A DNA stretch of 64,000 bases from Bolinopsis microptera (Eukaryota; Ctenophora; Tentaculata; Lobata; Bolinopsidae), in the NCBI RefSeq assembly GCF_026151205.1, contig NC_087080.1, forward strand, positions 3,265,096 through 3,329,095. The letters run 5' to 3'. Both the position numbers and the translations under genes were made by a program. The notes beneath the pieces are model-generated. The model was not told where the DNA came from, searched no databases, and worked only from the letters and a program-made list of their open reading frames with translations. Below are positions 1 to 64,000 of the stretch, one piece after another; the stretch's first letter is position 1, and each line of letters opens with the position of its first letter.

Positions 1-2
1 CA

Positions 3-242
3 CCAGCTGCATTCAGTGGCACCTACTCAACAGCCGCAACTAGTGATACCTACCCACCAGCCGCAACCAGTGAAATCTACCCACCACACGGAACCGTTGG
101 AGGTAGGATATCTAACTTATCTGACCACTCACCACAAAGTTACAATGACCTCCCACCGCCAAGTTACAATGATGTCACCACAAGTGGTGGAGGAACTACT
201 CAACCAATGGCGGCTGGTTTGCAAAAACATCCTCATCAGTAA
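3..242 (+). CDS. 3' exon of a lectin-receptor paralogue, cytoplasmic tail (partial)
   Basis: Open from the window edge to TAA at 240-242. The encoded tail matches the C-terminus of the complete gene at 2161-3844: short Thr/Ser/Ala/Pro repeats, then SPQSYNDL and PPPSYNDV, then a shared ending KHPHQ. PPxY is the ligand motif of WW domains, such as those of Nedd4-type ubiquitin ligases. In this copy the first motif reads PQSY instead of PPSY, so only one canonical PPxY remains. The upstream exons (signal peptide, lectin domain, membrane segment) would lie left of the window. Seen: frame, stop, homology to the neighbour. Inferred: that it is the last exon of a functional gene. Confidence 0.7.
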   Translation, partial: PAAFSGTYSTAATSDTYPPAATSEIYPPHGTVGGRISNLSDHSPQSYNDLPPPSYNDVTTSGGGTTQPMAAGLQKHPHQ

Positions 243-391
243 ACAAGATCAACCAGTGTTGACCCAGATGAGGTGATAGAAAACAGTTACAGAGTACGAA
301 CTAACGGACTTAATTAAATACTGTTAACAAAATAATAAGTTAATTTTTTATTATTATTAAGCTGATATTAATATTAAGTTATTATTAATAA

Positions 392-610
392 TTAACAAGC
401 ACCATGAGAGTAGATGTAGTTGAGTATTTTGATGTGAGTTGAGAGTGCTAGATCTATAATCTCAGTGCTGCTGACTCGGCCTGTTATCAGTATCCACAGC
501 ACTTGGAGCACTTTGTCAGAGATTACTCCTTCCATATCGTCCTCTGCCAGTCTGACATTTGTTTCACCAAATTTGTACACAAACTCGACGTGTTGCATCA
601 GAAGGGGCAA
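392..610 (-). pseudogene. USP9X-family-like exon fragment, copy 1
   Basis: A reverse-strand open segment ends in TAA at 392-394. Its C-terminal part contains VLQVLWILITG and LALSTHIKILNY. From memory these resemble the conserved helical region of USP9X/fat-facets deubiquitinases, where a short motif of the form AAHVKILDYS occurs. A possible splice acceptor (CGAG) precedes position 583. No catalytic USP domain is present, and the frame stops soon after the motif. Compared with copy 2, most base differences change the amino acid, which suggests neutral decay. The family assignment is tentative. Confidence 0.4.
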
Positions 611-1054
611 ATTGAAATAATATTTATTGGAAACAGTACAAATAGTAGATAAAATGAAGGCTCCCGTTCATCACCTTTACAAATATCGTGGATCTATTCT
701 AATTGTGTAAATTAAAATTTGCTATACTTTGCACTGTCGAAATAAAGATTGTAAATGGATAATAATCCCTGTTTTTATAGCAACTCTCTCATTGCAGAAC
801 ACAAGTCAGAAATATTTAATACCATGACAAATCCAAAGGTCATGTGTTCGTATGGTCAAGTTATGATAATTATTCAGTTTGGAAAGAGAAATTGTAATCA
901 AGGTACGTAACTAAATATTATACAACCATGTTCTCAATTATTATTCTCTGCAACATAAATAGTTATTTTTGATGACACATTATTTGACTATTGAATTTCA
1001 TTGCATTGATTTAACTGTCCGCTAAATAAAGTACATTATTATCTTGAGACTTTA

Positions 1055-2160
1055 ACCGCCATATCAAACCTTTGTAACATCACATCTCCGGCCCCAAATT
1101 ATAATTAAAAGTCCATAATTTCCGCCAGGCTTATCTCTGTTTAGAGGTCTGACATTCTGCGCCAAATAAAATAAACTTGTTTATAATTACCTAACGTCAA
1201 GGATTAGAAAGTGAGAGATGAAAAAGTGAGATTCCAAAATGTATCGCTTAGAATCTCACATCTATTCACAATTGCTTAGACTATGTAATGTAAATACGAA
1301 TTTAGAAGATTTATTAAAGATGTGAAATCTATTAAAATCAAATTATTGTATCAGAATTTTAATAATGATGTCTTAAATAAATATGTTAAAAAGTTCATAG
1401 AGGCTAATATAAACATCCGTGTACATATAAGTTTTGGGAGGTTTTAAAAACTAACATTTTTATCTAATTGCCCTTTTCTGTAACAATTCTTTCTGTAAAT
1501 ATTATATTTTTTTCTGTAAAATTAAAATTTTGAAAATTTGTTTTGATGAAGGAGCAAATTTGATATTTTACGCTTCTGAGTCATTCTTCAAATATCGTAT
1601 GTTTTGTTGTTATTTTGTTATTTTGCTATTATGTTATATTATGTTGATATTTGTTTTGATTTATTATTATTTGTTCTTTTGTTGTATCTTTGCATTAGTG
1701 TGTAATATAATTTTGGTGTTTAGTAAATTTTGTTTTCGTAGTTATCTTTATTCAGGACGTTACAGAAGGAATTGATTTAATGTAGTTGGAGGAGTCCTAA
1801 GTCTCCTCACGTCCGAAAATGGCGTTTCTCTTGTATCAAAAATGAATCACATTCTTGCTTCTCATTTGATCCTGACCTATGATTAGATTAATTTTAGGCA
1901 ACTTTCCAATGAGTTGAAATTTCGTCTCTTAAGGGGCTCTGAAAGGAAATAAAACTTGACATTGTGAAAACCTATTGGATATCTTAAGCCAGCCAGTATA
2001 GTTGTGAAGTTTTAAAGTTTAAAATTAAATAACTTAAAATCTTTTAGATGTTAATTTTTTCATTCTATGATAGCATTATGCCCGTCTTCGAACTATTGTC
2101 TATTAGTAATGCACAAATAAGTCACCCATACATGAATTTTAGAGCGTCTGTAGGGATTTC
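1055..2160. other. Intergenic, AT-rich
   Basis: No supported gene. A short open frame at 1530-1775 encodes an F/Y/L-rich low-complexity stretch with no recognisable domain and is probably chance. This is the spacer upstream of the complete lectin receptor and may hold its promoter, but I see no clear TATA element close to the chosen ATG. Confidence 0.6.
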
Positions 2161-3844
2161 ATGGAAATCAGAGCAGCGATCTTATCTGTGATATGTCACA
2201 TGATTCTATCAGAATCAGCTGATCCGAAGAAGAAGACGACAGAATACATCGGATGTTACAAACATAATAGCACAACGTTTAGATGGGAGAATACAAGCGT
2301 CGTGATTAATGTTAACTTTACAACAGATGTATATCAGGAATGTCAAAGTAAAGCAAGAGTGCAAGGTTCGTCAAACATTTACACATATTTTATTTTATTT
2401 ACAGATTTATTCGCTTTTTCGTTCAATCATGTGTTTTGATTACCTTAATACAAGCTTACACTCTACAGCTGTGTGATTATCTACAGTAATACCCCAATTT
2501 AGGTGTAAAATCCGCGATAAATCGGGGTTTTAATTGTTTACAATATGTATGTTGATTGTTGAGCCCTATTTGGGGGAAGGAAATGCCCCCCCCCCCCCCC
2601 GGCGCCCTTATTCCTTAAAAACTCATTTTTGGAACATCTCTGCCCGATTAATAAATTTTTAACCTGTTTCAGGACACCATGTAGCTCAGTTTGAGTTCGA
2701 CGAACATCAACAACTATCGATCAGGTGCAAACCTGAAACTAAGATCAACATATATGAAGCTCTGCTCTTCGATCTTACTCCTGAATGCTTTGGTAGGTTA
2801 ATAAACATATTTATATTTTATATGTTTATAAAGAGTGTTACCGAGTTACGATTTCCTGTGCGTAACATCTTTTTAGTGTGCAGGTCTTCATTATCTTTCT
2901 CTAAAACTAGAATTATACTCCAATCTGATTTAATTATCAATTCAGGTAAAGAAATTGAAAACGTTACAACGTCAATTTACAACATGTGTTCCGCTGCGGA
3001 ACAGTGTCAAATATACGACCTTATAGAAGCAGACTACAATGTTGCAGATGGCTGTTACTACGAAAGGCTGAATATTACTTTTGGTTGTATGAACGACAGA
3101 TTGATCAAGTTAACTAGATTGACCAGAGGTACTGATGATCTGAATCCTTTTGATATAATATTATTAGCGTGCAGTCCTCTTTTGACGGTGTGTTGTGTAT
3201 GCACATGTTATTATGTTAATAAGGAGGACGAGGAGGACACCAACTCAACAGCTGCAACCAGTGGTACCCACTCATCACCTGCAACCAGTGGCACCTGGAG
3301 CACCTACTCATACCCATTACCTGCAACCAGAGGTACCTACTCATCACCTGCAACCGGTGGTACCCACTCATCACCTGCAACCGGTGGTACCCACTCATCA
3401 CCTGCAACCGGTGAAACCCACTCATCACCTGCAACCGGTGGTACCCACTCATCACCTGCAACCGGTGGTACCCACTCATCACCTGCAACCGGTGGTACCC
3501 ACTCATCACCTGCAACCGGTGGTACCCACTCATCACCTGCAACCGGAGGTACTTACCCATCACCTGCAACCAGAGGTACCTATTCATCATCATCAACCGG
3601 AGGTACCCACTCATCACCTGCAACCGGTGGCACCTACCCACCTGCCGCAACCGGTGGAATCTACCCACCACACGGAACCGTTGGAGCTAAGATATCTACC
3701 TTATCTGACCACTCTCCGCCAAGTTACAATGATGTCATTGACCTCCCACGGCTCCCACCGCCAAGTTACAATGATGTCACCACAAGTGGTGGAGGAACTA
3801 CTCTACCAATGACGGCTGGTTTGCAAAAACATCCTCATCAGTAA
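2161..3844 (+). CDS. SUEL-type lectin receptor with coding minisatellite and PPxY tail
   Basis: Three exons: 2161-2365, 2673-2792 and 2946-3844. All junctions are phase 1, giving 407 residues. Residues 1-20 form a plausible signal peptide. From about residue 69 the fragments LSIRCKPETKINIYEA, CSAAEQCQIY and LNITFGC give the cysteine and A-x-Y pattern of the SUEL/galactose-binding lectin fold, which binds sugars outside the cell. NxT sites suggest glycosylation. A hydrophobic, Cys-rich membrane segment spans about residues 177-199 (NPFDIILLAC onward). About 15 copies of a 9-residue GTHSSPATG-type repeat follow, then two PPxY motifs (PPSYNDV twice) near the C-terminus. Inferred role: a cell-surface glycan receptor whose cytoplasmic tail recruits WW-domain proteins. 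The exon 1 donor GTTCGT is weak. A paralogue end lies at 3-242. Ligand unknown. Confidence 0.75.
3241..3670 (+). repeat. 27-bp in-frame minisatellite in receptor tail
   Basis: About 15 units of 27 bp (GGTACCCACTCATCACC...), encoding GTHSSPATG variants. The unit length is a multiple of three, so changes in copy number keep the reading frame. Middle units are nearly identical and edge units diverge, as expected for unequal exchange. The paralogue at 3-242 has far fewer recognisable units. Confidence 0.9.
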
Positions 3845-4677
3845 ACAAGATCAACTAGTGTTGACCCAGTTAAATAGATGACTTACCTCACCAAATTGAG
3901 GTGATAGAAAACAGTTACGGAGTACGGACTAACGGACTTAATTAAATACTGTACTAACAACATAATAAGTTAATTTTTATTATTATTAAGCTAATATTAA
4001 TATTAAGTTATTATTAATAATTAACAAGCACCATGAGAGTAGATGTAGTTGAGTATTTTGATGTGAGTTGAGAGTGCTAGATCTATAATCTCAGTGCTGC
4101 TGTCTCGGCCTGTTATCAGTATCCACAGCACTTGGAGCACTTTGTCAGAGATTACTCCTTCCTTATCGTCCTCTGCCAGTCTGACATTTGTTTCACAAAA
4201 TTTGTAAACAAACTGGACGTGTTGCATCCGAAAGTGCAAATTGAAATAATATTTATTGGAAACAGTAAATAGTAGATAAAATGAAGGCTCCCGTTCATCA
4301 CCTTTACAATATCGTGGATCTATTCTCAATGGGTAAATTAAAATTTGCGACATTATGCGAAATAAAGATTTTAAAAGGAATCCCTGTTTTTATAGCAACT
4401 CTCTCATTGAAGAAGACAAGTCAGAAATATTTAATACCATGACAAATCCAAAGGTCATGTGTTCGTATGGTCAAGTTATGATCATTATTCAGTTTGGAAA
4501 GAGAAATTGTAATCAAGGTACGTAACTAAATATTTAAATATTACACAACCATGTTCTCAAGTATTATTCTCTGCAACATACATAGTTATTTTTGATGACA
4601 CATTATTTGACTATTGAATTTCATTGCATTGATTTAACTGTTCGCTAAATAAATTACATTATTATCTTGAGACTTTA
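3640..4677 (+). repeat. Tandem duplication, copy 2
   Basis: Second copy of the segment at 3-1054, covering the receptor C-terminus, 3' flank and the reverse-strand USP-like fragment. The two copies diverge abruptly after 4677. Confidence 0.85.
4021..4353 (-). pseudogene. USP9X-family-like exon fragment, copy 2
   Basis: Same fragment as at 392-610, on the reverse strand, with the same stop and the same VLQVLWILITG and LSTHIKILNY segments. A CCAG acceptor-like site stands at the equivalent position. It opens further upstream here (110 codons) only because a stop is missing; that extra part is not recognisably coding. It is probably a captured piece of a helical-repeat protein rather than a gene. 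Whether it is transcribed antisense to the receptor 3' end cannot be told. Confidence 0.4.
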
Positions 4678-5790
4678 TACTCCAGTAGCAGGGAGGGGTT
4701 GAGTGTGCACTTCGATGGCAGCATTATAGCATTTATTGAAGTTTTCCCTTAAATTTTGCTTCACGTACAACACGATTAATTACAATACCCTATTATTTTC
4801 AAGGTTCGTTGTGGGAATTTCCAAGGAAGCTAAATGGATATGGATTGGTTAAGACAACAAATCTACTGTGCACTGTCGACGTCGTTTACGTTTGAATTTG
4901 GAAGTAATTTATCTCTGGGGTGAGCATATAATTGGTTTCCCCGCTACCCTAAGCAAGAAATTCCACAGCCCCTTCCCCTTCCCCTCCCATTCCCTACCAC
5001 CAAAACTCCCGAAATCTTTAATAACTTTCCTACTAAGATATCTGAATCTCGGTCCGCTAAAGGTGGTAGATTGAATGAGCGACAAGTTTGCCGATGCTTG
5101 TCTGATCACCATGGTTACGAGATGCAGTTTCAGAATCCAGCCAGTATCAGTCGAAGAGGTATATATTGCTTAACCAATTGAAGTGGCTAGTGCTGCAGTA
5201 GTCATTCTTTTGTGTTTCAAGCCTCCTAGGTCTCTAAAATCGAGTAAGATTTATAAGCTGTCGTTTGCAGTGGTCTATTCTTTGGTAGATTGTATTTTAT
5301 GTTATACTTATAGTTGTAAAACTAGAGGTTATCTCTGTATAACTTATCAGTACCCTTTTCCCAATTGTGACACAGATAACTGTGACACGGATGTGACACG
5401 GGTGTGACACGGGTGTGACACGGGTGTGACACAGACAGCTATGATGATGTCAACCAGCTAAAATTATCAACCTGCCAGATTTACCCTTATTTGGATGCCC
5501 TTGATAAGTATTTCCAGAGGTTAGGTTTCTTTTCATACGGCTCATCATTTTTAATTCCAACCAATGATTTATAATTCAGTTAAAGATAATTGGATATTGA
5601 AAACTTGAAAAAAGGTAAATCAATAATGCTGCTCGTTTCTCAGGACACAATCCGAAATTTAAGCGACGCCTTAAATCCAGCTGAAATGATGGTACCAGCA
5701 CTTCCTATTTCTGCAATGCCAGGAATCTACTCAGCTCTATTCCACCAGGTGACTAATTCATTGCATGGAATTATTTTTGTTTGGGTTTAG
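4678..5790. other. Mostly non-coding; possible exons and short GTGACACGGGT repeat
   Basis: No confident gene. 5644-5748 is a 105-bp open stretch between TTTCTCAG and CAG|GTGACT, phase 0 on both sides, and could be an exon (it encodes MMVPALPISAMPG among others). I do not recognise the protein. A second acceptor/donor-bordered stretch at 5480-5521 does not match its phase. At about 5376-5437 there is a short run of a GTGACACGG-type repeat. Confidence 0.3.
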
Positions 5791-5954
5791 GGTTCTTTTG
5801 TGATAGTGTAAACGCGACAACTAGCGCTGGATGGCGGCAACTAGTGCTATCCAGCGCTAGTTGTTATCCAGCGCTGGATAACAACTAGCGCTGGATAGCG
5901 CTGGTTGTCGCCATCCAGCGCTAGTTGTCGCGTTTACACTATCGCAAAAGAACC
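5791..5954. mobile_element. 164-bp palindromic fold-back element
   Basis: The 82-bp arms pair from GGTTCTTTTGTGATAGTG to its complement at 5954, with about four mismatches. Shorter repeats of CTAGCGCTGGAT sit inside each arm. No coding capacity. It resembles a fold-back MITE; I cannot identify a clear target-site duplication or superfamily. Confidence 0.7.
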
Positions 5955-7160
5955 GGGTTGGTTAAAGTGCCTACTTGCTATACGTTGTAATTGTATATAT
6001 TTTATTACAGAAACGATAATTCGGACTAAGACACTGTTTAATAGCTATGTTTACGCGATTTTGTGAAAAGGTCTCTCTTTGTATCTGGCCGATATAGTTA
6101 CAATTTATATTTCCACTGTTTTAGATCAAGATGTTCCTGTGTTTCAATAATTATTTTGTTAACATGTATATTATGTGTTTCTCTGATTTTTTTCTTATAT
6201 AGTTATATCAATTTGTGTTAAACCACTAAAATATAAAATTAAAAACAAAATATTTCTTACGATGGTGATATGAAGAAGAATTAAATCAAAATCCTAATTC
6301 CAGAAAATCATAAATTCCTAAAACAATTAAAATAAAAGTTTTTCCATTGGATTTCTTTTTACATAATAACCCATATCTACTTCTCATAACCATATTATGT
6401 TCATTGGTTTGTACCTCCTTATATGGGCATCACGTGCTTAATCAAATTACAGAACACAAGTCAGCTCCTAATGTCCGGGATTGGTTTTCTTGGAAAATTA
6501 ACATCGATGTTATCACATCAGCTAACAAAATTAACAAATTACGAACTTAAAAGTTGAACATGAAAATTCATATTATCTTTTATATTGGGCCGTGTTTTAA
6601 CTGTTATATGATCAGTGCACTGTAATAGGTACATGTAATGAAACTACATACTAATATGATACTGTGACTAAGCTGCTACTATAGCAACGGGCAGATCACC
6701 AAGTATTCATAAGCCCTCCTATCTTATTGTGCACACACCGTTATGTTTTCCTGCTTAACAAAGTCAAAAGTTGCTATTCCAGTCTTTAATTTAAGTTTTG
6801 AGAACATGAAATTTTACTGTTTGTCTCCACAGCCTAACATGAACAATACGATCTTACATCATTGATATTTTATAAGCATGTAATTGTGCCAGTAACGTAA
6901 TGTGTACAGCAACAGGCAGTCATTACTTCATGAGCTCTCTCTCTCTCTCTCTCTTTCTTTGCTTTTTAAATTTTGACGTAATCAATTTTATGTTTCGGTT
7001 AGAGTATTCTTCCTTCATAATACTCCTTCATAATTCTCTTTAATCGAATGTTCATTATTATCACATCTTCGATTGTTTTGCTTTAATTATGTAGAAAGCC
7101 TTTCTTGATTCGTTGTAGATTCGATTGTTGCAGATTTTTGGATAAACTAGACTCAATACA
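5955..7160. other. Intergenic upstream of the TIR gene
   Basis: AT-rich with no supported ORF. A short (CT)n run lies at about 6935-6955. An in-frame TAA at 7143-7145 lies just upstream of the TIR gene ATG, so coding does not extend further left in the same exon. Confidence 0.6.
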
Positions 7161-10100
7161 ATGATTAAAAGGAGGGTGACCAGTAGAAACTATGAAGATA
7201 GCAGGACTGAATGTGAAATGAGGCAGATGGAAAGGAAGCACGTGATGCTGTCCTACCAGTGGGATTCTCAGGAAATAGTACTGAGGGTCTACAACAGCTT
7301 AACATCACTAGGGTACCGGGTCTGGATGGATATTATGGGAGGTAAGGGTTTACTATATCAATATCCATAAATTTCACCTCAAAAATAGGTATAAATCAAA
7401 ACGATTTAGTAAGTGAGCCGTACATTAACCGTTTTATGGTTCATTCACTTAAGGTTTTTTATATATAAAAGTAAAACTTCTAAGACGCCACCTGGCAGTA
7501 TTTTGTGTAGGGTATTTTCTACCGCACTTAATTCAGCTGATAACACCTACTTATCTGTGACCATATACATACCACGTTAGATTTGTTTGGAGAGGCGAAT
7601 CATACACAGTTTAACTTTAGGCTCTTAAATTCTTCGAATAAAATATCATCTTTAGAGAACTTCCTCAAATTATTTGTTAAATAGTCGTGTTGAAAGTATT
7701 AAAACACACACACACACCAGGTATAAGCGGAGGTAACATATTCGCCAGCATGGCACTTAACACACACACACCAGGTATAAGCGGAGGTAACATATTCGCC
7801 AGCATGGCACTTAACACACACATACCAGGTATAAGCGGAGGTAACATATTCGCCAGCATGGCACTTAACACACACACACCAGGTATAAGCGGAGGTAACA
7901 TATTCGCCAGCATGGCACTTAACACACACACACCAGGTATAAGCGGAGGTAACATATTCGCCAGCATGGCACTTAACACACACATACCAGGTATAAGCGG
8001 AGGTAACATATTCGCCAGCATGGCACTTAACACACACACACCAGGTATAAGCGGAGGTAACATATTCGCCAGCATGGCACTTAACACACACATACCAGGT
8101 ATAAGCGGAGGTAACATATTCGCCAGCATGGCACTTAACACACACACACCAGGTATAAGCGGAGGTAACATATTCGCCAGCATGGCACTTAACACACATA
8201 CACCAGGTATAAGCGGAGGTAACATATTCGCCAGCATGGCACTTAACACACACATACCAGGTATAAGCGGAGGTAACATATTCGCCAGCATGGCACTTAA
8301 CACACACATACCAGGTATAAGCGGAGGTAACATATTCGCCAGCATGGCACTTAACACACACACATACCAGGTATAAGCGGAGGTAACATATTCGCCAGCA
8401 TGGCACTTAACACACATACACCAGGTATAAGCGGAGGTAACATATTCGCCAGCATGGCACTTAACACACACATACCAGGTATAAGCGGAGGTAACATATT
8501 CGCCAGCATGGCACTTAACACACACATACCAGGTATAAGCGGAGGTAACATATTCGCCAGCATGGCACTTAACACACAGTACACACATACCAGGTATAAG
8601 CGGAGGTAACATATTCGCCAGCATGGCACTTAACACACACACACCAGGTATAAGCGGAGGTAACATATTCGCCAGCATGGCACTTAACACACACACACCA
8701 GGTATAAGCGGAGGTAACATATTCGCCAGCATGGCACTTAACACACACATACCAGGTATAAGCGGAGGTAACATATTCGCCAGCATGGCACTTAACACAC
8801 ACACATACCAGGTATAAGCGGAGGTAACATATTCGCCAGCATGGCACTTAACACACACACATACCAGGTATAAGCGGAGGTAACATATTCGCCAGCATGG
8901 CACTTAACACACACACACCAGGTATAAGCGGAGGTAACATATTCGCCAGCATGGCACTTAACACACACACACCAGGTATAAGCGGAGGTAACATATTCGC
9001 CAGCATGGCACTTAACACACACATACCAGGTATAAGCGGAGGTAACATATTCGCCAGCATGGCACTTAACACAGACATACCAGGTATAAGCGGAGGTAAC
9101 ATATTCGCCAGCATGGCACTTAACACACACACATACCAGGTATAAGCGGAGGTAACATATTCGCCAGCATGGCACTTAACACACACATACCAGGTATAAG
9201 CGGAGGTAACATATTCGCCAGCATGGCACTTAACACACATACACACCAGGTATAAGCGGAGGTAACATATTCGCCAGCATGGCACTTAACACACACACAC
9301 CAGGTATAAGCGGAGGTAACATATTCGCCAGCATGGCACTTAACACACACATACCAGGTATAAGCGGAGGTAACATATTCGCCAGCATGGCACTTAACAC
9401 ACACACACCAGGTATAAGCGGAGGTAACATATTCGCCAGCATGGCACTTAACACACACACACACCAGGTATAAGCGGAGGTAACATATTCGCCAGCATGG
9501 CACTTAACACACACACACACCAGGTATAAGCGGAGGTAACATATTCGCCAGCATGGCACTTAACACACACACACACCAGGTATAAGCGGAGGTAACATAT
9601 TCGCCAGCATGGCACTTAACACACACATACCAGGTATAAGCGGAGGTAACATATTCGCCAGCATGGCACTTAACACACACACACCAGGTATAAGCGGAGG
9701 TAACATATTCGCCAGCATGGCACTTAACACACACACATACCAGGTATAAGCGGAGGTAACATATTCGCCAGCATGGCACTTAACACACACATACCAGGTA
9801 TAAGCGGAGGTAACATATTCGCCAGCATGGCACTTAACACACACACACCAGGTATAAGCGGAGGTAACATATTCGCCAGCATGGCACTTAACACACACAC
9901 ACACACCAGGTATAAGCGGAGGTAACATATTCGCCAGCATGGCACTTAACACACACACACCAGGTATAAGCGGAGGTAACATATTCGCCAGCATGGCACT
10001 TAACACACACATACCAGGTATAAGCGGAGGTAACATATTCGCCAGCATGGCACTTAACACACACACATACCAGGTATAAGCGGAGGTAACATATTCGCCA

Positions 10101-11732
10101 GCATGGCACTTAACACACACATACCAGGTATAAGCGGAGGTAACATATTCGCCAGTATGGCACTTAACACACACACATACCAGGTATAAGCGGAGGTAAC
10201 ATATTCGCCAGCATGGCACTTAACACACACATACCAGGTATAAGCGGAGGTAACATATTCGCCAGTATGGCACTTAACACACACACATACCAGGTATAAG
10301 CGGAGGTAACATATTCGCCAGCATGGCACTTAACACACACACACACCAGGTATAAGCGGAGGTAACATATTCGCCAGCATGGCACTTAACACACACATAC
10401 CAGGTATAAGCGGAGGTAACATATTCGCCAGTATGGCACTTAACACACACACATACCAGGTATAAGCGGAGGTAACATATTCGCCAGCATTGCACTTAAC
10501 ACACACATACCAGGTATAAGCGGAGGTAACATATTCGCCAGCATGGCACTTAACACACACACACCAGGTATAAGCGGAGGTAACATATTCGCCAGCATGG
10601 CACTTAACACACACACATACCAGGTATAAGCGGAGGTAACATATTCGCCAGCATGGCACTTAACACACACACACCAGGTATAAGCGGAGGTAACATATTC
10701 GCCAGCATGGCACAGAGCATCGAGAAGAGCAGTGCTCTAGTGTGCTTCATGACTGAGGGCTACGAGAGGTCGTCTAATGGGGAGAAGGAGTTGACGTACG
10801 CGGACAATACGAGTGTCAGGATTATACCGTGTTTGTTGCAGGAGAGAGTGGGGGGAGGAGAACCTTATAAACCGACTGGTATTAAACATATAATAATGAA
10901 TCAAATAATGCAACGCCAACGTTGTGTAATTCTATCACATAATTATGATAATTGTGATTTTGAATCGATCCCAAAGAGTTAAGAGATTAAGTAAAGTTAA
11001 TTTCTTTTGGAAATAAGTAATACCGACTTAGAGATATGACAGAGTTCTTCTTCTCAGGCTGGCTTGGATTTCTTAGATCTAACTTACTGTACGTTGATTT
11101 CACGAAGGCTGAATCAGACGAAGAGGTTTATGATAAAGCAATCGAGGACCTCGTCAAACAGATGAACTTTTACATGGTGCGCTTTCTGTTCCGCAAATTG
11201 CAAATCAAAAACAAACTGTGAAATGAAATTATGGATGATAAGATTTTAAAAATATGACTATTATGAAACTAATTTGTTTTGTGGGTATATTGTTCATAAA
11301 ATTATTGGCCACGATAAGTTTACCAATTTAACCATATTTTTCCAGATAATTCCTAATATAACTGGAACAGAAGCACAAGAAAGGATCTTAAACTCGAGTT
11401 CATCACCTACAGCTGACTTCCAAACAGCTGACTTCCCTACAGCCATCATATCAAACCCACTATTATCCCACTTTACCCAAGAAAGGGATCCAACCTGCAC
11501 AGGACCCATGACAGCGCTGAGACTCAGTATAGAATCCATACCACAGCACATTGTGAGGCAAGTTCGCAGACAATTCAGTCGCTCTAGATCAGGGTCAGAC
11601 AGCGTGTCGTCAAATTCTGCGGGTGGTGGAGGGGAGATAAGGGACCAGTCTGACAGTGGCTCTAGTCTGAGTACTGTGTCTGAACCTAGTTTAGATGAAC
11701 AATATTCTCACCTTGGTAGTGCTCCTCCGTGA
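7161..11732 (+). CDS. TIR-domain protein, four exons
   Basis: Exons 7161-7341, 10678-10878, 11058-11176 and 11346-11732; intron phases 1, 1 and 0 agree at every junction; 295 residues. Residues about 25-175 form a TIR domain: KHVMLSYQWDSQ (strand A), GYRVWMDIMGG (BB loop), MAQSIEKSSALVCFMTEGY, GEKELTYA, RIIPCLL, then GWLG (its first Gly is split by intron 2) and YVDFT. TIR domains assemble signalling scaffolds, and some hydrolyse NAD; the Glu in the GEKEL helix sits where the catalytic Glu of SARM1-type TIRs lies, so enzyme activity is possible but unproven. The tail (about 175-295) is Ser-rich and low in predicted structure. No signal peptide, LRR or Ig domain is visible, so it is probably cytosolic. 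Intron 1 is filled by the minisatellite described separately. Upstream exons cannot be excluded. Confidence 0.8.
7718..10677 (+). repeat. 54-56-bp minisatellite made of the TIR exon 2 splice acceptor
   Basis: There are 54 complete copies before the real exon 2, at 7721 and then every 54 bp (most), 56 bp (about 17), 58 bp (one) or 61 bp (one). Each holds a CA-rich tract, CCAG, and GTATAAGCGGAGG through ATGGCA: the 3' splice site and the first 35 bp of exon 2. After that the copies continue CTTAACACACAC where the exon reads CAGAGCATC. Long open frames on both strands across the array are artefacts of the 54-bp period. Confidence 0.95.
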
Positions 11733-12931
11733 GACGTCATACGAGAATATTAATCATGTATTTGTTTATTGATGAAAGATAAAGGATATAATTTTTAAGG
11801 GGAAGGATCAGTGGGAGAGAAAAAGGAAAGGGAGAGGAAATAAGGGAGAGGGCAGTTACTTCTGCCTCTACTATTAGTTTATACTCATTATGCCTTGATA
11901 TTTTTGAGATTTGATTCGTGAGTCTGAACAGAAATCTGAAGCACCTAGCGTTGACGTAAGTTCATGCTTCGAATGATATTATGTAAATATTAAATGAGAT
12001 TTTAGATATATAATGAGATATTTTACCGTCAAAATGATGAAACCTATACCATTGTTGACCTCATATTTTCGTTACAACAGCTCTATACTCTACTTTCGTC
12101 ACCTCGTACCTCCATACCTCGCGCTCGAAGCATTGCTTCACTGTCTCCACTCTCCAGTAGTTTATTCCCTTTATTAAAATATAGTCTTTAAAATAGCATT
12201 ATTTAATTATCAACTTTGTTATCTAATACAATACTGGTACTCGAAAGTGCAAGAATGACATCAGGTGCAAATCATCTGTAAATAGATCAATCTAGATCAC
12301 GAGACCGTTTAACGGCTGCTGTGTAGTTGTAGTGTGTATGAACCGTTGCTTACGTGATTTGAAAAGACCTTAATGATCCAGAATATTACTTCATCCGACA
12401 CCATGTGGTTCCATTTGGATCCATAAGATTTTGAAATTTTTCTCTTTTAAGAGATTCAGATCATAAGTATGAGACTAAGGACTAATGATGTTAAATGAGC
12501 TCGGTCTGACACGTGTTTGTAAAGACATAAACAGTTGGATCCCTTGAGGAATCCCTCAAAATCCCTCAAAATCGCCCAACACCCTCGCAGTAAGGCGATA
12601 ATTGTTCATGATCTTAGATCTTAATATTATGACAATCATTTATAATAGCTACAAACCACTTGAACACCTGTTATCACGACCACATGCAGCATGCTCAGTC
12701 CAGCATATAACTACCAGTAATCAGCCTTGCTATTTAGAACATTCATGAAATCTGCTATTTGTGGTTCAGTTTTTGTTTTAAAATATTTTATTTTTGATCT
12801 AAGCAGCATTGTGCTGCTGTACTTTGCTCGACAGAGTAACGTAAATCTAACAGTAACGGTATAATTAGATACTTGATTTTTATATCTTTCTGACACACAT
12901 CATAACATAGGATTAAAAGTAAGTCTAAACA
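11733..12931. other. Intergenic between TIR gene and GPCR
   Basis: No supported coding sequence. A purine-rich AGGGAGAGG-like stretch at 11800-11860 follows the TIR stop codon. Nothing else recognised. Confidence 0.6.
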
Positions 12932-13996
12932 ATGAAAGTAAACGACGAGAGTTTTACAAACCTAACTGTATTGGCTGATGCTCTCGGGCTTAGCAGCACT
13001 GAATACTCGATACTCTCAACCTCACTCAGCATATACTTCATCTTAATAATAATTCTTGGTGGAATTGGAAACTCCCTCGTCATCTACGGAGTATGGAAGC
13101 ACAACGCCCTCAAAATGGAGAAGAGAAGTGTTCTAGCCCTACTGAGTGTGGCATTTGCTGACCTTGCATGTGTTGTGGTGTTCTACTTCCCTCGACTTAC
13201 CACTCTTCTGGGTGGGAGGTGGGTTTTAGGAACGAAGTTTTGTTATTCCACACTCATGAGGTGGACTGAGATCCCGTGTGAGCAGAACTTCATAGCACTG
13301 CTGTCCTGTCACAGAGCATATCTTATATGGAAACCACTCCGAGGCGGCATCCCTACCACCGTAATGAGGAACCTCCTTATCCTTATTTGCGTGTATTTCC
13401 CCCTCACGTATACTCTGGAAACTGTGCTGATTGACGGGCCACTGCTCAAGTTTGAGCCATCAATGTTTGATTGCGAGATTGATGTGACGCAGATAAAGAG
13501 CTCTTCAGCTAAATTCATACCATACCGAGGATTTATCCAAACCTTTCTCCCGCTTATCGCTATCATCCTAGCAAACGTCCTAATTCTTGCTTTTATGGGG
13601 AAAGCTGGACACCTTCGACGATTCCGTGCGGTAAAAACTGTATCGATAGTTTGTTGGACATTTCTGGTGAGTTATATTCCCTGTATGGCACTGTGGATAT
13701 TGAAGGGTTTATCAGCAACAAATACCATACCCACACCGAGCAGTCAGGTGTTTATCGGACTGAGGATAGCCACCATCATGTCAATAGCTATCAACATCGT
13801 GGCAAACCCCGTTATTTATTTCTACACCAACGAGAAGTTTGCTTTCTTCATCCGAGAGCTGTTGAGGGGGGATGTGAGGGAGTTTGGGAGGAATTGGCAG
13901 AACCACGTGAATCAGGTTTCGAGTCCAACAACAGGAAACACGACTAACGCAATGCCATTGCAAATAGTTACTTCAATCGTAAGGCTAACTGGCTAA
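12932..13996 (+). CDS. Class A (rhodopsin-like) G-protein-coupled receptor, orphan
   Basis: Single exon, 354 residues. An N-linked site NLT lies at 10-12. Seven hydrophobic segments are visible. Landmarks: GN in TM1 (Asn47), LSVAFADLA with Asp77 in TM2, GGRW in the first outer loop, Cys104 and Cys181 as the likely disulphide, CHRAY at 126-130 in place of DRY, proline in TM5 (PLIA), CW-x-FLVSYIP in TM6, and NPVIY at 292-296 in TM7. The replacement of D by C in the DRY motif is unusual and may change basal activity. The tail of about 45 residues has no palmitoylation cysteine. Class A receptors couple ligand binding at the plasma membrane to G proteins; the ligand cannot be named from sequence. 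The intronless form is common in expanded invertebrate receptor families. Confidence 0.9.
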   Translation: MKVNDESFTNLTVLADALGLSSTEYSILSTSLSIYFILIIILGGIGNSLVIYGVWKHNALKMEKRSVLALLSVAFADLACVVVFYFPRLTTLLGGRWVLGTKFCYSTLMRWTEIPCEQNFIALLSCHRAYLIWKPLRGGIPTTVMRNLLILICVYFPLTYTLETVLIDGPLLKFEPSMFDCEIDVTQIKSSSAKFIPYRGFIQTFLPLIAIILANVLILAFMGKAGHLRRFRAVKTVSIVCWTFLVSYIPCMALWILKGLSATNTIPTPSSQVFIGLRIATIMSIAINIVANPVIYFYTNEKFAFFIRELLRGDVREFGRNWQNHVNQVSSPTTGNTTNAMPLQIVTSIVRLTG

Positions 13997-14119
13997 GTCA
14001 ACGCCGACCCTAAGAAACTATGCCTGCCCTAAACACGCCCGTAGAACGACTAACATAAAACTCTAAATTAACGTTTTCTCTGACAAGTGGTTGTAAAAAA
14101 GGATGATGATTAATCACTC

Positions 14120-14819
14120 TACACTCGACTGTCACGTTTTGAAGATGAAATTTCCAGGACCGACATTTTACAGTTCAGAAAATTTCATATTTGAAAATGG
14201 GACATGATTTTGAAAATACAACTTTTTGTTTTGTTAAGCTTTCTGCTGTGGACTTCCTCCGACCGAAATCAAACTTCCAGCACCTCAATCGTGCCATTTG
14301 GTATCTACTGTTGACTTATTAATTGGTTGCGGGTGAAAAAATTAATCAAAACTGTAAAATTTCGGTCCTCGAAATTTCATCTTCAAAAACTGAAAATGGG
14401 ACACAGATTGGGACGATATTATTTTGCAATTTTATTCGGGATTTTGACCCTCAGTACCTTAATTTGGTTTTATACCATCATCAATTAACTGACTAATTGG
14501 TTTCTGGGCAACAAATTCATCCAATTTGTCAAATTTGTGTTCAGAAAATTTCATATTTGAAAATGGGACAGGATTTTGAAAATACAACTTTTTGTTTTGT
14601 TAAGCTTCTGCTGTGGGCTTCCTCCGACCGAAATCAAACTTCCAGCACCTCAATCGTGCCATTTGGTATCTATTGTTGACTTTTTAATTGGTTGCGGGTG
14701 AAAAAAATCAATCAAAACTGTAATATTTAGGTCCTCGAAATTTCATCTTCAAAAACTGAAAATGGGACACAGATTGGGACAATATGATTTTGCAATTTTA
14801 TTCGGGATATTGACTCCCA
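14120..14819 (+). repeat. ~370-bp satellite, block 1
   Basis: Two to three tandem units share GAAAATGGGACAGGATTTTG, TTTGTTTTGTTAAGC and ACTTCCAGCACCTCAATCG. The last unit is cut by the MULE-like element and resumes at 17973. Other units lie at 18223-18590 and 21217-21600. No stable coding potential. Confidence 0.85.
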
Positions 14820-17800
14820 TAGGGCCTGTCGTGATATCATGGATCGCTTAGGTTCCACCAGGATCTGGTAGTCCTCATAATTCTGCGGCCTCTATGTTTC
14901 GTCATCTCGCACAACTCTTTAAGAATCTTGTGGATTTGGCATGTGAAAATTTGCAGCCTTCCAGACATTGATTGGGTTAACGAGGTGTCGTACGTCACCT
15001 CAAGATCGGGTGACAGGGGGCTGACCAGGCCAGAACCCAATTGATTGGGTCTTAGGTCACGTGATTATGAGCCTGAGGTCACGTGACTATGACGTCACCA
15101 GACCTTCCTCTCCGTTTCCCGCTCATTGGACCAGGTGAGCTTGCATGCATGTGAATGTGGGTGTAAGTATAGCTGTACTGTAGTTTATACCTAATTAAAC
15201 CCCTATAGAAACCGAAAATTTATTTTCTGGCAGAAAGCTAGAAATTTACCAAAATATCGTCATTGTTTTAAATTTATTTTGATGACCATTCCTGACCTAA
15301 AATCGCACGAGAAATCGATTAAACTTGGTTTCAGAACTCAACAATGCTTCCTTATGCCTTAAAATCCATGTTTTATCAATACAATCAACATCTCGATCAT
15401 GTAGTTAAACTTATTACTTAACGGATTCAAGTATAGTTACGCGGTAGACAAACTAAAACAAAATTGTAGGTTTATAACCTGCCAGGACGTGCGCCGAGTT
15501 AAACTTGTCGAAGGTAATATTTTACGAGTATCACCCGTTAAAAACAAAACACCAGTTTAATTGTCCTTTTGTCTGAACCATATGGTTAAGTGCAAGCTGT
15601 ATACAATACGTCAAAAAATCATATCAACGAATCGTATCAAAGTCCATCATCAGTTAGTAACAGAGTAAAGATCAGAGCAGAACGAAGGAACATGCTTGCT
15701 TGCGGGAATCTTTTCTGAAATATTGTCGACAGGTTAACATCAATTGCATTTCCGTTACTTGGGTGTGGGATATAAAGCATTATATGGTTGTTATTAAAGC
15801 CTACATAATACTCTTCAGTTAATATGGCTAATGTTTAGCATTATTTATAATCCATTATAATGATTGATGTGATCTGAAATTAAGTTAAGCTACAGACGTT
15901 TTTTGTGACAATTCAAGAAATAATGGTTGAGCTCCTGCCTGTGAGCCACTTAGGAAATACAGTATATCTGATTTATTGTACCTTCACTTCTTCTGCTTTT
16001 TCGTTTGCTGTCTGTGCTCTGCGACAGCAATTTGTTGCCCAGACTTCCTATCCTCCCCTACCACCTTCTTACCACAGGTTGACATAAGAGCCACTTGCCT
16101 CTCAACGGCTTGATTGTTGTTGACAAATGCCGTTTTGAGAGGCATTCTTATATAGGAGATGATAGCGGCTCTCGTCAGACCACGTAGCAAGGGGGGTAGG
16201 GTTACCCGGGCATACTCCTTCTTTGCTGAGGATAATTGTGTTATTTTTTATTTACATCATGTACTGAGACTTAAGAAACTATAACCTATGAAATAAGTGT
16301 TACATCATAAACAAACAAAGTCCGTAATTTGCTGATACGTGTTCTATGCTCACACTCGCTCCCTCAACTTCTGTCTTAATCTACGGATATCGAACGAATT
16401 GTAACAAAAAGAATAAAAAATTCACGTGTAAAGTTGCAAGTAATAATATATCTAATAGCTTGATCATATATTCAGCGACAATATTTACAAGGGAAATTGA
16501 AACCACATACTTGAAGATGTTGGCTTTACTGTTAAGAGATATCAATAATTCCGATTCAGCATAAAATTGAACAAGTTCCTCAGCCACCAAGGTCAGAATT
16601 CTGTTAATCTGTACCTTCGGTTGCTGGTCACTTCTAAGAAGTAATAATTGAAGCACTCTCCTAGTCGAAGGAATCGTTTGAGGTAACTCAAGTGGCTCTC
16701 CAATAAGGGAGGAAAACTTCATTTTTGAATGGAAAATTGTAACGAATTGAAAATGTAACGATTAAAATAATGCTTGCATTTCTTGCGTGATTTAGCAGCC
16801 TTTTTTAGCGTAATCTTGATTAAAACTGCTGCCATTGGTCGATATATTCTATCAGTAGAATAAGCTGTTGCAATTGGCCACATATTGTTAACTAATGCAC
16901 CCTACTAACGCGTGTCTTACTCCGCAAAACCATCCAAAAGCTATACACTAATCCTACCTAATCTTACACTCAGCTCTAATGGCTATTCTACACTCAAACT
17001 AGAACATTCTAAAAGATCGATTATTACGCTGAAACCCTGCTGTGTACAGCTTATTGGCCACTGTGTATGTGCTAGTAGTCATATATGTGTGAAAAGATGC
17101 CGATAATACTTCCAGATTAATTACGAAAATTGAAATAACAGACACTTAAAAAAAGCTGCCCAACTGAAATTGCACAAATTGCAATACAACTGCCACATAA
17201 CACAAGGTTTTTATACATATAAGTTTATTTAACGGGTGATACTCGTAAAATATTTGTTCCAAATATTACCTTCGACGAGTTTAACTAGGCGCAGGTCCTG
17301 GTAGGTTATAAACCTACAATTTTGTTTTAGTTTGTCTACCGCGTAACTATACTTGAATCCGTTAAGTAATAAGTTTAACTACATGATCGAGATGTTGATT
17401 GTATTGATAAAACATGGATTTTAAGGCATAAGGAAGCATTGTTGAGTTCTGAAACCAAGTTTAATCGATTTCTCGTGCGATTTTAGGTCAGGAATGGTCA
17501 TCAAAATAAATTTAAAACAATGACGATATTTTGGTAAATTTCTAGCTTTCTGCCAGAAAATAAATTTTCGGTTTCTATAGGGGTTTAATTAGGTATAAAC
17601 TACAGTACAGCTATACTTACACCCACATTCACATGCATGCAAGCTCACCTGGTCCAATGAGCGGGAAACGGAGAGGAAGGTCTGGTGACGTCATAGTCAC
17701 GTGACCTCAGGCTCATAATCACGTGACCTAAGACCCAATCAATTGGGTTCTGGCCTGGTCAGCCCCCTGTCACCCGATCTTGAGGTGACGTACGACACCT

Positions 17801-17963
17801 CGTTAACCCAATCAATGTCTGGAAGGCTGCAAATTTTCACATGCCAAATCCACAAGATTCTTAAAGAGTTGTGCGAGATGACGAAACATAGAGGCCGCAG
17901 AATTATGAGGACTACCAGATCCTGGTGGAACCTAAGCGATCCATGATATCACGACAGGCCCTA
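14820..17963. mobile_element. MULE-like DNA transposon with long inverted repeats and captured gene
   Basis: A 3144-bp element that begins TAGGGCCTGTCGTGATATC and ends in its complement. It is flanked by a 9-bp direct repeat TGACTCCCA (14811-14819 and 17964-17972), and removing one copy plus the element restores the interrupted satellite unit. Terminal inverted repeats are about 720 bp (14820-15540 and 17231-17963) and nearly identical. A 9-bp target duplication with long inverted repeats is the hallmark of Mutator-like elements. No transposase is visible, so it is non-autonomous. The inner 1.7 kb carries a reverse-strand, intron-containing ORF. Confidence 0.85.
15845..16722 (-). CDS. Three-exon ORF carried inside the MULE-like element
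   Basis: Reverse strand. Exon A 16722-16511 starts with ATG and ends at GTATGT. Exon B 16170-16073 follows a GAG acceptor and ends at GTAAGA. Exon C 15873-15845 follows TTTCAG and ends in TAA. Phases 2 and 1 match at both junctions, giving 112 residues (N-term MKFSSLIGEPLELP, middle LTLVAEELVQFYAES, C-term DHINHYNGL). I recognise no domain. It looks like a transduplicated host gene or fragment (Pack-MULE style) rather than a transposase, but a short element-specific gene is also possible. Seen: open frames and matched splice sites. Inferred: expression and origin. Confidence 0.45.
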
Positions 17964-17972
17964 TGACTCCCA

Positions 17973-18590
17973 GTACACCTCAATTTGGTTTTATACCATC
18001 ATTAATTAACTGACTAATTGGTTTCTGTCAAATTTGTGTTCAGAAAATTTCATATTTGAAAATGGGACAGGATTTTGAAAATGCAACCTTTCGTTTTGTT
18101 AAGCTTTCTGCTGTGGGCTTCTTCCGACCAAAATCAAACTTCCAGCACCTCAAATCGTGTCATTTGTTATCTATTGTTGACTTACTTATTGGTTGCAGGT
18201 GAAAAAATCAGTCAAAACTGTAAAATTTCGGTCCTGGAAATTTCATCTTCAAAAACTGAAAATGGGACAGATATTGGGAAAATATGATTTTGCAATTTTA
18301 TTCGGGATTTTGACCCTCAATACCTCAATTTGGTTTCATACCATCATCAATTAACTGACTAATTGGTTTCTGGGCAAAAGTTTCATCCAATCTGTCAATT
18401 TTGTGTTCAGAAAATTTCATATTTGAAAATGGGACAGGATTTTGAAAATGCAACCTTTCGTTTTGTTAAGCTTTCTGCTGTGGGCTTCCTCCGACCGAAA
18501 TCAAACTTCCAGCACCTCAATCGTGTCATTTGGCATCTATTGTTGACTTACTAATTGGTTGCAGGTGAAAAAATCAGTCAAACCTGTAAA
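17973..18590 (+). repeat. ~370-bp satellite, block 2
   Basis: Continues the unit split by the MULE-like insertion, then one more full unit (18223-18590). It runs directly into the CTCCCT array at CAAACCTGTAAAATC. Confidence 0.85.
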
Positions 18591-18591
18591 A

Positions 18592-19049
18592 TCCCTCTCC
18601 CTCTCCCTCTCCCTCTCCCTCTCCCTCTCCCTCTCCCTCTCCCTCTCCCTCTCCCTCTCCCTCTCCCTCTCCCTCTCCCTCTCCCTCTCCCTCTCCCTCT
18701 CCCTCTCCCTCTCCCTCTCCCTCTCCCTCTCCCTCTCCCTCTCCCTCTCCCTCTCCCTCTCCCTCTCCCTCTCCCTCTCCCTCTCCCTCTCCCTCTCCCT
18801 CTCCCTCTCCCTCTCCCTCTCCCTCTCCCTCTCCCTCTCCCTCTCCCTCTCCCTCTCCCTCTCCCTCTCCCTCTCCCTCTCCCTCTCCCTCTCCCTCTCC
18901 CTCTCCCTCTCCCTCTCCCTCTCCCTCTCCCTCTCCCTCTCCCTCTCCCTCTCCCTCTCCCTCTCCCTCTCCCTCTCCCTCTCCCTCTCCCTCTCCCTCT
19001 CCCTCTCCCTCTCCCTCTCCCTCTCCCTCTCCCTCTCCCTCTCCCTCTC
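18592..19049 (+). repeat. (CTCCCT)n hexanucleotide array, about 76 copies
   Basis: A nearly perfect run of CTCCCT with all pyrimidines on the + strand and all purines on the - strand for over 450 bp. It is a mirror-symmetric homopurine tract able to form triplex DNA. Frames reading Leu-Pro, Ser-Leu or Arg-Glu across it are not genes. Confidence 0.95.
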
Positions 19050-19117
19050 TGAAAGAACAGTAAAGTATAATAGTATAGAATGTATAACTATAAGCTTATA
19101 AGAGGCGTGGTCGTGCT

Positions 19118-19125
19118 TATAAATA
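19118..19125 (+). promoter_or_regulatory. Candidate TATA box for the signal-peptide exon
   Basis: TATAAATA about 70 bp downstream of the CTCCCT array and about 400 bp upstream of the proposed ATG. The equivalent site in the second copy (about 22150-22165) reads TTACCAATA and has lost the motif. Based on sequence match only. Confidence 0.4.
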
Positions 19126-19522
19126 CCAGCACCTAGCCGCCTGAGCTCTTGTGGATACACCGTTTTCTTGAAACAGATGCTTAAACTATGATCTATATTA
19201 TGCTAGTAACCTCTGTAAATAGCATTAGCACTTCGTCCAACCAACCAGGGCTCTCAGAGAGAGCTAGGGAAGACTCACGATCGCGATTGGTGGATTGCTA
19301 GCACGTACTGTCCAGGCCTAATGGTAATGTGGACCATTTTCTTTAGCATTAGCCATGAGACTGAGAGCGAACTCTCTCCAAGGTCACAACAACTATGTTC
19401 AACCCTTTGCCTTTGCGTTCAATTCCTTAGCTCTCCAAAGTTTCACACAATCGAGTCCGAAGAAGGCGTGTGATGACAAGATGAAGATGAACTATTGGCT
19501 TTCCGAAGAGTTCACATTCACA

Positions 19523-19796
19523 ATGGTCAGCACCAAGGACATCTTGACCATCTTGATCCTGACTATCAGTATCTCCATTTGGGGGCGGGGGGCCGCTGCT
19601 GCTGACGAAAATGGTATGTTACTATGTTTACCTAATCGGACGTTATTTGACCGGACATTGTGTGATTGTGAACAAACATATAATTTTACGTCTTTACACT
19701 TAATTAGTCACTGTTCTTTAGATTATAGAATTGGGGACTGTCCGGGAAACTACACGATGTGTCGGGTCGGATCAACCTGGATAGAATTTACTTTCA
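19523..19796 (+). CDS. First exon of a secreted or membrane protein, copy 1
   Basis: From ATG at 19523 (KDILTILILTISISIWG) there is a clear signal peptide with likely cleavage near GAAAA. A Cys-rich segment with three N-glycosylation sites (NRT, NFT, NYT) follows, e.g. DRTLCDCEQTY and GDCPGNYTMC. The exon can end at CA|GTGAGT (19796, phase 1) or earlier at AATG|GTATGT (19613, also phase 1). Upstream in-frame ATGs at 19355, 19481 and 19487 are possible but lack signal features. A phase-1 donor after a signal peptide is typical of modular extracellular proteins; suitable acceptors lie at 26939 and 30582. No domain recognised. Confidence 0.5.
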
Positions 19797-20055
19797 GTGA
19801 GTCATATAGAATTTAAAAGGATATTGGAAACGGGAATAGACACTATATAAATAGAATAGAAACAATATAAATATAAAAATCACTTCAGACTCTTTTATAA
19901 AAAACAAAATACTAATTTGAAGTTTGAACGGCTCATATTAATTTAATGCAAGGAACTTACTGGAATACTTATGACTGGAAAGCTTAACATACCCGGGCGG
20001 AACCGGCTTAAAACCGGAGAAACCCACTGACCCGAGAAAGATATCGGTCCTCCGA

Positions 20056-21216
20056 TTGTTCTACGTTATATATCTCTCCGAATTTCCCAGATTAAGAGTC
20101 TATTCTGCCGTTCCAAATTTTTCTCAGGGAACGGCAGTATTGTTCATCAAGATCGGTATTGCTCATCATTGTTTAAACTCCGCTGCTAATCATTCATCTT
20201 CACGCTTCGTCTGTGATTGGCTGGTCTGGGGCTCTTAGTCTTATTTAAACCCCTCCTTAAATCCATAGTAACTCATCAACCGAGTCAAATTATTCAATAG
20301 TTTTCTCACAGAAAATGACATTTTGTTAATTAAAGTTAAACTTCAACGTATATTCCATTTCTGGTATACTTTTAATATAATGTTAACAATTTACTATCTA
20401 TCTTAAATGAAAATGAATGTTGACTGTTAAGCCTAAGTCATTTAACTAACGTTAAAGGAAGATTGAAATAAATATAGGATTTCGAGGTTCCTTACACTTA
20501 CGGATAGACCTACAACTACAAGGTAACTGTCCGGAAAATTTGGGGCATATACAATCATCTAATCAGACATTATGTCACAGCTCAAACTAGATTCAAAACA
20601 ACACTTTTGCTCAATTTTCATCACTATATCGACTCCGATATCCACCAAGTTTTTCGGATAGTTTTGAAAGCCCGATGGGAAGGTCTTCACACATTTTCAA
20701 AATGATCTTCCATGAACCGAGGATATGGGGTCGTTCACATATTACGTAATCAATATTTTGGCAATTTTTACCCCCCCCCCTCCGTAATCAACCGTAATCA
20801 AGGTTTGCCCCCCCCCCCCCCCCCCCCGTAATCAAGACCCAACCCCCCTCCTATTTTACGTAATAACTAATAACTATAAGCCATTTATTTATTAAAAGTT
20901 ATCACAACGGATTAAGGGGGGGGGGGGGGGGGGTTCACCCTAATTTTTTGTGAAACTTGGTTTCGAGATAGCAAGTTGACCAACAAACTAGGACCGGTGA
21001 CCGAACTTTTGAGGGGGTCCCGGACCCCAACCGCCAAATGGTGCTCGCGGGGCAGCCACGCCCATATTTGGTCCAAATTAACCAAATACCCTGAGCATGC
21101 CCAAAACCCAGGTTTATGGTGCTTTACTTGTAGCTAGTGGTCCCCTAAAGTCTAAACTCGTATGGGGTCGTTCACATATTACGTAATCAATATTTAAGCA
21201 ATTTTTATCCCCCCCC
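20056..21216. other. Repeat-rich spacer with MITE pieces and homopolymer runs
   Basis: No gene supported. 20725-20940 and 21165-21215 carry GGGGTCGTTCACATATTACG, the terminus of the MITE at 25618-26005, with long C and G runs (about 20770-20827 and 20918-20933) that are prone to assembly error. 20985-21160 is an inverted copy of 23245-23420 (shared GGGCATGCTCAGGGTATTTG on the opposite strand). Confidence 0.6.
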
Positions 21217-21600
21217 AGTCAAAACTGTAAAATTTCGGTCCTGGAAATTTCATCTTCAAAAACTGAAAATGGGACAGATATTGGGACAATATGATTCTGC
21301 AATTTTATTCGGGATTTTGACCCTCAATACCTCAATTTGGTTTCATACCATCATCAATTAACTGACTAATTGGTTTCTGTGCAAAAGTTTCATCCAATCT
21401 GTCAATTTTGTGTTAAGAAAATTTCATATTTGAAAATGGGACAGGATTTTGAAAATACAACTTTTTGTTTTGTTAAGCTTTCTGTTGTGGGCTTCCTACG
21501 ACCGAAATCAAACTTCCAACACCTCGATCGTGTCATTTGGCATCTATTGGTGACTTACTAATTGGTTGCAGGTGAAAAAATCAGTCAAACCTGTAAACTT
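21217..21600 (+). repeat. ~370-bp satellite, block 3
   Basis: A single unit homologous to 18223-18590. It again leads directly into a CTCCCT array. Confidence 0.85.
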
Positions 21601-21604
21601 TCGG

Positions 21605-22086
21605 TCCCTCTCCCTCTCCCTCTCCCTCTCCTTCTCCCTCTCCCTCTCCCTCTCCCTCTCCCTCTCCCTCTCCCTCTCCCTCTCCCTCCCCCTCCCCCTC
21701 CCCCTCCCCCTCCCCCTCTCCCTCTCCCTCTCCCTCTCCCTCTCCCTCTCTCTCTCCCTCTCCCTCTCCCTCTCCCTCTCCCTCTCCCTCTCCCTCTCCC
21801 TCTCCCTCTCCCTCTCCCTCTCCCTCTCCCTCTCCCTCTCCCTCTCCCTCTCCCTCTCCCTCTCCCTCTCCCTCTCCCTCTCCCTCTCCCTCTCCCTCTC
21901 CCTCTCCCTCTCCCTCTCCCTCTCCCTCTCCCTCTCCCTCTCCCTCTCCCTCTCCCTCTCCCTCTCCCTCTCCCTCTCCCTCTCCCTCTCCCTCTCCCTC
22001 TCCCTCTCCCTCTCCCTCTCCCTCTCACTCTCCCTCTCCCTCTCCCTCTCCCTCTCCCTCTCCCTCCCCCTCTCCCTCTCCCTCTC
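21605..22086 (+). repeat. (CTCCCT)n hexanucleotide array, second copy, with variants
   Basis: About 80 hexamers, mostly CTCCCT, with a CTCCCC sub-block near 21685-21717 and scattered single changes (CTCTCT, CTCACT). It is more diverged than the first array, so it is either older or less recently homogenised. Confidence 0.95.
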
Positions 22087-22563
22087 TGAAAGAACAGTAA
22101 AGTATAATAGTATAGAATGTATAACTCTAAGCTTATAAGAGGCGGGTCATGCTTACCAATACCAGCACCTGCACTGTGATAAGCTGTGAGCTCTTGTGGG
22201 TACACCGTTTTCTTGAAATATATGCTTCAACTATGATCTGTATTATACTAGCAACCTCTGTGAATAGCATTAGCACTTCAAGAAATCCGTCCCACCAACC
22301 AGGGCTCTCAGAGTGAGCTAGGGAAGACTCACGATCGCGATTAGTGGATTGCTAGCGCGTACTGTCCAGGCCTAATGGTAATGTGGACCATTTTCTTTAG
22401 CATTAGCCATGAGACTGAGAGCGGTCACAACAACTATGTTCAACCCTTTGCCTTTGCGTTCAATTCCTTAGCTCTCCAAAGTTTCACACAATCGAGTCCG
22501 AAGAAGGCGTGTGTTGACAAGATGAAGATGAACTATTGGCTTTCCGAAGAGTTCACATTCACA

Positions 22564-22839
22564 ATGGTCAGCACCAAGGACATCTTGACCATCTTGATCC
22601 TGACTATCAGTATCTCCATTTGGGGGCGGGGGGCCGCTGCTGCTGACGAAAATGGTATGTTACTATGTTTACCTTATCGGACGTTATTTGACCGGACATT
22701 GTGTGAACGGACATATAATTTTACGTCTTTACACTTAATTAGTCAAATAGTCACTGTTCTTTAGATTATAGAATTGGGGACTGTCCGGGAAACTACACGT
22801 TGTGTCGGGTCGGATCAACCTGGATAGAATTTACTTTCA
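22564..22839 (+). pseudogene. First exon of the secreted protein, copy 2 (frameshifted)
   Basis: The same signal peptide (KDILTILILTISISIWG) and the AATG|GTATGT donor at 22654 are kept. The Cys-rich part is damaged: bases are missing around DRTLC, and an 8-bp duplication (AGTCAAATAGTCACTG against AGTCACTG) shifts the frame to an early stop at 22762-22764. If the early phase-1 donor at 22654 is used, the damage is spliced out and the signal peptide can still join 26939. So it may be a pseudogene or the true first exon of the gene to its right. Confidence 0.5.
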
Positions 22840-23070
22840 GTGAGTCATATAGAATTTAAAAGGATATTGGAAACGGGAATAGATACTAGAAACAATATAA
22901 ATATAAAAATCACGTCAGACTCTTTTATAAAAAACAAAATACTAATTTGAACGGCTGCAAGGAACTTACTGGAATACTTATGACTGGAAAGCTTAACGTA
23001 TCCGGGCGGAACCGGCTTAAAACCGGAGAAACCCACTGACCCGAGAAAAATATCGGTCCTCCGATTGTAA

Positions 23071-23683
23071 GTATAGGCTAACCTTCCACATAAAGTTGGT
23101 TTCATTCCAAAATATTGATATTTGACCAATTTATGGGCCAAAAATCGATAAAATTTGGTGCGTATGCCCAAATATGGTCATATGGTTTTTGGCTCATAAC
23201 TCAGTCATTTGTTGTCCAATCTTGATGAAAATTCATATATGAGTTTAGGGGACCACTAGCTACAAGTAGAGCACCTAAAATCTGGTTTTTGGGCATGCTC
23301 AGGGTATTTGCCTAATTTGGGCCTAATTTGGACCAAATATGGGCGTGGCTGCCACGCGAGCACCGTTTGGCGGTTGGGGTCCGGGACCCCCTCAAAAGTT
23401 CGGTCACCGGTCCCTCCCCCCCCCTTAATGAATGAAATAATCGCAAAGCACTAAACGAAAATTGGTTTAAAAAACGAAAATTTTGATTACATAATTAACG
23501 AAAATTGTCCAATCGGTAAAAAATTAAAATTTTTATTACGTAATCAACGACCAAACGGCAAACATTCTCTCACATCTAACGTTCGCACGCCAATCCTTGT
23601 GCGTGGCGCTATTTTCAAGCTTCCGAGATAAGCGAGCAATAGACTATCATACCTACATACACGCTACATGAAGAGGTCTCCTC
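23071..23683. other. Spacer with dispersed repeat
   Basis: 23245-23420 is an inverted copy of 20985-21160. The rest is AT-rich with short ACGAAAATT repeats (23450-23560). No gene seen. Confidence 0.6.
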
Positions 23684-25516
23684 CTAGTCGTTGGAGTGGC
23701 CTGCATCACACACATCTCTTTTATGATGTATCATGTTCCTCCATTCCACTCGTTTTATGGCAAACTGTTTTACTGCGTCTCTGCTGATGTTATCGACACC
23801 TGTAATGTCAGCCGCATCCTCGAGTACACAGGCCATCGAGCCTTTGCGGGGTCGTCCTTTCAATCTCTTTCCATAGTTTAGTTTCCAATCCAGTAGAAAA
23901 TTGGGAAACCGTGTCTCTGGCATTCTGACAACGTGTCTGTACCACCTTAGTCTAGCCGAACCGATGAAGGTTTCAATAGACTTTATTCCAGCACGCCTGA
24001 GAACTTCTTCATTGGAGACATGGAAGAACCACTTTATCTTCAAGATTCTTCTCAGGGAGGTCAGATGGAAGACCTCGAACCGTTTCATCTGCTTCTTTGT
24101 TGTGTTCCACACTTCAGCTCCATATAACAGAATAGTAATAACAGCAGCCTTGTTGATACGGATCTTGGTGGGCGTTCTTATAGTTCTACTGTTTCATATC
24201 TTCCAAAGCTGATGGAACGCACCATTAGCACGCTGATCCTGATGTCAAGATCTCGGTCAATAGTACCATCCCCACTGATGTTGGCACCAAGATAAACAAA
24301 GTTACTGACCTGTTCAACAGGTTCTCCCTCCACTGTTAGCTTTATACTGTCTCTTTCAGTGTAAGGTCGCGGGGACGCACACTTGCTGATCGCCATGCAT
24401 TGTGTCTTTTTAGCGTTGATCTTTAACCCAGCATAAGAGGTGTGATAAGCTATAAGATCAGTGGACTCTATTGCAGCCCTTCTTCAGTATTGTCCATCAC
24501 TGCCAGATCATCAGCGTAGTCACTATCCATGGTAACTTTTTCATCTGCACCCCTCAGTTTCTTTTGCAGTACAGCACCATAACTGATTGCCTTGTGAACC
24601 TCAGCCAAAAAGATACCAAAGTTCAGACAAAAATTAAATACAGGAGGGCCCTGGATATCACCCTGTCCAGTGCCTGAATTGACAGAGAACCAATCAGACA
24701 TTTCCCCATTAACCCTGACAGCACTCATGGTTCCGTTGAAAAATGCCTGAAAGATTCTAACATATTTCTCAGGGAGTCCATAGTGTCTCATGCTTGACCA
24801 GATAAACTCTCTTCTGATGGAATTAAACGCTGCCTTAAAATCAATGAAATTAACATAAAGTGGAATGTTAAATTCAATGCAGTTATGAATAATGGTGCAG
24901 ATGGAATAAATCTGATCAATACATGAGCGGTTCCGTCTGAACCCACACTGGTTTTCCCTAAGAAGACACTCCATTCCAACATCCAGCCTCTTAAGAAGAA
25001 CCATTTGAAGAACCTTAGACGATGTTGCCCTAAGAGTTATACCCCTATTATTACTGCAGTATGAGGTGTCTCCCTTCTTTCCAATAACCACTATAACCCC
25101 TTAAGCCAATCATCAGGGATCGCCTCCTCTTCCCATACCTTTTTAAACAGTAGCTCTAGTTGGCCAACAAGTGCACTTCCGCCATACTTAAGTTGCTCAT
25201 TAGTTATCTCATCAACCCCCGCACTTTTGCAGTTCTTTCTTTAGAGCATAACTAATCTCATCTCTAGAAGGAGGTCCATCAGAACAAGTAAAGAAAGGTA
25301 ATCAAAACTCATTTAACTCGGTTGTGAGGGCACACCATCGAGGTCATCAAGGTTAGCATCAGATAGTGGAGGATTTAAGAGCTCAGTAAAGTGCCCCTTC
25401 CACCTTTCCTTCTGACTGTGCGTCGTGACCCCCATTGTCGTTGCACTTAGTGAAAGCCACGATGTAGTCGTGCACTCGTGGCGCGGGCCTACAACGTATG
25501 GCAAGCAATCAAGCAT
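23684..25516 (-). pseudogene. Degenerate LINE reverse transcriptase (RTE/L1-like)
   Basis: Reverse strand, in several frames. Order: ERWKGHFTELLN, then WLKGVIVVIGKKGD, NNRGITLRA, YVNFIDFKAAFNSI, GTGQGDIQGPP, DYADDLAVMD (RT catalytic box, 24468-25091), SNFVYLGANIS (24178-24396) and LRWYRHVVRMPE plus GRPRKG at the C-terminus (23684-24112). Frameshifts and stops separate the parts and no endonuclease domain is present, so it is a dead 5'-truncated copy. It lies in what may be an intron of the modular gene on the other strand. Confidence 0.85.
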
Positions 25517-25617
25517 GTCATACTTGAAGTAGGAGGTATACGTGGTCCTAAATGATGCAATTTTGGAAAAGTTGGTCAGCCGAATGAAACCTAAAAATTG
25601 AACCTAAAAAGGTCATA
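25517..25617. other. Short spacer
   Basis: Nothing recognised. Confidence 0.5.
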
Positions 25618-26005
25618 AGGGGTCGTTCACATATTACGTAATCAGCCGAGGGGGGAGGGGGGTTTCCAAATGCTTACGGTTGATCATGAATCATGATGAG
25701 CCGAAATCATTGTTATGATATCCGGCCAAGCACCTTCTAAACTACTTACTATATATTATAGCCGGATATTCGATCAATTTCTAAATTTTATCACATGATA
25801 GCATGATCAGGGTAGCATGAAACGTAGAGAAAAGTGTTTTCTAGGAAAAAGTCAAGGGGGGGGGGGGGGGGGGTCAGGCCATGATTAAGTAATATTGCTG
25901 TCTGGGGGGGGGGGGGGGTTGGGTCTTGATAACGGTTGATTATGGAAGGGGGGAGGGGGGTAAAAATTGCTAAAATATTGAATACGTAATATGTGAACGA
26001 CCCCT
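25618..26005. mobile_element. 388-bp MITE with GGGGTCGTTCAC termini
   Basis: Starts AGGGGTCGTTCACATATTAC and ends in the complement. Subterminal G-runs flank inner parts. Related pieces lie at 20725-20940 and 21165-21215. No ORF and no clear target duplication, so the superfamily is left open. Confidence 0.65.
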
Positions 26006-26645
26006 AAATCCTTTGGAAGCTTCGATTGGCCGACATCTGTCCGACAGCGACATCTGTCCGACTCAGAAGATAGGTTATTTGGACAATAGTTTTTGTCGGA
26101 TCCTACCGTACGATTTTCTTGAAACTTTCCATAAAGTATGGTGGTTATAGGACGAATAATCTGTGTAAGTTTAAGCGAGTTTCTATGTGCCAAATTTAAG
26201 ATATTACCTTAAACACAAAGTGGTTCCAAAGCATATATCTGGAGATACAACGATACGATTTTCTTGAAACTTTCTAGATAGTAAGATAGCTTTAAGACAA
26301 ATAATTTGTGAAAGTTTGGATAAATTTCTATATGCCAAATTTGAGATATCACTTCAAACACACGAAAATAGTGCTGTCGGACAGATGTCGTGTTATCGTC
26401 CATATCGCGTAAAATATTGACCTTATAAGGTAATCGTGACGTCGCGTTATCCATGACAGTTGGCACGAGTACTGAACAGACTGCAGTCACGTCAGGCACA
26501 GATTTTTAGTTAGGCACGGCTTTTGAAAAGACGTGCCCAGCGTGCCTGAGGAGTTGTCACGTATCCTTGGCACGCCCTCTAAACAAACTACGTGCCTATG
26601 GTCATGACTGTCTTGCCTGTTGGCATTCCGTCTGACCGCACTATG
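26006..26645. other. Non-coding with a diverged ~145-bp internal duplication
   Basis: CGATTTTCTTGAAACTTTC begins two related blocks at about 26110 and 26255, each ending in a TGCCAAATTT-type segment. No gene seen. Confidence 0.5.
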
Positions 26646-26795
26646 ACAACAGTCATGGTGACAACAGTCATGGTGACAACAGTCATGGTGACAACAGTCA
26701 TGGTGACAACAGTCATGGTGACAACAGTCATGGTGACAACAGTCATCATGGTGACAACAGTCATGGTGACAACAGCCATGGTGACAACAGTCATA
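26646..26795 (+). repeat. 15-bp minisatellite CATGGTGACAACAGT
   Basis: About ten units of CATGGTGACAACAGT, with one 18-bp variant (CATCATGG) and one GCC variant. Open frames across it on both strands are artefacts. Confidence 0.9.
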
Positions 26796-26938
26796 GTATG
26801 GTCGGGCCCTTAAATTCGGAAAATAAATTATTGGCGACATTCTTACAATTCCTTTACAATTTTGCTAGAACACCTCCATAAATTCATGATACCATTAATC
26901 ATTGCTCAGTAGTCATGAGTTAAATATACAATTAACAG

Positions 26939-27370
26939 GTTGGTTACCAGTCGAACGTGATGTGGACATAGAGTGGGATCTTGAGTCGACACCTTTAGAA
27001 ATTAAAACTAATAGTGTGCTGGGGAGTAACGATAGGGTGGTAGTGTCCTTCTACTCAGCTGGGGGAGAGTATGCAGGAGGAGTCCAGCTCTACTTCAGCT
27101 CTACTCCACTATACCATCTCGGCGGGTGTACCACATACGACCCTAACTTCCCTGTTAATCCCCCCTCTGCTACTAACAAGGTTTGGCGTATCACACTAAC
27201 CAGAACTGCAGGTGTTAGAGTAGTGATACACTGTAACGAGGTAGAGGTGCTCAACACACTGATCGTTCAATCAACGTGTATAAGGTGGAGCACGTACTGG
27301 AACAGAGACGTGGCAAAGATAACGTTCCATTCCTCCGAAACAGCATCTGATTACTACAGACCACAACCAG
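26939..27370 (+). CDS. Extracellular-module exon (phase 1-1)
   Basis: A 432-bp open exon between AACAG|GT and CCAG|GTGACT, phase 1 on both sides, coding 144 residues. Segments: GWLPVERDVDIEWDLE, NDRVVVSFYSAGG, KVWRITLTRTAGVRVVIHCN and TYWNRDVAKITFHSS. The alternating hydrophobic strands suggest a beta-sandwich. I recall similar modules next to CCP/EGF domains in invertebrate secreted proteins (FAMeT-like), but the family is not certain. Symmetric phase-1 borders are classic for shuffled extracellular domains. It can be joined in frame to the signal-peptide exon at 22564-22654 and to the CCP exon at 30582. Confidence 0.65.
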
Positions 27371-27799
27371 GTGACTAATAACAACAAGCATTGGTTTAAC
27401 TAAGTAACAATAACTTTTATTTATATAGCTACCTTGCTGATTCTCTCGTAAGCTCGTGATTACGTGTTTTCTGTCTAAATTTCAAGTGTGTTATTTAACA
27501 TATAATATAAAACATATATAGGATATGGGATACAGGATAGTTAGCATATTGTTATTTATAACTTAATAAAGTGGTCATAATTTTTATCAATTACTGTTCT
27601 CCAAATGAAATAAATAACATTCTTTCACTGAAGGCAGAGTTATAATCATATTGACAATAGCGGATTGCAAAATAGCTAACTTTAATTTTAAAATATTGCA
27701 TATTTTGTAGTACTAGTAGACATCATGGAGACAAGCCATTTCAGTGAAAATTTGGGCATGGAACTTAGGGGTTGAAAGAATTATCAATTGAAAACTGAT
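27371..27799. other. Probable intron
   Basis: AT-rich with no ORF of note. It would be the start of a ~3.2-kb intron if 26939-27370 splices to 30582. Confidence 0.5.
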
Positions 27800-27807
27800 G
27801 TTTTTAC

Positions 27808-28341
27808 GGCAAGTTTCCATAAATGAAATTTTGTTATCAGCGCTGATAATCGCTTATTGGGCGCTTTTTTCGGCGCTTTTTTCAAAAAAACAGCCGTTTA
27901 TAATCGATTTTTTAACGATTATAAGCGATTTTTTTGAAACTTTCCGTAAACCCACTTATAAGCGCTTTATAAGCGTTTTTTAGCGCTTTACAAACAGCCA
28001 AATTGTAACCCACTTATAAGCGCTTATAATCGCTTATAAATGGTTCAAAAAAGCGCCTACGAATCGCTTATCTGGCCGACCGCTTATCCACCACTTTTTA
28101 CCGCCAATCCTACTGGAAAATCGCTTTCAAATCGTTTGTGGAGACTTATGATCGCTTATTATATAAGCTCTTATAAGCGTTTTTATATTGAAAAAAGCGC
28201 TTTTTTGAATTATTACATCAATTATAGTGGATTATAAGCGATTTTTTTTGAACCGCTTGTAATCGTAAAAAAAGCGCCGAAAAAGCGCCCAATAAGCGAT
28301 TATCAGCGCTGATCATAAAATTTCATTTATGGAAACTTGCC
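27808..28341. mobile_element. 534-bp hAT-like palindromic MITE
   Basis: Begins GGCAAGTTTCCATAAATG and ends in its complement. It is flanked by the 8-bp direct repeat GTTTTTAC (27800-27807 and 28342-28349). The interior is made of recurring CGCTTATAA and AAAAGCGC motifs in both orientations. An 8-bp target duplication suggests a hAT-type transposase supplied in trans. Confidence 0.75.
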
Positions 28342-28349
28342 GTTTTTAC

Positions 28350-30581
28350 AAAATATCTTGAACATAAGCAGTAAGGTATTTTTCCAAACAAACTCAAAAC
28401 TGTTTTCGTTCAATATTTATTTTGCAGAGTTTACACAGTATGTGCATTCATAATTTGTTGATGAGGCGAATTTTTAGCGTTAACCCTTATGACTGATAAC
28501 AATTTGAATTAGTGTTGGGCTTAGAATTAAGAAGGAAAATGCGAATCAGGGTACTATTGTGCCCTGAATCGGGAACTACTGTGTCGCTTAATTGGAACTA
28601 ACCAGTGATTAAGGTACAATTGTGCCCTAAATCGGGAACTATTGTGCTTTGATACTTTGACCTGCGTGACAAAAAGGGAACAACTGTGTCTCACACGTGC
28701 AATCGCGCTCAAGGGGTCTGGTAGGTTATGCCAATTGCATATCATTTCTGATAATAACTTGTCTACTCTTGTTCCAACGTTCTGCTTGTTGATTTGATAT
28801 TTGACCTATGTCTATTGCTAGGCCTAAACAGTAATCATCATCGGTCTGGTCGTATTATAGCTCTTAGAAATGCGGAACTTATTGTGTAATTGCAAACTGT
28901 GGCTTATAATCAATTGCTCAATACAAGTGTTTCGATGTATCAGTGCAAACGGACTCTAGCAACAATAACATTCAGTATGACAAGGAATGTGAGGTACCAG
29001 AATCATTTTTGTTGATTGATGAACATTTAGAACATTTGAATATAATTTGAAACATTACAGAAATGTTGTACAAATCGCTCAAACACACACACTAGGTTTT
29101 AATTCGGTAAAATTCCATTCGAAAATTAAATGATTCTCAAAATGTAGGTGTCTAAAGAAAATGTGATACTGTGTGACAAAGTTAAGAATGTCGTAGTGAA
29201 AGAGAGTTAACTGTCAATAAATTCATGTGAGGTACTATCGAAGTTCAAAATGTTGTGATTGGTGACATGATAATGACTGATAAGAAAAAGTTTTCATGTC
29301 AACTGTGCCATAATCCATAACAGTGTGATGACTGTCAAAGTGTCGACCACTGGGTACTTGGACGAACAAGTGTACCCGAGGTGTTCTGAGAGAATAAGGG
29401 GGCAGGCTCGGGAACACGAACGCGCACTAGTCGCTAGGGCAAAAAAGTGAAATGCACAGTAAGCAAGTTAAAAAAAGGAAAATTAAAATGCCGTTTGGGC
29501 CAAATGCAGTGAGCCAGTAAGGTACGGTCGTAAGAGCATGTGGCTCTGAAGACTAAATCTGATGAGACTGATGAAGCTGATGCTGAAAATGAAGACTAAA
29601 AGAGGGGGAAGCAAAGGAGAAGGAAAGGATGCAGGGGGACAAGAAAAAAGAAAGAAGAAACAAGAGTGGAGACAAACCACCTGCTGAGGTCTGGCTAAAA
29701 TCTGAATGCAGTGAGCGGCCCGTGTAACATAATCGTCCGTGGCAGTCTACCCCGTACGCAGACTACGGTCCAAGATTTCAGGCGCCAGAATACACCTTTT
29801 GGTGCAGAGCTGGTCACGACCAGGGTCCTCTCGGGTACCCCGTCTCGGAGGTCGGGCCAATGGAGCGCTCCATTGCTGTACTAACAACCATTGTAATATC
29901 ACTAGCAACTAGCAGGAACCCGCATAACCCTAAAATGGTGTCAAGACTCGAGAGACTAAAATAATTATTACCTATTTAATTCACGTTTTTGACACCACTT
30001 GGTGGGTCAAATTTTGGGCTCTAAAATTCCTATTCCTTGGCCTATTTTGTATTTTTTCACGCTGATTTGGAGGCCATTAAAGCATTTGACCGAGTCAAAA
30101 AAGTTTCAGTTGTATATCTTGTACGGTTTTTGCGAAAAGTCGCGTTAAAGTTGATGCCGTGGTGTCAGTAAAATGGTACGGATAAACACATATCTATATA
30201 TATATATATATCTTCTCGCTTTATATATTGTAAGATAATATATTTTTTAATATCATAATTTATAATGACAAAAGCCCAATAATAAGGATTGATTTAAATT
30301 TTCCGGCAGCCTTATAATTGCCCTTCCTAACAACCGGTTCCGGTCAGGCAAAATCCGGCTAACCGGATAATGGATTGATATCCAGCAAAATCCGGTCCGG
30401 CAGCCAAAAGCCCACTCCGGTTGGTTCCTAGTTATGTTAGAGGTTGCTCGAAAGGGTTCGGGTTGGGACAGGAAAACTAAATCGTGGAAGAGAACATAAG
30501 AAACCGTCAAAATAACCCTTATAATTGTATCACACAACCCAATTAATCAGTTCAACGTGATTTAATATGACATATCGACAG
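28350..30581. other. Non-coding, probable intron with dispersed repeats
   Basis: No gene supported. 28540-28700 has short repeats around GGGAACTACTGTG and GTGCCCTAAATC. 29930-30210 is an inverted relative of 39650-39920 (ATGGTGTCAAGACTC, GTTGATGCCGTGGTGTC), followed by a TA run at 30190-30212. Confidence 0.5.
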
Positions 30582-30776
30582 TGAACTGTACGGGACTGAA
30601 GGCTGAGTGGAGAACTGCGATCAGAACAACAACACAGTTCCCAGTAGTCCCAGGAACCGTGGTGGAAGTGAATTGTGTTGAATCCAGAGCTCTCAATAAA
30701 GGGAGCAGCGAGATGACCTGCACCTCAAGAACGGAATTTATTTTCGATTTTAATGAACCCGAGTGTATAAATACAG
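30582..30776 (+). CDS. CCP/sushi domain exon (phase 1-1)
   Basis: A 195-bp open exon between CGACAG and ACAG|GTATTG, phase 1 on both sides. The 65 residues show the four-cysteine CCP pattern: NCTG, PGTVVEVNC, SSEMTC and FNEPEC. CCP modules mediate protein binding in complement-like and adhesion proteins. One domain per symmetric exon fits exon shuffling. It probably belongs to the same plus-strand gene as the exon at 26939. Confidence 0.7.
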
Positions 30777-31017
30777 GTATTGTAGAAGCGAGCATGCTAA
30801 ATGACCATAGCATCACTACAAAAGGATAACTAAACTCTTCATACAACCAGGATAGTATCATCAGAACCGACTTAAGGGGGTAAAATAATGTCGTAAGGGG
30901 AATAGTTGGTTATATCACTATAGAAAACTGTTTTAATTTAATGTTACTGTTGATGGGCTATGACCGATAGCTCAGATGATACTGCAATCTAACTTAGATA
31001 TCTAAATAAGAAAATGT

Positions 31018-31209
31018 ATGTTTGAGTTTTCCGGGTGGAAAAGTATGACAGCAGAAACCCAGTACCCAGAGGTCCCCAGAAAAGTTATCGAGGTAACCTG
31101 CGCTGAGATACTGAGATCTCGAAACAGGGAGCAGCATTTGACAAAGCAAAATAAAATGCAAAATAAATTTAAACTCAAAAATTTAACAAAGAATGCATTG
31201 TTATTATAA
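31018..31209 (+). pseudogene. Decayed second CCP exon
   Basis: TQYPEVPRKVIEVTCAEI parallels TQFPVVPGTVVEVNCVES of the preceding CCP exon. The later cysteines and the splice borders are lost and the frame becomes Lys/Asn-rich. It looks like a duplicated exon that has degraded. Confidence 0.5.
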
Positions 31210-31269
31210 CATAGTAAAACACTTTGTTTCATAAATATATTAAGTTTAGATTAAAACACTTAATACAAT

Positions 31270-32200
31270 CGTGAGATGTACGCAGAATCTAGCTCAATGT
31301 TACAACATAAACCCTTGATGATATAGTCTAGTAAATATTAGAAACTAGCCACACATCCGGTGATTTCCATTTCAAATGACAAAAACCAGAAGATCTTAAT
31401 AAGGTCCAATGATAATCTACTCCTATCTCAAGTTATTAATTAACAACCCCAGGAACGAAGACGATGCTGTATAAAATCTATAAGAATGTCGACAGAATAG
31501 AGATGAACAGGAAGAAAGAAAGAGAATATCAGCTCCAATTAATTTAAGAGAATTCAAGGTTAGTAAGAAAAATGTCCACTTAAAGTGTTTTTTACTGCAA
31601 CACTTCTATTGTGCTGAATTCCTAAAATTCAATTGCTGTTCAACACACATTATTATTATCTAAATTATTTTCAGTTTGACGGTGACCAAATTTTACATTT
31701 TGAACATGAACTGTGTTGATCAAATCACCATTTCAGAATACAGATTACAGAAACGAGCTTCATGGTAATGAATACCCTGAAAAAATACACATAACTCCAT
31801 CAGTATCACTGTGAGACACATTTGTGTTTTTTAACATTTATAAACATTATTCAATGTTAGTTGTGGAACACAACAACAAGATTGAGAATAATCGTGTGCG
31901 AGGGTAGGGACCCAGATGTCGTTTCTAACCCAAATAAACTTTAAATAACTAACCCAAATAAACTTTAAATACATAAATATGTATTTAACATTAATATATA
32001 TATAAATATATATAAATTAAATTCAAAATCTATTCAAAGATTTAACAAAGGTTTGATGTATTGCTATTATATCATATTATAACACTTTGTTTCAGACCCT
32101 TGCTCAGCGGTAACGAACCTTTCAACTGAAAAGACAAAATGTGAATCCTTTGTTGACCATTTTATGAGCTGTGAATGAGCAGTAAGTACAAGAAGCAGAG
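31270..32200 (+). repeat. Duplicated segment, copy 1 (broken receptor-tail exons)
   Basis: Homologous to 33666-34770: shared CAACCCCAGGAACGAA, AGAAACGAGCTTCAT and ACGAACCTTTCAACTG. The exon equivalent to 33832-33921 carries a stop (GCTGTATAAAATC), so this copy is non-functional. Confidence 0.7.
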
Positions 32201-32574
32201 GAATACTCTTTTCGTCGAAATCTTTCAAAAAAACTGTTCAAGCAATATTCAATAAATTTTAACATTATTGGGCTTATATTAATACTTTTCATACAAAGTT
32301 ACAACAAAGTCTTCATGTTATGTATCCTGGGTTTGGACAGGATATTACCCGCTTAAAATATTTCCATCGCGATACATAATACTCAATAAATATAATAGAT
32401 TTGTAGTGTTGTAATTAGTTTTGAACTGTTGAAGTTTATCCAGTCTTAATATATAACAACCTTAGAAAAGCAAAGTTATTTGCCTTCGTTTTTAAACCTA
32501 CTTTCAGTTTTTATCAGCAGCTATAATTACGGTACGTACCTATACTTATTACTTAATACGTAGAATCTAGTTAA

Positions 32575-33655
32575 TTTTTTTTTTTTTGGGTTGGGGCACC
32601 CACTTTACCTTCCTATCGGAAGGCTACGTCCGTCTGGTGACTAACGTCTATTGGGGTCCCTCCGGTTGTAGGTGTCACAGGGTACGGACACTTGGCATGG
32701 GCTAGTGCTCCTTACCCTCCGGAGGATAAAGCCTTAGTGAGCGACGTTTTCCCGTAGGAAAACTGTCATAATGCTCGGTCTCGGGAGAGCACCACCCATG
32801 CCTAGGTGATCTCCCGGGCGCTCTTTTAGAACAGGCTGCCCCCTGTCTTTTCTAGTGAGCAGACAGGAACCTACCGGGCATACCTGAGCAACTAGTATCT
32901 CTTGCCCAAATCTATGATTTCTTTTATTTGCGCGCGTCTTTGCGACGCGCGGTATAATGTTGACAATAGGAAGCTACCAAGCAAATTTGTGTTTTGTGAA
33001 GACCCTTTTTTTGTTTAATTTGAAATTTTGGGCCGCGTGTGACTTTTCTTTGTTTGTGTGTTCGTGTTGCTTCCGTTTACCGGAGTTTTTCTGGGTGCTA
33101 ATTATCCACTAGCTGGAAAAGGAGTAAGTGCTAGATATCCACTAGCTGGAAAAATAACTAATTGCTAGATATCCACTAGCTGGAGCGGCCCGGGGGGCGG
33201 CGTGTGAGTGAGTGAGTGAGTGGGGGTGGGTACACCTGGAGATGAGACTGGTGTGTGATCTGATCCAGTCAGTATGGTACACTGTTGCCAGCTGACTCAC
33301 CAGCAACAATGCAAGTCCAAGAAGAAAGAAGGAGAGACACTGTCCGTTATCTGGGTGAGCCACCACCGACAGTGCTCCCACTTCTGTGGGGCTGAGGGTG
33401 TTGGCTCCAAGAACCAGCCGTGAGCGAGCAGCGCCAGACCCCCTTTATGGTTAACTTGAGAATAACAGGACTATGCCTTTCTCCAGGCCAATCCGTTCAG
33501 TAACCAGCTGACCCAGCACCACCTCTGATGGAAGATGTGGTTCGGATTGGACTTCGCTAGGATTTGTCAGTTTTTCTGTAGACACTAATGCTCCCTCGAG
33601 GAAAGACATGAGCCCCGGCGAAGCTGACCAAAAACGTGGCAGGGATTCTCACCCT
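32575..33655 (-). mobile_element. Retroposed insertion with poly(A) and 10-bp target duplication
   Basis: ATCTAGTTAA occurs at 32565-32574 and again at 33656-33665. Between them lie 1081 bp that begin with a run of T on the + strand, i.e. a reverse-strand insert ending in poly(A). No RT ORF is visible. GTGAGTGAGTGAG repeats lie at 33205-33220. It is either a SINE-like element or a heavily 5'-truncated LINE 3' end. It splits the duplicated segment whose match resumes after 33665. Confidence 0.7.
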
Positions 33656-33831
33656 ATCTAGTTAATTGTAACAACATACACCCTTGATAGCTTGGTGATT
33701 TAGTCTATCAAATATCAGAAACTGACTGGAAATTCGGTGCTTCCATTTCAAATGGCAAAAGCGAGAAGATCTTTATATCGTCAATTAATAATAATCTACT
33801 CCTATCTTAGGTTATTAATAACCAACCCCAG

Positions 33832-33921
33832 GAACGAAAACGATGCTGTATACAGACTATACGAATGTTCAACAGGAAGGAAGATAGGATATCAACTTCA
33901 ACCAAATAATGAGAATTTAAG
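33832..33921 (+). CDS. Candidate 90-bp exon (phase 2-2), possible cytoplasmic tail
   Basis: Between ACCCCAG and AAG|GTTAGT, open with phase 2 on both sides. It encodes NENDAVYRLYECSTG and a polar rest. The paralogous copy at about 31453 has a stop. It may be part of the tail of the modular receptor to the left, but the phases do not connect directly to the phase-1 exons, so at least one exon would be missing between them. Confidence 0.3.
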
Positions 33922-34234
33922 GTTAGTTTTTTTTCTATTGTGCTGAATTCCAAAAATTCAATTGCTTTTTAATACACACATTGCTATTATCTAACTGATT
34001 TTCAACTTGACTGTGATAAAATTTACAGAAACGAGCTTCATAGCATTGATAAGTAATGAATACCCTGAAAAAGACACACAACTCCATCACTGTGAGACAC
34101 ATTTGTGTTTATAAACATTTATAAACATTATTCAATGTTAAATACATATTATTTATAAATATGTATTTAGCATTAAATAAAATTCAAAATCTATTCAAAG
34201 ATTTCACAAAGTTTTGATGTTTTGCTATCATATC

Positions 34235-34331
34235 ATAAATTAGAAATTAGAAATTAGAAATTAGAAATTAGAAATTAGAAATTAGAAATTAGAAATTAGA
34301 AATTAGAAATTAGAAATTAGACATTAGAAAG
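34235..34331 (+). repeat. 7-bp repeat (AAATTAG)n
   Basis: About 14 units of AAATTAG in a row. Confidence 0.9.
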
Positions 34332-34770
34332 ATCATTACAAAATTACATGAGTCAGATCCCAATCAATTAAATGAAAATTCAACCAAACAAAAAAACATA
34401 ACATAAATAAAGAAATGGTTTCAAAGTGTGCACGGAATATGGATACTAAGTCACAGCTTACTTTTAGGAAATCTTTCACGAAATAGATCATAAACAAAAT
34501 TTCTGGTCTCAAGAATGTTATCCTCATTAAATAATTTACTGAATTGACTATTTGTGAGCATGTTGTGAAGGTCTGTGCTGTTTCTTTGTCTGATCTTCTT
34601 GTAGACAGGTCATTCTTTTAAAAGCAGATGGGAGAGGACATTCTTAAAGCAGATCATATTATAATAACACTTTATTTCAGATTCTTACTCAGCGGGAACG
34701 AACCTTTCAACTGACAAAATGTGAATCCTTTGTTGACTATTTTATGAGCTGTGAGTAGTAAGGTGAGGTA

Positions 34771-36540
34771 AAAGAAGAGGAAGAATATTCTTTTAAAAAC
34801 TGTTCAATCAATATCCAATAATTATTATTTCATGAAATGTGATCATTTCTACTTTTACGTTTAGTAGAGGCTGTTACGGGCAAAAAGACGTGTTTTCTGC
34901 TACGAGTTTAGAGACCTAACCGCTAATTGGACACAATAGTATGATGTCTAAGGATCGATAATATGTTAAGAAGTATAAATTTGGCATTATTAGTCACGTG
35001 CTATACCAATGCGCGTTTTAAACTTTGACAGTCTATTACTCTAAGGCAAATAGAGTAATTATATTCATATTTTGTCAGCAATAAGATCACATCATTTTCT
35101 ATTTGGTGTGAAAATATGAGCTAGAACGGACATAATCTCGCTGAGTTATAGCTGTTTGAAATTTATGATGAACGCGCGGGTGCCAATTGATAACAACTAA
35201 ATGCTTTTGCGCGTAGTGCGCGTCGAAAATTTGGCAAAAACGCTTGCGGAGCGACAATATTCAAACTTCGATAAAGTATATGAAGTGGGTACTTCTCGGA
35301 AAGGAAAAATTTAGGCAAACACGATGTGACTATTTTTGGGTTGATTTAATACAACTGCAAAAAATTATTCAAACTTCAAGCAAAAAAGTTAAAATTTTTA
35401 CCACTTTTTTGGATTTTTACCCGCGTAAAAACAGAGGGATTTTTAAAATTTTTAAACCATCTTGTGCGGCTGTGTTTTAGCTATTTCCATGCAAGTTTTG
35501 CCGACATGCCAACAAAATTAACTTGTTCAAAATATCAAAAAACATGGTTTTTTGGCCTATTTTTGGCCCAAAAATCGGTTTTTTGCGATTTTACCCGCGT
35601 AAACTCAGTCCAATCATCTCAAAACCACTTTTAATCGATTCTACGGTCAAAAATACGTCTAGGAAGGTGTATCTTGGGTCCCTAGCGTATCGAGCAGACA
35701 ATGCCCGTAAGAGCCTCTACTAGTTCCAAACACGAACTGTGGTGTTTACCAAAAACTATATAATACAAGATTTTTGTCACTCAACTATTTCAGAATCCGG
35801 AATTGAGCCTCATGATATTGAAACGAAGATCACGAGAAAAGAGTAAAGACACAGACCTCCGCCACTGTGAGGTACTGCTGTAACCAGACATTTCAAGCTA
35901 TCTTAATGGACAATTTCACTAGTAATAGTATGAACCTACCACTGAAGATGGTAAACATTGTACACCGTACCGAACGGTAGAACTGGTGTCCCTTTTAACA
36001 TTTTAAGAAATGCAATCGATTGATAAATGGAATCGGATTTTTTTGAGGGATAACTTTAAATAATTTTGAACGTTTTTATAAATCAGCATTCACCAAGAAA
36101 TTTAGAGATTTATTTTGAAATTTAAAAAATAAATGTTGTGTGAAGTGTGATTATTTTTCTTTAAAGTGTAAATTATTACTTACAATTTTTAACTGATGTT
36201 TTTTTATACGAAATTTAAATCAAATTTACTTTGCAATTTACATTACTTTTTTTAAAGTATTAATTTAGAAGCACATACTTAAATAACTTTTCACTTTTAA
36301 CTTTTACATTATTACAAATACAATAGCAATGACTATGATTTGTTTCAAACAGGTGCACAAATTAACTGTGTATTCTCACAACTCTCTTTCGAATAAAACA
36401 TTTCAGTAAGGCCATAAAAAATACGTCATATATATAATAAATAAATAAATATTCAACAAGGTACTGTAAGTGCTCATACACTCATCATTTAAGCAAAATG
36501 TCACTATAAGACCCAAAATTAGTGGCTCACGACATGAAAT
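34771..36540. other. AT-rich region without a supported gene
   Basis: 35160-35760 has repeated TTTACCCGCGTAAA motifs and short frames (35244-35480, 35523-35723) with no domain, probably a dispersed repeat. 35792-35880 resembles the exon following 33921 (AGAATCCGGAATTGAGCC against AGAAACGAGCTTCAT). Nothing else is recognised. Confidence 0.4.
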
Positions 36541-36711
36541 CTCAACGAGATACTATTCAGATTATTATACTAATTATGTTAAATTTGTTAATGTTGATAA
36601 ATTTGCTAATTACAATAATTTTGCTAATTAAATACTAATTTTGTTAATGTTGATAAGTTTGCTATTTACAATAATTTTGCTAATTATACTAATTTTGTTA
36701 ATTATACTTAT
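36541..36711 (+). repeat. AT-rich satellite (CTAATTTTGTTAATTATA type), left part
   Basis: Irregular units of TAATTTTGTTAATTATACT and TTGCTAATTACAATAAT. Same family as 38790-39240 on the other side of the LINE, so the LINE lies inside this satellite. Confidence 0.7.
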
Positions 36712-36911
36712 GGAGTGTTATAAAGTTGTTGTACTGTATAAGTGTATATTCACCTACAAGCATAACTGCTTGGCGTGATGAGGTACATCTTTGATTGGTC
36801 GAAGGTCTTTCAACAACACAGCATCATCACTTTCATAGTAGTCCCCGGCTTATGACGGGTTCATAGCGGTATTAAACATGTTTTTCTGGGCCCAAACATT
36901 CTACGCTCCTA

Positions 36912-38775
36912 CTATGCAGATGCTATTAGTATTACTGGTCTCTTGACTAACTCCCAATCATCTGTCCATATGGTAGTGTTTCTGGACAAATAGATGGTAT
37001 ACGATGCCCTCAGGCTGATCCCAGCGATCTTCATGCAGGCCTTCTTCTTCTCTTTGTTCTTTACGTTCAGGTGGTTCATAAATGTTGGGAGGCTATAGTT
37101 GTAAATGCCTCGAGCTCCCACTTCTACTGTCTGGAGCTTGCAAGCCCATCCGTTGGCTTCTATCTCTTCTGTCAGCTGCTGATATCTCTTCATCTTTCGC
37201 TTCTCTTGATCAGCAAAGTTCTGCTCATTTCCACAAGTCAGCTCCATTAGATAAACCTTCTTTGCTTTATCTGAATAGATCACTACATCAGGTCTTAGTG
37301 GTGTAGCTGCAATGTGCTGCGGGAAGTTCCTCTGTCTCTCATCCTCATCAAATATTATCTTCCAGTCGTTGGCATCTGAAAAGAAATATCTTTGGGTCTT
37401 ATAATGAGTTGGGTCAGCTAAGGTAACCTTCTCGCGCTTATTGCCTGCCTTGTGAAAGACCGACGGTGCCCTCTTCGATTCCTTGGCGATGTCGGAATTA
37501 AACTCGTCAATCTGTGATGAAACAGTCGTCATGATTTCACGTAGGACCTGATCATGGCGCCAGTTGAAACGTCCCTGTCTTAGTGCAACCTTGCAGAACG
37601 TGAGGATATGATTAAGTGTCCCTTGTTTGCTGCAGAGTTTACAGTTTCCTGAAACGGCTTTATTCCAAAGCTTTAGGTTGCTAGGTGTTGACGCAGTGTC
37701 ATGGATAGCTTTGACATGAAACTTTAACAGTTCCGGACTAAGTTGATAGATCAGGTTATTCCACGTGGTGTCGAATGTCATTGTATTTTCCCATGTGAGA
37801 AAGAGGTTTTGCCGCTTTTTGTCAAAAAGTGAACAAATAAGTGTCTCTTCATCAAAGGTCCTCACCATGTTGGTTAGCAGTTTCCTCTCTGATGTGTCCT
37901 CATATCTTGTCCCATAACCGAGGCCAGTTGTACCAACTGCAGGTTTTCCAACTAACTCTTGGAAGTAAAGTTGGCGCTGACGGTCTTTCAGCTCTTTGGG
38001 ATAAGACCACATCTTCTGTGTGTCTGCAATAGCCTTATGGTTAGAGTACACTTTTTTGATGTAGGGGTCACTAGAGTTACAAAGTTGGTGTCCCTTAATA
38101 AGTTGGATGACTTTGTACTCAGTGCAGATGTTTTTCAGCTGCAATCCTTTCTGGTTTCTACTCCTGTAGAGGACGGTGGTGGTGCAAGGATGCGCAATCC
38201 CTAGCCACTTCTTAAGGTATCTGTTACACAGTGCCTCAAGCTCTCTCACAAATGTGATGGGTAGGTTATAAACAGTAAACCCCCATGACATCTTACTAAT
38301 GATGAGGTGGTTATACACCCACGCCTTCATTGGACCGGTGATTTCATCATTAGACGTAGTTTCCAAAAGGTCCTCTAACTTCTTCTTAATCATGGACCGA
38401 ATTTCCTTCACCTCTAGATCTACATACATGTACATTCCTAGGAACTTCATTGGTGCTGGTGCTTGGATAATGGACGGCACCTGTTGTTCGCTTAGTACAA
38501 ACTCTGCATCATAGGTATTGTACTTTCCTCCAGTACACTTCATAGACATAGACAGGCACTTCGATGGTTTAGCCTTCATTTTCTTCGACCAGTCCAGGAA
38601 CTCTTCTACTACCTTCAACATCTTCTTCATCTCCTTCTCGCTCTTCGACAACAGGGTTAGGTCATCAGCAAATGCTTTCTTTGAGGTCTTGCTATCACTG
38701 AAGCTTGGCTCATACCCAACTTGACTGCACAGTACAGCTAGAAGTTCCAGTAGGATGTTGAATACTATAAGGAAC
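36912..38775 (-). pseudogene. 5'-truncated LINE with restriction-like endonuclease (R2/NeSL-type)
   Basis: A continuous reverse-strand frame of about 620 residues. It starts inside the reverse transcriptase (LFLIVFNILLELL), then AFADDLTLLSKS (catalytic box) and PMKFLGMYMYVDLEVKE (thumb). After the RT come a zinc knuckle CKLCSKQGTLNHILTFC (C-x2-C-x7-H-x4-C) and a PD-(D/E)xK-type nuclease core RPDVVIYSDKAKKVYLMEL, then KRKMKRYQQL. The order RT, CCHC, endonuclease defines the early-branching non-LTR clades (R2, R4/Dong, NeSL, Hero). The retained part is undamaged, so the insertion is young but 5'-truncated. The frame continues upstream into satellite DNA as Lys-Ile-Ser-Ile repeats, which are not retrotransposon protein. 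Confidence 0.85.
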
Positions 38776-38789
38776 AGGATGCTAATCAA

Positions 38790-39240
38790 ACTAATTTTGT
38801 TAATTATACTAATTTTGCTAATTATACTAATTTTTCTAATTATACCAATTTTGATAATTATATACATTTTGCTAATTATACCGATTTTTCTAATTATACT
38901 AATTTTGATAATTATACTAATTTTGATAATTATACTAATTTTGATAATTATACTAATTTTGATAATTATACTAATTTTGATAATTATACTAATTTTGATA
39001 ATTATACTAATTTTGATAATTATACTAATTTTGATAATTATACTAATTTTGATAATTATACTAATTTTGATAATTATACTAATTTTGATAATTATACTAA
39101 TTTTGATAATTATACTAATTTTGATAATTATACTAATTTTGATAATTATACTAATTTTGATAATTATACTAATTTTGATAATTATACTAATTTTGATAAT
39201 TATACTAATTTTGATAATTATACTAATTTTGATAATTATA
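38790..39240 (+). repeat. 18-bp satellite (ATTATACTAATTTTGATA)n
   Basis: More than 20 nearly perfect copies of ATTATACTAATTTTGATA, with variant units at the left edge. It continues after the mariner-like MITE at 40312-40560. Confidence 0.95.
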
Positions 39241-40309
39241 CAGGGTGGGCCAAAAGTCAGTGGGCATATGTTGGCCTTAATAGCTCCGCCGTGCTTTATA
39301 TTTGAGAGCTGTTGCTTTGCAGATGGCATACTGTACTTACTGGTTCGAGGATTCCGTCGTCAAAATTTGAAAATTCGAATATTTTAGACCACGCCCATTC
39401 AATATTAAAACACTTATATTTTTTTCTCTGAACTTGCTGAATGCCTAATTTTTTCAGAAACGGGAGATTATTAAATGTTGCATATGATCTGAAAACATGA
39501 GGCAAAACGGATTAGAAATGACGTAGTTATCAAGTATTTTCTGTATCTCGTTAACAAAATTGACTGGGTGATTATGTGACACCGTGACACGACACCTTAA
39601 TTGGGCACCCTTAACAATCTTACTATATATAAAGCGAGACGATATATATATATTTATCCGTGCCATTTTACTGACACCACGGCATCAACTTTAACGCGAA
39701 TTTCGGCAAAAACCGTAAAAGATATACAACTGAAACTTTTTTGATTGGGTCAAATGCTTTAATGGCCTCCAAATCAGCATGAAAAAATAAAAAATTGGCC
39801 AAGAAATAGGAGTTTTAGAGCCCAAAATTTGGTACCCCAAGTGGTGTCAAAAACGCGAATTAAATAGGTAATAATTGTTTTAGTCTCTTGAGTCTTGACA
39901 CCATTTTAGGGTTAGACGGGTTCCTGCTAGTTCCCATAATGTTTAACGGGGTCACCTAATCACGTGATTAGGTTAACCAATCACCTGATCACACGTAATG
40001 AATAAACTCGTAATGCTTCATATCTCGGTCATCTGAGAAGCTACAGTTCTAATTTTTCAGGACTTAAACGTAATTCGAATGGCCAAACACAATTCAATAA
40101 AATTTAGCTCAATCCGACTATCCAAACTATCAAATAAATGCAAAAATGAACCTTCATTTGAAAAAAATGAACTCGAATATTTTTCGATTTGAAAAATTCC
40201 TCGAACCAGTAGTGGTAGTAAGTCATACCAGAAAGAATTATTCCAATTGGGTACTCAGTGACTGAGCTATTAAGGCCAACGTATGCCCACTGACTTTTGG
40301 CCCACCCTG
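39241..40309. mobile_element. Tc1/mariner-like non-autonomous element
   Basis: Begins CAGGGTGGGCCAAAAGTCAG and ends in the complement; flanked by TA (39239-39240, 40310-40311). Inverted repeats run about 45 bp. The TA target and CAGGG start are typical of Tc1/mariner. No transposase ORF. Its interior (39650-39920) carries an inverted relative of the sequence at 29930-30210. Confidence 0.85.
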
Positions 40310-40311
40310 TA

Positions 40312-40560
40312 CTAATTTTGATAATTATTCTAATTTTGATAATTATATTAATTTTGATAATTCTGCTAATTATGCTAATTCTGCTGATTATGATCATTTT
40401 GATAATTATACTAATCATACTGATCATACTAATTATAATAATTATACGAATTGTACTAATTATACTAATTGCATTAATTACACTAATTATACTAATTATA
40501 ATAATTACTAATTTAAATACTTATCATACTAATTTAAATACTAATTATACTGTTTACTCA
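40312..40560 (+). repeat. AT-rich satellite, right part
   Basis: Continuation of the 18-bp satellite, more diverged (CTAATTATACTAATT variants), beyond the mariner-like insertion. Confidence 0.85.
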
Positions 40561-41028
40561 CCACACTGATTTTAATATGGATGCATACGGTGTTACTCCG
40601 ACTCCATTTCCAATTAAAACTGTAGTTTGTACTTGAATATGTCCTGAGATCATAGAATGTAAGGTGAAACTCACAGGTTTCTCGTGAAAAATAGCTGATG
40701 CATTCTTATCAATTATTCTTTGGTTGACTGGTTGGGCTACGTGTTCATTATAGGATATAAAGCAAGTCGAGTTTGCACAGAAAATGTGGAACTAACGTCC
40801 GATGGTGTCTCATAAGGTCGATCAACTGCTATTTTAAAGTTCAGCTCTGCTCTTTTTCCCTCTTTGATCATAGTCTTGTCTCTAGAATGACCGGCTACAG
40901 CTTTCAGTAGGGAAGCTGTAAAAATGGTTGGGTTAGACAATATTTTTAGTTTTCTTCAAACTGTGTCTCCAAAAACTGAACGAAAGCTTAAAAAGATAAT
41001 ATATGATTGATTGATTGGGGGACTGGTA
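40561..41028. other. Non-coding spacer
   Basis: No supported ORF or repeat recognised. Confidence 0.5.
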
Positions 41029-42265
41029 TGGCGGCCGAGATGGCTCACCAAAATTTTCACTGAAAATTTTGAATTAAAAAATTAATTATACAATTAATCG
41101 CAAAATAAAAACGATTTTGAATTTGATTTGTAAAATGATTTTAAAATTTAAATAAAAAACGATTTTCATATTGAAATTGAAAACGATTCTCATTTTTAAA
41201 ACGATTTTGAGTTTGATTTTGAAAACGATATTGATTTTGATTTTGATTTTGATTTTGATTTTGATTTTGAAAACGATATTGGTTTTGATTTTAAAAACGA
41301 TATTGATTTTGATTTTAAAAACGATATTGATTTTGATTTTGAAAACGATATTCATTTTGATTTCGAAAACGATATTCATTTTGATTTTGAAAACCATTTT
41401 GATTTTGATTTTAAAAAACCATTTTGATTTTGAAAATGTTTTTTTTTTGTTTTTGTTTTTTTTTCGGTGGCGGCCGAGATGGCTCAGCTAGCTAATTAGC
41501 CGTATGGGATTTATGTTCCGGGGTATTTGGAACAGGTTTAGGGGTTTAAATAGTTAGTACCTGTCCCAAACCATCAGAAAAATCAAGTTTCGACCTCCCA
41601 ACCCACTCAGGCCACTCACAGGGGCCACGCCCATCTAACTATCTTGATTTCAGCTATTTTGGGATGAGCGTGGCCCCTGGGAGTGGCCTGAGTGGGTTGG
41701 GAGGTCGAAACTTGATTTTTCTGATGGTTTGGGACAGGTACTAAATATTTAAACCCCTAAACCTGTTCCAAATACCCCGGAACATAAATCCCATACGGCT
41801 AATTAGCTAGCTGAGCCATCTCGGCCGCCACCGAGAAAAAAAAAAAAAAAAAGAAAAAAAACATTTTCAAAATCAAAATGGTTTTCAAAATCAAAATCAA
41901 TATCGTTTTCGAAATCAAAATCAATATCGTTTTCAAAATCAAAATCAATATCGTTTTCAAAATCAAAATCAATATCGTTTTTAAAATCAAAATCAATATC
42001 GTTTTTAAAATCAAAACCAATATCGTTTTCAAAATCAAACTCAAAATCGTTTTAAAAATGAGAATCGTTTTCAAAATCAAACTCAAAATCGTTTTAAAAA
42101 TGAGAATCGTTTTCAATTTCAATATGAAAATCGTTTTTTATTTAAATTTTAAAATCATTTTACAAATCAAATTCAAAATCGTTTTTATTTTGCGATTAAT
42201 TGTATAATTAATTTTTTTAATTCAAAATTTTCAGTGAAAATTTTGGTGAGCCATCTCGGCCGCCA
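41029..42265. mobile_element. 1.24-kb fold-back palindrome, TA-flanked
   Basis: Left arm starts TGGCGGCCGAGATGGCTCA and the right arm ends in the complement, with TA on both sides (41027-41028, 42266-42267). Each arm holds an array of GATTTTGATTTTGAAAACGA repeats (41165-41440 and 41865-42120) and a second internal copy of the terminal motif near 41466 and 41808-41830. The centre (about 41640) is between two copies of a GGGGCCACGCCCAT-type segment. The arms are nearly identical over more than 550 bp. No ORF. Confidence 0.85.
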
Positions 42266-42267
42266 TA

Positions 42268-43515
42268 CTTGTCCCTATTTTGAAGAACTATACCTCTATA
42301 ATTAAAATACTATGTAACTTTATCATCGAAACAATTTCGATAAACTAGTTATTTTGCCAGCAAGGAGCTAACAGAGTTATAATAATTTTTTTGTGACGAA
42401 ATTACCCTATTTTTGACCATGTTGCGGTAGTTTAATTGTGACACTGTTAACATATTACACCCGATAATGATTTATGTGACTAACAGTGTTGTTTGATCCA
42501 TAGTACGTAATATAAGGGGTTTAAGCTGGTATATCATTATTTGTTCAATTTCACACATGTTCAGATATCATCAAGATTATGTGACAAATTAAACTTGTTT
42601 GTGCCTTCTGTGTTTTAATTCCTTACGACTATATGTAATAAAATAACAATTCCTAGCACTTCCACGCCATCAAATAAACCTACACTACTCAGCATTGCTT
42701 ATCAGGGTGCCCTAAACATTCTTCACATATTTTCTTAAATGTGTGACAGAGTAAACCTGCGTGCACCATCTAACGAAAAAAGTCGTCAAATATGTACGTA
42801 ATGGTCACATATACCCATCCAATCAACTGGACACGCAAAAATGTGGTCAAAAACGGCAGCAAGGGGTCCATATTTACTCCGTCACATGTTTATAGTGTGA
42901 CAATGTAACCATTTCCGTGCCGGCCGTATTTAAGCGATATCTTATCACCTGATTAAGATATCGTTATGTGACAAAGTTAGCCTAGAGGATGAGACGATTA
43001 TCCTAACCATCAAGGGTTCGTGTAATTTCATAATGTGACAAATTCAACGACACTGTGCCTTTTAATAGGGTCACTTATATTTACCAATATCCTCAAACTC
43101 AAATGAACGTGTCCATAATTGAAATAAGTTAAATAAGTTAAATATTCATCCCCGAGGGGCACGCAGATTATAATTGTGATGTTATCTATTAAAACTATTC
43201 AATTAAAATTTTATTGGTCGAGTCGACTGGCCCTGATCTGCAAACATATTTGATATTAGTAACTTTATGATGCTGCCTCACCGCAATTAGGTGTGTTATC
43301 AGTGTATATATGCGCTATGTGGCAGTGAAATAAGGAATGTGCTGTTAGAATGGCAGGTGGTTTGAAATGTTGTCCTGATTCAGATTGTTTAATTTGAGCT
43401 GTATGAGTTTGGTTTTGAGTGATTATTGACTATGTTCTTTGTGATTTGCGTAATCCAGGTAGGTTGTGGAGTAAAAATGGTGGCCATTCGTCGTTGCAGC
43501 CAGCACTTTGCAAGT
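42268..43515. other. Intergenic, no supported gene
   Basis: Recurrent TGTGACAAA/TGTGACAG words are scattered through 42430-43040, perhaps a decayed repeat. Nothing coding recognised. Confidence 0.5.
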
Positions 43516-43979
43516 CTAGTAGTACTTTTTTTTACGAATTCTTATAAGCTTATATATGTTGATAGAAAATATACTGGATGGGCATGTAATGCGAGTGTTA
43601 TGCTCTGAAATAGCGAGCATTGGGCCTTTATAAAAGATGCTAGATCTCAGGTCAGTCTGTGAGTAAATTGATAACCAGTCTAAGTTTTGTTCATGTGTCG
43701 TTCCTTGTTTGGGTGTGTTAGGAGGGAAAAGTTCTGAAATCGATTTAGGTAACAAACTAGACATATTTCGAACTTTGTGCAGTAACATAAGTGCGTTTTT
43801 AACGATAACCCCTTGAACGGTTAAGACCTCGTGTTCTTTAAATGCTAGTTTTGTGTGCTCTGGCAGTTTTCCGTCCTTGTAGTAGTAGTTCATATTTCCG
43901 GCCATAACTGCCCTCATACCTTGTTTTTGTTTAGCAAAAAGAGATTCTATAAGAGATTTTGAATCAAATCCCCAGACAA
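43516..43979 (-). pseudogene. Older LINE, C-terminal part (3' half of split copy)
   Basis: Reverse strand. The frame LVWGFDSKS...QGMRAVMAG, then TVQGVIVKNALMLLHKVRNM and RSSIFYKGPMLAI, is the region after the RT domain of an APE-type LINE. It continues directly from the reading frame at 49747-50335 once the inserted LINE is removed, across the codons ...HLNFCS/LVWG. Two halves of one element. Confidence 0.75.
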
Positions 43980-43985
43980 GTGAGC

Positions 43986-46900
43986 TTTGTGTACTCTATG
44001 CATCCAACATTGATCGCTCGTCCCTGCGATAGGCAGATCTGTTACTACATGTCATAAGGTACCCACCAAAACCTCCAGATGCACCCCAGGTGGGGGTACG
44101 CACTGTTGAGGTGAACTCAAAACTACACAGGCCCAGTCCCTCCAGTTGCTGCAACCCATGGGCACTACCAAGTTGTAGTCTGCCATTTTTTTCCCCCCTT
44201 TTGTTCTGGTCCAGAGCATTAGCCAGGCAGCTTCCCGGTAATTCGAGCGGCTGGGTGGGTCCTGGGCGGGATTGGTGTGGGTTCGTCCTCCTCGTGGTAT
44301 GGTCTGAGATCTGGGGGTTGGCACGGGGGTGCGGCGGGGATGGGTGAGTGGTGCTGGCTGGAGGGACGGTTACTATTCATACCGACCAGCTTAAGCAAGT
44401 AAAGTTGTTTGCAGTCGGGACGGATGGGAACTTTGAATCGACAGTTAGCATTGCGATCCTGGCTCTTGTCAAACTCTCGGGCCTTGGACCCGTTTCTCGG
44501 GGCTGGCACAGGGGGTTTGGGCTCCCGCCTCTCGTCTGGGGCCTCCTGGACGCTTTAGAATTGCTGGGATTATAAGTACGGCGGCGGAGTCAGTCCTGAG
44601 CACCAGAGCATTCGTGAAGACTCCGCCCACTTACTCTGATTTATCTGACTGTAATTCCTTTCAACCCAATTCTTGTTCGTGTCTTTCATTCTTGGATTGA
44701 TTGGAACAGCAGCCTGGATTCGGTTAAGTGACCTTGACGTGGTAAGGGGGCTTACTCGGCTTCACTCGACCTGCCGAAACTAAGCCGTACTGTCCAGCTG
44801 GGCATCACTGGACATAAGTCGCACGTGCACTTCTTTTGGCTATTTAACTCACCTGATCCTTCCTCCCTGAGCACTCACAGCTTTCATTCACATTGAGCTA
44901 TAGGGTTTTTGAAGTTTAGGGTGTGCGCTTCAGGTCGGGCCCTTAATTCCGATCATTAGCACCCATTTTCCCTGTTTTATTGGGCGGCATTTCAACACTG
45001 TCGTCGTAGTATTTCTCAGCATCTTTCTACGATTCGCAGAAAGTGTTAAAACTCACGATACACCCTCACTGATCAACCATTTGCTTTATAGATCGTGGAT
45101 AGAGTGTGCTTCGGCAAACACAAATGTATGTGCACGGACTCTTGGGTCTGACTCATGCACTTTGTGCACCGTCCACGAACCCTATAAAATAATATACTGT
45201 AACAACACCAAAAACCAACCTTTACTGCCAACAGTGGTGCCAACTGGAGGGACGGTCACTATCCATAACGACCAGCTTAAGCAAGTAAAGTTGTTTGCAG
45301 TCGGGCCGGATGGGGACTTTGAATCGACAGTTGGCATTGCGATCAGACCAACAACCTACTTTCAACCGACCACTTTTGACTCTCGGCAAGTCTCAATGGT
45401 CCAACCGACATACGACATTATTGTGTTAAAAGCTAAAAAAATCATATCTTCGCGCGGGTGCGCGCACCCACGTGAGAACATATGGTCACAAACAAAAGAT
45501 AACAACAAACACAATTTCACACACAAACGTCTATTGAGCGGACTGTGGGAGCCATGTTCAGGGAAGGTCTGGCGGGGGCTGTTTGTCTGGAAGGGACCAT
45601 GCGTACCTTCTGGGGGGCCAGCTGCTGCTACCCGACCCTGTCCAACTCCTCAGCGCCCCACCGGCAATGATAGGTCATAATACCTGTCTAGGGGGAGGGA
45701 CGGCTTCCACTCCGCTCAATGACGCTCAAACTAGCACAAAAAATAAGAGACGCCAAAAAAAGTTAAAGACTACTGTTGCAGCACGCAACAAGCAGTCTGA
45801 AACTTACTCTGTCACCCAAATTAATCTCAAACGCAAGTTCAATGCATGGAAAACCCTCCTTATCAACACTCACGGCCGGAGAAATCCAATCATTCTTGCA
45901 ACAGAACCGTACTCTAATAACAAAAACCTAATACCACCCATCAATAAGGATCTCACCCAATATTACTACAAGGTCGGGGATAAAAGACCCCGTGCCGCTA
46001 TTGTACTGCACAAAAACCTGACAGTAAAATGTTGGGAACTTACACAATTCACAACACCCGATCAAGTGGCCATTAAAATCCAACTCAGCTCGACAGAACT
46101 CATTCTGGCAGCTTCGTACATGGATATAAATGGGCCGGTACCGCCACAAGAAACATCACCTCTAGCAAAATACGCAAATGATAACAACATCCCGCTCATT
46201 ATAGGGTCGGACACCAATTCCCACCACACCCTTTGGGGGAACAAGGCATGCAATAAAAGGGGAGAGGAGCTTCTTGACTTTCTCTCCTCCCTAGGGCTGT
46301 CATGTGCCAACAAAGGATCATCCCCAACCTTCCTCAACTCTCGAGGCCACAACTCAATTATCGATCTCACAATAACAAACCAGTTGGGAGGAGATCTCAT
46401 TAGTAACTGGCATGTCAGTGACCTTTACTCCAACTCTGACCATCGCTATATTATGTTCGATATAACTACAGGGCCAAAGAAGGAACCCAAACAGATCCGA
46501 CTAGTCAAAAACACTGACTGGGACAGATTTGATGAGATCCTATCGAATAACCCCAACCTTAACAACACACAAATCAACACTACGACTGAAATTGATCACA
46601 AAATAGACATAATCAATACTGCACTAAAGGAAGCCTTCGAGGAGGCATGCCCCATTACTTACATCTCAAGTTCCGTCCGCAAACCCCCCTGGCTAACTCG
46701 AGAAGTAGAGGAAGCACAGAGGGGAATAAGACAAAAACTGATTACTGCCCGCAAAAAGAAGACTGATGCCCTGTGGCTCGCTCTTAGAGAGAGCAACAAA
46801 CAATACAACCGACTTATAACCAACTCCCAGCGTAATGCTTGGAGAACTTTTTGTCAGGAAACAGAGTCTGTTAAGGAATCCGGAAGGATGAATAAGATTC

Positions 46901-49740
46901 TGAAATCCTGTAACGACAACAAACATACACTAGAAGCCGTTTACAAACCAAACGGAGACCTCACCAAAAATGCAGAGGAGACATTGGAAGTCATGACACG
47001 AACCCACTTCAAGGATAGTGTCACTGATCCGCCAGTGCCTCCACCTGGTCCTCTACCAATCACCACCACCTTACTCAATACCATCTACAGCCCAGACAGA
47101 ATCGAGGAGGCTCTTAAATCCTTCGATCCGTTGAAAGCTGCTGGACCCGACACCCTCAAACCTATCATCATACAGAAAGCTTGGACACACATCAAAGACA
47201 TCACCAGAACCATTATGACAAAAAATCATGAAACCCAACACATTCCAACTTTGTGGAAAGAATCCCTTGGAATCTTTCTCCCAAAGCCTGGAAAAACTGA
47301 CTACAACCAACCAAAGTCATTTCGCACTATCACCCTTTCGCCAGTGATGTTAAAACTACAGGAGAAGGTGATACTGTGGCATATGCAACACGACCTTAAT
47401 ATCGCTAAAGACATCAACAAACGACAATTTGGCTTTAAGAAAGGATGTTCAACCGAAGCAGCCCTTCATAAAGTTACTCACACCATCGAGCGCAGGATAG
47501 CTAAGAAGGGATATGTCCTAGGCGTCTTTCTAGATATAGAGGGAGCTTTTGATAATGTCTCTTTCAAGGCTATTTCTGACGCTATCAAGACCACGAAAGT
47601 GGATCTGGCCACAGCACAATGGATTATCAACATGGTAACTAACAGATTCATCACATTAAATCATAAGGATAAGTCGACAAGGGTTCGGATCCGGAGAGGG
47701 TGCCCTCAAGGTGGCATCCTTTCCCCTTTCCTCTGGAACCTGGTAGTCGATGATCTCCTGGCCTACACCGCAAGAGACATACCAGGTTATCTGCAAGCTT
47801 TTGCAGACGATCTGCTCTCTCTAGCGGAGGGGAATGATTTAGATATCATCTGGAACAGAACACGCAAAACCATCAACACAATAGAAAAATGGTGCCAAAC
47901 CAAAGATCTATCCATAAGCGCACTCAAAACTCAAATAGTCATGTTTACCTGGAATAAGAAATGGACACTAAGACCTGTGGTGGTGGGTAACACCACTATA
48001 GGTCTTTCCAAATCTGCCAAATTCCTAGGAGTGACCCTCGACAGCAAGCTCAATTTCAATGAACATATCACCAATACCACCAAAAAAGCTACGGCATCCC
48101 TTATGCAATGTAGAAGAGCTGTCGGCCCCACTTGGGGTATGAGCCCTAAAACATGCAAATGGATGTACACCGCTGTCATCAGACCTATTCTATCATACTG
48201 CTGTAGTATATGGATTAGAGCAACTCAAACAGACACCAACGCGAGGAAGTTCAAACGAGTTCAGGCATTGGCATTGAGAATGATGTCTGGTGCCATGCCT
48301 AGTACTCCCTTCATCGCACTGAACCACCTCACTAACACTCCAGATATCATACTTTTCCTGAGAGGTGAAGCAGCAAAGGGCACAGCCAGGCTTCAAGCCT
48401 ATGGAAGCCTAACCCTCGAAACTATCGCCCCCAGAAAAGGTACCATCACAACTCACACCACTATCAACAAACAATTCATGGTAGATCTCAACATACCACT
48501 CAAAACAGAGAGAGACCTATCTATACCAACCATGATGCTTGAACGACGCTTCACGGTCACCACTCCTGGAGCTGACAACATTGGATATAGAGGCTCACTC
48601 CAAAACACCATCGACAACATCCCCAGTGAAACCATCACCTGCTACACAGACGGGTCACGCACAGACTCAGGTAGCGGGGCTGGTTATATTATCACCACAG
48701 ACAACAACAACACTACACTAGATGAAAGATCATTCAAGCTTCCCGATTATTGCACCGTATATCAAACAGAACTCACTGCCATCATCGAAGCTTGTAAATA
48801 TCTATCAACTTACACAAACACACATATCATCATATGGTCAGACAGTCTCTCTTCTATTCAAGCCATATCCTCACCTTCAACGAGGAGTAGGACTACTAGA
48901 GACTGTTACGACACCCTCAATACACTCGGATCCACTAACACCTTAGAGATCAGATGGATAGCTGCACACATTGGATTGTGGGGTAATGAAAAAGCAGACG
49001 AGCTGGCCAAAAATGGTACAACCAGTGAATCCACTTTGAATTGCCCAATTCCACAATCCTACATCAAACGCCTGATCAACGACAAAGTCACAAAACTTAA
49101 TCAAGAATCATGGATTACTGATGGTCCCAGACACACTAAACTGACACTTGGACATAAAAACATCAACATCATCAAAAATCTCAACACTACACTCAGTAAC
49201 AACAGACAAAATTATAGAACTGCAGTGCACCTCATCACGGGACATTGTGGCCTCAACAAACACCTACACACCATTCGCAAATCAGACACAAGTGCTTGTC
49301 CTAAATGCGGCGACGAAGAGGAGACTGTCTCACACTTTCTCGGACAGTGCCCGGCTATTGCCCAAATAAGAGGTCAATATTTCCGGGACTACTACCTCTC
49401 TGTCAATGACATATTCGACAACCAACACATCTCCACCATTGTCAACTTTACAAACCACACTAAACGCTTAGTGGTGCCAGAGGAGTTGGACCAGACAGGT
49501 GTAACATAGCGACTATTTTAACGCCGTCTTATTTCGCCTCTCTCTTCCACACTCAACCACCACTTAAGCGTTTATCCATGACACACCCCACAACACTTAC
49601 CATCATCCTTGATTACACATCTTGATTCCACTGGCATCCTCCCACAGGACTGCCATACCCCAGAGGTAGGCAAAGCATTCATATGCTATCCTCTCGTGGG
49701 CCAACCAGGCCCAGCCTCTCTAAAAAAAAAAAAAAAAAAA
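43986..49740 (+). mobile_element. Full-length LINE (I-superfamily-like, RNase H-bearing)
   Basis: Bounded by the direct repeat GTGAGC (43980-43985 and 49741-49746), with poly(A) directly before the right copy. The whole insert is 5755 bp: 1.68-kb leader, one large ORF, short 3' UTR, poly(A). The leader contains two related segments (44361-44460 and 45243-45342, sharing GACCAGCTTAAGCAAGTAAA), perhaps duplicated promoter or remnant ORF1 sequence. No ORF1/gag is evident. The intact ORF and clean target duplication suggest a recent insertion. Confidence 0.9.
45667..49509 (+). CDS. LINE polyprotein: endonuclease, reverse transcriptase, RNase H
   Basis: First ATG at 45667 gives 1280 residues (the frame is open further left). 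N-terminal APE-type endonuclease: ILATEPYS, GSDTNSHHTLWG, HNSIIDLTI, SDHRYIMF. RT: GFKKGCSTEAALHK, GVFLDIEGAFDNV, RRGCPQGGILSPFLW, FADD catalytic box near 47800, KFLGVTLDSKL. RNase H: YTDGSRTDSGSGAGY, ELTAIIEACKYL, WSDSLSSIQAI, HIGLWGNEKADELAK, so the D-E-D-D residues are all present. C-terminal knuckle CPKCGDEEETVSHFLGQC (C-x2-C-x8-H-x4-C). All catalytic motifs are intact. RNase H in a non-LTR element is typical of the I superfamily. The protein nicks target DNA and primes cDNA synthesis there. Confidence 0.92.
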   Translation: MIGHNTCLGGGTASTPLNDAQTSTKNKRRQKKLKTTVAARNKQSETYSVTQINLKRKFNAWKTLLINTHGRRNPIILATEPYSNNKNLIPPINKDLTQYYYKVGDKRPRAAIVLHKNLTVKCWELTQFTTPDQVAIKIQLSSTELILAASYMDINGPVPPQETSPLAKYANDNNIPLIIGSDTNSHHTLWGNKACNKRGEELLDFLSSLGLSCANKGSSPTFLNSRGHNSIIDLTITNQLGGDLISNWHVSDLYSNSDHRYIMFDITTGPKKEPKQIRLVKNTDWDRFDEILSNNPNLNNTQINTTTEIDHKIDIINTALKEAFEEACPITYISSSVRKPPWLTREVEEAQRGIRQKLITARKKKTDALWLALRESNKQYNRLITNSQRNAWRTFCQETESVKESGRMNKILKSCNDNKHTLEAVYKPNGDLTKNAEETLEVMTRTHFKDSVTDPPVPPPGPLPITTTLLNTIYSPDRIEEALKSFDPLKAAGPDTLKPIIIQKAWTHIKDITRTIMTKNHETQHIPTLWKESLGIFLPKPGKTDYNQPKSFRTITLSPVMLKLQEKVILWHMQHDLNIAKDINKRQFGFKKGCSTEAALHKVTHTIERRIAKKGYVLGVFLDIEGAFDNVSFKAISDAIKTTKVDLATAQWIINMVTNRFITLNHKDKSTRVRIRRGCPQGGILSPFLWNLVVDDLLAYTARDIPGYLQAFADDLLSLAEGNDLDIIWNRTRKTINTIEKWCQTKDLSISALKTQIVMFTWNKKWTLRPVVVGNTTIGLSKSAKFLGVTLDSKLNFNEHITNTTKKATASLMQCRRAVGPTWGMSPKTCKWMYTAVIRPILSYCCSIWIRATQTDTNARKFKRVQALALRMMSGAMPSTPFIALNHLTNTPDIILFLRGEAAKGTARLQAYGSLTLETIAPRKGTITTHTTINKQFMVDLNIPLKTERDLSIPTMMLERRFTVTTPGADNIGYRGSLQNTIDNIPSETITCYTDGSRTDSGSGAGYIITTDNNNTTLDERSFKLPDYCTVYQTELTAIIEACKYLSTYTNTHIIIWSDSLSSIQAISSPSTRSRTTRDCYDTLNTLGSTNTLEIRWIAAHIGLWGNEKADELAKNGTTSESTLNCPIPQSYIKRLINDKVTKLNQESWITDGPRHTKLTLGHKNINIIKNLNTTLSNNRQNYRTAVHLITGHCGLNKHLHTIRKSDTSACPKCGDEEETVSHFLGQCPAIAQIRGQYFRDYYLSVNDIFDNQHISTIVNFTNHTKRLVVPEELDQTGVT

Positions 49741-49746
49741 GTGAGC

Positions 49747-50335
49747 AAAAGTTTAAATGGGACTGAACAAAACTTTGGAAAATCTGTAAACGGGCCTTCA
49801 TTGGCAATTTGTGTTTTATCCTGTACATCACCCCAATAAATCTTGACATCTTGCTCCTCAGTGCTTTTATGTGGTTAATCCAGTTAAGCTTTTCATCTAC
49901 AATTACACCAAGAAACCGGGCCTCAGTTTTACGTTCTAATACTGCATTTTCTATTTGTACTTTAATCAATGATGGTTCTATGCGCTTTTTCGAGAAAATC
50001 ATATAACACGTCTTTTTTAGATTTAGTGCTAATCCGTTGCTATTAACCCACCGTGATAATGTTTCCGTTAATTGGTTGACCCTTAGCATTAGTTCTTGGA
50101 CATTGGAACCGTTAATAATGATATTTGCATCGTCTGCATAAAGTATGAATTTTACCATCATGTTAGAAATACCGGGAAGATCGTTGATGTATATGACGAA
50201 AAGTAAAGGACCTAGTATGCTCCCTTGTGGAACACCATGCACAATAGGCTTGTGGGACGAATGTGAATTGTTTATTGCTACATATTGGCTTCTATCACTT
50301 AGGTATGACTCAGTGAAACTGGAGAGAACAGGACA
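49747..50335 (-). pseudogene. Older LINE, RT part (5' half of split copy)
   Basis: Reverse strand: SFTESYLSDRSQY, HGVPQGSILGPLLF, FILYADDANIII (catalytic box), ARFLGVIVDEKLNW, then cut at HLNFCS by the inserted LINE. Truncated on its 5' side at about 50335. The RT frame itself is still open, so the element was fairly young when interrupted. Confidence 0.85.
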
Positions 50336-50411
50336 TATTAATTAACACAACAATACAATTTACCAGGTAAACATCCCGGTAATAACTCACCTATACTGCC
50401 TACCTGCCTGC

Positions 50412-51230
50412 CTAGGTCGGTCCAGATGAAATCTGGAACGAGTTTCGTGTCAACGCATGTCTCCATTTATCTCTATCACTCATGAGCAGACGTATCATGT
50501 GGGGCTCTAAACCAGTATCTTCTTGAAGGACGTCCGGAAAGGTCTTGTGTGGTCGTCCTCGATACCTTTTGCCGTAAGATGGTTGCCAGAAAAGGAGTTG
50601 CTGAGCAGGTTGGTCCTGTAGACGGTAGACATGCCCTGCAAAACGAAGTCTTCGTGTTTTGATGGTATCAGTCACCGATGGGATATTTCCGTAGAGGACG
50701 GAGTTAGGTGTGTGGGATTTCCATGAGATACCAAAGACCCTTCGTAGCATTCGTGTGTAAACACCGTCTAGTGCTTTAGTGTCAGCTTTCTTCAAAGTTC
50801 ATGTTTCTGCGCCATATAAAAGAACAGGCTCGACTGCAGTTCTGAAAATTTTAGTCTTGATCTTTCTAGACATGTCAGATTTCCAGAAAACATCTAGACT
50901 TTCAAGTGCTTTCCATGCAAGGCCTTTCCTGACATTGATGTCTTTGCTGGTTGAAGCGATGTAGGATCCTAGATATTTAAAGTCGTGGACTTCTTCGAGA
51001 GGGTTGCTGTTAATGAAGACCCTATCATCCGAGTTAACAGGCCGTGGTATGTTGTAGGACATGTATTTTGTCTTCTCGATGTTGATGAGTAAACCATACC
51101 GGGCTGCAATATCAGAGATACTTTGACAGAGGCGGCTGTTATCGCTGAAGCTGGGTGTGATTGTAGCTAAGTCATCGGCGAATCAGTCACCCGATTTCCT
51201 GATATGCACGGAGAAATAGTCCTCTTCAGG
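50412..51230 (-). pseudogene. Third LINE fragment, RT C-terminus, with nonsense mutations
   Basis: Reverse strand: FADDLATITPSF near 51190 preceded by a stop, HDFKYLGSYI, FRTAVEPVLLYGAET, then a stop where a Trp would be expected (TGG to TGA), then LRFAGHVYRL and GKRYRGRPHK. Related in type to the LINE at 23684-25516 but a different family. Dead copy. Confidence 0.85.
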
Positions 51231-51440
51231 AGCTGAAGTTAGGGTGAAGGGATGCCACTCAAATATAGACAACTCACTACATTGCAGGAACACGTACTGG
51301 GGAGAGTGTAGTGGGTTTTTATTTTTATTTTTATCAAGGGGTCTGATATTTAGATGATTTTGCAGCAGTTTAGAAACTGTTAAAATAGCTTTAATAACTA
51401 GGATTGAGTATTAATCATTTATTCTGTATGTTCAGGCTGT
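51231..51440. other. Spacer
   Basis: No feature recognised. Confidence 0.4.
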
Positions 51441-51599
51441 AGGACTATTGAGCGGAGGACTGTTGAGCGTAGGACTGTAGGTCGGGAAGGTCGGAAGTAG
51501 GACTTTAGAGCGGTGTCAAATCCTCATTTTAGGATCGTACCGCTCTAAGTCTAAAGTCCTCATGTTGTGAGATCTATAAGGGCGGCCGCTCTAGAGTCC

Positions 51600-52673
51600 T
51601 GTACGCTGTTTAATATCCGTCCTGATTCGAGCATTTCTTTAAGTCCAAATAACACATTTTAATATGATCGTAAATTATTGTAAAGACCTTGAAACTTACA
51701 GCCCATTTACTACGGAACCTCCCACGGATTCTGTACCCTTATTTTAAGCTGTTTAGATTTAAGTTCTTGATATTCCGAGCATTCCAAGTGGTTAGTTTTG
51801 AATGGTCTTGACTAGTATTTTGATTGAGCCAGTCGGCTCATCTCCAGGTTTCATGATAAGGTGATAATTAACAAAGTTTTAGAATTATTTACAGGTTAAT
51901 GATCCAAGCCTGCAGGAATTTAAATCAGACTTTCACGTGCGCTTATTTTAGAATTTTTAAAGTAATAAGATCGTGTGAAGAAATATGTTACTGTGGAGAT
52001 TCGCACGGAGACAAGTTTATGCTGTTCGAGTTTTGTGTATTTGCAACGTGATTTATAAGACGAGTTTTCCCTTTGAAAGATAAGGAGGTTATCCCTTTGA
52101 AAGAGAAGGACGTAAGAATGTTTTGCAATATTGTTTTAGTAGCAACGAGATTTACGAAGACAATTATAACACTTTTAAGAACGAGATCAGAGAAATTGAT
52201 TTGAATTTTGCACGGAATTCAGAGACATTGATAATGATATTGTTACGATTCAGACACGTGAATGACGTCATGAATGCGATAAGGAATTATTTATAAGGTC
52301 GTATTTTTATCCAATAAGTGGCTTTGGGCTCTTAACTTTTAGGCTTCAGACCCTTAGGTCTTAGGGCTTGGTTATAGGTTCTTGTCTTTTGAGCTCTGGG
52401 TTCTTGTTTCTTGGGCCTTGACTCTTAAGTCCCAATGTTTGACGTTTTTAAGTTTGTAAGTTCCAGTACTGAGGGTACAGAATCCTATACTGTGACTCAT
52501 TTTGTGACAAGTAGTATTTATACTTTACTCCACTTCGCTTTACATTAGTTTACGAACTTGTCTCAATTGTCCCCCCCTCTATCTCGAAAGTAAAGAAAAG
52601 CTAAAGACACCTCTGACCTCGCCTAAAACTCTCAACTTTAACTCCTTCTACCAAATTACCCCCTAAGCGCACA
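51600..52673 (+). repeat. 5' LTR
   Basis: 1074 bp, TG...CA ends. Every segment I compared with the 3' LTR was identical, implying recent insertion. Confidence 0.9.
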
Positions 52674-54776
52674 ATTTGGTGGAGAACCCGGGCACTGAGT
52701 TGTACGCTGCAGTCTATTGGAACTCAGCCAACCGATCCCAAACGAGGTTATAATTTACTACATTAGTCATGGGAGATCCACTTGCTACATTAGAGTTGAA
52801 GACGACTTGGTCCTAATGTGGAAACTTCTTAGCCTCTCCATTACAGATTTCACAAAATTCAAGAATTGACACAGTCCTGGAACCCTTGAACCCTCGAAGA
52901 TCTTCAAAGTCCTAGCCTCTTGGACCTACCTGGTACAACACCTGGAAACGAATAAGCAGACTGTGTGCCATTTTGACACAATAAAGCTTATCCATACAAA
53001 TTAACGCAAAGCTGAAACTCCTAGTCAACACTAGATAACAATACCTTACAAGCACAACCCGATGAAACTAACATGCCTAAGTTGATGAAGCTAAGTTAGG
53101 ATCCACATCTAACATTCTAACCAATTAGTTTCGTCCACCTGAAGGATTATGACTTTTACTTACAGAAATGTCAAGGACTGATATCTTATGGTGATAAAAT
53201 CAACAAATGTGATTGTTCATCTGGTCGGGTCCCAGCTAAGAGTAGTGGTTCATTGCAAGGAGTTGCTGCTTTTGCTGATGAACCCGCAGCAAATACTCTA
53301 GCTGTGATCTACCTCCCAGAGACCCCATTCTAGCATCACGATGACCCTTGTCAGTTGTTACGTTGATCGCTACTTGCTAGCTTTAGTTGATAATAAGCGA
53401 AGTATAGACTTGTCGATCCAAACACTCTAGAGATATCAATTAGAAGAACCTTGATATGCAAAGGAACCGGCAATGCTACTGAAAAGATCACCAATGACGA
53501 TGAGAACCACAAGATATCTGATCCGATGGACGAAAGTGAAAGGACGAAACTGATGTTCGGCACTGTTATGGAAATGGAAGCACCAACCAGCGAACCCATG
53601 AATGAAAACAATGCCCCGGACCGCTCAGAGACTGAACAAACTAGGTACAACCCCAGACCAAAAAGGATATTTTTCGCTCTTCAAAGGTTAGCCCAAGCTT
53701 TAATTTGCATTGTTCGCTCCATCGTTTCTCAAGTCTACTCTGGCCAAAACTGGTCCTGTCTCCCTTTCCACATGAAATTTTGAAAGATTCTGAAAGACAC
53801 TGAAAGACACCGAAAGTTACTGAAAGACACTTATTACGACGGAAAGAACTATGAATGCCTATCTGGCTGGTTAACTCTACCAAGTAGTGATTCATTGACG
53901 AGGAGTTGCTACCATTAGTTGATGAGTCCATGTAGTAAATACTTGGAAGATTTGATCTACCTGTTGGTATAAGTAGTTTTGCAACGGCTGAAACTTTTAA
54001 CTGTTTCGAACTTGATGACAAAGGTTGCACTTGATACCCATAAATAGTTAGACATTCCGATTGAAATGCTGATTTGACAGTAAGAAAACAGGTCTAATGA
54101 ATGTTGCTGAGTGCAAAAGTTCAAGCCGAAGCTGACATTAAATCACTCCTGAAAGAACCTCCAGCCCACTCTTCAGTTCGACAACAGAGGATAACTCACT
54201 GGTCGAACATGGACATGATTCAAAAGAATTGATGTAATTTTGCAAATTATGATAGTTGCAGAATCACAATTTATGTAACAGGAACCTTACAGAAGGTATA
54301 ACGATACCACTCTGGAAACTACCCTCTCACTACTTCTTCTTCACTCTATAACAACCCCCAGCAAGTTTTAGACAAGCTGTTCCTCGAAAAAAGTCACGGA
54401 AAAGACATCGGACAAGCTTGGAAGATTAAAACAAAGCTAACGAATAACTCTGCAGATTTCAGCCGCGAATTAAAGACACAGTATTTGATATATGAACTTG
54501 AAGCTCACTGCCTAATGCAGTTATGAATAAACATTGCCTCCTTAACTAAATAGATATTACATTGTAACTTTTCGTGATTATAAACCCGATAAATATGACA
54601 TGTTATAATTATATTATCATCGATGATCGTAAGCCTTTAATAACGCAGCATGTGATTTAGACTTTAAGGATTCATAGAAACACTGCATGTAATATGATAT
54701 GAGATCTGTTAGCTGTATCTTAACTGAAAGACTGTACAGAGAGAATCAATCTTAGCATTTTTTAAGAGGGAAGTGT

Positions 54777-55850
54777 TGTACGCTGTTTAATATCCGTCCT
54801 GATTCGAGCATTTCTTTAAGTCCAAATAACACATTTTAATATGATCGTAAATTATTGTAAAGACCTTGAAACTTACAGCCCATTTACTACGGAACCTCCC
54901 ACGGATTCTGTACCCTTATTTTAAGCTGTTTAGATTTAAGTTCTTGATATTCCGAGCATTCCAAGTGGTTAGTTTTGAATGGTCTTGACTAGTATTTTGA
55001 TTGAGCCAGTCGGCTCATCTCCAGGTTTCATGATAAGGTGATAATTAACAAAGTTTTAGAATTATTTACAGGTTAATGATCCAAGCCTGCAGGAATTTAA
55101 ATCAGACTTTCACGTGCGCTTATTTTAGAATTTTTAAAGTAATAAGATCGTGTGAAGAAATATGTTACTGTGGAGATTCGCACGGAGACAAGTTTATGCT
55201 GTTCGAGTTTTGTGTATTTGCAACGTGATTTATAAGACGAGTTTTCCCTTTGAAAGATAAGGAGGTTATCCCTTTGAAAGAGAAGGACGTAAGAATGTTT
55301 TGCAATATTGTTTTAGTAGCAACGAGATTTACGAAGACAATTATAACACTTTTAAGAACGAGATCAGAGAAATTGATTTGAATTTTGCACGGAATTCAGA
55401 GACATTGATAATGATATTGTTACGATTCAGACACGTGAATGACGTCATGAATGCGATAAGGAATTATTTATAAGGTCGTATTTTTATCCAATAAGTGGCT
55501 TTGGGCTCTTAACTTTTAGGCTTCAGACCCTTAGGTCTTAGGGCTTGGTTATAGGTTCTTGTCTTTTGAGCTCTGGGTTCTTGTTTCTTGGGCCTTGACT
55601 CTTAAGTCCCAATGTTTGACGTTTTTAAGTTTGTAAGTTCCAGTACTGAGGGTACAGAATCCTATACTGTGACTCATTTTGTGACAAGTAGTATTTATAC
55701 TTTACTCCACTTCGCTTTACATTAGTTTACGAACTTGTCTCAATTGTCCCCCCCTCTATCTCGAAAGTAAAGAAAAGCTAAAGACACCTCTGACCTCGCC
55801 TAAAACTCTCAACTTTAACTCCTTCTACCAAATTACCCCCTAAGCGCACA
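54777..55850 (+). repeat. 3' LTR
   Basis: 1074 bp, same length and sequence as the 5' LTR where compared; preceded by the polypurine tract. Confidence 0.9.
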
Positions 55851-55946
55851 GTCCTACCCTGGCGATTTGACACCACTCTAAAGTCCTACTTCCGACCTTC
55901 ACCGACCTACAGTCCTGCGCTCAACAGTCCTCCGCTCAATAGTCCT

Positions 55947-56585
55947 GCTCCCGAACTATAACCATATTATCATGAATTAACTATAGATGTGACTAGATTC
56001 TTCACCACTATGACTATTGACTAGTGACTACGCGTCATGTTGTGCTGTATTTCTCACCTGGCCAGCATGCTGTTTCCAGCCCTACTTCCTCATCCTTAGT
56101 TCCAGACAAGGTCCAGGATGCTCAATAGCCTTGTACAGCAATCACCGGGTTGAACCGCCTTGACCACCGTACAATCCGGTCGATAGTGTAGATTATCAGG
56201 GGCGCTCCCACCTACTACACCACTACGACTGAAGATTTTATGTAAGAGAAAATAAAGTTCTCTGTGAAGAAAATATACAACAGTAATCTCATTACAGCAT
56301 CTTTAAAATACTTAAATGTGACAATGGGACCAATAATTGGTGAGATGAGGAACAATCGGAATATTATCAGACACACTAGTCATTGAGTCACGACGAGACT
56401 AATATATTATCCAAAAGAGCTAGACCACAGTTAAACCAACCTTAAAAGTTGGATCTTTACAGATGGTGGTCCCGGAAGACTAGACACTGTTTTGTCGTAA
56501 GTGTCACAGAGGTAATCTGACTGAATATAATCGTGTCAATAACATTATAATATGAGTATTACCATTATTATCATATAATCACAGT
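55947..56585. other. Intergenic, no gene seen
   Basis: No coding or repeat structure recognised in this stretch. Confidence 0.5.
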
Positions 56586-56985
56586 GCTGGCAAGCACGAC
56601 CGTTGCATTTATTGTGGGTATACTATGTACCCCATTTACTATTATACCCCCTTTACTATTATACCCCCTTTACTATTATACCCCCTTTGGTACACGTTAC
56701 AAGCCTCTTTCGTGCACGCGAAGCGTGCACTCCGGCCGGAGGCGGCGGCCGAAGGCCGCCGCCTCCGGCAGGAGTTTTTCAGGCATTAAGACTCATAGGA
56801 AGTCGTTCAGCAGATTTATTTTTAGTTCAAAACATTCTAATTTGATGTCAAAGATGACAGGAATAAAAAATAGTTATGTTGAGATTTCTAAGAAATTTGC
56901 ATAAAATACTCGCCAGCACTGTTATACGAAATTCGGTAAAAAACCCAAAATCGCCATATTCAGGTGCCTTAACCCTTATCATACT
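56586..56985 (+). repeat. Dispersed repeat (GCTGGCAAGC family), copy 1 with hairpin insert
   Basis: Shares GCTGGCAAGCA, CCCTTTACTATTATACCCCC, TTCAGGCATTAAGACTCAT and ACCCAAAATCGCCATATTCA with copies at 58340-58765 (inverted) and 61200-61533. This copy contains extra GC-rich hairpins in the middle. Confidence 0.7.
56712..56768. other. Two GC-rich hairpins with GAA loops
   Basis: Hairpin 1: GTGCACGC / GAA / GCGTGCAC (56712-56730), 8-bp perfect stem. Hairpin 2: CCGGAGGCGGCGGCC / GAA / complement (56736-56768), 15-bp perfect stem. Both use the same C-GAA-G loop in an otherwise AT-rich region, and both are absent from the other copies of the host repeat. Confidence 0.7.
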
Positions 56986-57040
56986 GGGGGTGGGTTGATT
57001 CGTCCATCCCTCCCGTTCAGTAACAAATAAATGTTACTTA

Positions 57041-57369
57041 ATTTGACCAAAACCCATAATCATGGGTAGAGTGAACCGCTGCCAGTGTCTCTCTTTTCCA
57101 AACAAAAGAAAATGATATTAATTTGAGGAACCGTCCGCAAATGCAAATTGATACCGAGAATGAAATCGGTCGCTCGCTTTTCCCATTCAATAAGCTTTAT
57201 TACAATACGTAAGCCGTGAATGAATGGGAAAAGCGAGCGACCGATTTCATTCTCGGTATCAATTTGCATTTGCGGACGGTTCCTCAAATTAATATCATTT
57301 TCTTTTGTTTGGAAAAGAGAGACACTGGCAGCGGTTCACTCTACCCATGATTATGGGTTTTGGTCAAAT
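57041..57369. mobile_element. 329-bp near-perfect palindrome
   Basis: Starts ATTTGACCAAAACCCATAAT and ends in its complement; arms about 145 bp around a loop of about 35 bp near 57186-57222 (ATAAGCTTTATTACAATACG). No ORF. Probably a fold-back MITE or a recent inverted duplication. Confidence 0.8.
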
Positions 57370-58339
57370 ATCATCTCTTTTTGATTATAATGTCAGGATA
57401 ATTTACACAGTCGAAACTTAATAAGGAGGTAATTTCAACGATTTCGAAATTTTACCTTTGAAAACGTTTCCTTGTGTTTAGGTAGGCATATCTGTCAATA
57501 ACAGACTGAATATAGCACTTTTTACTCATTCAAGTTGGCATTAAATTCATATATAATGCCATTTTAATATCGTGGGAAAGCAGAATATATTCGAAATCAC
57601 GAATGAGCAAAATTCTCACCTTTCGCACGTGCAAACTTTGAGCGGACGTTGCGTGCGCATAAAATATTGAATCACCATAAATTTTTGCATAGAGTTATTT
57701 AATATATAGTTTGATAAGCATGAAAAGTTTCAGAAGATTTCAAAAAGAACTTGGATATAACAATAACAATTTTTAGTGATTTTAGCTATTTTAAATGAAT
57801 TTGGGCGTGTCCCCATGTGTGCAACTTTTCGATTTTCAACTTTAAAACTAGCCTATAACACAATTTAGACCTTTAGGAAGCAAAATTGAGCTCCACAACC
57901 CAAGGGATGGCCCAACACCAGAGAATACTAATTCACAACTTTTGTGTTTTTATAAAATTATTCTTCAAAAAAGCACAAACTTCAATAGCGAATATCTTTA
58001 TGAAGGAGCAAGGTAGGAAAACTTTCCGGTAGATTTTCAGAATGCTTGAACAATTATCTAAGGTGAAAATGTCCTCAGATTTTGAATAAAATTACTCCTT
58101 AATGCTTTAAAATCGATTTGAAAAGTTGTTATTTTGTCAAAAATCAAGTTTTAAAAACACTTAAATTGATGACGTCATCAAGTGATGATGATGACGATAA
58201 ATTATTTTTCGATATAATGTAAACTAAAGTATAAACAATTATCTTTAAAACCTGTGATTCGAAATGACTGTATCTTTTATACTTTTGAATCTACGGACAC
58301 TTAAATGTAGGCTACAATTTACTGCAAAAGCGTCTATAT
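57370..58339. other. AT-rich, no gene seen
   Basis: No supported ORF. A short GATGATGATGACGATAA run lies at 58180. A TATATATATA run lies near 58336. Confidence 0.5.
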
Positions 58340-58765
58340 ATATATAGCTTCACGACAATCTGTTGTAAAACAGGGGTTCCAGAAAACCCACTTCCCGATA
58401 CTCCTGCAACATGAAATTTTTTTTACAGTCGATTTGGACAAGGTCTAGACGCTCTGCAAAGTTTCAGATCTCTAACTCAATTTTAACATGGTTTTTAAGG
58501 CACCTGAATATGGCGATTTTGGGTTTTTACCTAATTTCGTATAACATGCTGGCGCGTATTTTGCGCAAATTTCTTAAAAACCTCCACATAACTATTTCTT
58601 ATTCCTGTCATCTTTAACATTGAATTAGAATGTTTTGAACTTAAATATACCTGCTGAACTACTTTCGATGAGTCTTAATGCCTGGAAAACAATAAAGGGG
58701 ATATAATAGTATAGGGGGTACATAGTGTTGTGAATATAAGGGCAACGGTTATGCTTGCCAGCATT
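58340..58765 (-). repeat. Dispersed repeat (GCTGGCAAGC family), inverted copy
   Basis: Inverse of 61200-61533 plus 62657-62765, giving the repeat without the MULE insertion: the sequence around GGTCTAGACGCTCTGC is uninterrupted here. Confidence 0.75.
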
Positions 58766-59508
58766 GTGATAAATTTCAATTTTATATTGACTTATATGAC
58801 TTTTATCAGCATCATCTCCTCTATCAGCCATATTATTTTTATCAACAAGTTTCAATCGGCCGGAGAGCTATTAGCATAATTATGCCGAAATTGCTTCATT
58901 TTAGTGCAATTTTTGCTCTCTAGCCTATTAGTGATTTTGCTTCCTATATTAGAGCTGAACACGTGGTATACTGCGTCACATCACGTGATACAGGAGCTCT
59001 GGGACCGAATTGAGGTTCCTAGTGAACGGCATAGTGGGTCTAGCACTTCACCCTTTCATGCACGTCAATGGCAGAATGGCTAATCCAATCAAGCTTACAC
59101 TCAACTCAACACACTTCATGAGCCGACCGCTTGAACATCTATAGAGCTATAGTTTACGAGAAACGATATGAAAAATCTGCAAATTTGAATAAATGTTTCA
59201 AGAAATTGTTGAAATAATGTTAATTAGTAGAAGAACCAATGGCAACCTAAAGTTTATGTATCTTTTCGACCCTCTATTGAAAGGTTTCATTGTTAGCTAG
59301 TAAAAATATCTCCAATTCGTCTGAATGTTTAACTTCAACTGCAAGTGTTGTTGTAAATTATTTGAACGGGTTACAACAACAATAACATCAATGTACCTGA
59401 AACGTCAAGGACACCAACGCTCGAATCGTCGGAAAAACTTAATCCTGAACTTCTTATGAATGACTGAATGACAAGTACACCTACATTAGCATAACTGACA
59501 AGGTTGAG
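58766..59508. other. Intergenic
   Basis: No gene seen; may include the 5' remains of the piggyBac element to the right. Confidence 0.4.
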
Positions 59509-60284
59509 ATGTGTGCTTTCATTGGCCTTATCTACTTTCGGGGAGAGGAGCTGCCCTTGACGGTCTGCGGACTATTTACTCACTTTCTGATGGACTTTCC
59601 AGCATTTCCTGCGGTGATGTCCAGGAACAGATTCTTCTTTCTGTCGACGAAAATAACATTCGAAACTAAAGAGATGCGACACGATAGAGCAGAGCATTGG
59701 AAAAGAGACCGGTTCACGGCAATTCGCGAGTTTTACGAAAAGTGCCAAGCTAATTTCGCCACGGAACTAATACCTGATCAATATATTTCTAGTCGGATAC
59801 AGACATTCATCAACTGTGAGGTATACCTCACAGTTGATGAATGTCTGTATCCGACTAGAAAGCGCATCCGTTTTCTCCAGTACATGAAGAGCAAACCAGC
59901 AAAGTATGGTATTATCATCAAAGCACTCAACTCGGTGATATACCCGTACACCTATCAAGCCCATTAGACCTTGCCCGTGCCCTCTTCATTCCTGCTATTA
60001 GGAACAGGTCCTTGCACGGCCTTAGCACCTGGACCCTTACCAACTGCTACTTAGAGACCGAAGACCCTAAGTTTCTGAGGAGTACGGATCATGATACAAG
60101 TCGTGACCCAAACACACTATTGCTACCCTTGGTGAGTCCAGGTCTGCCTAGTCGGTGTGTTCAGTGTGTAAAGGACGCATCAGGACCTGGTTACAAGAAG
60201 AAGGTCTGCGGTTTGTCGAAGGTCAAAAGTCAGTGTCCAAGTTGTGGACTTAGAATGTGCACGAAGGTTCATCTTATTTCATAA
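59509..60284 (+). pseudogene. piggyBac-type transposase remnant
   Basis: 59509-59967: FIGLIYFRGEELP, AVMSRNRFFFLSTKI, RFTAIREFYEKC, LTVDECLYPTRKR (first catalytic Asp), YMKSKPAKYGIIIKAL, then a stop. 60012-60284: another frame ending in a Cys-rich zinc-binding tail (CVQCVK, QCPSCGLRMCTKVH), the usual piggyBac C-terminus. The middle, with the later catalytic Asps, is missing. A perfect ~72-bp palindrome interrupts the region just before LTVDECLYPTRK (59790-59862), in frame. Non-functional. Confidence 0.85.
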
Positions 60285-60574
60285 TGTGACTCGTGTAAAT
60301 GAACCATTAATTCTTTCGTACGAATACTCATATCCAAATGTTATATATTTTTTACACTGATTATGATCGAAAACTTGACTTTATTTTTAAATTTCGTTTG
60401 TTTGAGTCTTTCCTAAAATGTATCTACCTTGATAATGAAATTTGGAGTAGAGTCGCATAGTTCACAACTTTCAAATTCACACACATACACTCATGTTTGC
60501 GATTGACCAATCCCTGCAGCGTTCTGCAAAATTTAACTCAATTTATAAAACAAGCACTCCTTATACGGGCTGAT
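60285..60574. other. Spacer
   Basis: No feature recognised. Confidence 0.4.
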
Positions 60575-60770
60575 TTGGGATGGGTTGATTCAACCCATCC
60601 CCAGTATTCTAGGAGTAAATCGGATAAACAGTCGTTTCTTAGGGATGGGTTGATTCAACCCACCCCCAGTATTCTAGGAGTAAATCGAATCAACAATCGT
60701 TTCTTAGGGATGGGTTGATTCAACCCACCCCCAGTAACCTGAGGATTAATTAGATCAACAACCGCTCCTT
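60575..60770 (+). repeat. ~66-bp tandem repeat, three units
   Basis: Each unit has GGGATGGGTTGATTCAACCC, then CCAGTATTCTAGGAGTAAAT. The first part is a near-palindrome (GGGTTGATTCAACCC). A related single piece occurs at 60978-61005, and GGGTGGGTTGATTCG near 56989. Confidence 0.85.
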
Positions 60771-61199
60771 ATATGGAGATCATGGATCACTTTGAGGCCT
60801 GTATCATGTGATAAACTTGTGATATCCCACGTGATTTCTCAATTAACGCAGGAGACTATCTTGTGCACTTGTGCACTATCTGGCCCTTTAGAACATAATG
60901 AGTCTTGTAGAACTAAGTATAACTAGAGCATTCCACTTTTTGTGGTGGCTGAATACCGTCTAGAACCAAAGTTATTAGGGATGGGTCCTTTCAACCCACC
61001 CCCAGTAATGAATGAGCTCCAAGCACCCCAGTATGATAAGGGTTAAAAACCATGTTAAAATTGAGTTAGAGATCTGAAATTTTTCAGGGCGTCTAGACGT
61101 TGACCAAATCGACTGCAAAAAAAGTTTCAGGTTTCAGGAGCATCGGTAAATGGGTTTTCTAGAACCCCTGTTTTACGATAGATTGTCGTGATACATACA
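60771..61199. other. Non-coding; part of dispersed repeat at 61040-61195
   Basis: 61040-61195 matches 62657-62765 (AAATCGACTG, GGGTTTTCT, AACCCCTGTTTTAC), i.e. the far half of the dispersed repeat. No gene. Confidence 0.5.
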
Positions 61200-61533
61200 T
61201 CACAATGCTGGCAAGCATAACCGTCGCCCTTATATTCACAATACTATTTACCCCCTATACTATTATATCCCCTTTATTGTTTTCCAGGCATTAGGACTCA
61301 TCGAAAGTAGTTCAGCAGGTATATTTAAGTTCAAAACATTCTAATTCACTGTTAAAGATGACAGGAATAAGAAATAGTTGTATGGATGTTTTTAAGAAAT
61401 TTGCGCAAAATACGCGCCAGCATGTTATTGTTATACGAAATTAGGTAAAAAACCCAAAATCGCCATATTCAGGTGCCTTAAAAACCATGTTAAAATTGAG
61501 TTAGAGATCTGAAACTTTGCAGGGCGTCTAGAC
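61200..61533 (+). repeat. Dispersed repeat (GCTGGCAAGC family), copy 3, left half
   Basis: Interrupted at CGTCTAGAC by the MULE derivative; right half continues at 62657-62765. Confidence 0.75.
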
Positions 61534-61901
61534 GGGAGGCCGACGGCCAGGCCCCCTCATTACTAGGGGGCCCAGGGAGATCAGATCATATCACTAATTA
61601 GTGACGTATAATTAGTGATGTGATCCATCAGTAGGATTTAACTGACCTAGAAATGGGCTAGATACAGGGTAGAGTTCACATGTACATCATAGCAGTTCAT
61701 TAAGAAGTAAACATGATCTTTAAGATTTGACCGCTCGACTCGTATATCACACAAGGGACGGGAGCTCTTGCTAAAGGGGGGTTCTCGTATCTAGGGATGT
61801 GAGACGTACGTGCCAAAGGCATGCAACGGGAGTGAGCCGATCAAGTGTTCTTAGGTATATATACGGGAAGATGATAGACAATAGTATCGCATTCTATCAA
61901 C

Positions 61902-62276
61902 ATGCCTACCTTCTCCAAATTCATCTCTGGTCGGACAGGATGTCAACAGCTACTCGACTCTGAAGTCTGATGGATACATCTACTCCCGGAAGAAGGACAA
62001 GGATTCAGCCGTCAAGTCTGCCTGGCGGTGCTGCAAGCACACTCCTCCTACGAAGTGTCCCTGTCGGTGTTATCTCACCCTGTCAGACAAATGTGTTCCT
62101 TTAGTTTATATTTAAGTGGTGACAAGAAAGGGGACACTTATGAATTTGTTTTAGATGTTATTAAGCACTATTTTGACCAGCATTGTCCGGTGGACACTGG
62201 TACTATTTTAATAGATTTTGAGAAAGCAGTGATGAATGCTTTTTTGAAGAGTTTGCCAGGGTGGGATGTTAGCAAT
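61902..62276 (+). pseudogene. FLYWCH-MULE transposase fusion remnant
   Basis: A TATA-like TATATATACGG at 61856 precedes ATG 61902 (MPTFSKFISGRTG). After a frameshift: LKSDGYIYSRKKDKD, AWRCCKHTPPTKCPC, a FLYWCH zinc-finger pattern. After another shift: SGDKKGDTYEFVLDVIKHYF and TGTILIDFEKAVMNAFL, LPGWDVSNCF, matching the MULE transposase core (DFE with a catalytic Asp). The region normally between the zinc finger and this core is deleted, and everything beyond is replaced by a CAGTATT repeat. Confidence 0.75.
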
Positions 62277-62444
62277 TGCTTCAATATTCAGTATTCAGTA
62301 TTCAGTATTCAGTATTCAGTATTCAGTATTCAGTATTCAGTATTCAGTATTCAGTATTCAGTATTCAGTATTCAGTATTCAGTATTCAGTATTCAGTATT
62401 CAGTATTCAGTATTCAGTATTCAGTATTCAGTATTCAGTATTCA
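62277..62444 (+). repeat. 7-bp repeat (CAGTATT)n, about 23 copies
   Basis: Perfect CAGTATT run replacing the 3' part of the transposase. All three forward frames are open across it, producing artefactual Gln-Tyr-Ser-Val-Phe repeats. Confidence 0.95.
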
Positions 62445-62656
62445 ATAAATTTGATTAATTATCCTACGAAAAATGTGTATTGACTTGTTAATTTAAATCA
62501 AAAGTAAGGGGTAAAACTGGGCTAGATGTAGGGTAGAGTTCACATGTTCTGTAAATCGTAGTTGGTGGATCACATCACTAATTATACGTCACATCACTAA
62601 TTATACGTCATATGATCTGACCCCTAATAATAGAGGGGGCCTGGAAGTCGTGCAGC

Positions 62657-62765
62657 CGTCTAGACCTTGTCCAAATCGACTGTAAACAAAATTTCATGTT
62701 TCAGCAGTATCGGCAAGTGGGTTTTCTGGAACCCCTGTTTTACAACAGATTGTCGTGAAGTATAT
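62657..62765 (+). repeat. Dispersed repeat copy 3, right half
   Basis: Continues the repeat interrupted at 61533 (CGTCTAGACCTTGTCC), ending in TTGTCGTGAAGTATATATAT. A (CGAAA)n run follows at 62775-62790. Confidence 0.75.
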
Positions 62766-63141
62766 ATATGTACGAAACGAAACGAAACGAAACACTGTAT
62801 TTACTACCCCGCTACTATGCGACAAAGATATTGTATAAAGTTAACTAAATAATTTACACAATACGGTGCCCATGTCTGAGCGGCTCTCCTCAAATAACTT
62901 TCTCTCCTCCTCGGAGCAGAAAGTTAAAAACAAAACACGGGTCTCATAAATCAAAAAATACTAAATAATGTTAAAGAGATAATATCAGATTAACTGTCGC
63001 AAAAAATGGTTAAAGTATACATATTACATAATTGATTTTATTGACACACCGATAAAAACCAGAAAAACAAGAAGTGGATACTTGGAAAACAAAAAATAAC
63101 ACAAAAAAAGACTAGAAGCCACAAAAAATAGCTTAACCAGG
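62766..63141. other. Non-coding; 3' UTR of the adjacent LINE likely included
   Basis: A-rich on the strand matching the 3' side of the reverse-strand LINE; no ORF. Confidence 0.5.
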
Positions 63142-64000
63142 CTATAGCTGATCATACAAATAGTTCTTTAACTTACCCTTAAAAGAGACAATATTGTCGA
63201 TGTTACGGACATTAAGAGGGAGAGAATTCCATGATTCAGGTGCATAGTTGCTGAACCGCCTGCTAGTTGCCTTCAATTTAGAGAACTTAGGTATCTTCAT
63301 AAGAAGGTTGCATGCTGTTTTTGTTCTGGTTTCTTTGACAGCCTTATCATCTCTGTTCATTTGAACCAACTCTTGGAGGTACATTGGTGCCAATCCATGG
63401 GTCACTTTGAAACAGATGAGACACACTTTGAAAAATATCCTCTTTTCAACAGGGAGAATATGAGCTTTCTTGTAGAAAGGAGACAAGTCAGTATTCCTGT
63501 CATAGATGTCGTAAATGAAACGTATCCCTGCATTTAGAACAGATTGCAGCTTCTTCACTCTAGTCTTTGAAAGATTCATGTAAAGGGCATTACAATAGTC
63601 CAGCTTTGATATGATCAGTTGTTTGACCAGCATGAGTTTAACTCTCTCATCTAGATACTTTCTGATAGTTCTAAGATTGTTCATTGTCCAGCAACAGTTC
63701 TTCCTAACGTTGTTAATCTGCCTTTCCATGTTGAGAGATTCATCTAGTAACACTCCAAGACTCTTCCAGGTATCGTTTTTACATACAGTTGGTGTAATAA
63801 TGGTGTCACCAAACTTTATTGTTATTTCAAGGTCAAACTTCTTCAGTACCAAAGGCTTTCCAATGACTAACAATTCTGTCTTGCTCTCATTCAGTTTCAT
63901 GAAATTATTAACCATCCATACTTTGATTTCAGACAGACAGTCATTGATCCTACTAGTGACATTCTGCAGCTCCATGGGTCTCATCGGGTGGAAAGCTATA
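63142..64000 (-). pseudogene. CR1/L2-like LINE, C-terminal part, runs off the window
   Basis: Reverse strand, open from the window end to the stop at 63142. Segments: VWMVNNFMKLNESKTELLVI, WKSLGVLLDESLNMERQI, LIISKLDYCNALYMNL, LQSVLNAGIRFIYD, then RRFSNYAPESWNSLPL and SFKGKLKNYLYDQL, the tail typical of CR1/L2-type elements. The catalytic RT box would lie beyond 64000. The retained frame has no stop, so it may be part of an intact element; called pseudogene only because completeness is unknown. Confidence 0.8.

Follow-up and report, generated by a model that had tools for sequence, protein, structure and literature searches.

A 55-acceptor minisatellite in the first intron of a ctenophore TIR gene resembles the mirage repeats of lancelets

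TIR gene and the array in its first intron

The window (the whole stretch of 64,000 nucleotides of Bolinopsis microptera DNA analysed here) carries a TIR gene that appears intact, with four exons predicted to encode a 295-residue TIR_2 protein. The gene model and its intron-exon boundaries were built by hand from the sequence. The hand-spliced product matched the TIR_2 profile (PF13676) with 66.1 bits (curated cut-off, 28; E = 5.5e-18), while exon 2 scored 27.4 bits alone and 28 with its neighbours in frame. A search of solved structures returned four weak matches only, the best to a CRISPR-associated TIR protein (E = 0.043), and we therefore make no claim of enzyme activity for this protein. 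The features are listed below in window coordinates, with a slash at splice junctions.

7161..7341, plus strand: exon 1 (from ATG; hand-built model), phase-1 donor GGAG/GTAAGG
7342..10677, plus strand: intron 1, 3336 bp, of which the array makes up about nine tenths (gene model and repeat call)
7706-10713, plus strand: minisatellite array of 54 upstream copies, the last adjoining the presumed genuine boundary; each unit is CTTAAC, a CA tract and CAG, then the 35 bp with which exon 2 begins
10624..10677, plus strand: last upstream unit (no. 54), whose acceptor would add 18 residues in frame
10678..10878, plus strand: exon 2 (hand-built model) with the presumed genuine acceptor (no. 55), 201 nt, own donor ACTG/GTATTA
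10690..10695, plus strand: potential +12 donor GTAACA, the copy in the genuine exon (present in 55/55 units)
11058..11176, plus strand: exon 3 (hand-built model)
11346..11732, plus strand: exon 4 (hand-built model), ending in TGA

The other introns of the gene are 169 and 179 nt long. Tandem Repeats Finder called the array at 7706-10713 with a period of 54, 54.9 copies, 96% matches, and a score of 5465, which is far beyond chance expectation. Exact acceptor sites CAGGTATAAGCGGAGG (CAG/GTATAAG) occurred 55 times in the window, the exon-like part beginning at 7721 in the first and at 10678 in the last, and none was found on its opposite strand. These comprise 54 extra acceptors and the presumed genuine one at 10678, in agreement with the original prediction that the gene's own acceptor had been copied 54 times. 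The predicted unit content (CA tract, CAG, and the opening 35 bp of exon 2) was likewise found. The 35-bp exon-like part was identical in 50 of the 54 upstream units, and CAG/GT was intact in all 55 acceptors; since the exon-like part is altered in just 4/54 units, this intactness says little about constraint. Each extra unit also contains CTTAAC, which is branch-point-like.

The acceptors were spaced by 54 bp (37 times), 56 bp (15 times), 58 bp (once), and 61 bp (once), the exact 54/56 order being that of the assembled consensus of CA runs. Because 17 of the 54 spacings differ from 54 bp, there is no sign of selection for frame-keeping. A 110-bp period called by Tandem Repeats Finder was not mirrored in the unit-type order at lag 2 (0.21 versus 0.20 when shuffled); the value at lag 5, one of eight lags tried, was 0.31 (P = 0.03). 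A genome search with the unit, in which simple repeats were skipped and only the best candidates scored, listed the present locus and a seemingly misplaced raw copy on contig C5, and no other.

Reading frame through the array

A retained 54-bp unit adds GISGGNIFASMALNTHTP (18 residues), and the other two frames hold the stops GTA-TAA and AGG-TAA, so that the frame arithmetic of the original prediction stands for retained arrays. Its further statement that a complete protein comes from no acceptors but the last two is true if the array is retained (2/55 acceptors, nos. 54 and 55), but does not hold if a donor inside the units is used. Each unit contains two potential donors of the same phase, a zero-nt AG/GT and a +12 site GGAG/GTAACA, which had been overlooked, and direct splicing from the +12 donor to exon 2 kept the frame in 54/54 paths. 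When one +12 exit was followed by retention of the array from the next landing site, 107 of 1485 paths were full-length. Products with 0 to 4 extra 12-nt pieces all read through, with 4 residues (GISG) added by each piece.

Resemblance to mirage minisatellites

Mirage minisatellites, known from lancelet genes, repeat an intron-exon boundary in tandem; splicing is reported as undisturbed (PMC3087553, PMC3902484), and unit sizes are 10-160 bp (PMC3087553). They occur in amphioxus Adh3, troponin C, and the globins BflGb6 and BflGb9, with PGBD5 repeats compared; many units carry AG/GT signals, splicing is reported as regular, and the repeated segment of BflGb6 consists of precisely the 3′ end of an intron and the 5′ part of exon 2 (PMC3087553, PMC3902484). 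In the Bolinopsis TIR gene, tandem repeats likewise span the intron-exon boundary of the gene model, AG/GT signals are present in 55/55 units, and unit sizes are 54-61 bp. The locus looks like a long case of this known kind, in a ctenophore. It differs in having 55 units, mostly of 54 bp with 96% matches, whereas BflGb6 has 3 and 6 units of 150-160 bp with 81-100%; in lying in a ctenophore TIR gene instead of lancelet genes; and in keeping the acceptor and the in-phase +12 GT in every unit. A literature search on acceptor-bearing minisatellites by title or abstract start, which did not cover most subscription papers, found no ctenophore case.

We consider it probable that the array is a passive mirage repeat, mainly spliced at its last acceptor and tolerated rather than selected. 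A tandem duplication across the intron 1/exon 2 boundary would have come first, and expansion to the 55-unit minisatellite would have followed. Only the last unit leads into an exon (201 nt) that has a donor of its own, and its acceptor is thus probably used in most transcripts. Transcripts that enter early would either run into in-frame stops and be lost or be spliced again by way of the in-phase AG/GT donors, so that the array may be tolerated without being selected, its length presumably changing as in other minisatellites. Three points run against this reading. The 55 acceptors are locally almost equal, and under first-come-first-served splicing the early ones would win. The lancelet globin case has only 3 and 6 units, and tolerance of 55 is thus extrapolated. 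The authors of the globin study also state that copied signals could yield alternative transcripts and new introns (PMC3087553).

Stepwise splicing, dosage, and trans-splicing

A recursive ladder, in which exon 1 is joined to an early unit and a regenerated or +12 donor then leads stepwise to exon 2, is unlikely. Each +12 step would leave a 12-nt piece encoding GISG in the TIR domain, at the BB loop as the original prediction places it. In favor of such a ladder, AG/GT is followed by an identical 12-nt piece and GTAACA in 55/55 units, and the read-through of 0 to 4 pieces is compatible with it. With a vertebrate matrix, the +12 donor scored 1.98, compared with 1.92 for the exon 3 donor and -2.08 for the exon 2 donor. 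Elsewhere in the window, 7.0% of 2923 AG sites were followed by GT and 0.31% also by an in-phase AGGT within 35 nt, although this comparison was chosen after the fact and exon junctions favor AG/G anyway. In two paralogues, the intron appears to lie at the position homologous to the +12 site. A precedent for a boundary duplication that made a spliced intron is the potato RdRp gene, where a duplication over the first intron/second exon boundary passed on the acceptor, branch site, and tract, and the donor lies within a small formerly exonic piece (PMC4974935). The units of the TIR gene similarly combine an acceptor, an exon start, and a latent donor; the potato case has two copies and an RNA-proven new intron, compared with 55 copies and a potential intron here.

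Against the ladder, the regenerated zero-nt donor is weak by the same matrix (-0.74 versus 6.47 for the exon 1 donor). Like Drosophila recursive ratchet points (PMC8605326), each unit juxtaposes an acceptor and a donor (AG/GT, 55/55), and the donor can re-form once the first splice is made. However, the zero-nt donor (-0.74) is weaker, not stronger, than the downstream +12 donor (1.98), the reverse of what is described for ratchet points (PMC8605326), and the array also differs in its CA tract in place of a pyrimidine tract, its short intron, and its 55 sites in tandem. Splicing between adjacent units would require introns of just 42-54 nt, compared with 169 and 179 nt for the gene's other introns; only the above 107 of 1485 paths survive retention after one +12 exit; and an intron of merely 3.3 kb needs no ladder. 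A frame-safe form, with entry at any of the 55 units and exit 12 nt later yielding TIR proteins with a variable GISG number in the BB-loop region, is very unlikely. If it were true, repeat expansion would be a route to length variants of an immune protein through stepwise splicing with the frame kept.

The original prediction also proposed that 55 competing acceptors yield truncated forms and that the dose of functional TIR protein is adjusted through copy number, which we regard as quite unlikely. The proposal draws on the finding that, under array retention, 2/55 acceptors lead to a full-length product. Repeat units of the human 6-16/IFI6 minisatellite, adjoining an exon, reportedly supply splice donors (Turri, 1995). 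The human ABCA7 intron 18 VNTR has 25-bp units with splice signals adjoining an exon, and its length correlates with both skipping of exon 19 and reduced expression (PMC5954066). Both human repeats supply donors, whereas the array here supplies acceptors. However, repeat-unit retention itself was unchanged by VNTR size in ABCA7 (PMC5954066), and the lancelet mirages cited above were reported without splicing disturbance. Dose tuning does not follow, because the potential donors inside the units would let early-entering transcripts leave the array in frame (54/54 for +12 paths straight to exon 2). The W repeats of Epstein-Barr virus are tandem W-exon units. They resemble the array in having alternative acceptors and transcripts of varied repeat number (PMC12451641); they differ in being large viral repeats with whole exons and real donors, whereas the animal intron has the boundary only.

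It is highly improbable that the acceptors serve spliced-leader trans-splicing as a landing zone, which would yield a shortened mRNA with its start in the array and translation from the exon 2 ATG. Consistent with such a role, a cluster of spliced-leader-like genes lies on contig C13, and GCCAGCATGG, which we take to be a favorable start context, occurs in 51/55 units. In another ctenophore, leaders were found on 56% of Iso-Seq reads (PMC8527503). On the other hand, the strong exon 1 donor upstream would favor cis splicing.

Length of the array in the assembly

The noisy C5 stretch spans about 33 kb and ends abruptly. In six stretches compared, it showed insertions of 9.7-14.9%, deletions of 2.1-3.1%, and substitutions of 4.4-7.8%. 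A second array-bearing paralogue was rejected as its identity, the differences being insertion-rich and alike in exons, intron, array, and flanks. The most plausible account of the copy is an unpolished long read put on the wrong contig, which fits the way in which the Bolinopsis microptera assembly was published to have been made, with PacBio reads, wtdbg, and TGS-GapCloser (PMC10232365).

The likelihood of the C5 molecule was maximal at 54 extra units (-3064.7; the best values for 53 and 55 were -3168.5 and -3150.6), and shuffled unit orders were worse in 20/20 cases. A plainer alignment score, with positions sampled in threes, gave 2299 for 54, narrowly above 2294 for 55, and 2227 for 53. 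Length instability between haplotypes or cells is a mark of mirage minisatellites; here the consensus and this single raw molecule, the only one compared, agree on 54 extra units, and no second allele was seen. Within the raw copy, a length of 54 was preferred over 56 for 36 of 37 units of 54 bp, whereas only 7 of 15 units of 56 bp favored 56 over 54. The raw read may itself be among the reads behind the assembled consensus.

Tandem arrays are often mis-sized in assemblies, and the present assembly appears to contain a raw-read patch, but the noisy copy, with its peak at 54, the shuffles, and the agreeing plainer score, argues against the inflation of the array that the original prediction had named as its possible undoing, and an assembly artefact is scarcely credible.

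Boundary repeats elsewhere in the genome

In a TIR paralogue on contig C3, the exon 1 donor GTTTCAG/GTTAGTT occurs twice, 31 bp apart, the copies being alike in 28/31 positions. On contig C1, the last 14 bp of a 62-bp unit present in 5 copies are those that open an ion-channel coding stretch, a candidate boundary. Duplicated boundaries may be a recurrent feature of this genome. Long minisatellites were frequent in the DNA analysed: 67.9 kb of overlapping TIR-like loci held arrays of 30 bp x48, 30 bp x38, and 21 bp x42, and 54.9 kb of C5 held one of 68 bp x41.5, these stretches not being random samples. PF01582, reported absent from ctenophores, gave two weak partial matches on C5 (28.9 bits each; cut-off, 21.3), each with a TGA inside and overlapping better TIR_2 matches (47.4 bits), so that this domain is not a clean ctenophore marker here.

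Implications

If the mirage reading of the TIR gene is true, mirage repeats would not be confined to lancelets but would also occur in a ctenophore, at a far higher copy number than in the globin cases. The locus would then be a natural splice-site competition, with 55 nearly equal acceptors in one intron and one real exon at the end.

Structure of the acceptor array in the TIR gene

The TIR gene was modelled by hand from sequence with four exons, and a minisatellite array fills most of its first intron.

7161–7341, exon 1 (sequence-inferred model)
10678–10878, exon 2 (sequence-inferred model)
11058–11176, exon 3 (sequence-inferred model)
11346–11732, exon 4 (sequence-inferred model)

These exons would join to encode an intact predicted protein of 295 residues, the TIR part of which matched Pfam TIR_2 (E 5.5e-18). 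A rhodopsin-family receptor gene with one open frame (window 12932–13996, plus strand; 7tm_1, E 6e-14) was located just 3′ of the TIR gene.

The array (window 7706–10713) has a period of 54 bp, 54.9 copies, and 96% matches. CAG followed by GTATAAGCGGAGG is present in it in 55 copies, whose exon-like starts run from 7721 to 10678; the exact-site search found no exact copy on the opposite strand. Each upstream unit consists of GTATAAGCGGAGGTAACATATTCGCCAGCATGGCA, CTTAAC, a CA tract, and CAG, so that the parts of a 3′ splice site are present in every unit; GTATAAGCGGAGGTAACATATTCGCCAGCATGGCA is the 35 bp with which exon 2 opens and is unchanged in 50 of the 54 upstream units. TTAAC, which fits the branch-point form yUnAy, precedes 54 of the 55 acceptors, whereas a CA tract stands where a pyrimidine-rich tract would be. 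Units are spaced by 54 bp (n = 37), 56 bp (n = 15), 58 bp (n = 1), or 61 bp (n = 1). The array showed all three structural features tested of mirage minisatellites, tandem copies of an intron-exon boundary described in lancelets. Elsewhere in the window, (TCCCTC)n forms a long array of 76 copies at 18592–19049 and another of 80 copies at 21605–22086.

TIR paralogues and other boundary repeats

In the genome (264.65 Mb in 232 contigs), 22 TIR_2 matches were scored exon by exon, and they are therefore 22 matches rather than 22 genes. Ctenophores are reported as having TIR2 (PF13676) without PF01582 domains (PMC11797021); two weak partial PF01582 matches, both overlapping stronger TIR_2 matches, were found here, so that the reported absence agrees only roughly with this genome. 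Two TIR_2 matches with identical scores lie ca. 67 kb apart (C5:6941956 and C5:6875273), together with weak PF01582 matches containing TGA; this pair may be either a recent duplicate or an assembly duplication. In a search that leaves out simple repeats and scores the best candidates only, with the array unit plus the remainder of exon 2 as the query, all 80 matches listed were at the window locus or its copy on contig C5.

By hand alignment, the C10 and C3 paralogues seem to have a phase-1 intron (216 and 228 bp, respectively) at the Gly-Asn homologue of a site 12 nt into the array unit (the +12 site). The C2 paralogue has no intron at this homologue, and the C11 pair has one further on. No acceptor array like that of the window was found in these C10, C3, C2, and C11 stretches. 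The intron of the window TIR gene lies 12 nt upstream of the C10/C3 position, an offset that fits either an intron shift or a separate gain.

In the C3 paralogue, the exon 1 donor boundary GTTTCAG/GTTAGTT occurs twice in tandem, 31 bp apart and 28/31 alike (C3:11257754 and 11257723, minus strand), which makes a small donor-side repeat resembling a mirage. On C1, the last 14 bp of a 62-bp unit (L028:2907–3214; 5 copies, 95% alike) are the first bases of a minus-strand coding stretch for an ion channel (Ion_trans_2, E 2.5e-9), and this unit could be another boundary repeat.

Spliced-leader-like sequences

A pattern based on the leader that another ctenophore, Hormiphora californensis, uses in trans-splicing (PMC8527503) matched in a cluster on C13 near 12.79–12.89 Mb. 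With as many as three mismatches allowed, the whole genome gave 104 forward and 64 reverse matches, near the 67 and 85 of the control, so that what speaks for a ctenophore is the cluster together with the exact match rather than the count. Seven cluster stretches aligned to the 44-nt leader with scores of 23–33, and an eighth, elsewhere on C13, scored 17; all eight had been picked for matching the pattern. Among 1000 stretches drawn at random from the window, the highest score was 16. The cluster (L043–L049) consists of genes resembling spliced leaders, the majority of which have a donor of the GGTAA type; its copies differ by many small indels, and thus the stretch may also be unpolished. At C8:7889749–7895420, matches with three mismatches recur regularly at ca. 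513 bp, resembling a tandem array of ca. 0.5-kb units.

Predicted splicing outcomes

Splicing of the TIR gene most likely occurs at the last acceptor of the array. The original prediction held that only the last two acceptors give a complete protein and that array copy number could thereby tune the amount of functional TIR protein. With the array retained, frame computation agreed: only acceptors 54 and 55 of 55 gave a full-length protein, the former adding 18 residues. As worded, the statement is not supported, since another route is conceivable. Each unit starts with AG/GT, and GGAG/GTAACA follows 12 nt further; the two potential donors share the phase of exon 1. Exit from the +12 donor to exon 2 was computed to give a full-length protein from 54/54 units, with four extra residues (GISG). 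Among known mirages, RT-PCR suggested normal splicing of BflGb6, whose repeat joins the intron 3′ end to the 5′ part of exon 2 and numbers 6 units in one haplotype and 3 in another (PMC3087553), and aberrant mRNAs are said not to arise from the Adh and troponin C mirages (PMC3902484). A dosage role is quite unlikely.

A frame-safe splicing ladder that would yield GISG-extended TIR proteins is also unlikely. The reading frame stayed open with 0 to 4 GISG pieces, and the frame was kept in 37/54 units used whole as exons. When one +12 exit landed on any later acceptor and the rest of the array was retained, only 107/1485 paths were full-length. Scores from a vertebrate donor matrix, which are rough, were 6.47 for exon 1, 1.98 for the +12 donor, 1.92 for exon 3, 0.19 for the unit start, −0.74 for the regenerated junction, and −2.08 for exon 2; the in-unit donors lie between or above those that the gene appears to use. 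The BflGb6 authors considered that copied signals could be used and could create new introns (PMC3087553), and in potato a new intron was made by duplication of a boundary to two copies (PMC4974935).

Length of the array and its copy on C5

Noisy matches to the window, mostly in order, extend on C5 from ca. 20,862,114 (window 251) to 20,894,770 (window 28045), with one out-of-order match just upstream at 20,860,880; from 20,894,777 on, matches are of a different kind, with fewer gap openings. Over six stretches, the copy differed from the window by insertions (9.7–14.9%), deletions (2.1–3.1%), and substitutions (4.4–7.8%). A second gene was rejected, as the error rates were similar whether taken from flank, exon, intron, or array. 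This ca. 33-kb stretch (C5 ca. 20862114–20894770) is, from its error pattern, apparently an uncorrected long read of the window locus put on the wrong contig. The published assembly of Bolinopsis microptera is described as having 13 chromosome-scale scaffolds and a k-mer size of ca. 254 Mb, with wtdbg and TGS-GapCloser used (PMC10232365).

Treating the copy as a single molecule, with error rates taken from its flanks, the best count was 54 extra units, leading 55 by 86 log units and 53 by 104; shuffled unit orders were worse than the actual order in 20/20 cases. A plainer score had the same optimum with a small lead over 55 (2299 vs 2294). C/T variants before CCAG agreed with the window array in 41 units, disagreed in 8, and tied in 5, and the 56-bp unit lengths were backed in only 7/15. 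Inflation of the array by the assembly, raised in the original prediction as a possible error, was thus not borne out; the C5 read may be among those behind the consensus, and the comparison therefore bears on inflation, not on variation between animals. The array is real, a long mirage minisatellite that is probably passive, and genes annotated in the ca. 33-kb C5 patch would be false paralogues.
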